Shown here: positions 1 to 64,000 of the stretch, in pieces | Numbering within the stretch: the stretch's first letter is position 1 | Layout: each line of letters opens with the position of its first letter | Source: Haloarcula limicola | GTDB lineage: Archaea > Halobacteriota > Halobacteria > Halobacteriales > Haloarculaceae | Direction of reading: 5' to 3' | Length of the DNA: 64,000 nt | Assembly: GCF_010119205.1 (NCBI RefSeq) | Contig: NZ_WRXM01000003.1 | Coordinates: forward strand, 310,001-374,000 | Program-made: the position numbers and the translations under genes | The notes under the pieces: model-generated | Told to the model about the DNA's origin: nothing | Database searches by the model: none | The model's input: the letters and a program-made list of their open reading frames with translations, nothing else

Positions 1-1536
1 CTCGTTGAACTGCTCGGTCGCCTCGGCCTCCAGCGTGTCGACGCGGGTCCGCAGGTCGATGAGCTCCTCGACGACGTCCTCGCGGCGGGCGAGCAGCGCG
101 TCGTCGCGTCTGATCTCCGCTTCCATCTCCTCGATCTCCTCGTTCACGTCGTCGTACTCCGATTCGAGGGCGTCCAGTTCGAACTCCAGTTCGTTCGCCT
201 CGGCGTGGAGTTCCAGTACCTCGTCGAACTCGTCGGAGCGCAGTTCGGCGACCTCGTCTTCGAGCTCGGCGATGCGCGAGGAGAGGTTGTCGCGGCGTTC
301 GCGGAGGTCCGCCACCGCGGACTGGCGGCGCTCGATCTCCTCGTCCACGTCGTCGATGGTCTCGTCGAGTTCCCGCTGCCGTTCGAGCGTCTCCTGGATG
401 TCGTCGCGCCTGTCGGTGAGGTCGTCCAGTTCGTCCTCGATAGCGTCCACGTCCGAGAGCGTCTCCTGTCGGTGCTCTCGCATGCTCGAGAGCGTCGACT
501 CGATGCGCTCGCGTTTCACCTGCGACCCGCAGGTCCAGCAGGTGGTCTTCGACCCCTGGTACAGCTGGTCGGTGATGTCGCCGACGCTCTCGGGCTTCCG
601 CTTGATGGCGTCGGTGATCTGTGTGTGTTCGCCCGCGAGCAGCTCCTCGTTGAACCCGATGACGTTCTGCAGCCGCGTCGTGTACTGCGAGAGTTCGCGC
701 TTGCGTTCGCGGCGGCGAGTGATCTCCGATTCGAGGTCGGTCAGCCGATCCTCGGGGGCGTCGGCGAGGCCGGCGCGTTCGGCCGCGAGCCGTCCGCGCT
801 CCTCCCGCAGGGCCGCGATGCTCTCCTGTTCGGACTGGACGTCCTCCCGGACGCGCCGGCGTTCGGCCCGCGTCGCCTGCAACTCGTCCAGCGTCGCTTC
901 GAGTTCGTCTCGGCTCTGCCGCGTGACGTCGACGTCTAAGTCCCGTTCCTCGATCCGCTCTTCGACGGACCGGAGGTCGCTTCGGACGTCCTCGATCTCG
1001 GTCTGCAGTTCGCTCCGTCGCCCTTCGAGTTCCGGCAGCTCGCGCTTGAGCGACTCGATGCGGTCGAGGTCGTCGTCGATGGCCTCCTTGCGCTGTTCGG
1101 CGTCGCGTATCTCCCGGCGGAGCGTCGCCACGTCGACCGGGCGCATGATGATGTCCCGGAGGTCGTCGCCGCGTACGACGGCGCGACGGGCCTCGTTGTC
1201 TTCGAGCAGGAACGCGAATAGGTTCGCCAGCGTCGGGTCGGCGAGGATTCCCGATCCCGACCCGACGATACCGTCCTCGGTTCTGGAGAGGGTTCTCGCG
1301 TACGTCTCCTCGCCCAGTTCGAGTTCGACGCGACCGCGGTCGGCGTCGCCCTTCACGCTCGTCCAGTCGCTCCCGTGGGCGGCCATGATCGCCTGCAGGA
1401 ACGACGTTCGGTTGGTCGCGTTGCGACCGGCGAGCACCGTCACGCCCGGAGCCAGCTCGACCGTCGTCGAGTCGATGCCGCCGACGTCCTCGACGGTGAA
1501 CGTGGCCCGGTCGCCGGCGGCCGTGGCCGGATCCAT
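1..1536 (-). CDS. Archaea-specific SMC/Rad50-like ATPase with zinc hook (C-terminus beyond window)
   Basis: The reading frame is open from the ATG at 1536-1534 down to base 1, so 512 residues are visible and the C-terminal half is missing. The N-terminus has a Walker A-like loop (AGRNATNRTS, about residue 34-43), as in Rad50/SMC-type ABC ATPases. Long Glu/Arg/Leu-rich heptad stretches indicative of coiled coil follow, interrupted by CWTC at residues 333-336, a CxxC zinc hook of the kind by which Rad50 arms dimerise. This matches the haloarchaeal archaea-specific SMC-related proteins, expected in DNA repair or chromosome organisation; that role is family knowledge. A TATA-like CTTATG (complement of 1561-1566) lies 27 nt upstream of the ATG and suggests a leaderless transcript. 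The gene is divergent from the PTS operon. The long Ser/Arg-rich plus-strand frame over it is only its shadow. Confidence 0.85.
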   Translation of the reverse strand, partial: MDPATAAGDRATFTVEDVGGIDSTTVELAPGVTVLAGRNATNRTSFLQAIMAAHGSDWTSVKGDADRGRVELELGEETYARTLSRTEDGIVGSGSGILADPTLANLFAFLLEDNEARRAVVRGDDLRDIIMRPVDVATLRREIRDAEQRKEAIDDDLDRIESLKRELPELEGRRSELQTEIEDVRSDLRSVEERIEERDLDVDVTRQSRDELEATLDELQATRAERRRVREDVQSEQESIAALREERGRLAAERAGLADAPEDRLTDLESEITRRRERKRELSQYTTRLQNVIGFNEELLAGEHTQITDAIKRKPESVGDITDQLYQGSKTTCWTCGSQVKRERIESTLSSMREHRQETLSDVDAIEDELDDLTDRRDDIQETLERQRELDETIDDVDEEIERRQSAVADLRERRDNLSSRIAELEDEVAELRSDEFDEVLELHAEANELEFELDALESEYDDVNEEIEEMEAEIRRDDALLARREDVVEELIDLRTRVDTLEAEATEQFNE

Positions 1537-1616
1537 AGCAGTCCGTCCGTCGGTGACTCGCATAAGTGCTGGGACGCGCATCGGGCCGGCCGGAGAGAAA
1601 TTCGTCGTCTCGTAGA

Positions 1617-1644
1617 AAACAGAATAACAGCCATATGTCTGTTT
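1617..1644. repeat. Inverted repeat AAACAG/CTGTTT upstream of PTS operon
   Basis: AAACAG at 1617-1622 is mirrored by CTGTTT at 1639-1644 with 16 bp between, in the divergent spacer of the SMC-like gene and the PTS operon. The spacing would suit a dimeric regulator, but it lies about 95 bp from the PTS TATA box, so a regulatory role is only possible. Confidence 0.3.
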
Positions 1645-1738
1645 GTCTTTTCGGGACCGCGCCTCAGTTCAGTCGAAAACAATCATCGGTGTCCAGAGTT
1701 CCGAGCAAATTCGAAATCATACACACACAAACGTGTAC

Positions 1739-1746
1739 CTTTATCT
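1739..1746 (+). promoter_or_regulatory. TATA-like element of the PTS operon
   Basis: TTTATC at 1740-1745 sits about 38 nt before the EIIC start codon at 1781, which would place transcription start near 1768 and leave a short leader. It is the best TATA candidate in the spacer. Confidence 0.45.
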
Positions 1747-1780
1747 GAGACAGTCCACGAAGCTGGGAGTGTAGCTCACA

Positions 1781-2917
1781 ATGTCAAGTAACGACACCGC
1801 GGACACGCTCCGCGCGTATCTGACCTCCGTCAAGGAGGATCTGATGACCGGCGTATCGTTCATGATACCCTTCGTCACCATCGGGGGGATCTTCCTCGCT
1901 CTCGCGTACGCGGTGGGAGATACGCAGACAGTATTCGAGAACACCGGCTCCGCCGGCTGGTTCCTGGCCCAGATCGGCACGGCCGGACTGACCATCATGG
2001 TGCCCATCCTCGGCGGGTATATCGCCTACGCGATAGCAGACCGCCCCGGGCTGGCACCGGGCTTCCTGCTGGCGTACCTGCTCCAGCAGGGGGCCGTCAT
2101 CGAGCAGGCGGCCCTCGTCGTCGGCCTCTCGGGCGGGAGCTCGGGAGCCGGCTACCTCGGCGCGATCGTCGCCGGTCTCGTGGCCGGCTACGTCGCCCGC
2201 TGGTTCAAGAGCCGCGACGTGCCGGGCGTCATCCAACCGATGATGCCGGTGCTCATCATCCCGGTGGCGACGATGGCCGTCGCCGCGCCGCTCCTGCTGT
2301 TCGTGCTGGGCGTCCCGGTCGCCATCGCCAACCAGAGCCTGACGACGTTCCTCGAGACGATGCAGGGCGGGCAGGCCATCGTCGTCGGCCTGATCCTCGG
2401 GGGGATGATGGCCGCGGACATGGGCGGCCCCATCAACAAGGTCGCCTACGTCTTCGCGACCGGCCTCATCACCGAGGGCATCTATGCGCCGATGGCCGCC
2501 GTCATGATCGGTGGGATGGTCCCGCCGATCGGAATGGCGCTCTCGAACTTCATCGCGCCCCACAAGTACGAGGCGGAGATGTACGAGAACGCCAAGAGCG
2601 GCATCCCGCTCGGGCTCGCCTTCATCACCGAGGGCGCGATCCCCTACGGCGCGGCCGACCCGCTCCGGGTCATCCCCTCGGTCGTCTCCGGGAGCGCCAT
2701 CGCCGGCGCGATGTCGATGGCGCTGGGCGTGACGATGCCCGCCCCCCACGGCGGCGTCTTCGTCGTCCTGCTGTCGAACAAGCCGCTGCTGTTCCTCGCC
2801 TCGCTCCTGGTCGGGACGCTGGTCACGGCGGCCGTCGCCACGCTCATCAAGCCCGACTTCGAGGAGCGCATCAACGCCGAGACGAGCTCGCAGAGCACGC
2901 AGCCGACCAACAACTGA
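1781..2917 (+). CDS. ptfC: PTS fructose-type EIIC permease
   Basis: This 378-residue polytopic membrane protein is the sugar channel of a fructose-family phosphotransferase system. It has about eight to nine hydrophobic segments and the EIIC signature FITEGAIPYGAADP near residues 281-294, where GITEGAIP-type motifs line the substrate site. There is no fused EIIA or EIIB; these are separate genes downstream in the order EIIC, EIIA, HPr, EI, EIIB. Haloarchaea that carry a bacterial-type PTS (Haloferax volcanii is the studied case) use it for fructose uptake as fructose-1-phosphate. The order here differs from the Haloferax operon as I recall it, and no 1-phosphofructokinase or aldolase gene is adjacent. 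The start is the first ATG after the TATA-like element at 1740. Confidence 0.93.
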   Translation: MSSNDTADTLRAYLTSVKEDLMTGVSFMIPFVTIGGIFLALAYAVGDTQTVFENTGSAGWFLAQIGTAGLTIMVPILGGYIAYAIADRPGLAPGFLLAYLLQQGAVIEQAALVVGLSGGSSGAGYLGAIVAGLVAGYVARWFKSRDVPGVIQPMMPVLIIPVATMAVAAPLLLFVLGVPVAIANQSLTTFLETMQGGQAIVVGLILGGMMAADMGGPINKVAYVFATGLITEGIYAPMAAVMIGGMVPPIGMALSNFIAPHKYEAEMYENAKSGIPLGLAFITEGAIPYGAADPLRVIPSVVSGSAIAGAMSMALGVTMPAPHGGVFVVLLSNKPLLFLASLLVGTLVTAAVATLIKPDFEERINAETSSQSTQPTNN

Positions 2918-2955
2918 ACCGCTGAACGACCCCACATCGACACCGCTACACACCA

Positions 2956-3432
2956 ATGTCAGACGCTATCAGTCAGACCGACATCGACGAGTTGATCCCG
3001 GCGAGCCACATCTCGCTGTCCGAACCGCCCGCCGAGAAGGACGCCTGCATCGAACACTTACTCGACCTGCTGGTCGACGCCGGCCGCGTCGACGACCGAG
3101 AGGCGGCCCTCGACGCGCTGTTGGCCCGCGAAGCGGAGACGACCACCGGAGTGGGCATGGGCATCGGCATCCCGCACGCGAAGACCGACGCCGTCTCCCG
3201 CCCGTCGCTGGCGTTCGTCCGCTCCGAGGAGGGCATCGACTTCGGGTCGATGGACGACGAGCCCGCGACGCTGATATTCATGATCCTCGTCCCCGAATCG
3301 GGCGGCGAGGAGCACCTGAACATCCTCAGTTCGCTCTCGCGCGCCCTGATGCACGACGAGGTCCGCGAGCGGCTCCACGAGGCCGACGACGAGCGAGCCG
3401 TACAGGAGACGCTCCGGGAGGCCATCGCATGA
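2956..3432 (+). CDS. ptfA: PTS EIIA component, fructose/mannitol type
   Basis: This 158-residue cytoplasmic protein passes phosphate from HPr to EIIB. The signature GMGIGIPHAKTDAV contains the expected phospho-acceptor His74, and the surrounding fold follows the PTS EIIA type-2 domain (LLDLLVDAGRVDDREAAL, then VFMILVPESGGEEHLNILSSL-like core). It starts 38 nt after EIIC stops. Its stop overlaps the HPr start (ATGA at 3429-3432), which indicates translational coupling. The substrate is inferred from the EIIC family. Confidence 0.93.
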   Translation: MSDAISQTDIDELIPASHISLSEPPAEKDACIEHLLDLLVDAGRVDDREAALDALLAREAETTTGVGMGIGIPHAKTDAVSRPSLAFVRSEEGIDFGSMDDEPATLIFMILVPESGGEEHLNILSSLSRALMHDEVRERLHEADDERAVQETLREAIA

Positions 3433-3707
3433 GCCTCGAACGCACCGTCACGCTCGTCCCGGAGGCGGGACTGCACGCCCGTCCCGCGTCGGAGTTCGTC
3501 GAGGCCGTCAACGACCACGAGGCCGAGATATCCATCGGCCGCCCGGGCGAGGACCCCGTTCAGGCCAACAGCATGATCGCCGTCACGAGCCTCGGTATCG
3601 AACACGGTGACGAGGTCCACCTCGTCGCCGACGGCGAGGACGCCGAGGCCGCGCTGGACGAACTCGAACGGATACTGACCACGCCCGAGGAGGAAGCGGC
3701 GACCTGA
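3429..3707 (+). CDS. ptfH1: HPr phosphocarrier protein
   Basis: This 92-residue protein is an HPr. It carries the active-site motif AGLHARPA with phospho-acceptor His16 and the NSMIAV segment that in Gram-positive HPr holds the regulatory Ser46; a Ser is present here, but no HPr kinase is seen in the window. HPr takes phosphate from EI and gives it to EIIA. The start overlaps the EIIA stop and EI follows after 2 nt, so the genes are clearly co-transcribed. Confidence 0.93.
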   Translation: MSLERTVTLVPEAGLHARPASEFVEAVNDHEAEISIGRPGEDPVQANSMIAVTSLGIEHGDEVHLVADGEDAEAALDELERILTTPEEEAAT

Positions 3708-3709
3708 CG

Positions 3710-5392
3710 ATGGCGGAACGCGAACTGCAGGGGACCGGCGCGACGCCCCGCTCCGGCGTCGGCACGGTCGTCTGGTACGGGCAAGACATCGAACTCCCCG
3801 ACGCCGACGACGTGACGGTAGACGAGGCGGTCGAGCGCGACCGCTTCGCCGACGCAGTCGAGACGGCCCGCGCCGAACTGGAGACCGAACGCGAGGCGAC
3901 CGCGGAGCGAGTCGGCGAGGAGGAGGCCGCCGTCTTCGACGCGCACGTCCAGTTCCTCGAAGACCCCGCCATCGAGGACGCCGTCGACACGGAGATCGCG
4001 GCGGGCGCACCCGCGCCGAACGCCGTCGACGCGGCCTTCGGCTCGCACATCGAGCAGTTCGAGGGGATGAACGGCCGGATGGCCGAGCGGGCGGACGACC
4101 TCCGAGACGTCCGGGACCGCCTGCTCCGCCTGCTGACCGACGGCGACCGCGTCGATCTCGCGGACCTGCCCGAGGGCAGCGTCGTCCTCGCCGAGCGACT
4201 GACGCCCAGCGACACGGCGCAGTTGGACCCCGATACCGTCGCCGGGTTCGCCACCGTGACCGGGGGCCGAACGTCCCACGCGGCCATCTTCGCCCGGTCG
4301 CTGGCGCTGCCGGCCGTCGTCGGCGTCGGCGATGAACTCGACGCTATCGAGACCGGAGCCGACGTCGTCGTCAACGGCGACGCCGGAACGCTCTTGATCG
4401 ACCCCGACGAGGACGAGCGGTCGGCCGCCGCGACCGATTCCGGTGCCGACGTCGTCGAAGAGCGTGTCGAGACGACCGACGGCCGCGAGATCGAGGTCGC
4501 GGCGAACGTCGGGCGACCGGCGGAGCTGGGGCCGGCCGCCGACCGCGGCGCGGACGGCGTCGGCCTCTACCGGACCGAGTTCCTCTTCCTCGACCGGGAG
4601 TCGCCCCCTTCGGAGGACGAGCAGTACGAGGCCGTCCGCGAGGCGCTCGATACGTTCCCCGAGGGGCGCGTCGTCGTCCGCACGCTCGACATCGGCGGCG
4701 ACAAGCGCATCCCCTACCTCGACTTGCCCGAGGAGGAGAACCCGTTCCTCGGCGAGCGCGGCGTCCGCCGCTCGCTCGGTCCGGACGCGGACCTATTCGT
4801 CACCCAGCTCCGCGCGCTCTTGCGGGCCGCGGCCGACGGCGAGGGCGACCTCGCGGTCATGTTCCCGCTCGTGGCCTCCATCGAGGAGCTGGAGGGCGCG
4901 CTCGACGCGCTCGACGACGCGGCGGCCGACCTAGACGACGCCGGCGTCGAGTACGAGCGACCCGAGGTCGGCGTGATGGTCGAGACGCCCAGCGCCGTCT
5001 TCGTCGCCGAGGAACTGGCCGCCCGCGTGGACTTCCTCTCCATCGGGACCAACGACCTCACGCAGTACGTGATGGCCGCCGACCGCGAGAACGAGCGCGT
5101 CGGCGACCTCCACGACCCGACGTATCCGGGCGTGGTGCGAGCCATCCACCGGACCGTCGAAGCGGCCCACGCGCGGGACGCGTGGGTCGGGATGTGTGGC
5201 GAGATGGCCGGCGACCCCGACCTGACCGAACTCCTGGTCGGCCTCGGGCTGGACGAACTCAGCATGAGCGCCGTCACCGTCCCCGACGTGAAGGCCGCCG
5301 TCAGCGAGACGTCGTACAGCACCGCGAGCGAGCGCGCCGAAGACGCTCGCAACGCCGCAACGCGCAGCGCAGTCACCAACTCACAACAATGA
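3710..5392 (+). CDS. ptfI: PTS Enzyme I (phosphoenolpyruvate-protein phosphotransferase)
   Basis: This 560-residue cytoplasmic enzyme autophosphorylates from phosphoenolpyruvate and charges HPr. The phospho-histidine is His190 in GGRTSHAAI, at almost the same number as in bacterial EI (His189). The PEP-binding TIM barrel follows, with the Arg/Glu-rich GLYRTEFLF and LSIGTNDLTQY motifs and the catalytic cysteine in GMCGEMAGD. The length is normal for the family. Its TGA overlaps the EIIB start codon by 3 nt (ATGA). One EI and one HPr in the operon make the system self-contained. Confidence 0.95.
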   Translation: MAERELQGTGATPRSGVGTVVWYGQDIELPDADDVTVDEAVERDRFADAVETARAELETEREATAERVGEEEAAVFDAHVQFLEDPAIEDAVDTEIAAGAPAPNAVDAAFGSHIEQFEGMNGRMAERADDLRDVRDRLLRLLTDGDRVDLADLPEGSVVLAERLTPSDTAQLDPDTVAGFATVTGGRTSHAAIFARSLALPAVVGVGDELDAIETGADVVVNGDAGTLLIDPDEDERSAAATDSGADVVEERVETTDGREIEVAANVGRPAELGPAADRGADGVGLYRTEFLFLDRESPPSEDEQYEAVREALDTFPEGRVVVRTLDIGGDKRIPYLDLPEEENPFLGERGVRRSLGPDADLFVTQLRALLRAAADGEGDLAVMFPLVASIEELEGALDALDDAAADLDDAGVEYERPEVGVMVETPSAVFVAEELAARVDFLSIGTNDLTQYVMAADRENERVGDLHDPTYPGVVRAIHRTVEAAHARDAWVGMCGEMAGDPDLTELLVGLGLDELSMSAVTVPDVKAAVSETSYSTASERAEDARNAATRSAVTNSQQ

Positions 5393-5832
5393 AATTCGTC
5401 GCAGTCACGTCCTGTCCGACCGGTATCGCACACAGCCAGATGGCCGCGGAGAACCTAGAGCAGACCGCGACCGAGATGGGCCACGACATCAGCGTCGAGG
5501 TCCAGGGCGCGATGGGCGCGGAGAACGAACTCTCCGCCGAGGACATCGAGGCCGCCGACGCCGCCATCGTCGCCGCCGACACCGCCGTCGACACGGCCCG
5601 CTTTGAGGGGATGCCTCTCGTTAAAGGCACCGTCAAGGACGCGGTCAACGACGTGGAGAGCCTGCTGAACCAGGCGATCGAGGCCGCCGACGGCGACGCC
5701 GAGACGGTAGCGACCGACACGACCGAGTCGACCGACGACTCCGGCGACGGCGGGAGCGGCGAGGAGCGAGAGCGCCGCGGCGGCGACCGCTCGAAGAGCC
5801 TCGGCGCGCGACTGAAGCGCCTCTTCAGCTAG
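5389..5832 (+). CDS. ptfB: PTS EIIB component, fructose type
   Basis: The real start is the ATG at 5389, which overlaps the EI stop; an upstream in-frame extension at 5182 is not used. The 147-residue product begins MKFVAVTSCPTGIAHSQMAA, which holds the phospho-cysteine Cys9 of fructose EIIB. EIIB accepts phosphate from EIIA and phosphorylates the sugar during passage through EIIC. The domain ends near residue 100. A 45-residue acidic then Arg/Lys-rich tail (ending LGARLKRLF) follows and may hold the protein near the membrane or EIIC. A short hairpin (CTGAAG 5812-5817 with CTTCAG 5823-5828) lies at the very end of the gene. Confidence 0.93.
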   Translation: MKFVAVTSCPTGIAHSQMAAENLEQTATEMGHDISVEVQGAMGAENELSAEDIEAADAAIVAADTAVDTARFEGMPLVKGTVKDAVNDVESLLNQAIEAADGDAETVATDTTESTDDSGDGGSGEERERRGGDRSKSLGARLKRLFS

Positions 5833-6088
5833 CGTCGTCATCGGCGAGTTACACAGCGCGGAGAAGCGGAGAAATCGAGACGCAGACGGTAATTCGAGCC
5901 GCCGCACCGTCGCGATCGGTGCGGAGGATCGCGACGACGAACGGGAGCGAAATCAGATGCACAGAGCTGTTTTCGCGGTATTTTCGGGCGTTTAAGCGGT
6001 GCTTAAGCGACCGCTGGACCGCTGTTTTGCGTCGCCCCGCCGTCGCGCGTGACGAACGAGCGAGGCGACGACGCCGTTACCGCCTCGT

Positions 6089-9000
6089 CTACTCCGAGTC
6101 CTCGCCTCCCGCCGGTGCCGAGAGGAACGGAAGCACGGCCCGCTCGTTTGCGCTGTACGACAGCGCATTCGCCTGCGTCGTCCCCTCGGGAGCGACCATG
6201 TCGATGATATTCGGGTCCATCCGGTCGTCGCGGCCGCCGCCGAAGCGCCACTTCGACGCCGAGGCCGCGACCGGCCGAATACGGCCCGGGTCCGACCCCG
6301 ACTGTCCCAGGAGCAGCGGCATCGTCTCCATCTCGGTCACGTCGCCGATAGTCTCCTTCGGGAACGAGACGGCGATGGCGTCGCGGTCGGCGTAGGCCGC
6401 GGCGCTGACCGCCTCGCTGGCGACCGACTCGCCGTTCGCGTCCTCGATCCGGGCGCGCCAGCCCTCCGCCCACACGCGGTAGTGGTACGGGGCCTCGAAC
6501 TCGGCCCAGACGCCCTCTCTGGCGGTCGTCGTCGACGGAACGGTGCCGTCCGCACTCGGGTCGCGGAGGTAGATCTGCATCGTCTGGAACGAGAAGCCGT
6601 TGGGACCGCTCCACGGGTTGACGACCGACGTATCGAGGTAGTAGACGAACTGATAGCGGCCGTCGTCCTCGTACAGTTCGACGCCGGTCAGGTCGAAGGT
6701 GCCGTCGTCGAAGGTAGCGTTCGTCGGATACGTGTAGCTCCCCGGCCCGTGGTCGTCGCCCGCCGGGTCCTCCCACCGCTTCAAGAGCGTGCCGTTGAGG
6801 CCGTCCATCGAGAGGTATGGGATGGACGCCCGCGAGGACGCCGAGTACGACAGCGCGTCGCCCTGGCTCGTGCCCCGCGGCGTGACGAGGTCGATGACCT
6901 GCGGGTCGCTGCCGAGCGTCGAGTCGTCGCCGCTCCCGCCGCCGAAGCGGTACTGGTCCCGCGTGGCGTTCACGCGGCGGACGCCGCCGAGCCCGTAGCC
7001 GTCGTAGCCAAGCAGTAGCGGGACGAGTTCCATCTCGCCGAGCCGCCCATCGAAGGCGCTCTTCGGGACGCTCGCGGCGATGGTGTCCTGCGCCTCGACG
7101 GTGTAGACGACCACGTCGTCGGTGACGACGGAACCGTCGGACGTTTCCACGGCGGTCCGAATCGGGAGACCGCCCGTCTCCTTCGTCTCCGGCGGCGCGA
7201 CGAGGCGGTACTGATACGGCGAGTCGAACGTCGCGTTGACCCCCTCCCGGGCCGCCGTGTCGCCCGAATCGGCGCTCGGGTCGCGGACGTACACCTGCGG
7301 GAACTGGAGCGAGTAGCCGTTGGCGAGCCCCCACGGGTTCTCGACGCCGCCGGCTATCTCCATCGTGAACGTGTAGCGGTCGCCGTCCTCGTAGACGCCG
7401 AAGGACGCGAGGTCGAACGCGCCGTCGTAGAACGGGTCCGCGGTCGGCGCGGTGTAGCTCCCCGGCCCGTGACCGTCCCCGGTCGGGTCGTCCCAGCGTT
7501 CGAGGAGCGTCCCGTACAGCCCCTCCGCGAACGTCGCGTACGGAATCGTCGCCGTCTCTGATCCGGTGTAGCCGAGCGCCTCGGCCTGACTCGTCCCGGA
7601 CGGCACGACGGCGTCTATCACGTTCGGGTCGGTTCCCATCCGCGAGGCGTCGCCGGTACCGCCGCCGAAGTAGCGCGCGGCGTTCGACTCGTTCACCTGG
7701 CGGACGCCGCCCGCCCCTTCGGGGTCGTAGCCGAGCAGCAGCGGCGCGACCTGCCACGAGGTGAGCGAGCCGTCGATAGCGGACTTGGGCACGTCCACGC
7801 GAATCGAGCGGGTCGAGGGGCTGACGAACACGTCGCCGTCGGCGAGCGCTTCGCCGTCCGGCCCTTCGACTCTGGCTCCCCGCTCTCCGTCGGCGACGAC
7901 TCGGCGGTGGTACGGCTGGCTCAGCGTCGCGTTGACCCCCTCGCGGGCCGCCGTCGCACCGCCGGTCGCGTCGGGGTCGCGGAGGTAGAACTGGAGGTGC
8001 TGGAGCGAGAAGCCGTGGTCTAAGTCCCATGCGTTCTCGATGGGCGCGTCAACGGTGACGCGGAGCTGGTAGGCGTCCGGCGTCTCGTGGAGCGACAGGC
8101 CCGTGAGGTCGAACGCGCCGTCGGCGAAGACGTCGTCGGTCGGATACGTGTAACTCCCCGGCCCGTGATCGTCGCCCGCCGGGTCGTCGAGACTGGCGAC
8201 CTCTTCTCCGAGCCCGGAGAGCGAGTCGGCGGCGAAGACGCCGACGCTGTCGACGGTGACCGTGGTCGGTTCGGCGTCGTCACCCGAGTTGTCGGGGCGA
8301 CACTGCACGTCCGCGTTGCTCCGCTCTCCGGCCTTCGCGACGCCCCTCCCGCGTTCCTCGCCCCGTTCGCTGGCACGCGGCGGCCGGTTCTCGATCAGGT
8401 CCGTTCCGTCGACGGCCCCGCGGAGCGTCACCTCTGCCGGTTCCGACCCGAAGTTGAGAACGACGACCGCCCGCTCCTCGCCCGCGTCGCGGCCGTACGC
8501 GACCACGTCCTCGGAGTCGGTCTCGTAGTAGACGCCCGTGAGTTCCGCGGACTCCCGCAGTGCCGGCAGGTCGTGACGAGCGTCGACGAGCGACCGGTAG
8601 AACTCGAGATGCTCCTGATCGTACTCGTCCCAGTTCATGAACGCGCGGAAGTGGCCCTTCTCGTCGATGCGGGGCTCCGAGTAGTTCGTCAGCGCCCGCT
8701 CCTGCCCGTAGTAGACCATCGGGACGCCCGGGAGCGTGAACGTCGCCGCGGCAGCGGCCCGCTGTGCGGACCGGTCGGCCACGTCGAGATACCGTCGCAT
8801 GTCGTGGTTCTCGACGTACTGGAGGAACAGGTCCCGGTCCGGGAACCCCTCGTTTTGCCGGTGTGTGACCGTCGACCGGAGCGCGTCGGCGGGCGTGCCG
8901 CCCTGCCCGATGCTCCGGAGGGTGTTTACCAGCCAGTCGTCGAAGTGCATGTCGAACTCGTCGCCGCCGAACTCCGCCTCGTAGGGGATCACCTCGTCCA

Positions 9001-10399
9001 GCAGCATCGCGTCGGGGTTGGCCTCCTTGACGCGGGTCCGGACCTCCGCCCAGAAGTCGTGGGGGACGCCGTAGGCGACGTCACAGCGGAAGCCGTCGAC
9101 CTTCTCGGCCCAGAAGTCGACGACCGAGAGCATGTGCTCGCGCAGCGCGGGTGTCTCGTAGGCGACGTTGATGAGGTCCGACCAGCCGAAGAAGGAGTAG
9201 GGCTCGCCGTCGGCGGTCCGCTCGTACCACTCGTAGTACTTCGAGTCCGTCCCGGCGGAACTGGCCTGCCGGTAGAAGCGGTGTTCGGCCGCGGTGTGGT
9301 TGAACACGAGGTCGAAGACGACCTTGATGTCGCGGTCGTGGCAGGCATCGACGAACGCCTCGTACTCCGCGACGCTGCCGAGGGCGTCAGCGGTGTCGAA
9401 GAAGTCGGTCGTGTCGTAGCCGTGCGGACCGCCCGGCGAGTCCGGGTTCTGGTGGCTCGTCGCCTCTAAGACCGGCGTGAGCCACACCCAGTCGAGGCCC
9501 AACTCGTCGAGATAGTCGACCCGGTCGGAGAGATAGCCGAAGTCCACCTCGCCGGGACCGGTGCCGAACGACCGCGTGAAGATCTCGTAACCGACCGAGT
9601 TCGGGAGCCAGTCGGGGACGGCGTTCAGCGACCGGGCGCTCCGGTCGTCGGCGTCGAGCTCGACGGTGACGGAGACGCCGTGGCGGTCGGCGACCGGGAC
9701 GGCGTGGATCCGTGCCGTACCGTCGACGGCGTCCGCCGGGATCCGGGCGGTGGTCCCGTCGACGGTGACGGCGTCGGCTGTGAGGGACGCGCGGTCGTCG
9801 GGAAGGAACTCCACGTCCACGTCCTCGGCCGTCGCCTCGCTGTCGGGCGCGGCGTCGGGATCGGTCTCGACGACGAAGGACTTCGTCTTCGGGTCGTAGC
9901 GCCCCTCGGCGCGGAGTCGAGGTGGACCAGCGGCGTCGTCGGACGGTTCGGGAAAGACCCGAACGGTGAGCCGGTGCGTCCCGTCGGGCGCGTCGAGTTC
10001 GAGGCCGTAGGTGCCCGGCACGTCCGGGTCGAACTCGACGACGCCGTCGCCGTAGTCGTACTCCTCGGGGTCCTCGTAGAATCCCGCGACGCCGCTGTCC
10101 GCCGGCGTCTCGACCACGCGCCACGCGAACGCGTCGTCGCCGTAGTTCACCGGATCGCGCTCGGGATCCGGGATTCGCGGTGCGAGCGTGTTCCGGCCGT
10201 CCGGCGAGCCGTCGCCCCGGTAACTCACCGCGAGCGGGTCGACCAGTTTCTCCCCCGCGTGAATGAACCGGGGCGGCCCCGGATGGTGTCCGTCCGTGGC
10301 CGACGAGGAGGCGAGAGACCGGATGCCCTCGTCAAGTTTTCCACCGAGCGACAGTGCACCGAGTCCGCCGATACCGCCGAGATATTCGCGTCGTTTCAT
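6089..10399 (-). CDS. Exported GH13 alpha-amylase family enzyme with three C-terminal glucodextranase-C-like domains
   Basis: This 1436-residue protein starts with a twin-arginine signal (KRREYL, then a Gly/Ala/Leu stretch), so it should be exported folded. Residues about 40-260 form beta-rich N-terminal domains with an early GPPRFIHAG motif. The GH13 catalytic domain runs from about 265 to 660, with nucleophile Asp440 (GFRCDVAYG), acid/base Glu469 (LLDEVIP) and the third Asp533 (ENHDMRR). From about residue 735 to the end, three copies of a domain start with GDDHGPGSYTYPT or a close variant (about 738, 970 and 1210), resembling the C-terminal module of glucodextranase. The enzyme should cut alpha-glucans outside the cell. 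Family GH13 enzymes are usually 450-700 residues, so the size here comes from the repeats. It stands alone, 199 nt from its neighbour. Confidence 0.88.
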   Translation of the reverse strand: MKRREYLGGIGGLGALSLGGKLDEGIRSLASSSATDGHHPGPPRFIHAGEKLVDPLAVSYRGDGSPDGRNTLAPRIPDPERDPVNYGDDAFAWRVVETPADSGVAGFYEDPEEYDYGDGVVEFDPDVPGTYGLELDAPDGTHRLTVRVFPEPSDDAAGPPRLRAEGRYDPKTKSFVVETDPDAAPDSEATAEDVDVEFLPDDRASLTADAVTVDGTTARIPADAVDGTARIHAVPVADRHGVSVTVELDADDRSARSLNAVPDWLPNSVGYEIFTRSFGTGPGEVDFGYLSDRVDYLDELGLDWVWLTPVLEATSHQNPDSPGGPHGYDTTDFFDTADALGSVAEYEAFVDACHDRDIKVVFDLVFNHTAAEHRFYRQASSAGTDSKYYEWYERTADGEPYSFFGWSDLINVAYETPALREHMLSVVDFWAEKVDGFRCDVAYGVPHDFWAEVRTRVKEANPDAMLLDEVIPYEAEFGGDEFDMHFDDWLVNTLRSIGQGGTPADALRSTVTHRQNEGFPDRDLFLQYVENHDMRRYLDVADRSAQRAAAAATFTLPGVPMVYYGQERALTNYSEPRIDEKGHFRAFMNWDEYDQEHLEFYRSLVDARHDLPALRESAELTGVYYETDSEDVVAYGRDAGEERAVVVLNFGSEPAEVTLRGAVDGTDLIENRPPRASERGEERGRGVAKAGERSNADVQCRPDNSGDDAEPTTVTVDSVGVFAADSLSGLGEEVASLDDPAGDDHGPGSYTYPTDDVFADGAFDLTGLSLHETPDAYQLRVTVDAPIENAWDLDHGFSLQHLQFYLRDPDATGGATAAREGVNATLSQPYHRRVVADGERGARVEGPDGEALADGDVFVSPSTRSIRVDVPKSAIDGSLTSWQVAPLLLGYDPEGAGGVRQVNESNAARYFGGGTGDASRMGTDPNVIDAVVPSGTSQAEALGYTGSETATIPYATFAEGLYGTLLERWDDPTGDGHGPGSYTAPTADPFYDGAFDLASFGVYEDGDRYTFTMEIAGGVENPWGLANGYSLQFPQVYVRDPSADSGDTAAREGVNATFDSPYQYRLVAPPETKETGGLPIRTAVETSDGSVVTDDVVVYTVEAQDTIAASVPKSAFDGRLGEMELVPLLLGYDGYGLGGVRRVNATRDQYRFGGGSGDDSTLGSDPQVIDLVTPRGTSQGDALSYSASSRASIPYLSMDGLNGTLLKRWEDPAGDDHGPGSYTYPTNATFDDGTFDLTGVELYEDDGRYQFVYYLDTSVVNPWSGPNGFSFQTMQIYLRDPSADGTVPSTTTAREGVWAEFEAPYHYRVWAEGWRARIEDANGESVASEAVSAAAYADRDAIAVSFPKETIGDVTEMETMPLLLGQSGSDPGRIRPVAASASKWRFGGGRDDRMDPNIIDMVAPEGTTQANALSYSANERAVLPFLSAPAGGEDSE

Positions 10400-10598
10400 G
10401 GCTGTCTGCGAACGCCAGTCGATGCGTTCTCGGAGCGCCAGCGGCGACCCGAGCCGCGACTGTACCGTTCGTATCCCCCAACAAATTCTATGGACAAAAA
10501 GTCTATCACAGATTACACTAGAAAAGTATCCGACAAGTTGCTCGAAAATTCCACGCCGAGGAGGTCATAACTCGCTCAGAACGGTGGTCAGCGGCGGC

Positions 10599-11945
10599 TC
10601 AGTCGGACAGTTCGGGCGTCGAAACGGTCGCCTCGCTCTCGTTCTCACCCTCGACCGTCGCCCGGTCGGGCAGATTGGGGTCGGGTTTCCGGCCCAGCGT
10701 GAGGAACCGCTCGGTGAGCGTGAGTTCCTCCGGGCTCGGGCTCGACTTCTGTATCGGCTCGTACTCGACGGCCACGCTCCCGTCGTCCGCGGCGATGCGG
10801 ACCGCACAGAGCTGATACGACGGGTAGAAGACCGGCGGGAGGAGGCCGATGACGCCGTCGCGGCGGTGAAGACGTTTGAGCCACGTCCCGCTGTTGACCA
10901 TCAGTCCCTCGTCGAGCGCCCGCATCCGCGGCCGGTGGGTGTGGCCGTAACAGAAGACGGCCGTCTCCTCGCGGCGACCGAGGACCTCGCGGGCGGCGTC
11001 CTCGTAGGACGTCTCCGCGTCGACGGTCAGCCCGGTTTCGAGGATGCCGAAGCGGTCGATCGTCTTGTTGATGTCCCGGCGGAGGAGGTACAGCGGGACG
11101 CCCACGAGCAATAGGAGACCGGTCACGGTGACGTTGATCGCCAACAAGAACCAGATCGCGGTCCCCGCGGTGCCGAACTGCCCGAGGAACGACGTGGTCC
11201 ACTCGACGGGCGTCGACCAGACGCCGACGAGGTTGAGGCCCGCGACCACCGCGAGGATGGCGCTGACGTTGAACAGGAGCAGGAACGGCAGCAGGGCGTA
11301 CCGGAGGAGCGGGTTCATCTCGCGGTAGAAGTACTTCGAGAGCAGCCAGATCGGGACCCGTTCGGTCGGCGTGACCGCCTGCACGTCCTTGAGCCAGTTG
11401 TACCGACCGCGGTCGGAGAGCTGGCCCGCCCGGCTGGTGACGAGCGTATTGTAGTAGTAGCCCAGCGGCGCGACGTTGGGGTCGCCCCAGTCGTCGATCC
11501 GGTTGTTCGGGTCGTGCTGGTGGCCGTGTTCGAAGTGTATCACCCGGCCGCCGACCGGTCGCGTGAACGACTGGGACTGCAGCAGGTCGACGTTGTACTC
11601 GGCGAAGCGCTCGACGTACTCGTCGTAGGCCGCGAGTTCGTGGTCGTGGTTGCCCGGCAGGAGCGTGATATCGACGTTCTCGCCGGTCTCGCGCAACTGC
11701 TCGAACAACTGGGGATACGTCGATTCGAGCACGTCGAACTTCGCCGTTCCCTCGACGCGGGTGAACTCCCAGAGCCCGAAGGCGTCGCCGTTGATCACCA
11801 GCTCGGCGTCCTCGTCGGTCTCGGCCAACCGGCCGAGGAATTCGAGGAGTTCGTCGAGGAACTCGACGTCGCCCAGCTGTTCGTCACCGCCGATGTGGAG
11901 GTCGCTGATGACGTAGTACACCCGGTCCTCGCCCGTGCCGCCCAT
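10599..11945 (-). CDS. Calcineurin-like metallophosphoesterase with internal membrane segments
   Basis: This 448-residue protein contains the full metallophosphoesterase motif set: DLHIGGDEQ (about 15), NGDAFGLWE (about 51), GNHDHE (about 97), and the late GHTHRP (about 335). Between GNHD and GHTH lies a roughly 100-residue insertion with two strongly hydrophobic segments (LLPFLLLFNVSAILAVVAGL and IWFLLAINVTVTGLLLLVG), so the phosphoesterase domain is assembled around a membrane hairpin. The substrate is unknown; relatives act on nucleotides, lipid pyrophosphates or phosphodiesters. A Glu/Ser-rich tail follows. The gene is single and stops 199 nt upstream of the amylase start on the same strand. 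Confidence 0.85.
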   Translation of the reverse strand: MGGTGEDRVYYVISDLHIGGDEQLGDVEFLDELLEFLGRLAETDEDAELVINGDAFGLWEFTRVEGTAKFDVLESTYPQLFEQLRETGENVDITLLPGNHDHELAAYDEYVERFAEYNVDLLQSQSFTRPVGGRVIHFEHGHQHDPNNRIDDWGDPNVAPLGYYYNTLVTSRAGQLSDRGRYNWLKDVQAVTPTERVPIWLLSKYFYREMNPLLRYALLPFLLLFNVSAILAVVAGLNLVGVWSTPVEWTTSFLGQFGTAGTAIWFLLAINVTVTGLLLLVGVPLYLLRRDINKTIDRFGILETGLTVDAETSYEDAAREVLGRREETAVFCYGHTHRPRMRALDEGLMVNSGTWLKRLHRRDGVIGLLPPVFYPSYQLCAVRIAADDGSVAVEYEPIQKSSPSPEELTLTERFLTLGRKPDPNLPDRATVEGENESEATVSTPELSD

Positions 11946-12309
11946 TACGTATGATTGTCGGATGCAGCGTCAAAGGTGTTGTTCTCCGGTCGCCGGCCCA
12001 TCGCCGGCGTGCATCTCCCGTTCGGCGCGAGAATCGCCGGGGCGTCCGGCCCCGGCGAACGGTCGTCTCCAGCCTTCACTCTGGAACGACAGTCGGAGAT
12101 GCAGACGGAACGTCTGCGCCGTAACGTCCACCATTTTTACGTAAATAATTGGCGGCTGAAGCCGAACAGTCCCGCGGAGTCCCGTCGAAAGTCTTTGGTC
12201 CGTAGCGGGCATACGACAGTCGAGTGACCGTGTTCGGACGCGTTCGAGGGAAAAACGGGTCGGCGTCGCCGAGCGAGGCGTCGAGCGCGGCGGCGACGGA
12301 GGCGCGACG
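11946..12309. other. Divergent spacer with 10-bp palindrome TTTACGTAAA
   Basis: No gene is seen in these 364 bp between the phosphoesterase and the molybdoenzyme, which are read away from each other. The only clear element is the perfect palindrome TTTACGTAAA at 12136-12145 inside an AT-rich patch, 165 bp before the molybdoenzyme start. GGAGGCG at about 12297 is its ribosome binding site. Confidence 0.4.
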
Positions 12310-14268
12310 ATGAGCGATACCGACGACGAGCGGCCGGCCGACGACGCGACGGTCTGTCCGCTCTGTGCGGTCGGCTGCACGCTCGCACCGAGCGACGGTG
12401 AAGAGGGCCGCGCGCGAGGCGTCCCCGGCCCGGTGAACCGCGACGGGCACCTCTGCCAGCGCGGTATCGGCGCGTTCGACGCGCTCGGGAGCGACGATCG
12501 GCTGACGACCCCGCTCGTCCGCCGCGACGGCGAACTGCGAGCGGCCTCGTGGCCCGAGGCGCTGGATCGGGCCGCGGACGCGCTCGCTTCCGTCGCCGAC
12601 GGGCACGACGCCGACGCGCTGTGCTTCTTCGGCGCGCCCCACTGCACCAACGAGGAGAACTACCTCCTGCAGAAACTCGCCCGCACGCTCGGCACGAACA
12701 ACGTCGACAACCGCGCGCGAATCTGTCACGCCGCCGGGATGACGGCGCTCGAAACCCGCCTCGGTCGCCCGGCGATGACGAACTCGCTGTCCGGGCTCTC
12801 CGACGCCGACGTGCTACTGGTCGTGGGAGCCAACCCCGCGCGCCAGCAGCCGGTGGCGTTCGACTCGTACGTCCGCCCCGCCCTCCACGACGGGACGGCG
12901 CTCGTCCACGTCGACCCCCGGGAGAACCAGACGACGAGAGCGGCGTCGGCACATCTCGCTCCCCGTCCCGGAACGGACGCGCTCGTCGTCACGGCGCTCT
13001 GTGCGCTCGCGGCCGAGCGCGGCGGAGTCGACGAGTCGTTCGTCGCCGAGCGGACGAGCGGTTACGGGGAATACGCCGACTCGCTCGCCGACTTCGACGC
13101 CGACCGCGCGGCGGCGACGGCGGACGTCCCCCCCGAGGACCTCGGAGCGGTCGCCGACCGGATCGCGGCGGCTGACCGCGTGGCCGTCCTCGCCGGGACC
13201 GGTATCGAAGGCGGGAGCGACACCGCCGACGCGCTGCTCAACCTCCTCTTACTGACCGGGAATTTCGGCCGGTCCGGGACGGGGATGAACGTCCTCCGCG
13301 GGCTGAACAACGAGCAGGGGGCGACCGACGCGGGATGCCGACCGGATCGACTGCCGGGACACCGGCCCGTCGACTCCCCCGAAGACAGAGCGCACGTGGC
13401 GGACGAGTGGGGTATCGATCCGCCCGCGACGCCCGGTCTCACGGAGCGAGCGGCCGTCGAGCGGTTCGGCGAGTCGGTCCACGGGGCGCTGGTCGTCGGC
13501 GAGAATCCGGCCGTCGAGAAGCGCGACGCGTCGTGGCTCCGAAACCGGTTGACCGACCTCTCGGCGCTCGTGGTCGTCGACCTCTTCGAGAGCGAGACGA
13601 CCGACCACGCCGACGTGGTGCTTCCCGCCGCCGCGGGCGTGGAGAAGGCCGGCACCGTGACGAACCTCGACCGGCGCGTTCAGTCGCTCGCGCCGGCGGT
13701 CGCGCCGCCGGGCGACGCGCGCCCGGACTTCGAGATCCTCCGCGAACTCGGGACCCGTCTCGTCGGCGACGCCTTCGAGTACGAGGACTCGGCCGCGGCC
13801 TTCGAGGAGTGGACGCGGCTCAGCCCGGTCCACGAGGGGATGACGCGGAGCGCCGTCGCCGACGGCGGCGTCCAGTGGCCGACGGCGGGCGACGGTTCGA
13901 GCGGGACCGCGGTCCTCTACGAGGAGGCGTTCGAGACGGAGAGCGGGCGCGCCGCCTTCGCCGACGTGGAGACGAGTATCGCCGACGCGCCCGCCGACGA
14001 GCTCACGCTCCTCGTCGGCAGTCGCGCCGGCGGCGTCGCCGCCGGGCCGTCCGACGAGCGGGTCCACCTCGCCGAGGCCGACGCCGCGTCGCGGGGCATC
14101 GAGGACGGCGAGACCGTCGTCGTCCGCAACGACGCCGCCGCGGTCGAGGCGACCGCCGCCGTCGGCGGGAGCGTCCGCGAGGGGACGGCGTACCTCCACG
14201 CGGACGTCGCGGACCCGCTCGTCCGGGACGAGAGCGCGACCGTGCGCGTCCGCCCGGCATCGCAGTGA
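12310..14268 (+). CDS. Molybdopterin oxidoreductase, formate dehydrogenase alpha-like (stand-alone)
   Basis: This 652-residue protein belongs to the FdhF/NapA group of molybdopterin enzymes. A 4Fe-4S cluster is bound by Cys16, Cys19, Cys23 and Cys49. The predicted molybdenum ligand is Cys139 followed by His140 (ARICHA), matching the position of selenocysteine-His in E. coli FdhF. The RGLNNEQGATDAG motif keeps the formate-site arginine. The C-terminal 120 residues form the MopB-binding barrel. The length is shorter than the second FdhA at 50312, and no NuoG-like domain or electron-transfer subunit is next to it, so its partner is unknown. It may be a formate dehydrogenase, or an assimilatory nitrate reductase-like enzyme. 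The start is supported by GGAGG about 8 nt upstream. Confidence 0.85.
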   Translation: MSDTDDERPADDATVCPLCAVGCTLAPSDGEEGRARGVPGPVNRDGHLCQRGIGAFDALGSDDRLTTPLVRRDGELRAASWPEALDRAADALASVADGHDADALCFFGAPHCTNEENYLLQKLARTLGTNNVDNRARICHAAGMTALETRLGRPAMTNSLSGLSDADVLLVVGANPARQQPVAFDSYVRPALHDGTALVHVDPRENQTTRAASAHLAPRPGTDALVVTALCALAAERGGVDESFVAERTSGYGEYADSLADFDADRAAATADVPPEDLGAVADRIAAADRVAVLAGTGIEGGSDTADALLNLLLLTGNFGRSGTGMNVLRGLNNEQGATDAGCRPDRLPGHRPVDSPEDRAHVADEWGIDPPATPGLTERAAVERFGESVHGALVVGENPAVEKRDASWLRNRLTDLSALVVVDLFESETTDHADVVLPAAAGVEKAGTVTNLDRRVQSLAPAVAPPGDARPDFEILRELGTRLVGDAFEYEDSAAAFEEWTRLSPVHEGMTRSAVADGGVQWPTAGDGSSGTAVLYEEAFETESGRAAFADVETSIADAPADELTLLVGSRAGGVAAGPSDERVHLAEADAASRGIEDGETVVVRNDAAAVEATAAVGGSVREGTAYLHADVADPLVRDESATVRVRPASQ

Positions 14269-14364
14269 GAGCGGACGCTCCGCTCGCAGAGACGTGTTCG
14301 GAGAAGTCGATTTCGCCGTCGGAAGCGGATCGGCCGTCGATCCGTCGCCGCGGTCTCGGTCGGT

Positions 14365-14754
14365 TTACTCGGCGTGCTGGTCTCGCTCTCGGGTCGACGC
14401 CCAGAAGGCGACGGCCCCGCCCAGGAAGGCGACGTTGCGGAGGAAGTTGTCGAGTTCGGCGTCTCGCTCGTCGCCCGACTCGTTCCAGAAGTCGTGCATC
14501 CCAGGCGTCACGCCGAGCATGAACGCCGCGATGGCGACGGCCCCCAGCAGCGGCGCGAGACCGAGCGCGAGCGCGATCCCGCCGACGAACAGCAGCGAAC
14601 TGGCGAGGGGGACGAGCGTCCCGGCGAGCGGCACCCCGACGCTGTCGGCGTAGGCGACCATGTCGTCTAAGTCCGAGAGGTTACTGTAGCCGTCGCGTGC
14701 GAACTTCGCACCGAAGGCGGCCCGTGCGAGTACGAACACTGCGTGTTTCAGCAT
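14365..14754 (-). CDS. DoxX family membrane protein
   Basis: The ATG at 14754 is chosen because GGAGG lies 5 nt upstream; a longer frame starting at 14805 has no such support. The 129-residue product begins MLKHAVFVLARAAFGAKF, followed by three further hydrophobic segments with small-residue-rich turns (VPLASSLLFVGGIALALGLA, LGAVAIAAFMLG, FLRNVAFLGGAVAFW), the four-helix layout of DoxX proteins. Members are associated with thiosulfate oxidation or oxidative stress, but this one has no partner that would define its role. It is convergent with the molybdoenzyme and divergent from the alcohol dehydrogenase. Confidence 0.82.
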   Translation of the reverse strand: MLKHAVFVLARAAFGAKFARDGYSNLSDLDDMVAYADSVGVPLAGTLVPLASSLLFVGGIALALGLAPLLGAVAIAAFMLGVTPGMHDFWNESGDERDAELDNFLRNVAFLGGAVAFWASTRERDQHAE

Positions 14755-14887
14755 ATCGCCTCCAAGCGGTGGAGTCGGAAAACCGCTGTGGCCGTCCCCT
14801 TCCATGGCCGATATCTCAGTCGGCGGCGCTCGTCGGACGAGAGCGGTCCCACAGTATTATGTTTAGCGTCAACAGTTATCACAAGTA

Positions 14888-15946
14888 ATGCGCGCAGCAG
14901 TGTTCACGGGGCACGGCGATCCACTCGAGATACGCGAAGTCGACGAACCGACCGCCGACCCGACGGGCGTCGTGGTCGAGACGCAGGCGTGTGGCATCTG
15001 CCGGAGCGACTGGCACGCCTGGCAGGGCGACCCGGCCTGGGAGGGCCGGGGATTCGAGGACGGACACGTCTTCGGGCACGAACCCGCCGGCGTCGTCGTC
15101 GAGGTCGGCGACGAAGTGGAGGAGGTCCGGGAGGGCGACCACGTCACCGTGCCGTTCAACCTCGGCGACGGGACGTGTCCGGCCTGCCGAGACGGTCACT
15201 CGAACCTCTGTGACGAGCGGATCCCGTTCGGCCTGACCCCGGAATCGCCCGGCGCGTTCGCCGAGCGGTTCCACGTCCCGTGGGCCGACTACAACGTCGT
15301 CCCCCTCCCGTCGGGGATCTCGCCCGTCGAGATGGCCGGACTGGGCTGTCGGTTCATGACCTCGTTTCACGCGCTCGCCCACCGAGCGGACCTCACCGGC
15401 GGGGACTGGGTCGCGGTCCAGGGCTGCGGCGGCGTCGGTCTCTCCGCGGTGCACATCGCCGACGCCCTCGGCGCGAACGTCGTCGCCGTCGACCTCTTCG
15501 CGGAGAAACTGGACACCGCAAGCGAGTTGGGTGCCGTCGAGACCGTCGACGCCGAGGCGGTGGACGACGTGCCGGCGGCGGTGAGAGCAGTCACCGGCGG
15601 CGGAGCGGACGTCTCGGTGGACGCCCTCGGTATCTCCGAGACGTGCCGCAACTCGGTCGAGAGCCTGCGAAAGCGCGGGCAACACCTCCAGATCGGGCTG
15701 ACGTCGAGCGAAGACGCCGGGGAGATCTCGCTGCCCACCGATAGGATGGTCGCCAAGGAGCTCCAGTTCGTCGGCTCCTTCGGGATGCCCCGTCCCCGCT
15801 ACGACGAGATCTTCCGGATGATAGCACACGGGAAACTCGACCCCGCCGCGGTGGTCTCCGAGACCGTCTCGCTCGACGCCGTCCCCGAGAGACTGGCCGC
15901 CATGACGGACTTCGGGACCAGCGGGATTCCCGTCGTGGAGTTCTGA
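14888..15946 (+). CDS. Zinc-dependent alcohol dehydrogenase (MDR family)
   Basis: This 352-residue medium-chain dehydrogenase has the catalytic zinc ligands in GICRSDWHAW and GHEPAG, and a Rossmann NAD(P)-binding loop (VQGCGGVGLSAVHIADALGA, about residue 180). The structural zinc lobe reads TCPACRDGHSNLC and has only three of the usual four cysteines; the first ligand position is occupied by Asp in a DGTC context. This is seen in some family members and may weaken the site. It should oxidise a primary or secondary alcohol to aldehyde or ketone, with the substrate not predictable. An AT-rich stretch with tattatgttta precedes it and probably holds the TATA box. Confidence 0.88.
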   Translation: MRAAVFTGHGDPLEIREVDEPTADPTGVVVETQACGICRSDWHAWQGDPAWEGRGFEDGHVFGHEPAGVVVEVGDEVEEVREGDHVTVPFNLGDGTCPACRDGHSNLCDERIPFGLTPESPGAFAERFHVPWADYNVVPLPSGISPVEMAGLGCRFMTSFHALAHRADLTGGDWVAVQGCGGVGLSAVHIADALGANVVAVDLFAEKLDTASELGAVETVDAEAVDDVPAAVRAVTGGGADVSVDALGISETCRNSVESLRKRGQHLQIGLTSSEDAGEISLPTDRMVAKELQFVGSFGMPRPRYDEIFRMIAHGKLDPAAVVSETVSLDAVPERLAAMTDFGTSGIPVVEF

Positions 15947-15998
15947 GACGAACTCCGGTACCGACGCCGATGCCTCTTAGCCGAGCGACACCGCATCG

Positions 15999-16021
15999 CT
16001 TATACTTTAGGTTTGCCTAAA
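15999..16021. promoter_or_regulatory. TATA box with overlapping DtxR/SirR-type iron operator
   Basis: CTTATAC at 15999-16005 is a TATA box. It is followed at once by the palindrome TTTAGG-TTTG-CCTAAA at 16006-16021, whose half-sites are the TTAGG/CCTAA type bound by metal-responsive DtxR-family repressors (Idr/SirR in haloarchaea). It lies between TATA and the predicted start of transcription of the amphi-Trp gene, the right place for repression. Confidence 0.6.
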
Positions 16022-16038
16022 TAGCGGTGAGAGCCACG

Positions 16039-16341
16039 ATGTCCGAACCAGACTCCGCGAGCGACGAAACGAACGAACGAACGCTCATCCGGTCGGGACG
16101 CGAGTTCGAACAGGAGTACCGGCTCGACGCGAGCGAGGCGGGCGAGTTCCTGATAGCCCTCGGCGAGCAGCTACGCGACGGGGACGAGCTCACCGTTACG
16201 ACCGACGAGTGGGAACTGCCCTTCGCCTTCGGCGAACCGGTGGAACTCGAACTCGACTTCGAGGGGGTCGGCGACCCCGAGCTCGAGATCGAGTTGGCGC
16301 TGCCGGGCCGCACCGACGAGCAAGCGCCGGACGTCGAGTGA
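16039..16341 (+). CDS. Amphi-Trp domain protein
   Basis: The ATG at 16039 with GGTGA 10 nt upstream is preferred to the GTG at 16027. The 100-residue acidic product holds one amphi-Trp domain: a helix (ASEAGEFLIALGEQLRDG) followed by TDEWELPFAFGEPVELELDFE, with the conserved Trp and alternating Glu/hydrophobic strands. The family is common in haloarchaea and has no established function. The promoter carries a probable iron- or manganese-responsive operator, which suggests that expression follows metal supply. It is convergent with mscS. Confidence 0.82.
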   Translation: MSEPDSASDETNERTLIRSGREFEQEYRLDASEAGEFLIALGEQLRDGDELTVTTDEWELPFAFGEPVELELDFEGVGDPELEIELALPGRTDEQAPDVE

Positions 16342-16353
16342 CGGCGCGGCGAT

Positions 16354-16376
16354 AGAACACTTCGATAGAGGGGTCT
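16354..16376 (+). repeat. Isolated copy of the origin repeat (ORB-like)
   Basis: AACACTTCGATAGAGGGG at 16356-16373 lies between the convergent stops of the amphi-Trp and mscS genes. With flanks it is identical over 23 bp (16354-16376) to the copy at 62384-62406 in the predicted replication origin 46 kb away. It is the only copy seen outside the origin. Confidence 0.75.
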
Positions 16377-16383
16377 CGCCGGG

Positions 16384-17307
16384 TCAGTCGTCGGCGGGCG
16401 CGGCCCCGTTCTCAGCGTGCGTCTCCTCGACTTCGATGCCGCCGAGCAGTTGGGTGTGCGGGTACGGCATGTCGATGCCCTCAGCGTCACAGCGTTCCTT
16501 GACGGACTGGACGAAATCGGAGCGGGTCTTCACGAAGTCGGAGCGCTTGGGGTCGTCGATCCAGAACCGCGTCTGGAGGCCGACGTAGGAGTCCGCGAGT
16601 TCGGTGACACGGATGGACGTGGCGGGGTCGTCGAGGATACCGGGATTCCGGTCGGCCTCGTCGAGGATGACCTCCTTCGCGTGCTCGATGTCGTCGTCGT
16701 AGCCGATACCGAAGACGAACTTCTGGCGCAGCTTGTCGTAGGCGACCGGGTTCTTCACCGCGTTGTCGGCGAGTTCGCCGTTCGGGAGCGTGATGCGCTC
16801 GTTGTCGAACGTGCGGATGCGCGAGACGCGCAGGTCGATGTCCTCGACGCGACCGGTGATATCGTTGACCTCGATCCAGTCGCCGACTTCGAACGGTTTG
16901 TCCTTTAGGATGAAGATGCCCGCGACGAAGTTGCCGAGGATGTCCTGTGCGGCGAAGCCGACCGCGAGGGCGATCGCGCCGGCGAAGACGCCGAACGCGG
17001 CGATCACGCTGCCGAACCCGGCGACGGTGAAGGCCACCGCGAACGCGAGGACCACGTTGACGACGCCGGTCATGCTCTCGGCGAGGCTCTTCACGCTCGG
17101 GTCGTGACCCTGTTCGTCGAGGACTCGCCTGATGAGCGGGACGAGCGCGATCTTCCCGAGTATCCAGACGGCGAGGAAAGCGACGACGAACAGCACCGCT
17201 GGGACGACGTACTCCGTGACGAGTTGCTGTGTCTCCGGAAGCAGTTGATCGAGTTGTAACTGGAGAAGCGCAGTGGCCAATACCGCGAGGTTTAGCGTCA
17301 TGAGCAT
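16384..17307 (-). CDS. Small-conductance mechanosensitive channel, MscS family
   Basis: This 307-residue membrane protein has an N-terminal hydrophobic helix (about 28-50), a second pair (about 85-130) and the pore-lining small-residue helix with GAIALAVGFAAQDILGNFVAG, followed by the beta domain FEVGDWIEVNDITGRVEDIDLRVSRIRTFDNE that is diagnostic of MscS. It opens under membrane tension and protects against hypo-osmotic shock, relevant for a halophile. The C-terminus is acidic. The start may be the ATG at 17307 or the one at 17301; nothing decides between them. Confidence 0.92.
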   Translation of the reverse strand: MLMTLNLAVLATALLQLQLDQLLPETQQLVTEYVVPAVLFVVAFLAVWILGKIALVPLIRRVLDEQGHDPSVKSLAESMTGVVNVVLAFAVAFTVAGFGSVIAAFGVFAGAIALAVGFAAQDILGNFVAGIFILKDKPFEVGDWIEVNDITGRVEDIDLRVSRIRTFDNERITLPNGELADNAVKNPVAYDKLRQKFVFGIGYDDDIEHAKEVILDEADRNPGILDDPATSIRVTELADSYVGLQTRFWIDDPKRSDFVKTRSDFVQSVKERCDAEGIDMPYPHTQLLGGIEVEETHAENGAAPADD

Positions 17308-18136
17308 CCCGAATATCGGGGCGACGTCACTTCAACGACATGGCTAATCAGTGGTGTAGCGGAGCAACGGGCGCTCGCGTTTCAGCTCTTCGCCCGATTC
17401 GCAGCGAGTTAGAGCGATCGCGATCGAGTATGATATAGCGGTATACGATATATTCGAAGCGGCTTGGCCGTCGTCGACTCGGTCACGTCATCGCCGAACG
17501 ATACCCGTGACTCTCCAATGCTATTAGAGAGGAGTGTCCCTCCCCCGTTGCGAATCAAACGCCGTTCGTGGAGAGAGTACCCCGTCGTGCCGAGGGAACG
17601 GTCGACGACGTGAGATCGTCTTCCAGAATCGTCAGGGCGACCAGTGAGACAAACAGACCGCGAAAGCCGGTGATAGGAGCCCTTCGGAGTCGAGCATCCA
17701 TTCGTACAGCTATATCAGATAGCTATTCCGCATAACTATATCGAGTAGAGATGCTCGGAGGGGACTTAGCGGGGAATGTAGTCGAACGGATAACGCGACG
17801 GACCCCTGTCCCTACCGCGAGCAGTCCAGATAGCCAATCGGACTGGGGGAGCGGGCGATCCCGATCGAGTGGCTGGACCGAGTATCGGACAGCGTCGACG
17901 AGACGCATCAGCCACACTATCGAGTCGTGAAGCCCAGCTATTCAAGATAGCTATACTGCCCACCTATACTCATTCACTATGTTATTTCACTATGCTGACC
18001 AGCTATGTGAAATAGCTAATATCCATAGTGACATGGCTTCGCCGGAGTATCTACCTCTGTTATCGAGATACCCGCTATAGCGAGAGTAGCCGAGGGGAGG
18101 AACTAACTGAAATTCGAGGACGACGCCGTGTCCCGT
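17308..18136. other. Long AT-rich spacer with repeated TAGCTAT and TTCACTATG elements
   Basis: No convincing gene is found in these 829 bp between mscS and the Cdc6-like gene; the frames inside have no start signals or conserved features. The 17.7-18.1 kb part is far more AT-rich than the surroundings. It holds ATAGCTAT at 17719-17726 and 17947-17954, AGCTAT at 17708, 17936 and 18001, TTCACTATG at 17973-17981 and 17986-17994, its inverse CATAGTGA at 18024-18031, and an inverted repeat ATTTCAC (17984-17990) / GTGAAAT (18007-18013). Such a block 3' of a Cdc6-like gene could be an origin, a centromere-like site or an operator cluster. Confidence 0.55.
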
Positions 18137-19303
18137 TCAACGCAGGTCGAACAGACGCCGAAAGACCGGCACGTGAAACCGGGCCTCGACGCTGCTCGGC
18201 CGGCGGCCGTGACCGGTCCCGGCTACCGTCTCCACGCGTTCGAGGATCCCGGTTTCGGCCATCTCGTAGATGAACCGTTTGATCGAGCCCTCGGAGAGCG
18301 CGGCCGGATGCGACGCGGCGACTGCTTCGGCGGCCGCGGCGACCGACGACCGAGCGGTGGCGTCCGCATCGATGAGTTCCCGGAGGACGACCTGCCGATT
18401 GTCGGGTAGTTCGAGCACCCGAGCGAGCGAGACGGCGTCCGTCGACAACCGCTCGGTAGCGGAGCGGACGTCTTCGTCGGCGAGCCGCGTCCGCTCCCGG
18501 CTGTCGGCGCGGTCCGCGGCGACGAACAGCGCGGCGAGCGCGTGGTGTGCGTCGCCGTCGGCCCACTCGGCGATCGCCCGGGCCTGCTGGTGGGCCAGTG
18601 CTCGCTCGGACATCGCGGCCGACGCCCGCGCGGATAGAACGTCGACCAGCTGCTGGTGGTGATAGGCGTCGAGGCGAATCGCGTCGCCGACGCGGTCGCG
18701 GACGGCGGCCGCTTCGGGCGTCGCTCGCCCGATGCCGAGCCAGCAGACGCATTCGGGAAGCGACTCGAAGCAATCGAGGACGGTCGTCTGAGGGCCCCCG
18801 TCGTCGAGATGATCGACGGCGACGACGACGCTGGCGTGGGCGCTCTGCCACCGATCTCGCAGGCGGTCTCGTAGCGTCGACGTCCGGACGCCGCTCGACG
18901 GAACGGGGTCCGATTCGACGGCCGAGAGGAGCGCGCGATAGAACGCGAACTCGCTGTCGATGCGCCGGCCGTCGAGGTAGACGAAGGTCGGCGACGACCG
19001 GCGCTGGACGCGCGTCGACGTGTGAATGACTGGTCGCGTCTCCGTCGGTAGTCGATCGAGGTTCCGCCAGAGCGCGGTCGCGACGGCCGATTTACCCGAT
19101 CCGGGCGGGCCGTGAAGGTAGAGGTTCGACGGCGTTCGCCCGTCGAATATCGGGTCGAAGTGGTTCAGCACGCGCTCTACGGTCGGTCCCCGACCGACGG
19201 GGTTCTCGACGTGCGCGGCCGGCGAGAGCGTTTCGTACTCTCGAAGGAGGGCTGGTCCGTCGTCTCGGCGCTGGCGGCGACGAATCCGGTCTTCGAGGTT
19301 CAT
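18137..19303 (-). CDS. Divergent Cdc6/Orc1-like AAA ATPase
   Basis: This 388-residue protein has an Orc1/Cdc6 layout: an N-terminal VGRGPTVERVLNHFDPIFDG segment, Walker A GPPGSGKSA (about residue 68-76), a Walker B position, and a C-terminal winged-helix region (about 310-388). The Walker B reads VVVAVDHLDD, so the catalytic Glu of the usual DExD is His. The second Orc1 in the window (62428) has the normal LDELD. It may bind ATP and DNA without normal hydrolysis, or be a regulator instead of an initiator. The start lies 3 nt after the glycerol kinase stop on the same strand, so the two are probably one transcript. An AT-rich repeat block flanks its 3' end. Confidence 0.7.
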   Translation of the reverse strand: MNLEDRIRRRQRRDDGPALLREYETLSPAAHVENPVGRGPTVERVLNHFDPIFDGRTPSNLYLHGPPGSGKSAVATALWRNLDRLPTETRPVIHTSTRVQRRSSPTFVYLDGRRIDSEFAFYRALLSAVESDPVPSSGVRTSTLRDRLRDRWQSAHASVVVAVDHLDDGGPQTTVLDCFESLPECVCWLGIGRATPEAAAVRDRVGDAIRLDAYHHQQLVDVLSARASAAMSERALAHQQARAIAEWADGDAHHALAALFVAADRADSRERTRLADEDVRSATERLSTDAVSLARVLELPDNRQVVLRELIDADATARSSVAAAAEAVAASHPAALSEGSIKRFIYEMAETGILERVETVAGTGHGRRPSSVEARFHVPVFRRLFDLR

Positions 19304-19306
19304 CCC

Positions 19307-20836
19307 TTACTCGGTGGCCCAGTTGAGCGAGCGCTCGACGGCGTCGTCCCATCGACTGTACAGCTTGTCCGCCTGCTCGGCGTCCATTTCGGCGCTGAAC
19401 TCGCGGTCGATCTGCCAGTTATCGCGGAGGCCATCGACCGTCTCCCAGTAGCCGACGGCTAACCCGGCGGCGTAGGCCGATCCGAGCGCGGTCGTCTCGT
19501 CGACCTCGGGCCGGGCGATGTCCGTCTGGATGATATCGGACTGGAGCTGACAGAGGAAGTTGTTCTTGACCGCCCCGCCGTCCACGCGGAGTTGCCCCAT
19601 CTCGACACCGGAGTCAGCCTGCATCGCTTCGGCGACGTCGCGGGTCTGATAGGCGATGGATTCCAGCGTCGCGCGAACGATGTGTTCCTTGCGGGTCCCG
19701 CGAGTCATCCCCACGATCGTCCCGCGTGCGCGCCCGTCCCAATGTGGAGCCCCAAGACCAGTAAACGCCGGAACCATGTAGACGCCGTCCGTCGAGTCGA
19801 CCGACCGGGCGAGCTCGGCCGTCTGTGCGGCGTTGTTGATCAGATCGACGTCTTCGAGCCACTCGATGGCCGCGCCCGTGATGAAGATGGAACCTTCGAG
19901 GGCATATTGGACCGGCTCACCGGACATCTGGAACCCGATGGTCGTCAACAGCCCGTGTTCCGATTCGACCGCCTCGTTGCCGGTGTTCATCAAGAAGAAC
20001 GAGCCGGTGCCGTAGGTGTTCTTCGCGTCGCCCTCGTCGAAACAGGTCTGGCCGAACAGCGCGGCCTGCTGGTCGCCGAGCGCGCCGGCGACGGGAATCT
20101 CCTCGCCGAGGAAGCCGTCGGGGTCGGTGTGGCCGTAGTACTCCTCATCCGAGGAGGGTCGTACTTCGGGGAGCATGGAATCGTCGACGCCGAACTCCTC
20201 GAGAAGGTCCTCGTCCCACTCTAAGTCCCGAATGTTGTAGAGCATCGTCCGGGAGGCGTTGGTGACGTCGGTAATATGGTTGCCGGTGAGATTGTAGATA
20301 AGCCAGGCGTCTATCGTGCCCATCAGAAGTTCGCCCGCTTCGGCGCGGTCGCGGAGGTCCTCGCCGCGGGCGCTCTGTATCTTCAGCGGTTCGGCGTTGT
20401 CGAGAATCCACTCTGTTTTGGTCGCCGAGAAGTACGCGTCCGCTTCCAGGCCCGTCTTCTCGCGAATCCATTCGACTTTATCCTCGTCCTGTAGCTCCTC
20501 GACGCGGTCGGTGGTCCGGCGGTCCTGCCAGACGAGAGCGTTGTGGACGGGCTTGCCGGTCTCCTTATCCCAGACGACGGTAGTCTCGCGCTGGTTGGTG
20601 ATGCCGAGCGCTTCGAGTTGGCTCGCCTCGATACCACCGTCTTCGAGGCCCTGCTGGACGACCTCTTGGGTGTTCTCCCAGATTTCGAGGGGGTCGTGTT
20701 CGACCCAGCCGGGTTCGGGGTAGATCTGCTCGTGTTTCTCGTAGGCGTTGGCGACGACCTGTCCGCTGTGGTCGAATACCATGAATCGCGTGCCCGTCGT
20801 GCCCTGGTCGATCGAAGCGACGTACGTGTCTGACAT
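19307..20836 (-). CDS. glpK: Glycerol kinase
   Basis: The ATG at 20836, with GGAGGA 8 nt upstream, gives a 509-residue protein beginning MSDTYVASIDQGTTGTRFMV; a 14-residue upstream extension lacks support. It is a FGGY-family kinase with the phosphate-1 loop DQGTTGTR, the glycerol-binding NQRETT (about 80-85), GTGSFF and the adenosine loop PHWDGRARG. It makes sn-glycerol-3-phosphate from glycerol, a major haloarchaeal carbon source. No glycerol-3-phosphate dehydrogenase is adjacent. The Cdc6-like gene follows after 3 nt. The TATA box lies inside a 20-bp palindrome (20872-20891). Confidence 0.95.
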   Translation of the reverse strand: MSDTYVASIDQGTTGTRFMVFDHSGQVVANAYEKHEQIYPEPGWVEHDPLEIWENTQEVVQQGLEDGGIEASQLEALGITNQRETTVVWDKETGKPVHNALVWQDRRTTDRVEELQDEDKVEWIREKTGLEADAYFSATKTEWILDNAEPLKIQSARGEDLRDRAEAGELLMGTIDAWLIYNLTGNHITDVTNASRTMLYNIRDLEWDEDLLEEFGVDDSMLPEVRPSSDEEYYGHTDPDGFLGEEIPVAGALGDQQAALFGQTCFDEGDAKNTYGTGSFFLMNTGNEAVESEHGLLTTIGFQMSGEPVQYALEGSIFITGAAIEWLEDVDLINNAAQTAELARSVDSTDGVYMVPAFTGLGAPHWDGRARGTIVGMTRGTRKEHIVRATLESIAYQTRDVAEAMQADSGVEMGQLRVDGGAVKNNFLCQLQSDIIQTDIARPEVDETTALGSAYAAGLAVGYWETVDGLRDNWQIDREFSAEMDAEQADKLYSRWDDAVERSLNWATE

Positions 20837-20871
20837 ACTGGAATCCTCCGTGCGAAATACTGGCACTCGGA

Positions 20872-20891
20872 GAGGCAATAAAGATTGCCTC
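20872..20891. promoter_or_regulatory. Perfect palindrome over the glpK TATA box
   Basis: GAGGCAAT (20872-20879), a 4-bp centre and ATTGCCTC (20884-20891) form a perfect inverted repeat. On the glpK strand the centre reads CTTTATT, a TATA-like element about 46 nt before the start codon, which leaves a short leader with the ribosome site. A repressor dimer here would block TBP directly. Confidence 0.5.
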
Positions 20892-20999
20892 CGACGCGGT
20901 AAGCCAACCTCACCGATATAAATTCCTTCGTGAGAATGGCACGACCGAGCGGTCCCGGGAGCCGCGGCTACCCGCTCGCGAGCGCCGTCCCGTCCCCGG

Positions 21000-21221
21000 T
21001 CACTCGCCGATGATGACCGTCGTTATGCGTTCGTCACACGCCGGACAGCGGGCCGCCGGGTTCTCCGGTGTTCCCGCCGGAACGACGCCGGGGATGTCGG
21101 TCCGACACTCGGGACAGCGGACGCTGTCGTGTCCCGGATACGGACACACGTCTGGCTCGTTGTCTGACACGCTAGCCACGAGAACGGATTCCCGGATACC
21201 AGTTTCGGTAAGGAGTGCCAT
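21000..21221 (-). CDS. Small zinc-ribbon protein
   Basis: The frame encodes 73 residues with two CxxC knuckles, RCPECRTD and RCPACDER, plus one more Cys in DVCPYPGHD, separated by a Pro/Gly-rich loop. This is the pattern of the many small haloarchaeal zinc-finger proteins, which have no assigned biochemical role. Either the ATG at 21221 or a GTG at 21170 (starting VSDNEPDVCPY) may be used; the first 17 residues look unlike the rest, so the shorter form is plausible. It is divergent from the Gfo/Idh/MocA gene and 160 nt from the glpK start. Confidence 0.6.
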   Translation of the reverse strand: MALLTETGIRESVLVASVSDNEPDVCPYPGHDSVRCPECRTDIPGVVPAGTPENPAARCPACDERITTVIIGE

Positions 21222-21226
21222 TTATG
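21221..21226 (+). promoter_or_regulatory. TATA box of the Gfo/Idh/MocA dehydrogenase gene
   Basis: TTTATG at 21221-21226 is centred about 28 nt before the ATG at 21251. This predicts a leaderless transcript and decides the start against an upstream frame extension at 21215. Confidence 0.5.
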
Positions 21227-21250
21227 TCGGCGGGGGCAGTGACCACGCGT

Positions 21251-22336
21251 ATGGACCTGAGTGCGATCGTCGAGGAGAGCTGTGCACGCGATTGGGAGAC
21301 CGTCGAGCCGTCGGCGGTCGAGCCGGTGCGCTTCGCCGTCATCGGATTGGGCTGGTTCACGAAGGGGCGCGCCCTCCCGGCGCTCGAAGCGAGCGAGCGG
21401 TGTAGGCCGTCCGTGCTCGTCAGCAGCGACCGCGAGAAAGCAAGCGACCTCGCCGCGGAGACGGCGGGCGCGGAGCGCGGTATCACCTACGAGGAGTTCC
21501 ACGACGGGGACGAAAGCGACGCCTACGACGCCGCCTATATCGTGACGCCGAACGCCCTCCACCTGGAGTACGTGGAGACGGCCGCCGAACTCGGGAAGGA
21601 CGTCCTCTGTGAGAAGCCGATGGAGCGCGACAGCGACCGCGCGGCCGAACTGCGCGACGTGGCCGCCGAGGGCGGCGTCGAGTTAATGGTCGCCTACCGG
21701 ATGCACACCGAGCCGGCGGTCCGTCGCGCCCGCGACCTCGTCGCGTCGGGCTACGTCGGCGAGCCGATGTCCGTCACCGGCGACATGTCCCAGCGCTTGC
21801 TGGAGCGTATCGATCCCGACCCCGACCAGTGGCGGCTCGACGAGTGGCTCGCCGGCGGCGGCGCGCTGTTCGACATCGGCCTCTACCCGTTGAACACCGC
21901 CCGCTTCCTGCTCGACGCCGATCCGGTGGCCGTGACCGGCAACGTCTCCAGCACGCACGACGCCTTCGACGACGTGGACGAGACCGTCGCCTTCTCCGCC
22001 GAGTTCCCCCACGAGGTGTACGCCCAGTGTTACGCCAGTCACAACGCCCGCCAGTCCTCCGGGATCACCGTCACCGGCACCGAGGGACAGGTCCGCGTCG
22101 AACCGGCCTTCTTCCAGGACCAGCCCCGGAAGCTCCACGTCTCCCGCGGCGACGGCCGGGCCACCGTCGAACTGGAGAAAGTCGACCAGATGTTAGAGGA
22201 GTTCGACTACTTCGCCGACCGACTGCGCGGCGACGCGCCCCTCTATCCCGACGGCGACCACGGCCTCGTCGACATGCACGCGATGGAGGCGATCTACGAA
22301 GCCGCCGAGTCGGACCGCTGGGTGACCGTCGAATAG
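21251..22336 (+). CDS. Gfo/Idh/MocA family sugar dehydrogenase (D-xylose 1-dehydrogenase/Gfo6-like)
   Basis: The 361-residue product begins MDLSAIVEESCARDWETV and has an N-terminal Rossmann fold (FAVIGLGWFTKGRALPALE, about 32-50), then the family motif CEKPMERD (about 119-126) holding the catalytic Lys, and DIGLYPLNTARF in the C-terminal half. The sequence closely resembles the haloarchaeal NADP-dependent D-xylose dehydrogenase, which oxidises an aldose at C1 to the lactone. In this cluster the substrate need not be xylose: a C1 oxidation of sulfoquinovose would start an Entner-Doudoroff-like route whose other steps are encoded nearby. The start is set by the TATA box at 21221. It is convergent with the aldehyde dehydrogenase gene. 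Confidence 0.85.
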   Translation: MDLSAIVEESCARDWETVEPSAVEPVRFAVIGLGWFTKGRALPALEASERCRPSVLVSSDREKASDLAAETAGAERGITYEEFHDGDESDAYDAAYIVTPNALHLEYVETAAELGKDVLCEKPMERDSDRAAELRDVAAEGGVELMVAYRMHTEPAVRRARDLVASGYVGEPMSVTGDMSQRLLERIDPDPDQWRLDEWLAGGGALFDIGLYPLNTARFLLDADPVAVTGNVSSTHDAFDDVDETVAFSAEFPHEVYAQCYASHNARQSSGITVTGTEGQVRVEPAFFQDQPRKLHVSRGDGRATVELEKVDQMLEEFDYFADRLRGDAPLYPDGDHGLVDMHAMEAIYEAAESDRWVTVE

Positions 22337-22384
22337 AGAGCGGGAGAGGCGGAGAGACGACAGACACCGGCCGACAGCCGCCGT

Positions 22385-23869
22385 TCAGGCGTCGGTGAAG
22401 CCGTCGTGGAAGCCGACGAGTTTCGCGCGCGAGAAGTGCTCGACGGCGTACTTGATTCCCTCTTTGCCGACGCCCGAGTCCTTGAACCCGCCGTAGGGCA
22501 TGTGATCCGCCCGGAAGCCGCTGACCGTGTTGATGTTGACCCCGCCGGCCTCGATCTCGTCGGCCGCGCGCTTCGCCCGGTCGATGTCCTGCGTGAACAG
22601 GCCCGCCTCCAGCCCGTATTCAGTGTTGTTCGCCTCCTCGATGGCGTCGTCGAAGTCCGAGACGGTGATGACCGGGACGAGGGGGCCGAACGTCTCCTCC
22701 TTCGCGGCGCGCATCTCCGGCGTGACGCCCGAGAGCACGGTCGGTTCGAAGACCCGGTCACCGAGGTCGCCGCCGTAATTCCCGCCGGACTCGACGGTCG
22801 CGCCGGCGTCGACCGTGTCCTCGAAGATGTCGACGACCGTCTCGAACTGGTCGTCGTCGACCATCGACGCGACATCCGTGTCGTCCTCGAAGGGGTCGCC
22901 CACGGTCAGATCCTCGGCGGCGTCGACCAGCGCGTCGACGAGTTCGTCCTCGACGTTCTCGTGGACCAGCACGCGCTCGACGCTGTTACAGACCTGCCCG
23001 GCGTTCGAACACGCGCCGCCGACCACCTGCTCTGCGGCCTGCTCGATGTCCGTGTCCTCCCAAACGATGGTCGGGTCGTTCCCCCCCAGTTCCAGCGTCA
23101 TCTCCTTCATGCCGCTGTTGTCCGCGAGGTGCTTTCCGACGCCGGTCGAACCGGTGAAGGAGATGGCTTCGACGGCGTCGTGTTCGAGGATCGTATCGCC
23201 GACTGTCGAGCCGCTCCCGGTGACGAGGTTGAACAGGCCGTCGGGGACGTCCGCGTCGATCTCCTCGGCGGCGTCGTTCAGACACTCGAACAGCGCGATA
23301 GAGGTCAGCGGCGTGTTCGAGGCCGGCTTGCCGACGACGGCGTTGCCCGCGGCGATGGCGGGTCCGACCTTGTGCGCCATCAGGTTCAGCGGGAAGTTGA
23401 ACGGCGTGATGGCCGCGACGACCCCGAGCGGTTCGCGCTGAGTGAAACAGTGGTCCTTGGCGAATCCCTTCTGGGCGTCCATCGGGACGTACTCGCCGAA
23501 CATGCGCTTTGCCTGCTCGGCGGAGAGGTCAAGCGTCTGAATTCCCCGATCGACCTCGCCTTTCGCTTCGGAAAGCGGCTTACCCTGCTCGCTGGTGAGG
23601 ATACGAGCGACCTCGTCGGCGCGGTCCTCGAGCTGGCGCGCGGTCTCCGAGAGGAGTTCGTAGCGCTGGTAGGCCGATAGCTCGGCGGCTTCGAACGCCG
23701 CCTCGGCGGCGTCGATAGCCTCGATGACTTGCCGTTCACTGGCTTTGGGAATCGAACCCACGACTTCGCCGTCGTAGGGGTGAATGACGTCCGTGCGTTC
23801 GTCGGCGTCGACCCACTCGCCGCCGATGAGCATCTGCTTGTCGAGTCGTGTCGCTACTTGCTGACTCAT
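22385..23869 (-). CDS. NAD(P)-dependent aldehyde dehydrogenase
   Basis: This 494-residue enzyme is a full-length aldehyde dehydrogenase. The catalytic thiol is Cys294 in SNAGQVCNSVERV, and the general base Glu260 lies in MTLELGGNDP. The cofactor motifs FTGSTGVGK and TPFNFPLNL are present. The active-site sequence resembles the lactaldehyde/non-phosphorylating GAPDH and succinate-semialdehyde group. Oxidation of a three-carbon aldehyde from the neighbouring aldolase is a sensible role: 3-sulfolactaldehyde to 3-sulfolactate in the sulfosugar reading, or glyceraldehyde or glycolaldehyde in an ordinary sugar reading. It is divergent from the aldolase gene, with a shared 149-bp promoter region. 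Confidence 0.9.
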   Translation of the reverse strand: MSQQVATRLDKQMLIGGEWVDADERTDVIHPYDGEVVGSIPKASERQVIEAIDAAEAAFEAAELSAYQRYELLSETARQLEDRADEVARILTSEQGKPLSEAKGEVDRGIQTLDLSAEQAKRMFGEYVPMDAQKGFAKDHCFTQREPLGVVAAITPFNFPLNLMAHKVGPAIAAGNAVVGKPASNTPLTSIALFECLNDAAEEIDADVPDGLFNLVTGSGSTVGDTILEHDAVEAISFTGSTGVGKHLADNSGMKEMTLELGGNDPTIVWEDTDIEQAAEQVVGGACSNAGQVCNSVERVLVHENVEDELVDALVDAAEDLTVGDPFEDDTDVASMVDDDQFETVVDIFEDTVDAGATVESGGNYGGDLGDRVFEPTVLSGVTPEMRAAKEETFGPLVPVITVSDFDDAIEEANNTEYGLEAGLFTQDIDRAKRAADEIEAGGVNINTVSGFRADHMPYGGFKDSGVGKEGIKYAVEHFSRAKLVGFHDGFTDA

Positions 23870-23984
23870 ATGGGTGACTCTCGGTTATCGGAGTCATAAG
23901 TGTTGCGCAGATACGGGCGTGCGCGGGACCCCGCCGCTCGGTTTCGAGACGAGTTCCGGGACGGAGGGTGTGTGGAGCCATCCC

Positions 23985-23992
23985 AAATTATA
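23985..23992 (+). promoter_or_regulatory. TATA box of the aldolase gene
   Basis: AAATTATA at 23985-23992 is centred about 30 nt upstream of the ATG at 24019 and supports that start over the in-frame one at 23998. Confidence 0.5.
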
Positions 23993-24018
23993 ACTGAGTG
24001 CTCCTCCATCGCATAGCC

Positions 24019-24924
24019 ATGCACCTCTCGGGAACAGTCGTTCCCATGGCTACGCCTACCCATGGAAACCAGCGAGCAGTGAACTTCGAAGCTCTCGGCC
24101 AGTTTACGCGGAGATTGGTCGACGCCGGCGCGCACGGTCTCTTTCCGGGCAGTTCCATCGGCGAGTTTCCCAGCTTCACGACGGCACAGAACCGACGGAT
24201 CGTCGAGACGGTCGTCGAAGCGGCCGACGGTGACGCGACGGTCCTCGCCGGTTGTTGCGACACGAGCGTCGACGAGATTCTGGACAATATCGAGGCCGCG
24301 GACGCGGCCGGCGCCGACGCGGGCGTCGTCGTCTCGCCGTACTACCTCGGGACGACCCAGACCGGACTGGAACGGTTCTTCCGCTCTATCGCCGACGACT
24401 CCCCGCTTCCGCTCCTGCTGTACAACATCCCCCAGCTGACGGGTAACGAACTGAGCGTGGACCTCGTCGCGTCGCTCGCGGACCACGAGACCATCGTCGG
24501 CTTGAAAGACACCTCCGGCAATCTCACGTATCACCACCGAGCCATCGAAGCCACGCCCGACGACTTCGCGGTCTTTCAGGGCGCGACGGAACTGGCGACG
24601 GCCTCGCTGGACGTGGGCGCGGACGGCCTCATCGCCGGTCCCGCGAACGTCTTCCCCGAGCCGACGGCCGAACTCTACGACGCCCACGACCGGGGCGACC
24701 TCACGACCGCTCGCCGCCTCATGCGGGAGGTCGTCATGCCGATCGTGAACGCGACCAGCGACCTCCCGACGGCCGCGGCCCTGAAATACCTCGTCCGACT
24801 GGACGGGTTAGATATCGGCGAACCGCTTCCCCCGCTCCCGCAACTGACTGACGACGAGCGGACGGCGCTCTCGGCGAGTTATCGACGGGTCGCAGAGCGC
24901 GAAGAGCGGACCGTCGAGCAGTAG
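24019..24924 (+). CDS. DHDPS/NanA-family aldolase (2-keto-3-deoxy sugar acid aldolase candidate)
   Basis: The 301-residue TIM-barrel protein has the Schiff-base lysine Lys163 (IVGLKDTSGNL) and the catalytic tyrosine Tyr135 (LLLYNIPQ) of the dihydrodipicolinate synthase family. The pyruvate-binding GTTGE-type motif reads GSSIGEFPS. Members cleave 2-keto-3-deoxy sugar acids to pyruvate and an aldehyde (KdgA, NanA) or make dihydrodipicolinate. With a sugar dehydrogenase, sugar-acid dehydratase and aldehyde dehydrogenase around it, cleavage is the likely direction. For a 6-sulfo sugar acid the aldehyde would be 3-sulfolactaldehyde. Lysine biosynthesis is not supported by the context. Confidence 0.85.
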   Translation: MHLSGTVVPMATPTHGNQRAVNFEALGQFTRRLVDAGAHGLFPGSSIGEFPSFTTAQNRRIVETVVEAADGDATVLAGCCDTSVDEILDNIEAADAAGADAGVVVSPYYLGTTQTGLERFFRSIADDSPLPLLLYNIPQLTGNELSVDLVASLADHETIVGLKDTSGNLTYHHRAIEATPDDFAVFQGATELATASLDVGADGLIAGPANVFPEPTAELYDAHDRGDLTTARRLMREVVMPIVNATSDLPTAAALKYLVRLDGLDIGEPLPPLPQLTDDERTALSASYRRVAEREERTVEQ

Positions 24925-25144
24925 CGCTTACGCGACGATAGCGGCTTCTCGGTAGCGACGCTTCATCGGCGGTACCGGTCCTCTCACGTGACTGACGAAC
25001 CCTCGTTTTACTGACGCGCTTCCCAGTAGTCGAATCGCGATCGCCGGTTGAGGGAGATGTGCCGGCCGCTATCGGGAGCGGAGAAAACGGCACGGGAGTG
25101 GTGCGACCCGACCGAAAATCGTCGTCGCGGCGCCGGCGTCGAGC

Positions 25145-26509
25145 TCAGGCGTTGTTGACTTCGCTGTCTATCTCCTGTTGGGCGTCGTCGAGGGCCTGCT
25201 GGGGCGATTTCTCCTTGACGAGCGCCGCGTTGCAGTTCGTGTAGACGATCTCGGAGAACGTCGAGTAGTTCGCCGTCGCGGGCCGAGCGCTCGTCTGGTC
25301 GACGATCGTCGCGAACGTCTCCAACTGGGGAGCCTGCTCGTAGTACTCGTCGCTGTACAGTTCCTTGCGAACCGGCAGCCGGCTGTGTTCGAGCGCCATC
25401 GTCTCCTGTGCTTCCTTCGACGCCATGAAGCTCGCGAACTTCTGGGCCGCGTCGGGGTTCTCGGCGTTGGCGTTGATGAAGAGGTTCCATCCGCCGAGAC
25501 AGGAGTTCTCCGCGTTGGGGTTGCCCTCCTGTTTGGGCATCGGAGCCACGTCGAACTTGTCCTTGACCGCCGAGCCGTCCTCGTTCATCAGCGAGACGGC
25601 GTAGGGCCAGTTGCGCATGAAGATGGTGTTGCCCTGCTGGAAGGTCTGCCGGTTCTGGTCCGTCGACGAGGCCGGGATCGACTCGGGCGTGACGTTGTAC
25701 TCGTGGATGAGGTCGACGGCGTGCTGGAGCGCCGAGACGCCCTTGTCGGTGTTGACGACGAGGTTGCCGTCCTGTCGGACGCTTCCGCCCATGCCCCAGA
25801 GCCAGTTGAGCCACATGATGGTGAGTCCCTCGTTCGCCCCGCCCTGCCAGATGTAGCCGTTGAGCTGTTTGTCGGACTGGCTCTTGATGTCCTGAGCCAT
25901 GTTGACGAGCTCCATGTACGTCTTCGGCGGTTCGCTGTAACCGTACTCCTCCAGCAGGTCCGACCGGTAGTACAGGGCGTTCGCGTCCGTGTGGACCGGC
26001 ATACCGTACATCGTCCCGTCGACCGTCACCGAGTCGAGCGGCGTCCGGAGCATGTTCTCGGTGTGGCCCTGCGGGTCGCTCATCTCGGCGGCCCACCCGT
26101 TCTGGGCGAACTCGGCGGGCCAGATGACGTCCATGTTCCCCACGTCGAACGACGACGATCCGGAGACGAACTGGTTGACGTAGTACTCCCGCGTCGACGA
26201 GGCGTTCGACGGCGTCTGCTGGGACTCGACGGTGATGTTGCCCGCCGACTCCTCGAACATCGGTACCAGGCTCTTCGCGTCGTTACTGAAGTAACCGGGG
26301 TAGACGTACGTCAGGGACCCGCCGCCGCTGCCGCCGTCGCCACCGTCACCGCTGCTCGTTCCGCCGCCGTCGCCACCGCTCGTTCCGCCATCGCCGCCGT
26401 CACCGCCGTCGCCACCGTCGCCGCCACACCCGGCGAGGAGCGCGACGCTCCCGCCGGCCATCGTTTTGATAAATCTACGTCTGCGTTCGCTCGAAACCTC
26501 GTCTGACAT
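25145..26509 (-). CDS. ABC sugar transporter substrate-binding lipoprotein (CUT1 type)
   Basis: The ATG at 26509 (MSDEVSSERRRRF) with GGAGGGG in the leader is preferred; it gives 454 residues. A twin-arginine stretch RRRRFIKTMAGG leads to the lipobox LLAGC, so the protein is exported by Tat and lipid-anchored. A low-complexity Gly/Asp/Ser linker of about 40 residues follows. The mature part is an extracellular solute-binding protein of family 1, with YGMPVHTDANALYYRSDLL and GGWNLFINANAENPDAAQKF motifs. It should deliver a sugar or sugar glycoside to the permeases at 30373 and 31370 and the ATPase at 37243, the other parts of one importer. The AT-rich spacer upstream holds the promoter. Confidence 0.9.
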   Translation of the reverse strand: MSDEVSSERRRRFIKTMAGGSVALLAGCGGDGGDGGDGGDGGTSGGDGGGTSSGDGGDGGSGGGSLTYVYPGYFSNDAKSLVPMFEESAGNITVESQQTPSNASSTREYYVNQFVSGSSSFDVGNMDVIWPAEFAQNGWAAEMSDPQGHTENMLRTPLDSVTVDGTMYGMPVHTDANALYYRSDLLEEYGYSEPPKTYMELVNMAQDIKSQSDKQLNGYIWQGGANEGLTIMWLNWLWGMGGSVRQDGNLVVNTDKGVSALQHAVDLIHEYNVTPESIPASSTDQNRQTFQQGNTIFMRNWPYAVSLMNEDGSAVKDKFDVAPMPKQEGNPNAENSCLGGWNLFINANAENPDAAQKFASFMASKEAQETMALEHSRLPVRKELYSDEYYEQAPQLETFATIVDQTSARPATANYSTFSEIVYTNCNAALVKEKSPQQALDDAQQEIDSEVNNA

Positions 26510-26586
26510 ACACACACACGTTCAGTACCCCTCCTATTAATTGTTATTGTATATCAAATGACTGTTTGACGAAAGCGGCGTTTCGC

Positions 26587-27591
26587 TCAGTCGTCGGCGG
26601 CGAGCGCCCGCACCTCGTCCCAGAGGCCGTCTTCGATTTCGACCGTCGTCGCGCTGCGATCTCGCTCAACTGAACGCTGTCCCGGTAGTCGAATCTCCTC
26701 GACGTGGGCCGCCGCCGGCCCCGAAGTTAGCTCTCGCAGGAACGCGCTCGCGCGCTCTGCGAAGTCGGACGCCCCGAGCGCCTCGGGGTCGATAGCGAGG
26801 AAGAGGTCGCCCTTCGTACAGGGATTTTCCGTGTGGTACGTGCCGGTCACGTCCTCGCCCATCGCCGCGCCGACCAGCCCGCCGGCCAGCACTTCGACGG
26901 CGATCGCCAACCCCGAGCCTTTCGACCCGCCGAACGGCAAGATGGTGCCCTCAAGGGCCGCTTCGGGGTCCGTCGTCGGTTCGCCTTCGGCGTCCAACGC
27001 GACCCCCTCGGGAATCGATTCGCCCGCCTCACGCTTCTCGAGGACGGTCCCGCGGGCGATGGCCGAGGTCGACATGTCGAGGTTGAACACGGGGTCGGTC
27101 GGCAGCCCGATGGCGATCGGGTTCGTTCCCAATACGGGTTCAACGCCGCCGTAGGGCGGCATCGCCGGCTCCGTGTTCGTCATCGCGATGCCGACGTAGC
27201 CCTCGCGCTGGAGTTGGTCCGTGTAGTACCCCAGCATCCCGAGGTGGTTCGAGTCGTTGACGCCCACCGCACCGACGCCGAACTCGTCGGCGCGGTCCAT
27301 CACCTCACCCGTTGCCGCCGACGCCACGACCGGGCCCAGACGGGACCCGCCGCTGAGCGTCGCCGCGCCGCCGCGCTCGGCGACGACTTCGATCTCGCCC
27401 GCGGGATCGACGTTGCCGTGTTCGATGCCGTGGACGAACCGCGGCAGTCGCAGGAGGCCGTGGGAATGTTTCCCGCGAGCGTCCGCGCTCACCAGCACCT
27501 CGGCCGTTTGCTCGGCGTCGGCGTCGCTGATACCGTGTGCGTGGAACGCCTCGGCGGCGACCGACACCGCACGTGACCGATCGAGTTCCAT
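26587..27591 (-). CDS. LDH2/malate dehydrogenase-type (ComC-like) NAD(P) oxidoreductase; candidate (R)-sulfolactate dehydrogenase
   Basis: This 334-residue protein belongs to the type-2 malate/L-lactate dehydrogenase family, which lacks a Rossmann fold. Seen motifs are GKHSHGLLRLPRFV (about 36-49), the catalytic His region VGVNDSNHLGMLGYY, and FGGSKGSGLAIAVEVLAGGL. The family includes ComC, (2R)-3-sulfolactate dehydrogenase, as well as malate, ureidoglycolate and diketogulonate enzymes. It starts 1 nt after the SuyB-like gene stops and belongs to that operon (SuyA, SuyB, this gene), which favours sulfolactate/sulfopyruvate as substrate. The motif set alone does not fix the substrate. Confidence 0.8.
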   Translation of the reverse strand: MELDRSRAVSVAAEAFHAHGISDADAEQTAEVLVSADARGKHSHGLLRLPRFVHGIEHGNVDPAGEIEVVAERGGAATLSGGSRLGPVVASAATGEVMDRADEFGVGAVGVNDSNHLGMLGYYTDQLQREGYVGIAMTNTEPAMPPYGGVEPVLGTNPIAIGLPTDPVFNLDMSTSAIARGTVLEKREAGESIPEGVALDAEGEPTTDPEAALEGTILPFGGSKGSGLAIAVEVLAGGLVGAAMGEDVTGTYHTENPCTKGDLFLAIDPEALGASDFAERASAFLRELTSGPAAAHVEEIRLPGQRSVERDRSATTVEIEDGLWDEVRALAADD

Positions 27592-27592
27592 C

Positions 27593-28759
27593 TTACGTCG
27601 AGGGGCCGATGCGGTGGATGGCGAACTGGCTCTCGCCCAGGGCCTCGCTCAGCGTGACCTTGCCGTTGACGACCTCCTCGATCTCGTCCCAGAGCTGGTC
27701 GGTCGCCCACTCGAAGGACTCGTCGCCGACCAGCGCCTCGCTGACGTCGACGTCGGTCTCCTCGGGGACGCGCTCGGCGCTGCCCGGGTTCCCGGTAATC
27801 TTGATCGTGGGCATCACCGCGTTCGAGAGCGTGTGGCCCTGTCCCGTCGAGATGACCATGAAGTGCGCGCCGCCCGCGCCGATCCCTGTTACGGATTCGG
27901 CACCGTGGCCGGGCGTATCCATGATGTACATCCCCGAATCGCGGGGAATCTTCGCGCCGTAGTCGATGATATCTTGGATGGGGCCGTCGCCGGACTTGAC
28001 GAGCGCACCCAGCGATTTCTCCTCGATGGTGGTCAGCCCGCCGTCCATGTTGTCCGGCGTGGGCTGTGCGCCACGCACGTCGTAACCCGTAGCCTGAAGC
28101 CGTTCGTCCCAGTGCCCGACGCGTTCGAGAATCTCTTCTTTGACCTCGTCGTTGACCGCGCGCTCTGCGAGTTCGTTCTCGCCGCCGAAGAATTCGGGCG
28201 TCTCCGCGAAGCAACCGCGGCCGCCGTAGTCGTCGATGAGCCGCCAGACCGCACCTGCTGTCGCCTTGTGCTGACAGAGACCGCTCGTCGTATCGGAGGT
28301 GGCGCAGTTGATACCGAAAGTGAGGTTCGACATATCCGAGGGGACGCGGCGCTGGGCGCTGGCGTCTTGGGCGATCTCCTGAGCGGAGTTGACCGTCCGC
28401 TTGAGGGCGTTCATGACACCTTTCTCTCGGTGGATGTTGACCGAGTCGCTGGGACGGCCGGTCTCGGCGATGTCTTCTGCGAGTTCGTCGCCGTCGACAA
28501 TCTCGCCGGCGTGGGCGACGACCACCGCGCCGTAGGTATTCGGATGCGTTGCGTACCCCAGCAGGGTGCGATAGGTCTGGAAGACGTCGGGCTTGGTCTG
28601 ACAGCGCCCGAGCGGATGCGTGATCGGAATCGCGTCCTCGACGATGTCCGCTGCCCGCTTGACCGTATCGTTGGCGTAGGGTGCCGTCGAGACGATGACC
28701 GTGTGGTTGCGAATGCCGACGCTGCCGTCGTCGCGTTCGTATCCGAGGAATTCACTCAT
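27593..28759 (-). CDS. suyB: UxaA-family lyase large subunit, candidate (R)-sulfolactate sulfo-lyase beta (SuyB)
   Basis: This 388-residue protein starts FLGYERDDGSVGIRNHTVI, the UxaA-family opening, and contains Cys-bearing segments (GINCATSDTTSGLCQHKAT, GGRGCFAETPEFFGG) and the C-terminal MDTPGHGAESVTGIGAGGAHF. UxaA/GarD altronate and galactarate dehydratases are single chains near 500 residues with an N-terminal SAF domain. Here that domain is a separate gene 5 nt upstream, and the size of about 42 kDa equals that known for SuyB of sulfolactate sulfo-lyase. The reaction would be (R)-3-sulfolactate to pyruvate plus sulfite. The ComC-type gene downstream and the anion exporter upstream support this. 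A sugar-acid dehydratase remains the alternative. Confidence 0.7.
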   Translation of the reverse strand: MSEFLGYERDDGSVGIRNHTVIVSTAPYANDTVKRAADIVEDAIPITHPLGRCQTKPDVFQTYRTLLGYATHPNTYGAVVVAHAGEIVDGDELAEDIAETGRPSDSVNIHREKGVMNALKRTVNSAQEIAQDASAQRRVPSDMSNLTFGINCATSDTTSGLCQHKATAGAVWRLIDDYGGRGCFAETPEFFGGENELAERAVNDEVKEEILERVGHWDERLQATGYDVRGAQPTPDNMDGGLTTIEEKSLGALVKSGDGPIQDIIDYGAKIPRDSGMYIMDTPGHGAESVTGIGAGGAHFMVISTGQGHTLSNAVMPTIKITGNPGSAERVPEETDVDVSEALVGDESFEWATDQLWDEIEEVVNGKVTLSEALGESQFAIHRIGPST

Positions 28760-28764
28760 TGCTG

Positions 28765-29085
28765 TTACTCACTGATGACTTTCGCCTGGTCGTCGTCGGC
28801 GAGGTCGCCGCGACCGTAGTTCGACTCGACGTTGTGGACGTGGACCCACGTGCCCGCGGGGATGTCCTCTGTCGCGTTGCCGATGCTCTTGCCGTACTTC
28901 GTGATCGTCTCGCCGGACGCGATGTCCTCAATGGCGATCTTGTGGCCGAAGACGACGTCCTCGGCGATCTCGACGGTCCGCTCCTCGTCGCCGACGCCGA
29001 CCGAAACGGTCTCACCGGCTTCGAGCTCGCGCAGCGCCGTCGCGACGTTGTCCGTTGGTTCGACTACCTGTAGATACCTGTCGGG
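28765..29085 (-). CDS. suyA: SAF-domain small subunit, candidate (R)-sulfolactate sulfo-lyase alpha (SuyA)
   Basis: The ATG at 29085 is chosen because a TATA box (complement of 29113-29120) lies 32 nt upstream; a frame extension to 29130 would overlap it. The 106-residue product begins MPDRYLQVVEPTDNVATALR and has the SAF fold pattern with GHKIAIEDIASGETITKYG, the N-terminal domain of UxaA-type enzymes. Together with the next gene it forms a two-subunit enzyme, as in SuyAB, where the small subunit is about 8-11 kDa. It is the first gene of the operon SuyA, SuyB, ComC-type dehydrogenase. Confidence 0.72.
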   Translation of the reverse strand, partial: PDRYLQVVEPTDNVATALRELEAGETVSVGVGDEERTVEIAEDVVFGHKIAIEDIASGETITKYGKSIGNATEDIPAGTWVHVHNVESNYGRGDLADDDQAKVISE

Positions 29086-29112
29086 CATACACTCCGATGA
29101 GGTGCACGCCAC

Positions 29113-29120
29113 CATATAAC
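29113..29120 (-). promoter_or_regulatory. TATA box of the SuyA-SuyB-ComC-like operon
   Basis: The complement reads GTTATATG, about 32 nt upstream of the SuyA-like start at 29085, predicting a very short or absent leader. It marks the operon as a separate transcription unit from the exporter upstream. Confidence 0.55.
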
Positions 29121-29137
29121 GTTTTCTCATGTCACCC

Positions 29138-30121
29138 CTACAGCAGGAGCGTCACCGCGGCGAGCGCGAGCAGGCTCACCGTCAGGAAGTGCGCGAGGAC
29201 GACGGCGATGGGCCGGAGTCCGGTCGCTCGGAGCCGCCGCGGGTTCAACTCGAAGCCGAGGCCGACGAACGCCAGCGTGAACAGCCAGTCGCTAACGGTG
29301 CCGACGGCCGCTTGCGTCTCGCTCCCGACGAGGCCGGCGTTGACGATGGCGGCGACGGCGAGGAAGCCGACGAGGAACTTCGGAAAGCGGTACCAGATCT
29401 CGGTGGCGTCCGCCTTCTCGTTCTCGCTTCCGCCCGCGTAGCGCAGCGCGTACGCGACGGCGAGGAGGCCGATGAACGTGTTCCGAACCAGTTTCGTTAC
29501 GGTCGCCCACTGTCCCGCGGTCTCGGAGACGGCGAAGCCAACAGCGGCCGTGGGGCCGGTCGAGAACAGGCTCAGACCGGCCCAGATACCGAACGCGCGG
29601 TCGGGGAGGCCGAGCATCGACCCGAGAACCGGGAAGACGACGAGTGTGACAGCGTCGAACAACAGCACCGTCCCCGCGGCGTAGCTGATGTCGGCCTCGT
29701 CGCTGTCGATGCTCCCCGCGACGGCCAGTACCGCCGAGACGCCGCAGACGCTCGCTCCCGCGGCCAACAGCGAACGGGTTCGGCTCTCGATGCCCGCCCG
29801 GCGACCGACGGCCTCGGTGAACGCCACGCCGACGACGACGACCCCGGCCGCCAGTCCGACGACGAGCGGCCCCGTACTCGCCAGTTGGCCCAGAGTGAGT
29901 TGCGCGCCCAGCAGGACGATTCCGGTCTCTAAGAGGAGCTTGTGTCGGTCGAGACCCGGTTCGGCCCACTCGGGCGCGCCGACGGTCGCCGCGACGGCCG
30001 CGCCGCTCCCGATAGCCGCGACGAGCGGGCTCAGCGGGGTCGCGTCGCCGATCGCGCGAGCGACGACAGCCATCGCTACCAGTACGACGAGCCCCGGTAG
30101 CGGCCGGACGCCCGGCCGCAT
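29138..30121 (-). CDS. YeiH-type putative sulfate/sulfite exporter
   Basis: The ATG at 30121 overlaps by one base the stop of the small gene before it, giving a 327-residue product (MRPGVRPLPGLVVLVAMAVV). It has about ten hydrophobic segments with family motifs LLETGIVLLGAQLTLGQL, LLAAGASVCGVSAVLAVAG, LFSTGPTAAVGFAVSETAGQWATVTKLVRN and FLVGFLAVAAIVN. This is the YeiH/PSE family, annotated as putative sulfate exporter and repeatedly found next to sulfonate-degradation genes. In this cluster it would remove sulfite or sulfate released by the SuyAB-like lyase. Transport direction and substrate are inferred from family and context. Confidence 0.85.
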   Translation of the reverse strand: MRPGVRPLPGLVVLVAMAVVARAIGDATPLSPLVAAIGSGAAVAATVGAPEWAEPGLDRHKLLLETGIVLLGAQLTLGQLASTGPLVVGLAAGVVVVGVAFTEAVGRRAGIESRTRSLLAAGASVCGVSAVLAVAGSIDSDEADISYAAGTVLLFDAVTLVVFPVLGSMLGLPDRAFGIWAGLSLFSTGPTAAVGFAVSETAGQWATVTKLVRNTFIGLLAVAYALRYAGGSENEKADATEIWYRFPKFLVGFLAVAAIVNAGLVGSETQAAVGTVSDWLFTLAFVGLGFELNPRRLRATGLRPIAVVLAHFLTVSLLALAAVTLLL

Positions 30122-30258
30122 CAGAGGACCAGCGTGGTCGCGGCGACGATGGCGACGCCGAGCGCGGTTGCCTTCCAGCCGCGGTCCGCCGCGGCGACCC
30201 GTCGACGGCAGCGAGCGACGAGGCTCCGGGCACTGCTGCTCGAACCGATGACGTCCAT
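30121..30258 (-). CDS. 45-residue single-pass membrane protein coupled to the exporter
   Basis: An ATG at 30258 opens a 45-residue frame: a short Ser/Arg-rich N-terminus (ARSLVARCRRRVAAADRG) followed by one hydrophobic helix (WKATALGVAIVAATTLVL). Its TGA shares one base with the exporter ATG (TGATG at 30119-30123), so the two are translationally coupled. A TATA box (complement of 30285-30292) sits 31 nt upstream of this ATG and there is none for the exporter start itself, which supports the small frame as the true first gene. The function is unknown; an accessory subunit of the exporter is a reasonable guess. Confidence 0.6.
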   Translation of the reverse strand: MDVIGSSSSARSLVARCRRRVAAADRGWKATALGVAIVAATTLVL

Positions 30259-30284
30259 GTACGAGAACGGGTGCGGGGCACCTA

Positions 30285-30292
30285 CATAAAAG
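30285..30292 (-). promoter_or_regulatory. TATA box of the small protein-exporter operon
   Basis: The complement reads CTTTTATG, 31 nt upstream of the ATG at 30258. It faces the permease promoter at 30338 across a short divergent spacer. Confidence 0.55.
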
Positions 30293-30337
30293 TACGCCGT
30301 CCGTGCCGCCGCTCGCGTCGCGCGCGGGTCCCACAGG

Positions 30338-30345
30338 TTTAATAA
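30338..30345 (+). promoter_or_regulatory. TATA box of the ABC permease genes
   Basis: TTTAATAA at 30338-30345 is centred 32 nt before the ATG at 30373 and supports that start over the upstream in-frame codon at 30358. Confidence 0.55.
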
Positions 30346-30372
30346 TCGACGCCGAGAGTGCCATGTATACGA

Positions 30373-31368
30373 ATGGCAGACACAGCCGAAACTGCGTCCG
30401 GCGCAGCCGCGCAAGACCCGGCAGCCGGGCGGCAAAACAGATTCGAGCGGTACCGCGACCTCAGATTCACCGAGGAGGAACTGGCGGTCATCCTGTTGAC
30501 CCCCGTCGTGTCGTTCCTGCTCGCGGTGTCGTTTTACCCCATCTTCGACACCGTGATGGCGAGCCTCCACACCGGCTACGTCCTGGAGATCGAGCCGCGC
30601 GAGTTCGTCGGTCTCGAGAACTATCGGAGCCTGTACGGGAGCGGTCCGCTGCTGGATCAGTTCCTGAACGGCGGCGGCTTCTGGAACGCGCTTCGGGTGT
30701 CGCTCATCTACACCGTGGTCAGCGTCCCCGTCGAACTCGTCTTGGGGCTGGGGCTGGCGCTCCTGCTCAACCGCGAGTTCAGAGGGAAGTACTTCGCGCA
30801 GGCCGCCATCCTGTTCCCGTGGGCCATCCCGACGGTCATCAACGCCCGCATCTGGGCGTGGATGTTCAACGGCCAGTACGGCGTCGTCAACGACCTGCTG
30901 GTCCGTGCCGGCATCATCGCCAATCCGTTCCCGTTCCTGGCGAAGCCGGACGCGGCGCTGGGCGCGATGCTCTTTATCACCATCTGGAAGACCAGTTCGT
31001 TCATGGCGCTCATCCTTCTGGCCGGGCTCCAGTCGATCCCCGACCACCTCTACGAGGCCGCTCGGATGGACGGGGCCTCCCGACTCCGGCAGTTCAAGGA
31101 CGTCACGTTGCCGCTGCTGAAGCCCACGCTGCTCGTCGCGCTCATCTTCCGGACGCTCCCGGCGTTCCAGGCGTTCGGCCTGCCCTACGGCCTGACCGGG
31201 GGCGGTCCCGCGAGCGCGACGACGACGCTCGTCCTGTTCGACCACCAGCTGACGTTCAACCGCCTCAACTTCGGCGAGGGGTCGGCCGCCGCGACGGTGA
31301 TCACGCTCATCGCGCTCGCCATCGCCATGCTCTACGTCGGCACGCTGTACGAACCGGAGGTGCGCTGA
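30373..31368 (+). CDS. ABC sugar transporter permease, MalF/UgpA type
   Basis: This 331-residue inner-membrane protein has six predicted helices after a soluble N-terminal segment with FEEELAVILLTPVVSFLL-like entry. The EAA loop YEAARMDGASRLRQFKDVTLPLLKP, which contacts the ATPase, marks it as a CUT1 sugar permease. It pairs with the next gene, which starts 1 nt after its stop, and with the lipoprotein at 25145 and ATPase at 37243. The importer genes are scattered through the catabolic cluster, in three transcription units. Confidence 0.92.
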   Translation: MADTAETASGAAAQDPAAGRQNRFERYRDLRFTEEELAVILLTPVVSFLLAVSFYPIFDTVMASLHTGYVLEIEPREFVGLENYRSLYGSGPLLDQFLNGGGFWNALRVSLIYTVVSVPVELVLGLGLALLLNREFRGKYFAQAAILFPWAIPTVINARIWAWMFNGQYGVVNDLLVRAGIIANPFPFLAKPDAALGAMLFITIWKTSSFMALILLAGLQSIPDHLYEAARMDGASRLRQFKDVTLPLLKPTLLVALIFRTLPAFQAFGLPYGLTGGGPASATTTLVLFDHQLTFNRLNFGEGSAAATVITLIALAIAMLYVGTLYEPEVR

Positions 31369-31369
31369 G

Positions 31370-32236
31370 ATGGCGACGAGCGACCGCGACCGCGGCTTCG
31401 AACTCGAGACGTTCCAGTGGGTCGGCAAGAAGGTCGGCTTCTACGGGAGCATCCTCATCATCGCGCTGGTGTCGGTGTTCCCCATCCTCTGGATGCTCAT
31501 CACGTCGCTGAAACAGCCGGGCAACGTCGTCCAGTTCCCGGTCCAGTACGTCCCCCAGGATCCGACCCTGGAGAACTACCGCGCGGCCCTCGAACAGGCC
31601 CCGTTCCTGAGATACCTGTTCAACAGCTTCGTCGTCGCCAGCGGCACGGCCATCTTGGACGTGTTCCTCGGGTCGCTGGCCGGCTACGCGCTCTCGCGGC
31701 TCCGCTTCCGATTCAAGCTTCCCGTCCTGTTGCTCATCCTCGGGACGGCGATGCTGCCCTTCATCGCGCGGCTCATCCCGCTGTTCTCGCTGGCCCGCTC
31801 GTGGGGGCTGCTGAACAGCTACCTCGGCCTCATCATCCCCTACGCCGCCTTCCAGTTGCCGTTCGCGGTCTGGATCTTCCAGGCGTACTTCAAGGAGCTC
31901 CCCGACTCGCTGGAGGAGGCGGGCCTGATGGACGGCCTCTCGCGGGTCGGCGTCCTCTTCCGCATCATCCTCCCCGTCTCCGCGCCGGCGATGGCGACGG
32001 CCGCCATCATCGTCTTCATCTACGCGTGGAACGAGTTCCTCTTCGCGCTGACGTTCATGACCGAGGACTCGATGCGGACCATCACGGTCGGGATCGCCCT
32101 CTACCAGGGCGAGTTCCAGTACCCGTGGGGCACCATCTCCGCGGCGGTGTTCATGTCCGTCATCCCGCTCATCCTGTTCATGCTGTTCTTCCAGCGGAAG
32201 GTCGTCGAGGGACTGACCGCCACGGGCAAGGCCTGA
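31370..32236 (+). CDS. ABC sugar transporter permease, MalG/UgpE type
   Basis: This 288-residue permease has six hydrophobic segments and the EAA loop LEEAGLMDGLSRVGVLFRIILP. The N-terminus MLITSLKQPGNVVQFPVQYVP is typical of MalG-type partners. It begins 1 nt after the upstream permease ends and forms a heterodimer with it. A six-T run follows the stop at 32255-32260 and probably ends the transcript. Confidence 0.92.
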   Translation: MATSDRDRGFELETFQWVGKKVGFYGSILIIALVSVFPILWMLITSLKQPGNVVQFPVQYVPQDPTLENYRAALEQAPFLRYLFNSFVVASGTAILDVFLGSLAGYALSRLRFRFKLPVLLLILGTAMLPFIARLIPLFSLARSWGLLNSYLGLIIPYAAFQLPFAVWIFQAYFKELPDSLEEAGLMDGLSRVGVLFRIILPVSAPAMATAAIIVFIYAWNEFLFALTFMTEDSMRTITVGIALYQGEFQYPWGTISAAVFMSVIPLILFMLFFQRKVVEGLTATGKA

Positions 32237-32254
32237 GCCAGCGGCTTCGATCGC

Positions 32255-32260
32255 TTTTTT
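32255..32260 (+). terminator. T-run terminator after the permease genes
   Basis: Six T residues after a GC-rich stretch, 19 nt past the permease stop and between convergent genes, match the simple T-tract terminators of haloarchaea. Confidence 0.45.
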
Positions 32261-32401
32261 CCGTCTGTTCTTCTCTCGTGTGCCGGTCGTCCGGAGTCAG
32301 TTCCGAGAATCGATAGGGCCGGAGGTCCCGCTGGGTCGGCCTTCAGCGCGCTCGCCGTCGGTCCAGCCGTGAGAAACGGTAAAACGGCAGCGCCGGCCCT
32401 T

Positions 32402-33367
32402 CTACTCGTTGACGACGTTGTACGGTTCCTCGCCTACGAGCGCGGAGCGGACGATGTCGGTGACGGTGCGGCGGCGCTGGTCGTTGGCCTCCTCGCTGTA
32501 CCACGCGACGTGGGGCGTCGTGAGCGCCTTCGGGTGGTCCCGGAGCGGGTCGTCCTCGGCCGGCGGTTCGTCGGGGAATACGTCGAGGCCGGCACCGGCG
32601 ATCTCACCGGCTTCGAGCGCGTCGTAGAGCGCGTCCGTGTCGACGATCGGGCCGCGGGCGACGTTGACGAAGTAGGCGTCCTCGCGCATGCGGGCGAACG
32701 CGTCGGCGTCGAACAGCTCGCGCGTGTCGGGCGTCAGCGGGGAGTGGACGGTGACGAAGTCGGCCCGCTCCAGTACCTCCTCGAACTCGACGAGGTCGGC
32801 GGGGTCGTCCGCTACGTCTTCCGCGGAGAGGAACGGGTCGCTGGCGACCACATCTGCTCCGAGCGCGTCGGCGCGTTCGCCGACGGCGCGGCCGATCGCG
32901 CCGTAGCCGACGACGCCGACCGTCCGGGTCGAGAGGCGGTGGATGGGCGCGGCGACCGAGCGGTCCCACTCGCCGTCGGCGACGGAGGCGTCGTAGGACT
33001 TGAGACCGCGGGCGAGCGCGAGGTACAGGGTCAGCGCGTGGACCGATACCTCCTCTAGGCAGTAGTCGGGGACGTTCGTGACCGGAATCCCGCGGTCGCT
33101 GGCCGCGTCGACGGCGATGTTGTCGACGCCGATGCCGTACCGAGAGATGACCCGACAGTCCTCTAAGGCGCCGATGGCCGCTTCGTCTAAGTCGTACCGG
33201 AGGTTGATCACCGCGTCCGCGTCGGCGAGGGTCTCGTGGGCGTCGGCGGCGTCCTCGCCTACGTCGCCGGTGAGTTCGATTACGTCGGCGATGTCGGAGA
33301 GGCCCTCGCGTTCGATGGATAGGTCCTCGAAGTCGTGGTCCGTGACGACGACGGTGTGTCGTGACAT
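32402..33367 (-). CDS. D-isomer-specific 2-hydroxyacid dehydrogenase; candidate (S)-sulfolactate dehydrogenase (SlcC-like)
   Basis: This 321-residue enzyme has the phosphoglycerate-dehydrogenase fold: NAD loop VGVVGYGAIGRAVGERADALG (about 150-170), catalytic Arg in NVARGPIVD, Glu in GLDVFPDEPP and His in TPHVAWYS. Families of this type oxidise 2-hydroxyacids such as glycerate, lactate, phosphoglycerate and, as SlcC, (S)-3-sulfolactate. It lies 24 nt after the enolase-superfamily gene and is probably co-transcribed with it. With the ComC-type enzyme at 26587 it could form the two-dehydrogenase system that converts (S)- to (R)-sulfolactate through sulfopyruvate. A sugar-acid or glyoxylate reductase role cannot be excluded. 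Confidence 0.8.
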   Translation of the reverse strand: MSRHTVVVTDHDFEDLSIEREGLSDIADVIELTGDVGEDAADAHETLADADAVINLRYDLDEAAIGALEDCRVISRYGIGVDNIAVDAASDRGIPVTNVPDYCLEEVSVHALTLYLALARGLKSYDASVADGEWDRSVAAPIHRLSTRTVGVVGYGAIGRAVGERADALGADVVASDPFLSAEDVADDPADLVEFEEVLERADFVTVHSPLTPDTRELFDADAFARMREDAYFVNVARGPIVDTDALYDALEAGEIAGAGLDVFPDEPPAEDDPLRDHPKALTTPHVAWYSEEANDQRRRTVTDIVRSALVGEEPYNVVNE

Positions 33368-33391
33368 AGGGGAAGAGTGGACGCTCCGGGG

Positions 33392-34657
33392 TTAAATAAT
33401 CAGGTCGTAGCCGTCCACGAGGTACTCCGCACAGAGATCGCGGTCCAACTCGACGCCGAGGCCCGGGCCTTCGGGGAGGTCGATGTAGCCGTCGTCGAGA
33501 ATCGGACCGGAGCCCGCGACGCGGTCGACCATGTCGTTCCACCACGGCACGTCGCGGGAGTGCCACTCCATGCAGAGGAAGTTCGGGATGGCCGCCGAGA
33601 CGTGCGCGCCCGCGACGGTGCCCAGCGGCGAGGAGATGTTGTGCGAGGCGATGGGGACGCCGTAGAGGTCACAGACGGTGGCGATGTCGACGTACTCACC
33701 GAGGCCGCCGCACTTGTTCACGTCGGGCGCGGCGATGTCCAGCATCCCCTCGCGGGCGGCGTCGTTGAACTGGCTCGTCGTCACGAGATTCTCGCCGGTC
33801 AGGACCGGCATGTCGAGCGCCTCGGTGACTCGCTTCTGGGACTCGGTCTTCTCCGGTGGGACCGGGTCTTCGAGCCACGCGAGGTCGAAGCGTTCGAGCT
33901 TCTTCCCGAGCCGGATGGCCGTCTCCGTCGTGAAGTTCCAGTGGAGGTCCATCCCGAGGTCGACGTCGTAGCCGATCTCGTCCCGGACCGCTTCGACGAG
34001 GCTGACCTTGTGTTCGAGCGCCTCGTTGTCCATCCGCCGGTTGGCCTCGTCGTACTCGGCGTGGGTCGGCACGTCGAGGTCGAACTTCAGCGCCTCGAAC
34101 CCCTCGTCGACGACTTCGCGGGCCGCGCGGGCGTACGATTCGGGCGTGTAGACGTCCTGTGGGTCGTGCTGGCTAGCCTCGCCCAGCGATTCGCCGCCGT
34201 GGGTGTCGCAGTAGATCTTGATCTCGTCGCGGTACTTCCCGCCGAGCAGTTCGTAGACCGGGACGTCGAACAGTTTTCCCTTGATGTCGAAACACGCCGT
34301 CTCGATGGCGGTGAAGGCGGCCTGTCCGATGCGGCCGGTACCGGTGTAGCGCTGTTCGAGGAGTTCGCGGATACGGCTCGTATCGAGCGGGTTCTCGCCC
34401 TCCAAGTCTACGTCCATCCGCCCCGCCATGTCCAGCGCCGCTTCCGCGCGGAACGTCTCGCCGAGCCCGTAGACGCCCGCGTCGGTCTCGACCTTGACGA
34501 TTCCCCAGGTGAAGTTGCCCGCGATGGCCATCGTCTCGATGCCGGTTATCTCCACGTCCCGTTCGGCCGGTCGGTGAGTCTCCTCCATGCCCATGTCCCG
34601 CCACGGCACGCCGCCGCCCTGCGGAATGCGATAGTCCGGTTGGTCGTCTTGCGTCAT
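33392..34657 (-). CDS. Mandelate racemase/muconate lactonizing (enolase superfamily) sugar-acid dehydratase
   Basis: This 421-residue protein has the capping-domain plus barrel arrangement. It carries the acid/base Lys region ALKFDLDVP, three metal ligands in turn (MDLHWNF Asp, WLEDPVPPE Glu, LTGENLVTT Glu), the late His in IASHNISSPLG and Glu in LCMEWHSRD. Haloarchaeal relatives include gluconate and xylonate dehydratases that make 2-keto-3-deoxy acids. Here it would feed the DHDPS-type aldolase: with sulfogluconate as substrate the product would be 2-keto-3,6-dideoxy-6-sulfogluconate. A CTTTAAC TATA element (complement of 34683-34689) sits 29 nt upstream of the ATG. It is divergent from the GH31 gene. 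Confidence 0.87.
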   Translation of the reverse strand: MTQDDQPDYRIPQGGGVPWRDMGMEETHRPAERDVEITGIETMAIAGNFTWGIVKVETDAGVYGLGETFRAEAALDMAGRMDVDLEGENPLDTSRIRELLEQRYTGTGRIGQAAFTAIETACFDIKGKLFDVPVYELLGGKYRDEIKIYCDTHGGESLGEASQHDPQDVYTPESYARAAREVVDEGFEALKFDLDVPTHAEYDEANRRMDNEALEHKVSLVEAVRDEIGYDVDLGMDLHWNFTTETAIRLGKKLERFDLAWLEDPVPPEKTESQKRVTEALDMPVLTGENLVTTSQFNDAAREGMLDIAAPDVNKCGGLGEYVDIATVCDLYGVPIASHNISSPLGTVAGAHVSAAIPNFLCMEWHSRDVPWWNDMVDRVAGSGPILDDGYIDLPEGPGLGVELDRDLCAEYLVDGYDLII

Positions 34658-34682
34658 CGTCTGCCCTGTCGCGGAAGCCGAC

Positions 34683-34689
34683 GTTAAAG
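34683..34689 (-). promoter_or_regulatory. TATA box of the dehydratase-2-hydroxyacid dehydrogenase operon
   Basis: The complement CTTTAAC is 29 nt upstream of the ATG at 34657, giving a leaderless transcript covering the dehydratase and the SlcC-like gene. Confidence 0.5.
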
Positions 34690-34775
34690 ATTGTGGTGGT
34701 CACTCGCGCACGGGTGCAATTCGGCGAGCGGCCGGCGGTCTCAGCGAAGGCGTAATTCCGGGAGGACGGAGTAGA

Positions 34776-34782
34776 TTTATTA
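34776..34782 (+). promoter_or_regulatory. TATA box of the GH31 gene
   Basis: TTTATTA at 34776-34782 is centred 30 nt upstream of the ATG at 34809. The promoter of the ABC ATPase gene has the same TTTATTA core. Confidence 0.5.
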
Positions 34783-34808
34783 GCGAGAGCGCCCCGGTGG
34801 AAGGTAGG

Positions 34809-37151
34809 ATGACGAGCGAACGCATCACCGTCGCCGCCGTCGAGGAGTACGCAGTCGAGGACGACGCGGTCCGCTTCGACTGTGCCATCGACGCCCCGGA
34901 GACGGTCACGCCCCGGACAGTGCCCGTGACGCTGACGTTCTACGACGAGCGGACCTTCCGCTTCGAACTGCAGGCCAACCCCGAAGTCGCCGTCGAGAGC
35001 GAGTACCCGAAACTGGACACCGACGCCGTGTCCAGCGCCGTCTCGCTCGACGCGCGCGAGGACGACGGCGCGCTGACCGTCGAGACCGGCGAGCTAACTG
35101 TCGAGGTCGGCTTGGCGGAGTGGGCGTTCTCGGTGACCGACGCCGATACCGGCGAGACGGTGTTCGAGGAACAGCGGGCCGACCCCGACGTGTTCGGCCG
35201 TCAGCGGGTCGACGCGCTGGGGTTCACGCAGGAGGAGATCAATCACAACCCCCGAAAGGTGACCGAGACGGGCACGTCGTTCCGCCTCTCGCCCGACGAG
35301 AAGATCTACGGCGCGGGCGAGCAGTTCGTGGAGTTCGACCGCCGCGGCCGGGAACTGGACCTCTGGCACGAGGAACCGCTCGGCACCGAGACCGAACGAG
35401 CGTACAAGAACATCCCCTTTCACCTCTCGACGCGGGGATACGGTCTCCTGCTCGATACGACGAACCGCGTCCACTACGACTTCGGGAAACAGTCGACGGC
35501 GTCGGGGACGATGGCCGTCGACGACGACTCGTTCGCCTTCCTCTTCTTCTACGGGCCGGACTTTACGGACATTCTCCAGCGGTACACCGCCGTCACGGGC
35601 CGACCCGACCGGCCGCCCAAGTGGAGCTTCGGGACGTGGATGTCCCGGCTGGGCTACGAGTCCCGCGCGGAGTTAGAGGAGGTCGCCGAGCGTCTCCGCG
35701 AGGAGGAACTGCCGAGCGACGTGCTCCATCTGGACCCGTTCTGGATGCGCGACCGTTCCTCCTGCGACATGGAGTGGGACACCGAGCAGTTCCCCGACCC
35801 CGAGGGGATGATCGCCGAACTGCGCGAGGACGACTTCCGCCTCTCGCTGTGGGAACACCCCCACGTCCCCGTCGGCACCGACGCCTTCGCCGAGGGCGCG
35901 GAGAACGGCTACTTCGTCACGGACGGCACCGGGAAACCCTACGTGATGGACCACACCTGTCAGGGCGACTACCGCGGCGCGCTGGTCGATTTCACCGACC
36001 CCGACGCCGTCGAGTGGTGGAAGGACAAACACCGCCGCCTCTTAGAGCAGGGCGTCGCCGTCTTCAAGACCGATTACGGCGAGTACGTCCCCGAGGACGC
36101 CGTCTTCGCCAACGGGAAGAGCGGGAAGTCGATGCACAACCTCTACCCGTACCTCTACAACGAGGCCGTCTACGAGACGGTCGGCGAGGTCAACGGCGAC
36201 GAGGAAGCGGTCGTCTGGGGTCGGTCGGCGTGGACCGGCAGCCAGCAGTTCCCGATGCACTGGGGCGGGGACCCCCAGACCAGTTGGAACGGGATGAGCG
36301 CGGCGCTGCGCGGCGGCCTCTCGGCGTCGTTGTCCGGTATCGCCTATTGGAGCCACGACATCGGCGGCTTCCGCGGGACGCCCTCGGACCCGCTGTACGT
36401 CCGCTGGGCGCAGTTCGGTCTGCTCTCCTCGAACGCGCGCTGTCACGGCACGACGCCCCGCGAGCCCTGGGAGTTCGGCGAGGACGCCGTGGACGTCTTC
36501 CGCGAGTACGCGGACCTCCGCTACCGCCTGCTCCCGTACGTCTACACCTACGCCGAGGTGGCGGCGCGCACGGGCCTGCCCGTCGTCCGCCCGCTCGTCC
36601 TCGAATATCAGGACGACCCGACGGTTCACCGCATGGACACCCAGTACCTGCTCGGCGAGGACCTGCTGGTCGCGCCGGTTTTCACCGAGAGCGGGACGCG
36701 CTCGGTGTATCTCCCGGAGGGGGAGTGGCGCGACCACTGGACCGGCGAGCGCTACGATGGCGGCCGAACCGTCGAGATGGACGTGGACCTCCGCGAGATG
36801 CCCCTGTTCGTCCGGACCGGGAGCGTCGTCCCCCAGCGCGAGCCGACTCAGTCGGTACAGGACGGGACGCCCGAAGAACTCGAACTCGACGCGACGCTCG
36901 ACGACGGCGAGGCGTCGGGCCGGTTCTACGACGCGGACGCGGACGAGCTCCGCGAGTTCGGTGTGACGGCCGAAGACGACACGCTCTCGGTCGAAGTCGG
37001 CGCGGTGAGCGCGGAGACGGTCCGCGTCACCGTCCGCGATACGACGCCCGAGTCAGTCGTCGTCGACGGCGAGGCGGCGACCGAAGTGAGCGAGGACCCG
37101 GCGTCGGGCGAGTGGACCGCGACCGAGGACGGACTGCTCCTCGTCGTCTGA
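34809..37151 (+). CDS. GH31 alpha-glycosidase (YicI-type alpha-xylosidase or sulfoquinovosidase candidate)
   Basis: The ATG at 34809 (MTSERITVAAV) is preferred to an upstream GTG. The 780-residue cytoplasmic enzyme has an N-terminal beta-sandwich, a barrel with nucleophile Asp422 (FKTDYGEYVP), acid/base Asp488 (SQQFPMHWGGD), and C-terminal beta domains. FWMRDRSSCDMEWD and the nucleophile motif are closest to the YicI alpha-xylosidase group. The sulfoquinovosidase YihQ has Arg and Trp residues contacting the sulfonate; by eye alignment the Arg position is Arg here (DRSSC), while the Trp position is Cys. The GEYVP after the nucleophile resembles the GEYLP of YihQ. No signal peptide is seen, so the glycoside enters by the ABC importer. 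Confidence 0.85.
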   Translation: MTSERITVAAVEEYAVEDDAVRFDCAIDAPETVTPRTVPVTLTFYDERTFRFELQANPEVAVESEYPKLDTDAVSSAVSLDAREDDGALTVETGELTVEVGLAEWAFSVTDADTGETVFEEQRADPDVFGRQRVDALGFTQEEINHNPRKVTETGTSFRLSPDEKIYGAGEQFVEFDRRGRELDLWHEEPLGTETERAYKNIPFHLSTRGYGLLLDTTNRVHYDFGKQSTASGTMAVDDDSFAFLFFYGPDFTDILQRYTAVTGRPDRPPKWSFGTWMSRLGYESRAELEEVAERLREEELPSDVLHLDPFWMRDRSSCDMEWDTEQFPDPEGMIAELREDDFRLSLWEHPHVPVGTDAFAEGAENGYFVTDGTGKPYVMDHTCQGDYRGALVDFTDPDAVEWWKDKHRRLLEQGVAVFKTDYGEYVPEDAVFANGKSGKSMHNLYPYLYNEAVYETVGEVNGDEEAVVWGRSAWTGSQQFPMHWGGDPQTSWNGMSAALRGGLSASLSGIAYWSHDIGGFRGTPSDPLYVRWAQFGLLSSNARCHGTTPREPWEFGEDAVDVFREYADLRYRLLPYVYTYAEVAARTGLPVVRPLVLEYQDDPTVHRMDTQYLLGEDLLVAPVFTESGTRSVYLPEGEWRDHWTGERYDGGRTVEMDVDLREMPLFVRTGSVVPQREPTQSVQDGTPEELELDATLDDGEASGRFYDADADELREFGVTAEDDTLSVEVGAVSAETVRVTVRDTTPESVVVDGEAATEVSEDPASGEWTATEDGLLLVV

Positions 37152-37193
37152 GGCGCGGAACACTCGCTCACGGCTCTCGGCGGGAGAGGTGGA

Positions 37194-37200
37194 TTTATTA
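37194..37200 (+). promoter_or_regulatory. TATA box of the ABC ATPase gene
   Basis: TTTATTA at 37194-37200 lies about 46 nt before the ATG at 37243. A short leader with GGTGA at 37234-37238 is expected, so this transcript has a ribosome binding site. Confidence 0.45.
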
Positions 37201-37242
37201 ACCGACGTCGTAAAGCATGGGACACGGATACATGGTGACACA

Positions 37243-38370
37243 ATGGGACGCCTACAACTGAACGACCTGACCAAGGTGTTCGACTCCGGAGACAACGAGA
37301 TCGTCGCGGTCAACGACCTGAACCTCACCGTCGAGGACGGGGACTTCCTCGTCCTCGTCGGGCCGTCGGGGTGTGGGAAGTCCACGACGCTGCGCTGTAT
37401 CGCCGGGCTCGAACACGCGACGTCGGGACAGATAACGCTCGACGACCGGGACATCACCTACAAGAAGCCCAAGGAGCGCGACATGGCGATGGTGTTCCAG
37501 AACTACGCGCTCTACCCGCACATGACGGTGCGCCAGAACATCGGCTACGGGCTGAAGATCACGACGGACCTCTCGAAAGGCGATATCAACGACCGCGTCG
37601 AACGGACCGCCGAGCTGCTGGAGATCGGCGACCTACTCGAGAAGGAACCGTCGGACCTCTCGGGCGGTCAGCAACAGCGCGTCGCGCTGGGTCGGGCCAT
37701 CATCCGCGAGCCCGAGGTGTTCCTGATGGACGAGCCGCTGTCGAACCTGGACGCGAAGCTCCGGACGACGATGCGAACGGAGATCCAGCAGCTCCAGAGC
37801 GACATGGACATCACGACCATCTACGTCACCCACGACCAGACCGAGGCGATGACGATGGGCGACCGCATCGCCGTCCTCAACGAGGGTGAGCTTCAGCAGG
37901 TCGGCGAGCCGCTGGTCTGTTACCACCAGCCCAAGAACCGCTTCGTCGCCGGGTTCATCGGGTCGCCGTCGATGAACTTCCTCTCGGTCCACCGCGACGG
38001 AGAGACGCTCGCTCACGAGGAGTTTACCTACCACATCTCCGATACGACTCGCGACGCCATCGCGGACGCCAGCGACGACCTCACCCTCGGTATCCGCCCG
38101 GAGCACATCCGGCTGGCCGAGAGCGGCGATCAGAACGCCGTCGAGACCACCATCGAGGTCGTCGAACCGATGGGCGAGGTCACCTACGCCTACTTCCAGA
38201 TCGGCGGGGAGACCTACACCGCGAGTATCGACGGCGAGCGACGGATCCAGGCGGACGAGACGGTCCACGTCGTCTTCCCGGAGGAGAAGATCCACGTCTT
38301 CGACGGGCGGACCGGCGAGGCCGTCAAGAACAGCAATCTGGGCGAGACCGTCGACACGCCGCGGGTCTGA
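37243..38370 (+). CDS. ABC sugar transporter ATP-binding protein (MalK/UgpC type)
   Basis: The 375-residue protein from the ATG at 37243 (MGRLQLNDLTKVF) has Walker A GPSGCGKSTT, Q-loop VFQNYALYPHM, signature LSGGQQQRVALGRA, Walker B VFLMDEPLSNLD and H-loop VTHDQTEAM. A C-terminal TOBE/OB domain of about 130 residues (LGIRPEHIRL) is typical of MalK/UgpC ATPases that serve CUT1 sugar importers. It powers the importer formed by the lipoprotein at 25145 and the permeases at 30373 and 31370, although it is 5 kb from the permeases. The IclR gene follows in the same direction after 54 nt. Confidence 0.93.
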   Translation: MGRLQLNDLTKVFDSGDNEIVAVNDLNLTVEDGDFLVLVGPSGCGKSTTLRCIAGLEHATSGQITLDDRDITYKKPKERDMAMVFQNYALYPHMTVRQNIGYGLKITTDLSKGDINDRVERTAELLEIGDLLEKEPSDLSGGQQQRVALGRAIIREPEVFLMDEPLSNLDAKLRTTMRTEIQQLQSDMDITTIYVTHDQTEAMTMGDRIAVLNEGELQQVGEPLVCYHQPKNRFVAGFIGSPSMNFLSVHRDGETLAHEEFTYHISDTTRDAIADASDDLTLGIRPEHIRLAESGDQNAVETTIEVVEPMGEVTYAYFQIGGETYTASIDGERRIQADETVHVVFPEEKIHVFDGRTGEAVKNSNLGETVDTPRV

Positions 38371-38424
38371 AACGTCGTTTACCTCTCGCAAACAATTAAG
38401 TGACCGCTGTCCCTAGCCCCGGGT

Positions 38425-39204
38425 ATGCCCGAACCAACGGCAGCGGACGACGCCGGACGGCGGATACAGGCGGTCGATACGTCCTGTGAGATTCTCGAAG
38501 CGCTCCGGGACCTCGACGGTGCCGGCATCTCGGAACTGGCGGACGAACTCGACTGGTCGAAGGCGACGATTCACGGTCACCTGGCGACGCTGGCGGACAA
38601 CGAGTTCGTCGTCAAGCGCGGGGATACCTACGAGATCAGCCTGCGCTTCGTCGATATCGGCGAGTACGCCAAGAGTCAGGTCGACATCCACGATATCGCC
38701 GTCAAGGAGGTGGACCGGCTCGCCGAAGAGACCGGTGAAGTCGCACAGTTCATGGTCAAAGAGCACGGCCGCGGCGTCTACCTCCACAAGGCAAGCGGCG
38801 AGAACGCGATTCAGACCGCCTCCTACACCGGGAACCGGAAGGACCTCCACTGCACCGCACTCGGAAAGGCGATCCTCTCGCAGCTGCCCGAGTCGGAAGT
38901 GGACGAGGTCATCGAACGCCACGGGCTCCCCGCGCGGACGGAGAGGACTGTCACGACCCGCCAGGAACTCTTCGAGAACCTGGAGGAGATCCGCGACCGC
39001 GGCGTCGCCTTCGACGACGAGGAGATCCTCCAGGGACTGCGCTGTATCGCCGCCCCCATCGAACATCCGAAGGGGAATCTCCACGGGGCGATCAGCATCT
39101 CCGGACCGACCAACCGGTTCAAGGGCGAGCGGTTCCGCGAGGAACTGCCCGAAATCGTCCAGGGCGCCGCCAACGTCATCGAAGTCAACGCCACGCAAGT
39201 CTGA
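38425..39204 (+). CDS. IclR family transcriptional regulator
   Basis: This 259-residue regulator has an N-terminal winged helix (IQAVDTSCEILEALRDLDGAGISELADELDWSKATIHGHLATL, read as helix-turn-helix at about 35-62) and the IclR effector domain with GNRKDLHCTALGKAILSQLPE and the LRCIAAPIEHPKGNLHGAISISGP end. Haloferax volcanii uses an IclR-type protein (XacR) to control its oxidative pentose pathway, so a local regulator of the whole 21-39 kb catabolic and transport cluster is likely. The ligand is probably a pathway intermediate. An AATTAAG element at about 38392 is its probable TATA box. Confidence 0.92.
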   Translation: MPEPTAADDAGRRIQAVDTSCEILEALRDLDGAGISELADELDWSKATIHGHLATLADNEFVVKRGDTYEISLRFVDIGEYAKSQVDIHDIAVKEVDRLAEETGEVAQFMVKEHGRGVYLHKASGENAIQTASYTGNRKDLHCTALGKAILSQLPESEVDEVIERHGLPARTERTVTTRQELFENLEEIRDRGVAFDDEEILQGLRCIAAPIEHPKGNLHGAISISGPTNRFKGERFREELPEIVQGAANVIEVNATQV

Positions 39205-39871
39205 CCGTTAACGAAGGCCAAACGCGTCGATCTCCCGCCGCTGCTCGATTCGCCCCTCGTGTCCCCCCTCTCCGGCGCTTCGGTCGGGATTCGGTCTCAC
39301 GGAGCGACAGTTTCGCCAGCGGAATCGTTTACGAGCGGTAAACTCTCGACCATAGCCACCCAAGAGCCCGAATACGCCGCCTCGTTCGTGCATCGACGCC
39401 GCATCGACCGCGCTTTTCCGTCGATGATCCGTCCGCGCGGCCGTGGAAACCGGAAAGTTCCCGAATCCGGGTGACGTCTCGACGTTCCGATTTACATCTC
39501 GCAAACGCCAGTACGGGGTCGAGTTCCGGAGGATGTCGACTGTGACTCACTCGGCCAGTCCGGGAGACAGGAATAACAAGGGTACAAGAGTTATTACAGA
39601 CATCAGCAGTGACCGCGTATGCGGTAGCGCGGTGAGACGAGTCGGCGGTCAGCGACCGACGACCGGCGACCGGATCGCGTGACCGTCGTTCGGCCGAGCA
39701 CGGGAATCGAATCACGCGCTGTCGCCGCTGGCAATCGGTGAGCCGTATCGGAAAATCGATTCGAACATTCACCTGTGAAATCGAGAGAGTGAACTCTATC
39801 GATGCCCGTGAGTGGTCGTATATCACAGATATATAGAAACTATTAAGCCGATGTGTGCCCATCTCGTCTAT
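39205..39871. other. Spacer without convincing gene
   Basis: This 667-bp stretch between the IclR gene and the 109-residue protein has several short frames, none with start signals or recognisable sequence. The last 90 bp become AT-rich and hold the promoter of the next gene (ATATATAG at about 39828, TATTAAG at about 39841). Confidence 0.4.
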
Positions 39872-40201
39872 ATGGCACACGACGAAGACGAAAACGCGGA
39901 CGGCGTCTCGGTATCGATGGAAATAACGGGTTCCTACGACGACGTGATCTCGAAGCTAAAATCCAGCAGTACGGAGCGAGACGCGGTCGGTCCGCTGCTG
40001 GGCGACGTTCAGTTGCTCTTAGAGACCGTCGAGCGGATGGGCGGCGGAACGCGAAGCGCCATCGCGGACCAGCTGCCGCCGGAGATGACCGCCGATTTCG
40101 ACGCCGAGGCGGTCGTCGAGACGTGCCAGGTGCTCGAACGGTACGACCTCGTCGTCCTCGAGGGCAACACCTGGAAACCCGGCCCGCGTCTCGGCGAATA
40201 G
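39872..40201 (+). CDS. Uncharacterised small haloarchaeal protein, possible winged helix
   Basis: The ATG at 39872 (MAHDEDENADGVSVSMEI) is chosen because TATTAAG at 39841 lies about 28 nt upstream; in-frame starts at 39812 and 39851 overlap the TATA boxes. The 109-residue acidic product has a helical middle (AVGPLLGDVQLLLETVERMGGGTRSAIADQLPPEM) and a C-terminal AEAVVETCQVLERYDLVVLEGNTWKPGPRLGE, which reads like a small winged-helix with a final beta hairpin. I do not recognise the family. It is convergent with the parA operon and may be unrelated to it. Confidence 0.6.
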   Translation: MAHDEDENADGVSVSMEITGSYDDVISKLKSSSTERDAVGPLLGDVQLLLETVERMGGGTRSAIADQLPPEMTADFDAEAVVETCQVLERYDLVVLEGNTWKPGPRLGE

Positions 40202-40234
40202 GCGAGAACGGTAGAGAAGCGGCCGCTCTCGCGG

Positions 40235-40708
40235 TCAGTCCCAGTCGTAGCCCCACTCGCGGAGTTCGTCGGCGACGAGGTCGGGGTTGTTCATGGCGAC
40301 GACCAGCGCCGCTTCCAGCGCGTCGGTCTTGTAGACATCTTCACCCAAATCGTCTTCGAGCTCGCGGAGGAAGTCGCTCTCGCGCTCCTCGACGTGCGGG
40401 CGGACGAATATCGGTCGCTGTGTCCGTCCCTCCTTCACGGAGGAGCGCCGGAACTTGTAGGGAATCGACGGCGCGGACTCGGCGGTCGTACCGCCCCCGC
40501 CGGTGTCATCGGCGTCGTCGGCATCGTCGCCGTTGTCGCCGCCGTTCGCGTCGGGCTGGTCGTCACCCTCCCCTCCCAATGTCCCGGTCCGTTGCCCGGT
40601 CGTCTCGGCCGTCGCCGCCGCCGCTTCGTCGGCCACGTCCTCGGTTTCCGCCGTCTCCTCTCGCTCCTCGATCTCCGCGAACGGGTCGTCACCGGAGCCG
40701 GCTTTCAT
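40235..40708 (-). CDS. Acidic ParA-coupled partner protein
   Basis: The ATG at 40708 overlaps the parA stop (ATGA) and has GGAGGTGA just upstream, which rules out the longer frame from 40834. The 157-residue product has an acidic, Gly/Asp-rich low-complexity N-terminal 80 residues and a conserved-looking C-terminal half: SIPYKFRRSSVKEGRTQRPIF, then acidic helices ending ELREWGYDWD. ParA proteins need a partner that binds DNA or stimulates the ATPase; the position and coupling make this gene the obvious candidate, though no known DNA-binding motif is evident. Confidence 0.7.
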   Translation of the reverse strand: MKAGSGDDPFAEIEEREETAETEDVADEAAAATAETTGQRTGTLGGEGDDQPDANGGDNGDDADDADDTGGGGTTAESAPSIPYKFRRSSVKEGRTQRPIFVRPHVEERESDFLRELEDDLGEDVYKTDALEAALVVAMNNPDLVADELREWGYDWD

Positions 40709-41550
40709 GCCGTCACCTCCTGTTCGCGCGTCTCTCGAAGCCGGCGAGCGAGCGTCTCGAACCGTTCGAGCGTCTCCAGTTCGTAGTCCCGCTCCCGGCT
40801 GCGGTGGTCCTCGACGTAGGCGAACGCCGAACACTGCTGTCGCCAGCAGCCCTCCAAGAGCGACGTCCGCTCGCGGAAGACGACCGGCACGTCGTAGTCC
40901 ATCGCTTCGAGTTGCTCGAGCATCTCCTCCTGGTCGTTGGTTCCCTTGTATCGGTTGGGCACCGCGGCGAGGACGCCGACGTTGATATCGAGCGTCTCTT
41001 CGAGCCCGTCCACGAGGTCGGTGAGGCCGGTGACCGACTGCTGGCCCTTCCCGCTGGGTTCGAACGGGATGACGAGGTTCCGCGTGGCGTGGATCGCGTT
41101 GTACAGTTTCACGTCGGCGGTCGCCGGCGGGTCGACGATGACGGTGTCGTACTCGGCGGGCACGTCGGCCTCCTTCAGCACGCGGAGCAACTGGACGTTC
41201 GGGTTCCAGTTCTCCCCGAAATCGGCGGCCTCCTCCTCGCGGCGGCGCAGGTGCTTCGAGAGGACTTCGAGCGAGTTGTGCGCCGGGACGACGTCGACGC
41301 CCTCGGAGGTCTCGATCAGGTCTTCGAACGGGCCCCGCGGTCGCTCGACGAGGTGTCGGACGAGGCTGTCCGCATCGGAGTCGGTGCGTCTGTCACCCAC
41401 GTCGAGGAGATACGAGAGACTCCCCTCCTGTGGGTCCATGTCGATCGCGAGGACGTCCCGGCCCGCGCGAGCGTCCGCGACGGCGAGGTTCACCGCCAGA
41501 GTGGTCTTCCCGACCCCGCCCGCCTCGCTGTACACCGTGTATGTCAACAT
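40705..41550 (-). CDS. ParA/Soj-family partition ATPase
   Basis: This 281-residue protein has the deviant Walker A SEAGGVGKTTLAVNLA at residues 8-23, Walker A' VLAIDMDPQEGSLSYLL and Walker B YDTVIVDPPA, the signature of ParA/MinD ATPases. The lack of an N-terminal extension or helix-turn-helix makes it a small (type Ib/Soj-like) ParA. It should drive segregation of this replicon together with the coupled downstream protein. The ATG at 41550 lies 29 nt from a CTTTTATG TATA box, upstream of which a GTATAGCTA direct repeat (41594-41615) may be the operator or centromere. Confidence 0.9.
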   Translation of the reverse strand: MLTYTVYSEAGGVGKTTLAVNLAVADARAGRDVLAIDMDPQEGSLSYLLDVGDRRTDSDADSLVRHLVERPRGPFEDLIETSEGVDVVPAHNSLEVLSKHLRRREEEAADFGENWNPNVQLLRVLKEADVPAEYDTVIVDPPATADVKLYNAIHATRNLVIPFEPSGKGQQSVTGLTDLVDGLEETLDINVGVLAAVPNRYKGTNDQEEMLEQLEAMDYDVPVVFRERTSLLEGCWRQQCSAFAYVEDHRSRERDYELETLERFETLARRLRETREQEVTA

Positions 41551-41574
41551 ATCCGCTCAGTTGCCGCATACGGA

Positions 41575-41582
41575 CATAAAAG
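41575..41582 (-). promoter_or_regulatory. TATA box of parA
   Basis: The complement reads CTTTTATG and is centred 29 nt upstream of the parA ATG, so the transcript is leaderless. Confidence 0.55.
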
Positions 41583-41593
41583 TTAGTCAGACG

Positions 41594-41618
41594 GTATAGC
41601 TAACCAGTATAGCTATTC
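41594..41618. repeat. Direct repeat GTATAGCTA upstream of parA TATA box
   Basis: GTATAGCTA occurs at 41594-41602 and 41607-41615, a 13-bp period, directly upstream of the parA TATA/BRE. CAGTATAGCTAT at 41605-41616 recurs in inverted orientation at 17947-17958, next to the Cdc6-like gene. This suggests a common binding protein, perhaps the ParA partner. Confidence 0.5.
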
Positions 41619-41691
41619 TTTTTCGCCGCCGGTCGGCTCATGGTCGGATTGTCAGCAGTTCTAAGAGTGGCTATCGAGAGCGAGTCGTTCA

Positions 41692-41699
41692 AGTATTAC
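41692..41699 (+). promoter_or_regulatory. TATA box of the thiamine transporter operon
   Basis: AGTATTAC at 41692-41699 lies about 24 nt before the ATG at 41719, so a leaderless transcript is expected. No thi-box riboswitch fits in this space. Confidence 0.45.
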
Positions 41700-41718
41700 T
41701 CGGTGTAACCACCGGCAT

Positions 41719-42831
41719 ATGAAACGACGAGCGTTCCTCTCGCGCGCCGGCGTCGGTGTCACGGGACTGGCGGCGTTGGCGGGCTGTATGGGCGATTCAT
41801 CGGATCCGGACGGCGGGACAGAGACGACTGACTCGGGCGGGAAGACGGGGACCGCCGGATCGAGCGGCGGGACGCTCACGGTCGCCACGTACTCCTCGTT
41901 CACCGGGGAGGACACGGCCGGGAACTGGCTCAAATCGGCGTTCGAGTCCGAGCGGTCGGACGTCACCGTCGAATTCCGGACGCCGGATAGCGGCGTCAAC
42001 CAGTACATCCAGCGGAAGTCCCAGGGCGCACCGATCGACGCCGACCTCTTCGTCGGGCTGAACACCGGCGAACTGGTGCGCGTCGACCAGCAGTTAGACG
42101 ACCGGCTGTTCGCGGCGACGAGCGAGCGGATCGAGGGCGCCGACTCGGTGAAGTCGTCGCTCCGGTTCGACCCGAACGGCCGAGTGATTCCCTACGATAC
42201 GGGCTACATCAGCCTCGTGTACGACGAGGGAGCGGTCGACGAACCGCAGACGTTCGACTCGCTGCTGGAACCGGCCTACGAGGACGGCCTCATCGTCCAG
42301 AACGCCCAGCAGTCCGACCCCGGACGCGCGTTCCTGCTGTGGAGCATCAAACAGCAGGGGACAGACGGGTATCTCGACTACTGGCAGCGGTTGGTCGACA
42401 ACGGCGTCCAGATCCTCTCGGATTGGGAGCCCGCCTATCAGGCATACATGAACGAGGAGGCACCCATGGTCGTCTCCTACTCCACCGACCAGGTCTACTA
42501 CCACGGCGAGGACGTGGACATGTCCCGCCATCAGATCGGCTTTCTCAACGACCAGGGGTACGCGAATCCCGAGGGGATGGCGCAGTTCGCCGACGCCGAG
42601 AACCCCGAGCTGGCGCGCGAGTTCATGTCGTTCGTCCTCAGCGAGGAGGCCCAGGCCGAGATCGCGGTGCGAAACGTCCAGTTCCCGGCCGTCGAAGGCG
42701 TCGAACCCGGCGGCACGTTCGGGAAGTACGCGCTCGAACCGCCGGAGGCCGTGACGTTCAGCTACGAGGAGCTCTCGGGTAACGTCGGCGGATGGATAGA
42801 GGAGTGGGCGCGCCAGATCGCGAGTAACTGA
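41719..42831 (+). CDS. thiB: Thiamine ABC transporter substrate-binding lipoprotein
   Basis: This 370-residue lipoprotein has a Tat signal (KRRAFLSRAGVGVTGLAALAGC) with the lipidated Cys at about residue 23, then a Thr/Gly linker. The mature part follows E. coli ThiB: LTVATYSSFTGEDTAGNWLKSAFE, VIPYDTGYISLVYD, FLLWSIKQQGTDGYLDYWQRL, SDWEPAYQAYMNEEAPMVVSYSTD, and a C-terminal GGWIEEWARQIAS. It should bind thiamine or its phosphates outside the cell. Permease and ATPase genes follow without gaps. Confidence 0.88.
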   Translation: MKRRAFLSRAGVGVTGLAALAGCMGDSSDPDGGTETTDSGGKTGTAGSSGGTLTVATYSSFTGEDTAGNWLKSAFESERSDVTVEFRTPDSGVNQYIQRKSQGAPIDADLFVGLNTGELVRVDQQLDDRLFAATSERIEGADSVKSSLRFDPNGRVIPYDTGYISLVYDEGAVDEPQTFDSLLEPAYEDGLIVQNAQQSDPGRAFLLWSIKQQGTDGYLDYWQRLVDNGVQILSDWEPAYQAYMNEEAPMVVSYSTDQVYYHGEDVDMSRHQIGFLNDQGYANPEGMAQFADAENPELAREFMSFVLSEEAQAEIAVRNVQFPAVEGVEPGGTFGKYALEPPEAVTFSYEELSGNVGGWIEEWARQIASN

Positions 42832-42833
42832 CG

Positions 42834-44618
42834 ATGCGGGTCGGGGGCGACCGAGCGCTGCTGATCGGCGTGGCTGCGACGCTGCTGACGCTCGTCGCGG
42901 TGTTCTACTACCCCGTCGGGAGCGTCCTCGCCAGCGCCGTCTCCGTCGGCGGTCGTCTCACGCTGTCCCCGCTCGTCTCGGTGCTCGCCGACCCCTTCTA
43001 CACGGGCGCGTTCCACTCGCTCGTGACAGCGCCGGCGACGGTTCCGCGCGGTCTCGCGCGCTGGGCCGAGTCCGGGATGCCGTCGGTTCGCCTAGGGCTG
43101 TTCGGTTTCACGGCGTATCAGGCGCTCCTCTCGACGCTCGCGAGCGTCGCCGTCGGGTTGCCCGGCGCGTACCTGCTCGCCCGCTTCGAGTTCCCGGGAC
43201 GGCGGTTCGTCCGCTCGGTGACGATCCTCCCGTTCGTCCTCCCCTCGATCATGGTTGCGGTCGGATTTCTGGCGATGTTCGGCCGGAGCGGCCTGCTCAA
43301 CGACTTGCTCGGTGTCGTCGGACTCGGTCCGGTCGAGTTGACGTTCACGCTCGAACTCATCGTCCTCGCGCACGCCTTCTACAACGCCCCGCTCGTCACG
43401 CGGCTGGTGACGACAGCTTGGGAGTCAGTGGACGCGAACCGCGTCGAGACGGCGCGAACGCTCGGGGCCACGCCCTACCGAGCGTTCCGCGACGTGACGC
43501 TCCCACAGATTCTCCCGGCGCTGCTGACCGCGTCGGTGCTCACGTTCGTCTTCACGTTCATGTCGTTCCCGCTCGTGCTCGCGCTCGGCGGCCTCCAGCT
43601 CGCGACGGTCGAGGTCTGGCTGTACGCCCGCGTCCAGGACCTCGCGCTGACCGAGGCGGCGACGCTCGGCGCGCTGGAGACCGCGCTCTCGCTCGGGCTC
43701 GTCTACGTCTATCTGCGCTTCGAGGCCATGCAGATCAGCGCCCGCGGCGAGGGCCGCGGCCTGGCGCGGACGCCGCTCGTCGACGGGTGGCGGTCGCTCA
43801 TCGACCCCAGACGGCTGGGACTGCTGGCGTACGGTGCCGTCGTACTGGTGCTGTTCGTCGGTCCCCTGGCGAGTCTCGTCATCGAGAGCGTGACGACGCC
43901 GTCGGGCCGACTGACCCTCGAGTACTACGCGTTCTTACTGTCCCAGCAGTCCTCCGCGGCGGCGGGGACGACTCGACCCTTACCGGCCATCGTCAACTCG
44001 TTGCTGTTCGGTGCGGGGGCGTTACTGCTGGCGCTGCCGATGGGCGTCGTCGTCTCCGTCGTCGCCACGCGCGACGGGCGCGGCTCGCGGCTCGCCGAGG
44101 CGCTGTTGACCGCACCGCTGGCGGTCAGCGGCATCGTCCTCGGACTGGGGATGCTACGGACGCTCGTCTTCGGGACGACCGTCTTCGGTCATCGCATCAC
44201 GCTCACGGGCCCGGTCGCCATCGTCGCCGCACACGCCGTCGCCGGCTATCCGTTCGTCTCGCGGAACGTCACCCCGGCGCTCTCGGGCGTCGACGACCGC
44301 CTCGGCGAGGCCGCGCGAGCGCTCGGAGCCGACCGGACCGCCGTGCTCACCGACATCGAGTTGCCGCTGGTCGCGCCGGCGCTCGTCGCCGGTGCCGCCT
44401 TCGCCTTCGCCATCAGCGTCGGCGAGTTCGACTCGACGGTCCTGCTCGCGGAGGGCCTCGACAGCGCGACGATGCCGGTCGCGCTCGAACGCTACATCGG
44501 CAACCGGTCGCTGGGACCCAACCTCGGCCCGGCGACGGCGATGGGGACGGTGCTGCTGGCGGTGACGACCGTCAGCTTCGTGGTCATCGACCGCGTCGGC
44601 GGACGGTGGGAACGATGA
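42834..44618 (+). CDS. thiP: Thiamine ABC transporter permease (fused two-domain, ThiP type)
   Basis: This 594-residue membrane protein contains two binding-protein-dependent permease domains in tandem, each with an EAA loop (VETARTLGATPYRAFRDVTLPQILP near residue 205 and LGEAARALGADRTAVLTDIELPLV near 490). About 12 hydrophobic segments are visible. Double permeases of this kind are typical of ThiP and of iron importers such as FbpB; the ThiB-like binding protein decides for thiamine. It starts 2 nt after thiB and overlaps the ATPase start by 4 nt. Confidence 0.88.
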   Translation: MRVGGDRALLIGVAATLLTLVAVFYYPVGSVLASAVSVGGRLTLSPLVSVLADPFYTGAFHSLVTAPATVPRGLARWAESGMPSVRLGLFGFTAYQALLSTLASVAVGLPGAYLLARFEFPGRRFVRSVTILPFVLPSIMVAVGFLAMFGRSGLLNDLLGVVGLGPVELTFTLELIVLAHAFYNAPLVTRLVTTAWESVDANRVETARTLGATPYRAFRDVTLPQILPALLTASVLTFVFTFMSFPLVLALGGLQLATVEVWLYARVQDLALTEAATLGALETALSLGLVYVYLRFEAMQISARGEGRGLARTPLVDGWRSLIDPRRLGLLAYGAVVLVLFVGPLASLVIESVTTPSGRLTLEYYAFLLSQQSSAAAGTTRPLPAIVNSLLFGAGALLLALPMGVVVSVVATRDGRGSRLAEALLTAPLAVSGIVLGLGMLRTLVFGTTVFGHRITLTGPVAIVAAHAVAGYPFVSRNVTPALSGVDDRLGEAARALGADRTAVLTDIELPLVAPALVAGAAFAFAISVGEFDSTVLLAEGLDSATMPVALERYIGNRSLGPNLGPATAMGTVLLAVTTVSFVVIDRVGGRWER

Positions 44619-45667
44619 GAACCGCCGGCGTCGAAGTGGACGGCCTCGCGGTCGCGTACGACGGCGTGACCGCGCTCGAAGACGTCTCGCTGTCGATCGA
44701 GGAGGGCGAATTCTTCACGCTCGTCGGCCCCTCGGGCTGCGGGAAGACGACGATGCTCCGCTCGATCGCCGGACTGGAGACGCCGTCGTTCGGCCGCGTC
44801 GCCATCGACGGCCGCGACGTGACCGACCTCCCGACGGAGGAGCGCAACGTCGGCATGGTGTTTCAGAACTACGCGCTCTTTCCGCACATGAGCGTGCGCG
44901 AGAACGTCGCCTACGGCCTGCAGTTCCACGACCTCGACGACGGGCGCACCGAGGACGAACGCGTCTTGGAGCTGCTCAAGCTGGTCGATCTGGCGTCGTT
45001 CGGCGACCGCGACCCGACGCAGCTCTCCGGGGGGCAGCGACAGCGGGTCGCGCTCGCCAGAGCGCTCGCCCCTGAACCCGACGTGCTCCTCCTCGACGAA
45101 CCGCTGTCGGCGCTGGACGCTCAGTTGCGCGAACGGCTCCGGGTGCAGATAAAGAACCTTCAGCGGGAACTGAACATCACGACGGTGTACGTCACGCACG
45201 ACCAGGCCGAGGCGTTGGCGATCAGCGACCGCATCGCGGTCGTACAGGACGGGACCGTCGAACAGGTGGCGACCCCGGAGACGGTGTATCGCGACCCCGC
45301 GTCCCCGTTCGTGGCCGGATTCGTCGGCGACAACAACGTGTTTAACGGTGAGGTCACGGGGGGTGGGTCGCGACTCAATGTCGGGGGCGCGACCCTGCCG
45401 CTGCCGGACTGGACCGACGTGCGAGACGGGGAATCAGTGGCGCTCTCGGTCCGGCCCGAGTCTATTTCACTCGAAGGCATCGATGGCGCGACCGGGGGCG
45501 AGACCGCGCTCGACGCGGCGGTCCAGACGACCGAGTTCCTCGGCGACGCCTACCGAGTCCACTGCCTGTGGAACGGCCGAACGGTCGTCGTCAAGACCGG
45601 GTCGCCCGAGCCGCCGGCGGGCGACGTGACGCTCCGGTTCGACAGCGCGGACGCGAACGTCCTCTGA
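44615..45667 (+). CDS. Thiamine-type ABC transporter ATP-binding protein
   Basis: The ATG at 44615 overlaps the permease stop (ATGA); a long upstream frame extension is a shadow of the permease. The 350-residue ATPase has Walker A GPSGCGKTTM, signature LSGGQRQRVALARA, Walker B VLLLDEPLSALD, H-loop VTHDQAEAL and a C-terminal TOBE domain with LSVRPESISLE. ThiQ of E. coli is shorter and lacks the TOBE domain, so this is closer to PotA/FbpC ATPases, although the operon context is ThiB-ThiP. Confidence 0.9.
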   Translation: MRTAGVEVDGLAVAYDGVTALEDVSLSIEEGEFFTLVGPSGCGKTTMLRSIAGLETPSFGRVAIDGRDVTDLPTEERNVGMVFQNYALFPHMSVRENVAYGLQFHDLDDGRTEDERVLELLKLVDLASFGDRDPTQLSGGQRQRVALARALAPEPDVLLLDEPLSALDAQLRERLRVQIKNLQRELNITTVYVTHDQAEALAISDRIAVVQDGTVEQVATPETVYRDPASPFVAGFVGDNNVFNGEVTGGGSRLNVGGATLPLPDWTDVRDGESVALSVRPESISLEGIDGATGGETALDAAVQTTEFLGDAYRVHCLWNGRTVVVKTGSPEPPAGDVTLRFDSADANVL

Positions 45668-45708
45668 TATCGGGGAGGTTTTAGCCGCGCCCGCCGGAGC
45701 GAAACGCG

Positions 45709-46710
45709 ATGAGCGATCTGGGGAAAATCGACCGCGAGACGTTCGAGGAGGTAATCTACCCCCAATTAGGTGCACACCGGGACGACGTGGCCGTCGGGCC
45801 GCGACACGGCGTCGACTTCGGCGTCCTCAACCTCGGGGATCAAGCGGTCGTGATCGCCACCGACCCCGTCTCGCTGCTACCGGATCTCGGTCTCGAACGC
45901 GCGGGGAGACTCGCCCTGGAGATAGTGCTGACCGACGTCGCCGTCTCGGGCGTCGCGCCGACGCATCTGGCGATAAATCTGACGCTCCCGCCGTCGTGGA
46001 GCGACGAGGAATTGGCGCGAGCGTGGACCGGGCTCGCCTCGCACGCCGAGCGCCTCGGCGTGAGCGTCGTCTCCGGCCACACGGCGCGCTACCCCGGCAT
46101 CGAGAGCTCGTGGGTCGGGGGGGCCACCGTCCTCGGTATCGGCGACCGCGACGAGATCGTCCGGCCGGACGGAGCGAGCGTCGGCGACGAAGTCGTCGTG
46201 ACGACCGGTCCCGCCGCGGAGATCACGGGCCTGCTCGCGACGCTGTTTCCCGAGCAGCTGGGGCTCTCACCCGAGACCGTCGCGACGGCGCAGGAACGCG
46301 TCGAGGATATCGCGGCCGTCGCGGACGCCCGCGCGGCCTTCGAGGCGGGCGGCGTCACCGCGATGCACGACGCGACGGAGGGCGGCGTCGCCGGCGGACT
46401 CGTCGAGATGGCGCGCGGGGCGGACGCGCGCTTCGAGGTCGATACCGAGGCGGTCCCGATCGCGGACGGCGTCGAGGCGGTGTGCGAGGCGGTCGAGGTG
46501 GACCCGTGGACCGTGACGAGCGCGGGCACGCTGTTGCTCGCCGTCGAACCGGGCCGCGGGGCCGCCGTCGCCGAGGCGGTCAGCGACCGCGGGACGCCCG
46601 CCGCCGTCGTCGGGAACGTCACGTCGGGAGAGGGCGTCTACGCTGACGGCGACCGAATCGCTGCTCCCGAGAGCGACCCCTCGTGGGACGTCTTCGCTCG
46701 GTTCTCCTGA
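45709..46710 (+). CDS. AIR synthase-related (HypE/ThiL/PurM superfamily) protein
   Basis: This 333-residue protein has the two-domain AIR synthase fold: DFGVLNLGDQAVVIATDPVSLLPDLG, ALEIVLTDVAVSGVAPTHLAINLTLP in the N-terminal half and MHDATEGGVAGGLVEMARGA in the C-terminal half. The superfamily includes HypE, SelD, PurM and ThiL, all ATP-binding. The DVAVSG motif and GG-rich C-domain suggest the HypE-like COG0309 group that is common in archaea without hydrogenases and has no proven role. The position 41 nt after the thiamine importer makes a thiamine-related kinase-like role possible, but ThiL motifs are not evident. Confidence 0.75.
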   Translation: MSDLGKIDRETFEEVIYPQLGAHRDDVAVGPRHGVDFGVLNLGDQAVVIATDPVSLLPDLGLERAGRLALEIVLTDVAVSGVAPTHLAINLTLPPSWSDEELARAWTGLASHAERLGVSVVSGHTARYPGIESSWVGGATVLGIGDRDEIVRPDGASVGDEVVVTTGPAAEITGLLATLFPEQLGLSPETVATAQERVEDIAAVADARAAFEAGGVTAMHDATEGGVAGGLVEMARGADARFEVDTEAVPIADGVEAVCEAVEVDPWTVTSAGTLLLAVEPGRGAAVAEAVSDRGTPAAVVGNVTSGEGVYADGDRIAAPESDPSWDVFARFS

Positions 46711-47747
46711 GAGGTGGAGAGCGTGTTCTCGAGGGTGAACGCACCTAATATTGCTGTCGTCCCGAGGTGTTGCCCGCGTATGGACGATTTTTGATATCGA
46801 ACGACCCCATATGGCTCTAAATGGCCCCAGGTTTGGATAGAACTGACACAGATATCGATGAAGGGGGGTATTTTGGTTTATTCTTCGGAAGGTTCGAGCT
46901 ACGCGTGTATCGGCTCGGCGGCCACCGTCCTCGTCGGGGAGAAGTCGGACGAGGAGCGACGTTACCGGCACGAGCGTCAGAACGGGGCGAACCGGCGGCC
47001 GGAAGACGACGACGATCAGCGGCCAGACACTCGTCTCGCCGATCCCGGCGGGCCGAGTCCTGCGTGACCGGTCGCGGTGCTTCTCGTTCCGACCCGCGGC
47101 CGTCGTGCCGTCGCCCGTGCCCGCACGTCGACCGCGCGGCGTGGGATAGCACGGCCCGCGAGTCACAGGGCCTCGCGTCCGCCGGTAGTCACGCCGGGTA
47201 AACGAGTGCCCGGAGAGAAGAGGGACCGTTCCGCCGATATCGGAACGGTCGGGGTGTTGAGCATGGCGCTTGCAGGTGACTCGCCGTGGCGCTAGAGTGA
47301 CCGCGTCGAGCGAGGGGCCGAACCACACGTAGTCAAGAAAGATACACGTATTGGATAACGAAAGTACGTCCGTTATCGACTTTCGCGAAGCCGACGTTCG
47401 AGACCTGTGGACAGAGATATTAGACACAATATAGTTCTCGCATCCTCGAATAGTTGTATTCTTTACTTTTTGAGTGTCGCTCTGCGTGCTGTATATACTT
47501 AGCGTTGCCCACGCCATGGCAAGCAGGGTTCAGGTCGGGGTGGCGTGGCGCTGCGAGAACCCCGAAAGAGCCTTCGAGAGGACTCTCGCGTAGAAGACAC
47601 CAGCGGCCGAGTACGTAGCGAAGCGGCGAGCGAGAAGCGCACGCTGAATCGGAGCCGTGCGTCGCGGTCCGAGCGACGGCCTCGCTCGCCGGGTATCGGA
47701 TCGACTGCCCCATACATTAAATACGCTCGCACGCGACGGTTTAGACC
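46711..47747. other. Spacer of about 1 kb without a convincing gene
   Basis: Several frames are open because of GC bias but none shows a start signal or known family. AT-rich patches lie at 46741-46870 and 47330-47510. An interleaved inverted repeat occurs at 47353-47377 (GATAACG / CGTTATC). A minus-strand frame at about 46930-47050 reads hydrophobic (VWPLIVVVFRPPVRPVLTLV), which may be a remnant of a membrane protein or chance. It separates the AIR-synthase-like gene from the FDH operon. Confidence 0.4.
47717..47724 (+). promoter_or_regulatory. TATA box of the formate dehydrogenase operon
   Basis: TTAAATAC at 47717-47724 is centred 28 nt upstream of the GTG at 47748, which identifies that GTG as a leaderless start. 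Confidence 0.55.
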
Positions 47748-49295
47748 GTGACCGGACAGCGAATCATCGAGTCGGACCCAGCCGTTCGTGTTTCCACTGG
47801 TAGTGAGAACCACTCGCAGGGTCGAGTGGTGCTCGAGGCGGCGCGGGACGCCGACGCGTCGGTCGCGACGGCGGCCGTCGGGTCGACCGGGCACGTCGGA
47901 CTGGAGCCGCTCGTTACGGCGACGCTCGACGGCGAAACGGCGTTCTTCTCCGAGTGTTCGCCGGGGCGAGCGCGCTCCGTGACCGAGGCACTCGACGGCG
48001 GGACGCTTCCGTCCGAGGACGCGGTGGCAGTAGTCGAACACGAACCGGGGGCCGCGACACTGCCCGTCCCGGACGAAGGGCCGCTGGCCGTCGGTGAACG
48101 CGGGGTGCTCGGCTCGTGTGGCTGGGCGGTCCCCGGAAGTATCGAGGACTACCGCGCGGGAGCGGGCTCGCTCCCGACGGACCTCGAACTCGCCGACGCG
48201 CTGTCGCGGCTCCGCGAGAGCGGCCTCCGCGGCCGCGGCCGCGGCGACGCGAGCGCCGACGCGCCGGTCGCCGACGAGTGGACGACCGCGAGCGAGGCCG
48301 CTGGAGACCCGGTCGTCGTCGTCAACGCGAACGAGGCCGACGACCGCGCCGCCGGCGACGACCTCCTGCTCGAAGGCGCGCCGCTCTCGGTGCTCGACCC
48401 GGCGCTGACCGCGGCGGAGGCACTCGGCGCGTCCGACGTCGTGGCCTACCTCTCGGAGGACGCGGACCTCGCCCGCGAGCGAGTGCGGGCGGCCGCCGAC
48501 GCGCTGGTCGAAGCCCGCGACCCCGAGGCCTCGCTCCGCGTCGTCGTCGGCCCGGACGAGTACAAGGCGGGCGAACCGACGATGGCGCTCGAGGCGATCG
48601 AGGGCAACCATCGACTCGAGGCCCGGCGGCGGCCGCCCGGCCCGAGCGAGTACGGGCTGAACGGCCGACCGACGCTCGTTCACACGCCGCGGACGCTCGC
48701 ACAGGTCGGGCGCGTCCTCGCCGGAGTGGACCCCGGCGGCGTGCCGGCCGACCCCGGGACGCGCCTGTTCACCGTCGCCGGCGACGTCGCCGCGCCCGCG
48801 ACGGTCGAGCTCTCGACCGGGGCGACGCTTTCGGACGCCCTGCCGGCGGTCGAGCCCGAAGGGTCCCGGAAGGCCGCCTGCGTCGGGGGCGTCTTCGGCG
48901 GCGTGACCCGCTCGCTGGACGTGCCCGCGAGCGCGCCCGGACTGGAGAGCGCGCGCCTCGGGACCAACGGTGCGGTCGAATTAGTCGGGGAGTCGACCTG
49001 CATGGTCGCGCTCGCCGGCGAGCGAGCGAAGTTCGCCCGCGAGGAGAACTGCGGGCGCTGCGGTCCCTGCCGGGAGGGGTCGAAACAGCTCGTGGACCTC
49101 CTCCGGGACGTCTACGACGGCGAGTTCGCGGACGGGATGCTCCGCGAGCTCGGCCGCACCATGCGCGAGACCAGCCTCTGCGGGTTCGGGAGCGACGCCG
49201 CGCGACCGGTGACGACGACTATCGACGTTTTCGAAACCGAATTTCACGCCCACGCCGACGGCCGCTGTCCGAGCGGGACGTGTACGAAACTATGA
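47748..49295 (+). CDS. NuoF-like (51 kDa) formate dehydrogenase beta subunit with degenerate NADH/FMN site
   Basis: This 515-residue protein starts with GTG. Its C-terminus is clearly NuoF/FdsB-like: EENCGRCGPCREGSKQL with SLCGFG binds a 4Fe-4S cluster. Upstream segments align with NuoF but have lost signatures: SGLRGRGGAG reads SGLRGRGRGD, NADEGEPGTFKDR reads NANEADDRAAGDD, and YICGEETAL reads YKAGEPTMAL. The N-terminal thioredoxin-like ferredoxin domain has TGH where TGC is usual. It is the first gene of an operon with a NuoG-N-like protein and FdhA. It probably passes electrons, but direct NADH reduction is doubtful. Confidence 0.8.
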   Translation: MTGQRIIESDPAVRVSTGSENHSQGRVVLEAARDADASVATAAVGSTGHVGLEPLVTATLDGETAFFSECSPGRARSVTEALDGGTLPSEDAVAVVEHEPGAATLPVPDEGPLAVGERGVLGSCGWAVPGSIEDYRAGAGSLPTDLELADALSRLRESGLRGRGRGDASADAPVADEWTTASEAAGDPVVVVNANEADDRAAGDDLLLEGAPLSVLDPALTAAEALGASDVVAYLSEDADLARERVRAAADALVEARDPEASLRVVVGPDEYKAGEPTMALEAIEGNHRLEARRRPPGPSEYGLNGRPTLVHTPRTLAQVGRVLAGVDPGGVPADPGTRLFTVAGDVAAPATVELSTGATLSDALPAVEPEGSRKAACVGGVFGGVTRSLDVPASAPGLESARLGTNGAVELVGESTCMVALAGERAKFAREENCGRCGPCREGSKQLVDLLRDVYDGEFADGMLRELGRTMRETSLCGFGSDAARPVTTTIDVFETEFHAHADGRCPSGTCTKL

Positions 49296-49370
49296 TTTCA
49301 GCTACACCACGCCGACGTCTCGACGTTTCGAACCGACCGATCAGCAACGCTGCGGTGTGCGAGGGATTCG

Positions 49371-50315
49371 ATGAGTACTGACCCGATTTGGGAGGACACC
49401 ACGACCGGAGCCGACGTCCCGTTGACAGAAGACATCGCGCCGGGGACGGCGAACGACCCGCCCGCGGGTTCGACGGAGGCCGCGACGCTGACCGTCGACG
49501 GCCAGACCGTCGAAGCCAGCGTGGGCTCGACGCTGCTCGACGCCTGCGAGGCCGTCGAGACGGACGGCGACGTGCTCGCGCTCTGTTCGTACGACGACGA
49601 GGAGCAGATCGGCCCGCGCAGCGAGTGCCGGACCTGCATGGTCGAGACGGAGGAACACGGGGTCGTCCCCTCCTGTAGCTTCCCCGTCGAGGACGACATG
49701 ACCGTCTCGACGGACACCGAGTCGGCCAGCGAGGCCCGGGACGTGAATCTCGACCTCATCCTCTCGAACCACAACCTGCTGTGTACGACCTGCGGGGCCA
49801 ACGGCCGCTGTGACTTGCAGGACGTGGCCATCGAGAACGACGTCGAGGAGCCGCGCTACGGGGTGCTTCACGACCGGAGCCAGCTGGAACCGATAGACGA
49901 CTCCTCGCCGTTCATCCAGATCGACCGGAACAAGTGCATCCTCTGTAACCGCTGCGTCGAGGCCTGCAACGACGTCCAGGTCGAGGGCGTCCTCCGGATG
50001 GAGGAGTCCGGCGGCGAGACCCGCATCGGCTTCCAGAACGACGCCGACACGATGATGGACTCGACCTGCGTCTCCTGTGGCCACTGCGCGACTGTCTGTC
50101 CGACCGGCGCGCTCGTCGAGCAGGGACTGGTGGACGCGACGACGCTGCCCGTGCCCGGCTTCACGCACAAGAACTCCGCCGAGGGCATCGTCGGCGAGGA
50201 CTACGAGCGTCAACGGACTCAGATGACGCCGATGAAGCGGGAGGGCGACACCCGAAACGAGCCGCGAGTGTCGCGGCCGGAACCTGCGGCCACCGCGGAG
50301 GACGACTGGCTATGA
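49371..50315 (+). CDS. NuoG N-terminal-like iron-sulfur subunit of formate dehydrogenase
   Basis: This 314-residue protein corresponds to the N-terminal electron-transfer part of NuoG/FdsA. It has a 2Fe-2S ferredoxin domain (LALCSYDDE, SECRTCMVE, SCSFPVE), a His-Cys3 cluster motif (NHNLLCTTCGANGRCDLQD) and two 4Fe-4S ferredoxin motifs (CILCNRCVEACN and CVSCGHCATVCPTG). In most NAD-linked formate dehydrogenases this domain is fused to the catalytic chain; here it is separate. Its stop overlaps the FdhA start (ATGA at 50312-50315), which keeps the two at equal levels. The C-terminal 40 residues are disordered-looking and charged. Confidence 0.87.
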   Translation: MSTDPIWEDTTTGADVPLTEDIAPGTANDPPAGSTEAATLTVDGQTVEASVGSTLLDACEAVETDGDVLALCSYDDEEQIGPRSECRTCMVETEEHGVVPSCSFPVEDDMTVSTDTESASEARDVNLDLILSNHNLLCTTCGANGRCDLQDVAIENDVEEPRYGVLHDRSQLEPIDDSSPFIQIDRNKCILCNRCVEACNDVQVEGVLRMEESGGETRIGFQNDADTMMDSTCVSCGHCATVCPTGALVEQGLVDATTLPVPGFTHKNSAEGIVGEDYERQRTQMTPMKREGDTRNEPRVSRPEPAATAEDDWL

Positions 50316-52723
50316 CGGACGACGAGACGCCAGACACGGAGAAAGAGGGCGTCGCGGGCTTCATGGCCCGCGCGCGCGAACAGGCGCAGTCACAGGCGGA
50401 GGACGCCGTCGACGAACACGTGAAACCGCGGGCGAAAGACGCCGTCAACGAGCACGTCGTCCGGCCGTTCGAACACGCGGTCTCCGACTTCGCGGGCAAC
50501 GCGATGTCGGAGGGCCGCCTCTTTTCGGTCGCGGACGCGGTCAGCGACTACCAGCTCAACGAGATCAACGTCACGGACACCACCTGCGAGTTCTGCGCCG
50601 TCGGCTGCCGGTTCGACGTCTACTCGAAGGACGGCGAGATACTCGGGACGCGGCCGAACCCCGACAAAGCGCCGATCAACGGCATCTCGACCTGCGTGAA
50701 GGGGAAGTTCAGTCACAGCTACGTCAACAGCGACGACCGGCTGACCCAGCCGCTCGTGAAAGAGGACGGCGAGTTCCGCGAGGCGTCGTGGGACGAGGCG
50801 CTCTCGCGGGTCGCCGAGGGACTCGACGAGATCCGCGAGGAGGACGGGCCGAACGCGCTGAGCTTCGTCGCGTCCTCGAAGGCGACCAACGAGGACAACT
50901 ACGTGATGCAGCGGTTCGCCCGCGAGGTCATCGGGACGAACAACATCGACAACTGCAACCGCCTCTGTCACTCCTCGACGGTGTCGGGCCTCTCCAGCAC
51001 GTTCGGGTTCGGGGCCGCGTCGGTCGGCATGGAGGCGCTTGAAGAGACGGACTGCTACCTGCTCACCGGGTCGAACACGACAGAGGCCCACCCGGTGCTG
51101 GCGACGCGAATCAAGCAGAACGTCAAGGACAACGACGCGGATCTGTTCGTCTTCGACCCGCGGAAGGTCCAGATCGCCGAGTACGCCGACCAGTACTCCC
51201 GCGTCGAACCGGGCTACGACACGACGTGGCTCAACGGCCTGACCCGCTACATCATCGAGAACGACCTTCACGACGAGGAGTTCATCGAGGAGCGGACCAC
51301 CGGCTTCGAGCAGATCGAGGAGACCGTCCAGAAGTTCACGCCGGAGTTCGTCGAGGAGAAGGCGGGCGTCCCGCCCGAGGAGATCGCAAACGCCGCCGAG
51401 ACCATCGCGAACGCCGACTCCTGCGTCTTCGGCTGGACGCTCGGCCTGACCGAGCACTCCCACGGGACGGAGAACATCTACGCGATCGCGAACCTCGCGC
51501 TCGTGACCGGCCACATCGGGAACCCCAAGTCCGGCGTCTCGCCGTTCCGCGGGCAGAACAACGTCCAGGGCGGCGGCGGGGACATGGGCCCGCTCCCGAA
51601 CAACTTCCCCGGCTACCAACCGGTCGCCGACGAGGAGAACCGGCAGAAGTTCGCCGACGCCTACGACATGGACGTCGAGGACATGCCCGACGAGGAGGGG
51701 TACCGCCTCACGGACATGTTCCTCGCCGTCGGCGAGGACGACCTCCGCGGGATGTTCATCCAGGGCGAGAACCCAGTCACCTCGGAGCCCAACAGCGGAC
51801 ACGCGAAGAAGGCCCTCGAAGAACTCGATTTCCTCGCCGTGCAGGACATCTTCCTGACCGAGACCGCGGAGTACGCCGACGTGGTGTTGCCGGCCACCTC
51901 GTCGATGGAATCCAACGGCACGTACGCGTCGTCGACGCGCCACGTCCAGCTAGTGAAGCGGGTCATCGACCCGGTCGGGAACGCGAAACCCGACTGGCAG
52001 ATAACGAAGGAGCTCGCCGCCGAGTTCGGCTACGAGTGGGAGTACGACCATCCGAGCGACATCATGGACGAGGTCAACGACCTCGTGCCGATATACGGCG
52101 GTGTCACTCACGAGCGACTGGAGAACTTAGACGACGGCGACGGGCTCCAGTGGCCCGTCTGGGACGAGGACCACCCCGGGACGCCGTACACCTACGAGGA
52201 CGAGTTCCAGACGCCGTCCGGATTGGCCCACATGCACGTCTGTGACACGGTCGATCCCTCGGAGACGCCCGACGACGACTACCCGCTCGTGATGACCTCC
52301 GGCCGGGTGCTCTATCAGTACCACACCGGGACGATGACGTTCCGGGAGGAGGGCGACATGTCCTACAACGACAGGAGTTTCGTCGAGATCCACCCCGACA
52401 CCGCCGCGGAGTACGGCGTCTCGCAGGACGACATGCTCCGGATCACGTCCCGCCACGGCGAGACGACGGCGATGGCGCAGCTCACGACGCGCCCGAGCGA
52501 GGGCGAGATCTTCATCCCGATGCACTACCTCGAGGGCGGCGCGAACAACCTGACGAAGGAGGAACCGCTCGACGGCCCGGCGCGGACGCCCGAGTACAAG
52601 GTCACGGACGTGCAGATCGCGCTCGCCGCCGACGCGGACACGGACGCGGACGGCTCCGTCGTCCGCGTCTCGAACCCCGACACCGCGGACGAGACGGACG
52701 CGGACGCACCGTCGGACGACTGA
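50312..52723 (+). CDS. Formate dehydrogenase alpha subunit (molybdopterin, catalytic)
   Basis: This 803-residue enzyme has an unusual charged helical N-terminal 85 residues (DAVDEHVKPRAKDAVNEHVV), then 4Fe-4S ligands Cys92, Cys95, Cys99 and Cys128. The molybdenum ligand is predicted to be Cys219 followed by His220 (NRLCHSSTVSGL), and the formate-site Arg lies in SPFRGQNNVQGGGGDMG. The MopB C-terminal barrel with GRVLYQYHTGTMTFR follows. It should oxidise formate to CO2 (or act in reverse) and pass electrons to the ferredoxin-like subunit. The C-terminal 30 residues are Asp/Ala repeats. A Cys version is used, so no selenium is needed. Confidence 0.92.
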   Translation: MTDDETPDTEKEGVAGFMARAREQAQSQAEDAVDEHVKPRAKDAVNEHVVRPFEHAVSDFAGNAMSEGRLFSVADAVSDYQLNEINVTDTTCEFCAVGCRFDVYSKDGEILGTRPNPDKAPINGISTCVKGKFSHSYVNSDDRLTQPLVKEDGEFREASWDEALSRVAEGLDEIREEDGPNALSFVASSKATNEDNYVMQRFAREVIGTNNIDNCNRLCHSSTVSGLSSTFGFGAASVGMEALEETDCYLLTGSNTTEAHPVLATRIKQNVKDNDADLFVFDPRKVQIAEYADQYSRVEPGYDTTWLNGLTRYIIENDLHDEEFIEERTTGFEQIEETVQKFTPEFVEEKAGVPPEEIANAAETIANADSCVFGWTLGLTEHSHGTENIYAIANLALVTGHIGNPKSGVSPFRGQNNVQGGGGDMGPLPNNFPGYQPVADEENRQKFADAYDMDVEDMPDEEGYRLTDMFLAVGEDDLRGMFIQGENPVTSEPNSGHAKKALEELDFLAVQDIFLTETAEYADVVLPATSSMESNGTYASSTRHVQLVKRVIDPVGNAKPDWQITKELAAEFGYEWEYDHPSDIMDEVNDLVPIYGGVTHERLENLDDGDGLQWPVWDEDHPGTPYTYEDEFQTPSGLAHMHVCDTVDPSETPDDDYPLVMTSGRVLYQYHTGTMTFREEGDMSYNDRSFVEIHPDTAAEYGVSQDDMLRITSRHGETTAMAQLTTRPSEGEIFIPMHYLEGGANNLTKEEPLDGPARTPEYKVTDVQIALAADADTDADGSVVRVSNPDTADETDADAPSDD

Positions 52724-52740
52724 TCAGCGAGGACTTCACA

Positions 52741-53079
52741 ATGAGAGACGTAACAGCGGACGACGTCGGCAAACCCGTGCTCACCGCCGAGGGGAACCGG
52801 ATCGGCACGCTTCGGGAGATCGACTATCCCACGATCTACGTCGAGATCGACGACGAGATCGACGAGGGACTCCGCAGCGACATCAAGGTCTCCGAGACCA
52901 CGTCGAAGCGATCGAACGGGAAGGTGCTCGCCGGCGCGCCCATCGGCGCGATAGAGGGCGTCACCGACGAGGAGATCCACTTCTGGCCGTCCTACGCCGC
53001 GGAAGCGCGACACGAGGCCGTCGAATACGAGGAGATTCCGGAGGAAGGCGGCCACGAGGAACCCGGGGAGCGGCAGTAG
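52741..53079 (+). CDS. PRC-barrel-like small protein in the FDH operon
   Basis: This 112-residue acidic protein begins MRDVTADDVGKPVLTAEGNRIGTL, typical of PRC-barrel proteins, and has a second beta-rich segment GKVLAGAPIGAIEGVTDEEIHFWP. It starts 17 nt after fdhA and is likely co-transcribed. PRC-barrel proteins act as small adaptors in RNA processing, photosynthesis and cell division; here a role in enzyme assembly or electron-chain docking is possible but unproven. Confidence 0.65.
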   Translation: MRDVTADDVGKPVLTAEGNRIGTLREIDYPTIYVEIDDEIDEGLRSDIKVSETTSKRSNGKVLAGAPIGAIEGVTDEEIHFWPSYAAEARHEAVEYEEIPEEGGHEEPGERQ

Positions 53080-53175
53080 CCGGGAGAATCGAACACCAGC
53101 AACGAGCGGGCGGCGCGGCGGCAACGTTATACGACCGCCGCACGCACGGTACGGTAACAGCGAGCACACTAACCC

Positions 53176-53448
53176 GTGATACTGACCATACTCGATAGGC
53201 TGTTCGGCCGAGACGACGACACAGGCATCGGTCACGACGAGCGGACCGACCGCGAGTGCACCGTCTGCGGGACGACGTTCGACACCGCCCGCACGACCTG
53301 CCCCGCGTGTGACAGTCAGATATACCGAACGAGAACCAGAACGCCGAACGCGCGGTTCAACCTGCTGTTCGCGATGACGCTCGCCGGCCTCGAAGCGACC
53401 TACAACGTCGTGACGGGGAAGTACCCCAAAGAAGGGTCCCGCACCTGA
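53176..53448 (+). CDS. Small zinc-ribbon protein with hydrophobic patch
   Basis: The GTG at 53176 opens a 90-residue frame with CTVCGTTFDTARTTCPACDSQ, a zinc ribbon with two CxxC knuckles, followed by a basic stretch (RTRTRTPNARF) and a weakly hydrophobic segment (LLFAMTLAGLEATYNVVTG). GTTATAC at about 53125 is the likely TATA box. It has no known function. The basic linker after the ribbon would suit nucleic-acid or membrane-surface binding. Confidence 0.6.
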   Translation: MILTILDRLFGRDDDTGIGHDERTDRECTVCGTTFDTARTTCPACDSQIYRTRTRTPNARFNLLFAMTLAGLEATYNVVTGKYPKEGSRT

Positions 53449-53507
53449 GTGCGGCGGACCGAAGGGGAACCGGAATACACACAACGGACCCGTTCGCTAC
53501 ACCGGGC

Positions 53508-53789
53508 ATGGCACGAACCGTCGACGACCTCCGAAACGAGATCAGACAGGCCGTCGGGCGCTACGAGCGCGTCGAATCGACCGCCTTCACCAAGGAGGCC
53601 CTCGCCGCTATCTGCGATGCCGTCGGGTACGACGTCGACTCGAACGCGCTCCCGCCCAAGCCGCAGATGCGAGCCGGGATCCTCTGGCGAATCGGCGAGT
53701 TAGACGACGACGACCCGTCGCGGGCGGAACGTCCGTTCCGGAAGACCCAGTTGCAGGCGATCGCCGACGCGTTAGAACGGGAGGAGTGA
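53508..53789 (+). CDS. Uncharacterised haloarchaeal protein
   Basis: This 93-residue frame encodes a helical, mixed-charge protein (MARTVDDLRNEIRQAVGRYERVESTAFTKEALAAICDAVGYDVDSN, then PPKPQMRAGILWRIGELDDDDPSR). The pattern of short helices with a PPKPQMRAGILWRIG loop resembles small haloarchaeal proteins of unknown role, perhaps DNA-associated. It is convergent with trkH. Confidence 0.55.
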   Translation: MARTVDDLRNEIRQAVGRYERVESTAFTKEALAAICDAVGYDVDSNALPPKPQMRAGILWRIGELDDDDPSRAERPFRKTQLQAIADALEREE

Positions 53790-53825
53790 CGGGACACCGG
53801 CCCGCCGACGCCGCCGTGGCGTCTG

Positions 53826-55397
53826 TCAGCCGGACTGGGACTCGTCGCTCGGCTCGGCCTCGTTCAGTATCGCTCGGAAGAAGACGAGCAGCGGGATGAT
53901 CTCGAGTCGGCCCATCCACATGTTGACGGTCAACATCAGCTTCACGCCGGCCGCCACCGCCGGCTTCGAGAGCGACGAGGGCGTCACGATGCCGCTGACC
54001 AGTCCGACGTTCCCCTGGGCGCTGGCGACTGTGAACAGCACGTTCCGCAGCGGAACCCCCTCCGGTCCGATCGGCAGCAGGACGAGGAGGACGAACACGC
54101 CCAGCAGGTAGACCGTCAGCCAGAGCAGCGTGATAGTCACCGCGTTGGCGTAGTTCTCGGAGGAGTACTGCCCCGAGACGGACTTGTCGATGGAGTCGGC
54201 GAGCGTCTCGTCCGGAAACGGGTCTCGAATGCGCGACCGGAGCCCGCGACTGATACTGATTCCGCGAATGATCTTGATACCGCTCGCCGTCGACCCCGAC
54301 GCGCCGCCGAGGGCCATCGCCATCGTCAACAGCAGTATCGAGATGGTCGGCCACTTCCGACCGACGCTCGAGACGGTGTAGAACCCGGCGCCGGAGTTCG
54401 CGGAGACGAACTGGAAGACCGCGCGGAGCGCCGACTTAGAGAGGGAGGGGTAGACGGTGTGAGTGGCGAGGTTCCCGAGGACGAGGAGCGTCCCGCCGCA
54501 GACGGTAACGGCCAGCCACCGGATCTGTGAGTCGGTGAAGAGGTCCGAGAAATCCCGCTTGTACAGCAGGTAATAGGCGGGCAGGGGGATCGCGCCGATC
54601 AGCATTATCGGCAGCGCCGCCACCTGGATCTGCGGGCCGTAGGCCTTGAAGCTCGTATCGGTGACGACGAAGCCGCCGGTCGACAGCCCCGTCATCGCGT
54701 GGTTGAGGGCCTCCCACGCGGGCATGCCGACGACCCAGAAGAGGGCGGCGGAGAGGAGCGTCACGGCCGCGAAGACTCCCACCAGTAGCTTCGGCGAGTT
54801 CGACCGGTCGCCCGACTGGAACTGGCCGAGCGGCGACCGGGACTCGTAGAACTGGGTGAGCATGGAGTTCCCGGACTGGTTCACGATGGCGACCGTGAAC
54901 ACGATCACGCCGAGGCCGCCGAGCCACTGGGAGAGCGAGCGCCACCACAGGAGCGTGTGCGGTAGCTCGCTCTCCTTTCGCGCCATCGTCAGCCCGCTCC
55001 CGGTGAGGCCGCTCATCGACTCGAACCACGCGTTGACCGGCCGGCGGAACGCCCGAAGCGTGGAATCGGTCGCTGAGTCCGGTACCGGGAGGACGGCCGG
55101 GTCGAGGGCGACCGTCCACGCGACGGCGAGGAACGGGAGCGTCCCCGCCAGCGCGGCGACGAACCAGACCGCCCCCGCGGAGGCGAAGACCTCCGCCTTC
55201 GAGGCGTCGTCGGCCGCCGAGCAGAGCCGCGTCAGCGTCCAGCCGACGGCGAAGACGATTCCCATAGTGAGGAGCGTCCCCGGAATCGCGTAGTACTCCC
55301 CGTAGTAGAGGGAAACCACGACTAACGTTCCCATCACGGGGGCGAGGCGAGTGAGCGCCCGTCCGACGTTGTGACCGACCTGGCGGTAGTTAGTCAT
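53826..55397 (-). CDS. trkH: TrkH family potassium uptake protein
   Basis: The ATG at 55397 (MTNYRQVGHNVGRALTRLAP) gives 523 residues. About ten membrane segments and four repeated pore loops are visible, including ESMSGLTGSGLTMA, HAMTGLSTGGFVVTD, SANSGAGFYTVSS and ASAQGNVGLVSG, the selectivity-filter glycines of TrkH/KtrB channels. RSLSQWLGGLGVIVF and MALGGASGSTASGIKIIR are family motifs. It imports potassium, the main compatible cation in haloarchaea. The partner TrkA regulator is not in the window. Confidence 0.93.
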   Translation of the reverse strand: MTNYRQVGHNVGRALTRLAPVMGTLVVVSLYYGEYYAIPGTLLTMGIVFAVGWTLTRLCSAADDASKAEVFASAGAVWFVAALAGTLPFLAVAWTVALDPAVLPVPDSATDSTLRAFRRPVNAWFESMSGLTGSGLTMARKESELPHTLLWWRSLSQWLGGLGVIVFTVAIVNQSGNSMLTQFYESRSPLGQFQSGDRSNSPKLLVGVFAAVTLLSAALFWVVGMPAWEALNHAMTGLSTGGFVVTDTSFKAYGPQIQVAALPIMLIGAIPLPAYYLLYKRDFSDLFTDSQIRWLAVTVCGGTLLVLGNLATHTVYPSLSKSALRAVFQFVSANSGAGFYTVSSVGRKWPTISILLLTMAMALGGASGSTASGIKIIRGISISRGLRSRIRDPFPDETLADSIDKSVSGQYSSENYANAVTITLLWLTVYLLGVFVLLVLLPIGPEGVPLRNVLFTVASAQGNVGLVSGIVTPSSLSKPAVAAGVKLMLTVNMWMGRLEIIPLLVFFRAILNEAEPSDESQSG

Positions 55398-55500
55398 GGT
55401 CCCACACCCCTGTTGTAACTGCACTTGTCAGTGAGCATTTGATGTATAGTACCTGCGACGGCTATGAGGGCGAACCGCACCGCGTTCGCGCCGTTCGGCG

Positions 55501-56187
55501 TCAGTTACCGCTCTGTTCTCCGTCGTCCGAGTCGTCCGCCGAATCTCCGTTCGAATCGCTATCGTCTGAGTCGTCCGAGCCGCCGTCGTCCGAATCGCTA
55601 TCGTTCGAGGCGTTATCGTCCGAACCGCCGTCGTCCGAATCGCTGTCGTCCGAATCTCCGTTCGAATCGCTATCGTCCGAGTCGCTATTGTCCGAGTCGC
55701 TATCGTCTGAACTATCGCCCGAGTCGCTCGAATCGTCCGACGAGTCGCTATTGTCCGAGTCGCTATCGTCTGAACTACCGCCCGAGTCGCTCGAATCGTC
55801 CGACGAATCGTCGTTCGAGTCGTCCGAATCGTCGTTCGACGCGTACTCGGCGTGGCTCCCGTAGGCGCTGATGCCGCCCGCGAGCGCGACGCCAACGCCG
55901 GCGGCGACGTCGTTCCAGTGGAGCACCGCGCTCGTCTCCCAGAGCACGGCGGCGACGACCAACCAAGCGCCGAATACCGCGATCGCCGCCGCGCTCCACT
56001 GACTCGCCGACTGGTCGCGTCTCGCGTACGTGTACGCCGCGAGGCCGACGAGCACGACACCGACGATGAGGTCGCTCCAGAAGTCCGCGAACGGGGCCTC
56101 GTAGAGGAAGGGCGGCCCGACGATCAGCCAGCACCCGACCGCGACGACCACGGCCGAGAGCCACTTGATCAGCGACGCCGTGTTCAT
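55501..56187 (-). CDS. SPW-repeat membrane protein with Ser-Asp repeat tail
   Basis: This 228-residue protein has four hydrophobic segments in residues 1-110 with SPW-type motifs (GCWLIVGPPFL, ADFWSDLIVGVVLVGLAAYTY, AVFGAWLVVAAVLWE, LHWNDVAAGVGVALAGG). It then has a 115-residue tail made almost only of Ser, Asp, Gly and Asn. On the DNA the tail is a tandem array of short CGAATC/CGTCCG-type units at 55505-55830. Ser-Asp tails occur in bacterial surface proteins as flexible stalks; here the acidic tail would remain soluble in high salt. It ends an operon behind the APC permease. Confidence 0.8.
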   Translation of the reverse strand: MNTASLIKWLSAVVVAVGCWLIVGPPFLYEAPFADFWSDLIVGVVLVGLAAYTYARRDQSASQWSAAAIAVFGAWLVVAAVLWETSAVLHWNDVAAGVGVALAGGISAYGSHAEYASNDDSDDSNDDSSDDSSDSGGSSDDSDSDNSDSSDDSSDSGDSSDDSDSDNSDSDDSDSNGDSDDSDSDDGGSDDNASNDSDSDDGGSDDSDDSDSNGDSADDSDDGEQSGN

Positions 56188-56257
56188 CGGCCCGACCCTC
56201 CGTTCGGTCGTTCGGCCGCCGGTCGCGGCCCGACGGACCCGTGCGTGAGTGCGCTCG

Positions 56258-57565
56258 TCATATGTCCTCCTGGACCTGCTTGATTCCCTCGCCGATCGCG
56301 TCGCGCTTGAAGTACAGCGCTTCGATGGCGAACACTATCACGGCGATGGCGACGACGAGGACGAACACCGAGTACAGCTGCGTGTAGAGGTACCAGAGCA
56401 GCGCGCAGAAGAAGAACGCGCAGCCGGCGACGCCGACGAGCGGCGGGATCGCGGAGATGTCGGCCTCGTTGCGGTACAGGAAGGCGAGCGCGCACACCGA
56501 ACCGAACACCACGATGTACATCAGCGAGGCGAACTCCACGACCGCCTCCAGGCTCCCGAAGCTCGTGAACAGCGCCGTCAGGACGCCGATGATGAGGACC
56601 GCGTACATCGGCACCGTCCGGTCGCCGTGCGCTCCCATCTCCTCGGGGAGGATGTCCTCGGACGCTAGGTTGTCCGCGAAGATAGCGCTGTTGAACAGCG
56701 TCGAGTTGACCGCGCTGGCGGTCGAGACCAGCGCCGAGATGCCGACCGCGAGCGCGAGATACTGGTTGATCTCCAGAGAGGCGAAGAGCAGCGCCGCCTC
56801 CGGCTGCGCGCCGACCGTCGCCGGCGGCAGCAGGCTCGTGATGACGAACCCGACGAGGATATAGATGAACGCGGCGATGCCGATAGACATGTATATGCCG
56901 CGTTTCAGCGTCTCTTTCGGGTTCTTGAACTCGCTCTGACTGTATAGCTGTAACTGCCATCCCTCGAAGGAGACGAACGAGACCGACGCAGCGATGAACG
57001 CGTTGATGCCGAACTCGGAGAGGCCAACGGTGAGGCTCTGATTGCTGAAGCCGAAAAACACCGCCCAGATGGCGAAGACGCTGATGATGCCGGCCTGTGC
57101 GAAGACCAGCCAGCGCTCGATGGAAGTCGACGAACCCGCTCCGAGGAGGTTGATCCCGATGAACAGGGCGACCATTCCGACCGAGAGGATGCGCCGCATC
57201 GGGAAGCCCCCGAGATAGGAGGCACCGATCATCATCTCGGCGAACGCCCCGAACGCGTAGGAGTACATCGCCATCGTACCGATGTAACCGACGACGAGCG
57301 TCCAGCCGACGACCGCCGCGCCCGTCGACCAGCCGGTCAGTTCCTCGATGTAACTGACCGAGCCGCCCTCGCTGTCCGTGATCTGGTTGATGTTGGTGTA
57401 CGAGTACGCCGCACAGAGCACGACAATGGTCGCGATGGTGTACGAGAGCCACGTCAGGACGCCGGCGGCCGCCACGACGATGCCGATCGCCGCGTAGATG
57501 CCGCCGCCGACGATTCCGCCGACGCCGAGCGCGACGCTCGTCGGCAGTCCGAACTGGTTGCTCAT
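56258..57565 (-). CDS. APC family amino acid/polyamine permease
   Basis: This 435-residue protein has 12 hydrophobic segments and the APC signature near the N-terminus (SVALGVGGIVGGGIYAAIGIV), plus FEGWQLQLYSQSEFKNPKETLKRGIY, a typical APC loop between helices 6 and 7. It should be a secondary importer or exchanger for amino acids or related compounds. Its ATG overlaps the stop of an ABC-type solute-binding protein (57562-57565), an unusual pairing, and the SPW gene follows 70 nt later. Confidence 0.9.
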   Translation of the reverse strand: MSNQFGLPTSVALGVGGIVGGGIYAAIGIVVAAAGVLTWLSYTIATIVVLCAAYSYTNINQITDSEGGSVSYIEELTGWSTGAAVVGWTLVVGYIGTMAMYSYAFGAFAEMMIGASYLGGFPMRRILSVGMVALFIGINLLGAGSSTSIERWLVFAQAGIISVFAIWAVFFGFSNQSLTVGLSEFGINAFIAASVSFVSFEGWQLQLYSQSEFKNPKETLKRGIYMSIGIAAFIYILVGFVITSLLPPATVGAQPEAALLFASLEINQYLALAVGISALVSTASAVNSTLFNSAIFADNLASEDILPEEMGAHGDRTVPMYAVLIIGVLTALFTSFGSLEAVVEFASLMYIVVFGSVCALAFLYRNEADISAIPPLVGVAGCAFFFCALLWYLYTQLYSVFVLVVAIAVIVFAIEALYFKRDAIGEGIKQVQEDI

Positions 57566-59229
57566 CGGGAACCACCGCCCTGGTCGCTACCGAGGAAGTC
57601 GGTGTCGTTTATCGACATCACGTTGTTCGGACTCACGACGCGCGGGTTGAGCTGCGCGTTCTGATGAATCCGGAAGTTCCTGACCGTGTTCTTGTACCCG
57701 AAACTGTTCTGGTAGGAGTACGCCGGGAGGATAGCCCGGTCTTCGAGGGCTTCAGTGATGATGGACGCGTAGAGCTCTCGTCGTTTCTCCCGGTCAGTCG
57801 TCTTCCGCGCGCGCTTGATGTGCTCCATGAGGTCCGCGTTGTCGTAGAATAACCCCTGGGTCTTCCCCTCCTGATCGTGATGGAGCGTCTGATAGATGAA
57901 CGAATCGGGGTCGGTGCCACCGTGGGTGCCGTCGATGTAGACCATGTAATCACTCGCCGAACCGCTGACGTGCTTCTCGAGATACCCCTCCCAGGTCGCC
58001 GGCGACACGGAAGCGCGCTGGCCGGCCTCGCGGATTCCGGTCGCCAGCTTGCGCCCGATCTCCTTGCGCTTGGGGTCCTTCGGGACGAGAATCTCGATCT
58101 CCTTGTTCACTCCGGCCTCGCTGAACAGCTGCTCGGCCTTCGAGGTATTCCGAGGGACCGACATGTCGCGCCACTTCTGTAACGGCATGTCCCACTCCTC
58201 GGCCATCTCCTTGGGCAGCGGGCTGTGCACCCGCTCGCCGACTGGCTCGATGAAGTTCTCGACCTCGTTGCCCATATCGATACAGTAGTCGATGGCCTTC
58301 CGAACCGTCTCGTCGGTGGTCGGCCCGTCGTTCATGTTGAAGCCGATATGGTAGGTACTGTGCCCCTTTCGCAGACCGACGTTCGTGCCGCTCCGCTTCG
58401 CGAGTCGGTCCTGGATCCGGGGAGAGACGGGTTCGATGATCCTGTTCCGCCCGGAGACGAGGCTCATCATCCGGGTTATCGGCGACTCCTGGTGAATGGC
58501 GGTTATCTTCGCGATAGCGGGTTTCGGCTCGCCCCAGTAGTCCTCCCAGCGGACGACCTTGGCCTTCTTCTCCTTCGAGAAGTGCCGTACCTCGAACGGA
58601 CCGGAACCCACCGGTTCCTCCGCGAACTTCTCTCTGCCCGCCTCGCGGACCGACTTCGGCACGATCTCGTGCGTCAGGGAGTGAGTGAACGCCGGGTACG
58701 GGTACGCCAGGTTGAACCGGACGGTCCGGTCGTCGGGCGTATCGATCGATTCGATCATGTCGAACCGCCAGCTCTCGGGCGCGTCCTCCTCGACCGGGGC
58801 CTCGAACGAGTATTTAACGTCCTCTGCCAACACCGACTGCCCGTTCTGGAATGCGGCGTCCTCCCGTATCTCGACCGTATAGCGCCGATCGCTCCCATCA
58901 GTCTGCGGTCGACCGGTCGCGATCTGCGGAACGAGCTCGGTCGACTCGTCGTACGTGTAGAGACTGTCGAAGATCTTCTCGGCCATCTGTGCCGATCCGA
59001 CGTCGTGGATCTCGATCGGATCGAGCGTGACGGGCGGGTGGAGTGTCCCGATACGGAGGTCGCCGCCGTCGGGCGTCGTCGGATTCGCCGAACAACCCGC
59101 GAGCGCCGTCGCTCCTGCCGTCCCGAGCCCCGTCAACAACTGTCGACGACTCAGGCCTTTCGTGTTGTCTGGCGACCGCAGTGACTCCTCGTTCCGGTCG
59201 CCGGTCTCACTGTCTGTACTCTCTGTCAC
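57562..59229 (-). CDS. Family 5 (peptide/nickel type) extracellular solute-binding lipoprotein
   Basis: The GTG at 59229 opens a 555-residue protein with a Tat signal (SRRQLLTGLGTAGATALAGC) and lipidated Cys near residue 46. The mature part has DDRTVRFNLAYPYPAF, GSGPFEVRHFSKEKKAKVVRWEDYWG and YHIGFNMNDGPTTDETVRKAIDYCID, the family 5 peptide/oligopeptide-binding pattern. Such proteins normally serve ABC importers, but the coupled gene is a secondary APC permease and no ABC permease is near. The ligand may be a peptide or small amine. The gene faces the Bat-type regulator across a spacer with palindromes. Confidence 0.88.
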   Translation of the reverse strand: MTESTDSETGDRNEESLRSPDNTKGLSRRQLLTGLGTAGATALAGCSANPTTPDGGDLRIGTLHPPVTLDPIEIHDVGSAQMAEKIFDSLYTYDESTELVPQIATGRPQTDGSDRRYTVEIREDAAFQNGQSVLAEDVKYSFEAPVEEDAPESWRFDMIESIDTPDDRTVRFNLAYPYPAFTHSLTHEIVPKSVREAGREKFAEEPVGSGPFEVRHFSKEKKAKVVRWEDYWGEPKPAIAKITAIHQESPITRMMSLVSGRNRIIEPVSPRIQDRLAKRSGTNVGLRKGHSTYHIGFNMNDGPTTDETVRKAIDYCIDMGNEVENFIEPVGERVHSPLPKEMAEEWDMPLQKWRDMSVPRNTSKAEQLFSEAGVNKEIEILVPKDPKRKEIGRKLATGIREAGQRASVSPATWEGYLEKHVSGSASDYMVYIDGTHGGTDPDSFIYQTLHHDQEGKTQGLFYDNADLMEHIKRARKTTDREKRRELYASIITEALEDRAILPAYSYQNSFGYKNTVRNFRIHQNAQLNPRVVSPNNVMSINDTDFLGSDQGGGSR

Positions 59230-59266
59230 GACCTAGTTTTGGAGACCCAACTGGACATGCCCTTTG

Positions 59267-59290
59267 CTGAATCATTCAGGCTACTTAAGT
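59267..59290. promoter_or_regulatory. Palindromes in the divergent promoter
   Basis: CTGAAT-C-ATTCAG at 59267-59279 is a perfect 13-bp inverted repeat. It is followed by ACTTAAGT at 59283-59290, an 8-bp palindrome that can serve as a TATA element in both directions. They lie between the solute-binding protein gene and the regulator gene. Confidence 0.5.
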
Positions 59291-59369
59291 CAGCACCGCG
59301 TTTCAGCCCGGTCGGTTCGCTCGGGACACCCACACGCCTATGTCACTGCTGGCCGTCGCTTCCGATGAG

Positions 59370-60038
59370 ATGGCAACAGCCGCAGAGATCAGTCTCCCGG
59401 CGGAGGAGTTCGCGCTCTGGGAGACTTTCACTCGAATACCGGATGTCGTGTTCGACGTCGAACGAGTGGTAGCCCACGGCGAGGCACGCGTGATGCCGAT
59501 CCTCTGGGCCAGCGGTGCCGAGCTCGACGAGATCAGCGACGCGTTCGACGCCGACCCGAGCGTCGAAGACGAGGAGTTGCTCGTCGACCTGAACGACGAG
59601 TGGCTCTATCGGATGGCGTGGGTCGACGATATCGCGGCCGTGGTTCAATCGCTCGTCTACGAGGAGGGGACGATCACGGACGCCCACGGGAGAAACGACC
59701 GGTGGAGCTTCCGAATCGTCTTCCCCGACTCGGACGCGCTCTCGCGGACGTACCAATTCTGTCAGGAAGAGGACCTGACGATGGAGATCGAGAGCGTCAC
59801 ACAGATGGAGAGCGAACCCGGCACACAGTTCGGGCTCTCCGAGGTCCAGTACACGACTCTCATCACAGCCCACCGCGAGGGATACTTCGAGGTACCGCGT
59901 GAGACGACCGTCGAAGAACTCGCCGAGAAGCTCGACGTCTCGGCACAGTCGGTTTCCGAGCGACTCCGGCGTGGACACGAGAAGCTCATCAGCAGCGCGC
60001 TACCGACCGCCGTAGAGGAAGCGAGCGACGACGAGTGA
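59370..60038 (+). CDS. Bat-type HTH-10 transcriptional regulator
   Basis: The ATG at 59370 (MATAAEISLPAEEFALWETF) is preferred because relatives begin this way; 59340 is also possible. The 222-residue protein has an N-terminal alpha/beta sensor-like domain and a C-terminal HTH-10 domain: FGLSEVQYTTLITAHREGYFEVPRETTVEELAEKLDVSAQSVSERLRRGHEKLI. This type is typical of bacterioopsin-activator-like regulators. It is divergent from the solute-binding protein and APC permease genes and probably controls them through the palindromes at 59267-59290. A C2H2 zinc finger gene follows at 60122. Confidence 0.87.
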   Translation: MATAAEISLPAEEFALWETFTRIPDVVFDVERVVAHGEARVMPILWASGAELDEISDAFDADPSVEDEELLVDLNDEWLYRMAWVDDIAAVVQSLVYEEGTITDAHGRNDRWSFRIVFPDSDALSRTYQFCQEEDLTMEIESVTQMESEPGTQFGLSEVQYTTLITAHREGYFEVPRETTVEELAEKLDVSAQSVSERLRRGHEKLISSALPTAVEEASDDE

Positions 60039-60121
60039 CTCTGTTTCTTCCTAAAGAGACCTGAATATTCGCACGGAAGGTTCGCGCCGACGCGTACCGT
60101 AGCTTCGGCCGGAGGGCACTC

Positions 60122-60226
60122 GTGACAGATCAGTATCAGTGTCAGTACTGCGACGCGGCGTTCGAGAGCGTGACCGAGCTGAACGACCATCGAGACGAGA
60201 ACCACCAAGAGAAACTGGGCCCGTAA
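60122..60226 (+). CDS. 34-residue C2H2 zinc finger protein
   Basis: A GTG at 60122 with GGAGG at 60111-60115 opens a 34-residue frame, VTDQYQCQYCDAAFESVTEL followed by NDHRDENHQEKLGP. Cys7, Cys10, His23 and His28 form a classical C2H2 finger (C-x2-C-x12-H-x4-H) with Phe14 and Leu20 in the hydrophobic core positions. It is very short, but the perfect spacing and the ribosome site make it a probable gene. It lies 83 nt after the Bat-type regulator and is likely co-transcribed. In Halobacterium, small zinc fingers accompany the bat regulon. Confidence 0.7.
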   Translation: MTDQYQCQYCDAAFESVTELNDHRDENHQEKLGP

Positions 60227-60303
60227 AGACCGGAGAGCGCGCTCCACCGGCTGCCGCCACCCGATCCAAATAATTACTATAATAATAGTAAATCGAGGCC
60301 AGT

Positions 60304-60310
60304 ATTTTAC
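60304..60310 (+). promoter_or_regulatory. TATA box of the UspA-like gene
   Basis: ATTTTAC at 60304-60310 is centred 30 nt upstream of the ATG at 60337. An AT-rich run precedes it at about 60270-60290. Confidence 0.5.
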
Positions 60311-60336
60311 GTCTCGGTCGTTTCTACGCGAATAGA

Positions 60337-60822
60337 ATGAGCGCAGAACCCACGGCAGAGCGCGCGGACGCGGAACTGGAGACGGTGCTTCTCGCTATCG
60401 GAGGCCGCGACGATGCGCGTATGGACTCGCTCGTGACGACCGTTCGCGAGATCGCCCCGCCGAACGACGCGACCGTCGTGATCGCTCACGTCTTCGACAA
60501 CGGGTCCTACCGAGAGGCGGTGGAGCGGATACTGGACGCCGAGACGGCGGACATCGAACCGGACGAACTCGCCGCGGAGATGGGCGTCACGCGGGTCGTG
60601 ACCGAAGAGCTGGCCGACGACTCCATCGACTGTGAAGCGCGCGCCACGACCGGGAGACGCGGCGAGGGGATCGTCGAAATCGCCGAGGAGGTGGACGCCG
60701 ACCGCGTCGTCGTCGGCGGTCGCCAGCGGTCGCCGGCCGGCAAAGCGGTCTTCGGTAGCACCGCCCAGACGGTGATGCTAAACGCTCCCTGCCCGGTGAC
60801 GTTCGTCCGCGACCGAGCGTAA
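60337..60822 (+). CDS. Universal stress protein (UspA family)
   Basis: This 161-residue protein has the UspA alpha/beta fold with VLLAIGGRDD at the first strand, VVIAHVFD at the second, and the C-terminal nucleotide loop ADRVVVGGRQRSPAGKAVFGSTAQTVMLNAPCPVTFV (G-2x-G-9x-GS/T type). It probably binds ATP. UspA proteins are numerous in haloarchaea and generally linked to stress. It is a single gene with its own TATA box. Confidence 0.88.
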   Translation: MSAEPTAERADAELETVLLAIGGRDDARMDSLVTTVREIAPPNDATVVIAHVFDNGSYREAVERILDAETADIEPDELAAEMGVTRVVTEELADDSIDCEARATTGRRGEGIVEIAEEVDADRVVVGGRQRSPAGKAVFGSTAQTVMLNAPCPVTFVRDRA

Positions 60823-60949
60823 TCGTTCACCACCTCGCAGCGTATCTATCAGTTATTCTGAAGAGTCGAGCCGGCCCGTATCGAGAGTGATCGTCACGCA
60901 GCCATAGAGATATGTTGTCAGAAATATACTGTGTTTCGTCCAATAATGA

Positions 60950-60984
60950 AACGTCTAAAGGATTCTTAGAGGGTTTCAGACGTT
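60950..60984. repeat. Inverted repeat AACGTCT/AGACGTT
   Basis: AACGTCT at 60950-60956 is mirrored by AGACGTT at 60978-60984 with 21 bp between, in an AT-rich spacer between the UspA gene and the small membrane protein gene. It may be a terminator or a protein site. Confidence 0.3.
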
Positions 60985-61106
60985 ATCAGAAAGCGGCTAA
61001 AATGGGGTGAAACGGCGTTCTCTTCGTAAACAAATCCGAAACAGTACCAATCATCTGGCGCTTATATGATGATATGCGTTGATAGGTCCGAGTAAGGAAA
61101 TCACCT

Positions 61107-61364
61107 ATGTCGACCGCATCCTCCTCGCTTCCACGCCCGCCCGCGATCATCACCGTCGTCCAGTCGGCAGCAGTCACCGCCATCGAGGCGCTCGTGACGA
61201 CCGTTCGGGGCCTCGCCTTCTGGGCGGCCATCCTGCTCCCGATCGTCATCTCTGCGACGCTGCTGGCCGGCGTCGTCGCCTCCTCACCCCACTTCGTGGG
61301 TAGTCTGTTCGTTCTGAACGTCGTGTGTGCCGTCTTCGGACAGAACTACTCGCCGGGCAGATGA
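61107..61364 (+). CDS. Small two-helix membrane protein
   Basis: This 85-residue protein (MSTASSSLPRPPAIITVVQS start) has two hydrophobic segments: FWAAILLPIVISATLLAGVV and FVGSLFVLNVVCAVFGQ. A TATA-like CTTATATG lies at 61061-61068. Its stop overlaps the start of the following zinc-ribbon gene (ATGA at 61361-61364), so the two are coupled. Its function is unknown. It lies immediately before the predicted origin. Confidence 0.65.
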   Translation: MSTASSSLPRPPAIITVVQSAAVTAIEALVTTVRGLAFWAAILLPIVISATLLAGVVASSPHFVGSLFVLNVVCAVFGQNYSPGR

Positions 61365-61546
61365 GTCTGGAACGACCACGCTCACGAGAGCCGGATCGAA
61401 GAGATTCGAAGACGGTCCTGTTCTGTCCTACCTGCAACCACGAGAGCCCGATAGACGGTGAGTGGTTGTCCGACCGCTCGAGCGATTCCGACCGGTTGCT
61501 CTGTCCGCGCTGTGAAGCTGTCGTGGTCGACCGGTCACTCCGGTGA
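61361..61546 (+). CDS. Small zinc-ribbon protein coupled to membrane protein
   Basis: The ATG at 61361 (MSLERPRSREPDRRDSKTV) overlaps the upstream stop; an earlier in-frame codon at 61325 is inside the first gene. The 61-residue product has FCPTCNHESPIDGEWLSD and LLCPRCEAVVVD, two CPxC knuckles with the HESPIDGEW pattern found in a haloarchaeal small zinc-finger family. The role is unknown, but coupling to a small membrane protein next to an origin is a repeating arrangement worth checking in other genomes. Confidence 0.68.
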   Translation: MSLERPRSREPDRRDSKTVLFCPTCNHESPIDGEWLSDRSSDSDRLLCPRCEAVVVDRSLR

Positions 61547-61650
61547 TCCCACTCGTTTCCGGCTTTCTCTCTTTCTCTCTGGAGTCGCTCTGTTTTCGTT
61601 CGTCTCTCGGACCTGCTCCGGCCCGTCGATATCGAGATCGAACGGGGTCA

Positions 61651-62406
61651 CACACCCCTCTATCGAAGTGTTGGGTAACCGGGAACGACCGCCGGCGAAA
61701 ATTTCGATTGCCGGTCGATGGATCGAGAGCGGGCGAACCAGTATCGAACAGAGACGAGCGCAGTGACCCTCTTTCTACCGGTTTCGGACGATCACGGGGT
61801 AACAGTAGAAGAGACCGAACACTTCGATAGAGGAGAGACCGTCCGAACGAACTCGTCGAAAAGACACTTCGATAGAGGAGGGTGACTGCTCGGAGAAATC
61901 GCCGAGGAAACACATCGATAGTGGGGAGCGGGGCGGAGTGAAACTGATCAGCGAAAACACTTCGATAGAGGGGGGCGACTGTCAGAGCAAGCCGGCCGAC
62001 ACGACCCTCGACGGAGAGGTCGACCTGAGCGTTATTCTATCCGAGAAGGGAGCGCGCCCCGATCTCGCCTATCACTATCGGGAGGCGATAGGTCCGACAT
62101 TCTGAACCGGTAGATATCGATGTCAGAGCGTCTCTGAACCGGTTCTACACTTCGATAGAGGGGTGTGGTGACCCGACGAACCACTCGGTCGGATCAGTCG
62201 GCTCTGTGAGCTAATCGAGCGACACCGGTGGGGTAAAAGAGGTGAAACAGAGGGGGAAATTTGGATAGGAGAAACGGGGAAGAAGAGAGTGAGACGTTCG
62301 ATAGAGGAGGGTGACTGCTGGAGAATACCTGAGGAGACCGAGTACACGGAGACGACGCCGGTTCGAAACCGCTCAGTTATGACAGAACACTTCGATAGAG
62401 GGGTCT
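61651..62406. other. Predicted replication origin with eight ORB-like repeats
   Basis: The 881-bp spacer between the zinc-ribbon gene and orc1 holds eight copies of an 18-bp element, consensus AACACTTCGATAGAGGGG. Starts are 61655 (inverted), then direct copies at 61818, 61863, 61909 (degenerate), 61956, 62146, 62293 and 62386. The G-string at the end resembles halophile origin recognition boxes. A purine-rich run at about 62228-62290 may be the unwinding element. Orc1 ends 25 nt past the last copy. There is no gene in this interval. Confidence 0.75.
62228..62300 (+). other. Polypurine tract within the origin region
   Basis: About 70 nt here are nearly all purine on the plus strand (gtaaaagaggtgaaac, agagggggaaatttgg, aagaagagag), between the sixth and seventh origin repeats. 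Such a stretch could be the duplex-unwinding or triplex-forming element. Confidence 0.35.
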
Positions 62407-62427
62407 GTCGAGTCCGGCGTGTGTGAG

Positions 62428-64000
62428 TTACGCCTCGTTTCGGATCTGTGCCCTGACGACGGACTGTACCTCGTCGGCGGCGACCATCTCCAGTCGAGAG
62501 TCTTCCCTGAGAGTTTCGAGGATGGTTCGTGGCCGCTCGCCGAACTGGAACTCCAAGAACATCCCCGAGCTCGGACCGTGGCTCCGCCGCTCGAAGTCCA
62601 CGAGCGAGTACGTCGTCATCTCCTTCATCTTGTTGACGTACGTCTCCTGGTGATACTGGTCGGCATCGATGGACTCGGTGAGGAACTGATAGACGCGATA
62701 CCCCGTCGTACTCCGGGCGGTCTCGTCTTCGGTCTCGGTCGCTACCGCTGCGGTCGCGTACAGACAGAGCTTCTTCTGCGTGCTGATGCCGCGGACGACC
62801 TCTAATACGCGGTTCTTCTCGACCTTGTCCTGAGCGGCTCGAACGTGTCGTTCGCGGACGTTGGAATCGCCCTCCCGCTCCGCGAGTTCGCCGGCGACTC
62901 GAATCAGATCGATGGCTTTCCGCGCGTCGCCGTGAGTCTGTGCGGCGAAGGCCGCCGCCAGCGAGATGACGCCGTCGTCGAGGACGTCCTCGTGGAAGGC
63001 GTCCTGTCGCCGTCGGAGGATCGACTGCAGTTGGTTCGCGTCGTAATCGTCGAAGTGGACGTCCTCGGGCGTGAACGAACTCAGCGCGCGGCTGCCGACC
63101 AGTTCCATCATCTTCGTGTCGTTGGAGATGGCGACGACGGAGATGTGAGCGGTCATCTCGTCGTTGGCACCCGCACGCGAGAGCTGATAGAGGAGCCGTG
63201 AGAACGCGGGGTCCTGTTTGTCACGGCGGCCGACGAGCATGTCGAGTTCGTCGAGAACGAACACCACGGAGTCGAAGTTCTCGTTGACGATGCGATACAG
63301 CTCGTCCCACTTCTCCTTCGTGGCGACGCCGTGTTTCGGCACTTCGATGTCGACGTCCGCCTCGTCGGCGGCGCGGCGACCGAGTTCGTAGACGGCGATG
63401 CCGAGCGTATCGAGGTCCTGGCAGTTGACTTCGACCGTCCCGAATCGTATATCCCTCGACGAACAGATCTGGCTGATGTTCTTACAGACGGCCTTGGTGA
63501 TGAGGGACTTCCCCGTCCCCGAGGGACCGTATAAAAAGAGATTCGGTGGTCGGTTGTCACCGAGTGCGACCCGAAGCATCTTCGTTACTTCTTGGAGCTG
63601 TCGGTCGCGGCCGACGATGCGGTCCTCCTCGACGACGTGATTGGGATCGAGCAGCGAGCGGTCGCGGATCAGCCCCTCCTGCTCCTCGAACTCGAGAAGC
63701 ATGTCCTCGATAGACTGCGAGCCGTCACTGTCGCGAGCCGACGATTCCTCCGCGTCGAGAGAGACGGACTCGCTATTTTCGGTGGAGAGTGACACACCGG
63801 TATCGGGATCTGACGACTCGCTCTCTTCGGGAGACGACGGATCTTCTTCCACGGGTGACGACGCTCTCTCTTCAGGTGGTGACGACTGTTCCTCGTTGGA
63901 CTCGGTCGCAGGTGCCAGTTCTGTGTTCGTTCGGGTTGTATTCGGATCAGAAACCGGGTCGAGTTCGTCTGTGGACTCGCCCTCGTCGGTCGTGGTCCGC
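62428..64000 (-). CDS. Orc1/Cdc6 replication initiator (N-terminus beyond window)
   Basis: The frame stays open through 64000, so the start lies past the right edge; 523 residues are visible. The first 95 or so visible residues are an acidic Ser/Glu/Pro/Asp-rich extension. The AAA core follows: VGRDRQLQEVTKMLRVALG, Walker A YGPSGTGKSLITKAV, Walker B FVLDELDML, sensor VVAISNDTKMM and arginine finger region HGDARKAIDLIRVAGE. A C-terminal winged helix follows (TTYSLVDFERRSHGPSSGMF). It should bind the adjacent repeats and load MCM. The gene is read away from the repeats, which are at its 3' end. Confidence 0.93.
   Translation of the reverse strand, partial: RTTTDEGESTDELDPVSDPNTTRTNTELAPATESNEEQSSPPEERASSPVEEDPSSPEESESSDPDTGVSLSTENSESVSLDAEESSARDSDGSQSIEDMLLEFEEQEGLIRDRSLLDPNHVVEEDRIVGRDRQLQEVTKMLRVALGDNRPPNLFLYGPSGTGKSLITKAVCKNISQICSSRDIRFGTVEVNCQDLDTLGIAVYELGRRAADEADVDIEVPKHGVATKEKWDELYRIVNENFDSVVFVLDELDMLVGRRDKQDPAFSRLLYQLSRAGANDEMTAHISVVAISNDTKMMELVGSRALSSFTPEDVHFDDYDANQLQSILRRRQDAFHEDVLDDGVISLAAAFAAQTHGDARKAIDLIRVAGELAEREGDSNVRERHVRAAQDKVEKNRVLEVVRGISTQKKLCLYATAAVATETEDETARSTTGYRVYQFLTESIDADQYHQETYVNKMKEMTTYSLVDFERRSHGPSSGMFLEFQFGERPRTILETLREDSRLEMVAADEVQSVVRAQIRNEA

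Follow-up and report, generated by a model that had tools for sequence, protein, structure and literature searches.

A nearly one-directional array of initiator boxes 3′ of an orc1/cdc6 gene as the probable control half of a haloarchaeal origin module

The stretch of DNA analysed here, referred to as the window, comprises 64,000 nucleotides of Haloarcula limicola and corresponds to positions 310001–374000 of contig C3 (401,141 bp), one of the 7 contigs of a 3.9-Mb genome. An orc1/cdc6 initiator gene at its end and a small ORF converge, within the window, on an intergenic region occupied by short repeats (Table 1). The initiator matches the TIGR02928 profile with 419 bits as well as the Pfam profiles Cdc6_lid and Cdc6_C winged helix, such that a full-length Orc1/Cdc6 with AAA+ and winged-helix domains, as looked for beside an origin, adjoins the repeats. 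By this protein, Haloarcula amylovorans is the closest named relative (95% identity). Two Orc-like genes are present on C3, and only the one next to the repeats passes the family cut-off. The other, an AAA+ gene of 388 aa (window 18137–19303, minus strand) in which a winged helix was not detected, adjoins a glycerol kinase-like gene and lies 1.8 kb from a solitary copy of the repeat.

At least 43 annotated plasmids encode an Orc 80–90% identical to that of the window, which makes a megaplasmid of about 400 kb the most likely nature of C3. One tRNA is predicted on it. A search for terminal overlap of C3 found none, leaving its circularity unproven, and GC skew over the 401-kb contig gave no clear origin signal.

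Table 1. Coordinates of the features at and around the locus; plain numbers are window positions, C3 positions carry the contig name
Feature	Coordinates	Strand	Remarks
orc1/cdc6 initiator gene, 557 aa	62428..64000, runs past window end to C3:374101 (ATG start)	(-)	full ORF L009 6428-8101
Small ORF, possible zinc ribbon	61361..61546	(+), transcribed toward array	Pfam matches below cut-off
Whole 3′ ORB cluster, intergenic between convergent genes	61547..62427	.	proposed initiator-titrating element (oriC2D type)
3′ ORB 8, outermost, inverted	61655-61671	(-)	exact ACACTTCGATAGAGGGG
3′ ORB 7	61819-61835	(+)	1 mismatch
3′ ORB 6	61864-61880	(+)	1 mismatch; begins longer copy in common with 62297
3′ ORB 5	61910-61926	(+)	ACACATCGATAGTGGGG, A form at position 5
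3′ ORB 4	61957-61973	(+)	exact
3′ ORB 3	62147-62163	(+)	exact
3′ ORB 2, degenerate, core TTCGATAGAGG only	62293-62309	(+)	core TTCGATAGAGGAG starts 62297
3′ ORB 1	62387-62403	(+)	exact; 24 bp beyond orc stop codon
Gene-proximal 5′ boxes, pointing to gene	C3:374465, 374268, 374139	(-), as orc	
Distal 5′ boxes, opposite orientation	C3:374709, 374816	(+)	
Solitary exact ORB, 45 kb from array	16357-16373	(+)	short gap, convergent ends of small ORF and mscS-like gene

The repeats 3′ of orc amount to eight boxes, each taken as a 17-bp core, that share the core TTCGATAGAGG and span 61655–62403. An earlier note on this DNA had described eight near-identical elements beside an Orc1/Cdc6 gene, seven pointing one way and one inverted at the far end. 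Our scan and the profile match confirm the number, the arrangement, and the neighbouring gene. Near-identity holds for seven of the boxes: relative to ACACTTCGATAGAGGGG, four are exact, two differ by 1 base, and one by 2. It fails for the copy at 62297, where just the 3′ part of the box is retained, and which sits in a stretch that is absent from the sister species in alignment. The 23-mer that the note reported as common to two copies, TTCGATAGAGGAGGGTGACTGCT, is real, with starts at 61868 and 62297 rather than at 61863 and 62293. The array also contains, at window 62075–62091, the ORB core hexamer as an inverted pair (CTATCGGGAGGCGATAG); among the relatives, a similar pair occurs only in locus L047, at a different place.

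The array is not a product of chance. When the whole 3.9-Mb genome was scanned with up to 3 mismatches, 25 matches were obtained, compared to 1 for the reversed pattern. Matches with at most one mismatch all fall on C3 except for C2:302883, and those on C3 all fall in the origin region except for the solitary box at C3:326357. The match at C2:302883 (L010:7884) has one mismatch, falls close to where an ORF begins, and is probably a chance occurrence in coding sequence. A weight matrix derived from the boxes of other species picked out 12 places with scores of 22–39 bits within the origin region; in the rest of the 401-kb contig only one place exceeded 10 bits, and in a shuffled contig none exceeded 8. 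A literature search for the box sequence returned no match. Though labelled a "non-standard ORB" earlier, the box is not unusual, being common to about 50 relatives, and the main text of PMC3528665 describes haloarchaeal ORBs as specific to each Orc family. The proposal of G-string ORBs tied to the window Orc1/Cdc6 gene was borne out, and an ORB that is family-specific, ends in a G-string, and is tied to one Orc is likewise a feature of the origins in that main text. The repeats are very probably initiator-binding boxes for the Orc encoded next door.

The same note had correctly stated that the array lies 3′ of orc with the 5′ side outside the window, and extension past 64000, which it had suggested as a search for more repeats, uncovered five further boxes 5′ of orc (C3:374139–374832). 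These form inverted groups around a 227-bp gap, and all five carry ACACATCGATAGAGG. The nearest ends 37 bp ahead of the orc start codon, and a T-rich, promoter-like stretch follows directly; pL131 and pHLAC01 have a promoter-proximal box in a comparable location. Within the gap that separates the inverted groups, AT content is only mildly raised (48% versus 39% for the locus); the most pronounced AT tract (74% over 80 bp) is situated beyond the distal 5′ boxes, and AT content did not separate the 5′ from the 3′ regions across close relatives. The placement of these boxes bears on whether the 3′ array acts on orc or the neighbouring gene as a transcriptional operator or as an element linked to a terminator. 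Proteins of the Orc type are able to regulate transcription, and the array abuts the orc stop codon. Yet the flanking genes converge in the window, so that no known promoter reads out of the array, and the promoter-proximal box is found on the opposite side of orc, rendering an operator role extremely improbable.

Inverted ORBs directly upstream of orc constitute the standard layout of haloarchaeal origins (main text of PMC3528665). At the present locus, inverted ORBs with a G-string occupy the intergenic region 5′ of the gene, whereas only 1 of the 8 boxes at 3′ is inverted. As five inverted boxes in this usual design lie there, the 5′ side of orc is likely the origin, and the interpretation of the array therefore changes: that it represents the replication origin, as proposed earlier, is probably wrong. 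Position 5 of the box was considered as a mark that distinguishes origin from control boxes, being T in 7/8 of the 3′ boxes and A in 5/5 of the 5′ boxes (p = 0.005). Since the T share at this position is the same on the two sides in close relatives outside the own lineage (54/238 versus 41/176; p = 0.91), this candidate was rejected as a local quirk.

One scan for relatives gave 77 related loci, and the counts cover those with enough flank. An Orc tree built by a quick method splits them into a closer clade (Orc at least 78% identical) and a sister clade (65–70% identity), and box orientation tracks the two. At least one 3′ box is present in all 49 loci of the closer clade and at least two in 46 of the 49; of 184 boxes in total, 5 depart from the strand taken by the other 179. 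In the sister clade, where the box is AACAAATCGATAGnGGTG, 3′ boxes occur in 24/24 loci, and here the opposite strand predominates (55 of 57 boxes, with 2 exceptions). Boxes at 3′ are thus kept in 73/73 loci of both clades, compared to near 0 per locus for a reversed-pattern control. The 5′ design is nearly constant, with 4–6 boxes in inverted groups, and the number at 3′ ranges from 1 to 9; pL131, whose sole orc is of the window-Orc family, and pHLAC01 each have five boxes 5′ and four 3′. Against a one-way control cluster stands the outer 3′ box, which is inverted in the window and in the sister species alike.

Tandem expansions of the 3′ boxes, with spacings of 40–53 bp, are clear in L058, L062, and L089. 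The uniform 3′ orientation may be a product of such duplication, and is therefore not counted as proof of function. Better evidence comes from comparison with the sister species, where 106/108 box positions are identical (98%) versus 423/588 spacer positions (72%; Fisher p = 1e-11): selection acts on the boxes. The 3′ region used as a DNA query against plasmids gave no match, and therefore the boxes, not the spacers, are what persists. The regular spacings, the three expanded loci, and the variable copy number would also suit a drifting, functionless relic of tandem duplication, a reading made very improbable by the resistance of the boxes to change relative to the spacers and by their persistence throughout both clades.

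A tested counterpart of the array exists in Haloarcula hispanica. Its oriC2D consists of 11 ORBs in 722 bp located 3′ of cdc6E, is deletable only if oriC2 is also removed, lacks ARS activity, lowers the levels of oriC2 plasmids, and holds back its origin, with titration of the initiator as the probable means (PMC3936714). We located this cluster in genome G007, which is very probably H. hispanica given long Orc genes distributed six, four, and one over three contigs, as in Table 1 of PMC3528665. Its fifth chromosomal orc, taken as cdc6E by order, is followed by exactly 11 boxes that point the same way, in agreement with the published count, and is preceded by inverted boxes plus a TATA-proximal box. 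The two loci are alike in that a cluster of the origin's own ORBs lies directly 3′ of the cognate orc in an intergenic region of ~0.7–0.9 kb, that the one-way 3′ boxes are of the same kind as the 5′ ones, and that inverted and promoter-proximal boxes lie 5′. They differ in their boxes (AACACTTGCAGGGTGGTGT here versus ACACTTCGATAGAGGGGTGT), in box orientation relative to the gene, which is opposite, in box number (8 here versus 11), and in setting, a megaplasmid-like contig here versus the main chromosome.

Membership of the window Orc in the cdc6E family was rejected, its identity being 31.8% over 327 aa against a criterion of at least 80%, and the box being different. As the proteins are only 32% identical, the functional assignment is taken from the layout rather than from orthology. 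The H. hispanica orc that comes first on the chromosome (L143), presumably cdc6A, encodes a protein 30% identical to the window Orc; this value speaks against membership of the latter in the conserved oriC1 group. Nearer than cdc6E is the chromosome II orc at C1:150834 (L139:721-3030), which is 51% identical to the window Orc and is perhaps cdc6I by gene order, a gene whose origin is ARS-active. Its box, TCGCACACGGG, is quite different; orientation is mixed among the five upstream copies and uniform among the five downstream, and no description of the downstream cluster was found in main-text passages of the literature. The one-way 3′ layout thus recurs with diverged Orc proteins and unrelated boxes. 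For several genes, PMC3528665 reports boxes on either side; in main-text passages of that paper, the constancy and uniform orientation of the 3′ cluster across a family are not described.

These comparisons bear on the possibility that the 3′ array is itself an active origin, or a second one beside the 5′ origin. Haloarchaeal origins are usually recognised by ORBs adjoining orc, the main text of PMC3528665 includes some predicted origins with ORBs only downstream, and the inverted outer box formally gives the array facing boxes. We nonetheless regard an active origin here as unlikely, considering the full inverted set 5′ of orc, the lack of an inverted design at 3′ in nearly all relatives, and the resemblance of a nearly one-directional array between convergent genes to oriC2D, which is devoid of origin activity (PMC3936714). 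A positive role, in which the array would store or load Orc, increase its local concentration, and so aid the 5′ origin, agrees with the distance of <2.5 kb between array and origin and with retention of the array in all relatives with enough flank; such a role is very improbable given that oriC2D, the sole tested counterpart, is inhibitory (PMC3936714).

We therefore consider it probable, on the strength of the layout and its parallels, that the 3′ array is the control half of a two-sided Orc1/Cdc6 origin module, the 5′ side of which would initiate. The locus is most likely a megaplasmid origin module of an ordinary sort, equipped with a control array of the oriC2D type. In such a module, the 5′ intergenic region with its inverted boxes would be where Orc loads the replicative helicase, and the 5′ box upstream of the orc promoter would probably let Orc repress its own gene. 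The one-way 3′ cluster would bind the same Orc and keep it off the origin, either as a titrating sink or through pairing with the 5′ boxes (handcuffing), and would thereby limit initiation and copy number in the manner proposed for H. hispanica oriC2D. This is the brake logic of iteron plasmids and of Vibrio cholerae chromosome 2, where RctB sites occur not only at the origin and the promoter of the initiator gene but also in additional titrating or handcuffing arrays (PMC6090056). The likeness is one of logic only, as the initiator of V. cholerae is bacterial, and protein and boxes are unrelated.

Further RctB sites ~40 kb from ori2 act like datA (PMC6090056), and the solitary box 45 kb from the array might parallel them. 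The sister species (G002) has a solitary box at the same place (L129:7500), within a syntenic block. In two other members of the genus, exact boxes lie on the origin contig at a distance of 30–39 kb from the origin, in different surroundings. Given a chance expectation of ~0.002 exact matches per genome, estimated from pattern length and genome size, these distant boxes deserve attention, though their number is small. It is conceivable, if still doubtful, that the locus exemplifies a general haloarchaeal design, in which 5′ inverted and promoter boxes and a one-way 3′ cluster are kept while protein and box diverge, with the cluster acting as an iteron-like brake on copy number and distant boxes serving timing or titration.

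Little is known of how archaea that possess numerous Orc proteins control copy number per replicon, and a single tested 3′ ORB cluster was found in the searchable literature. The family presented here comprises dozens of naturally occurring variants in which the 3′ boxes number 1 to 9 and the 5′ origin is nearly constant, and as such would permit a straightforward dose test of the titration model.
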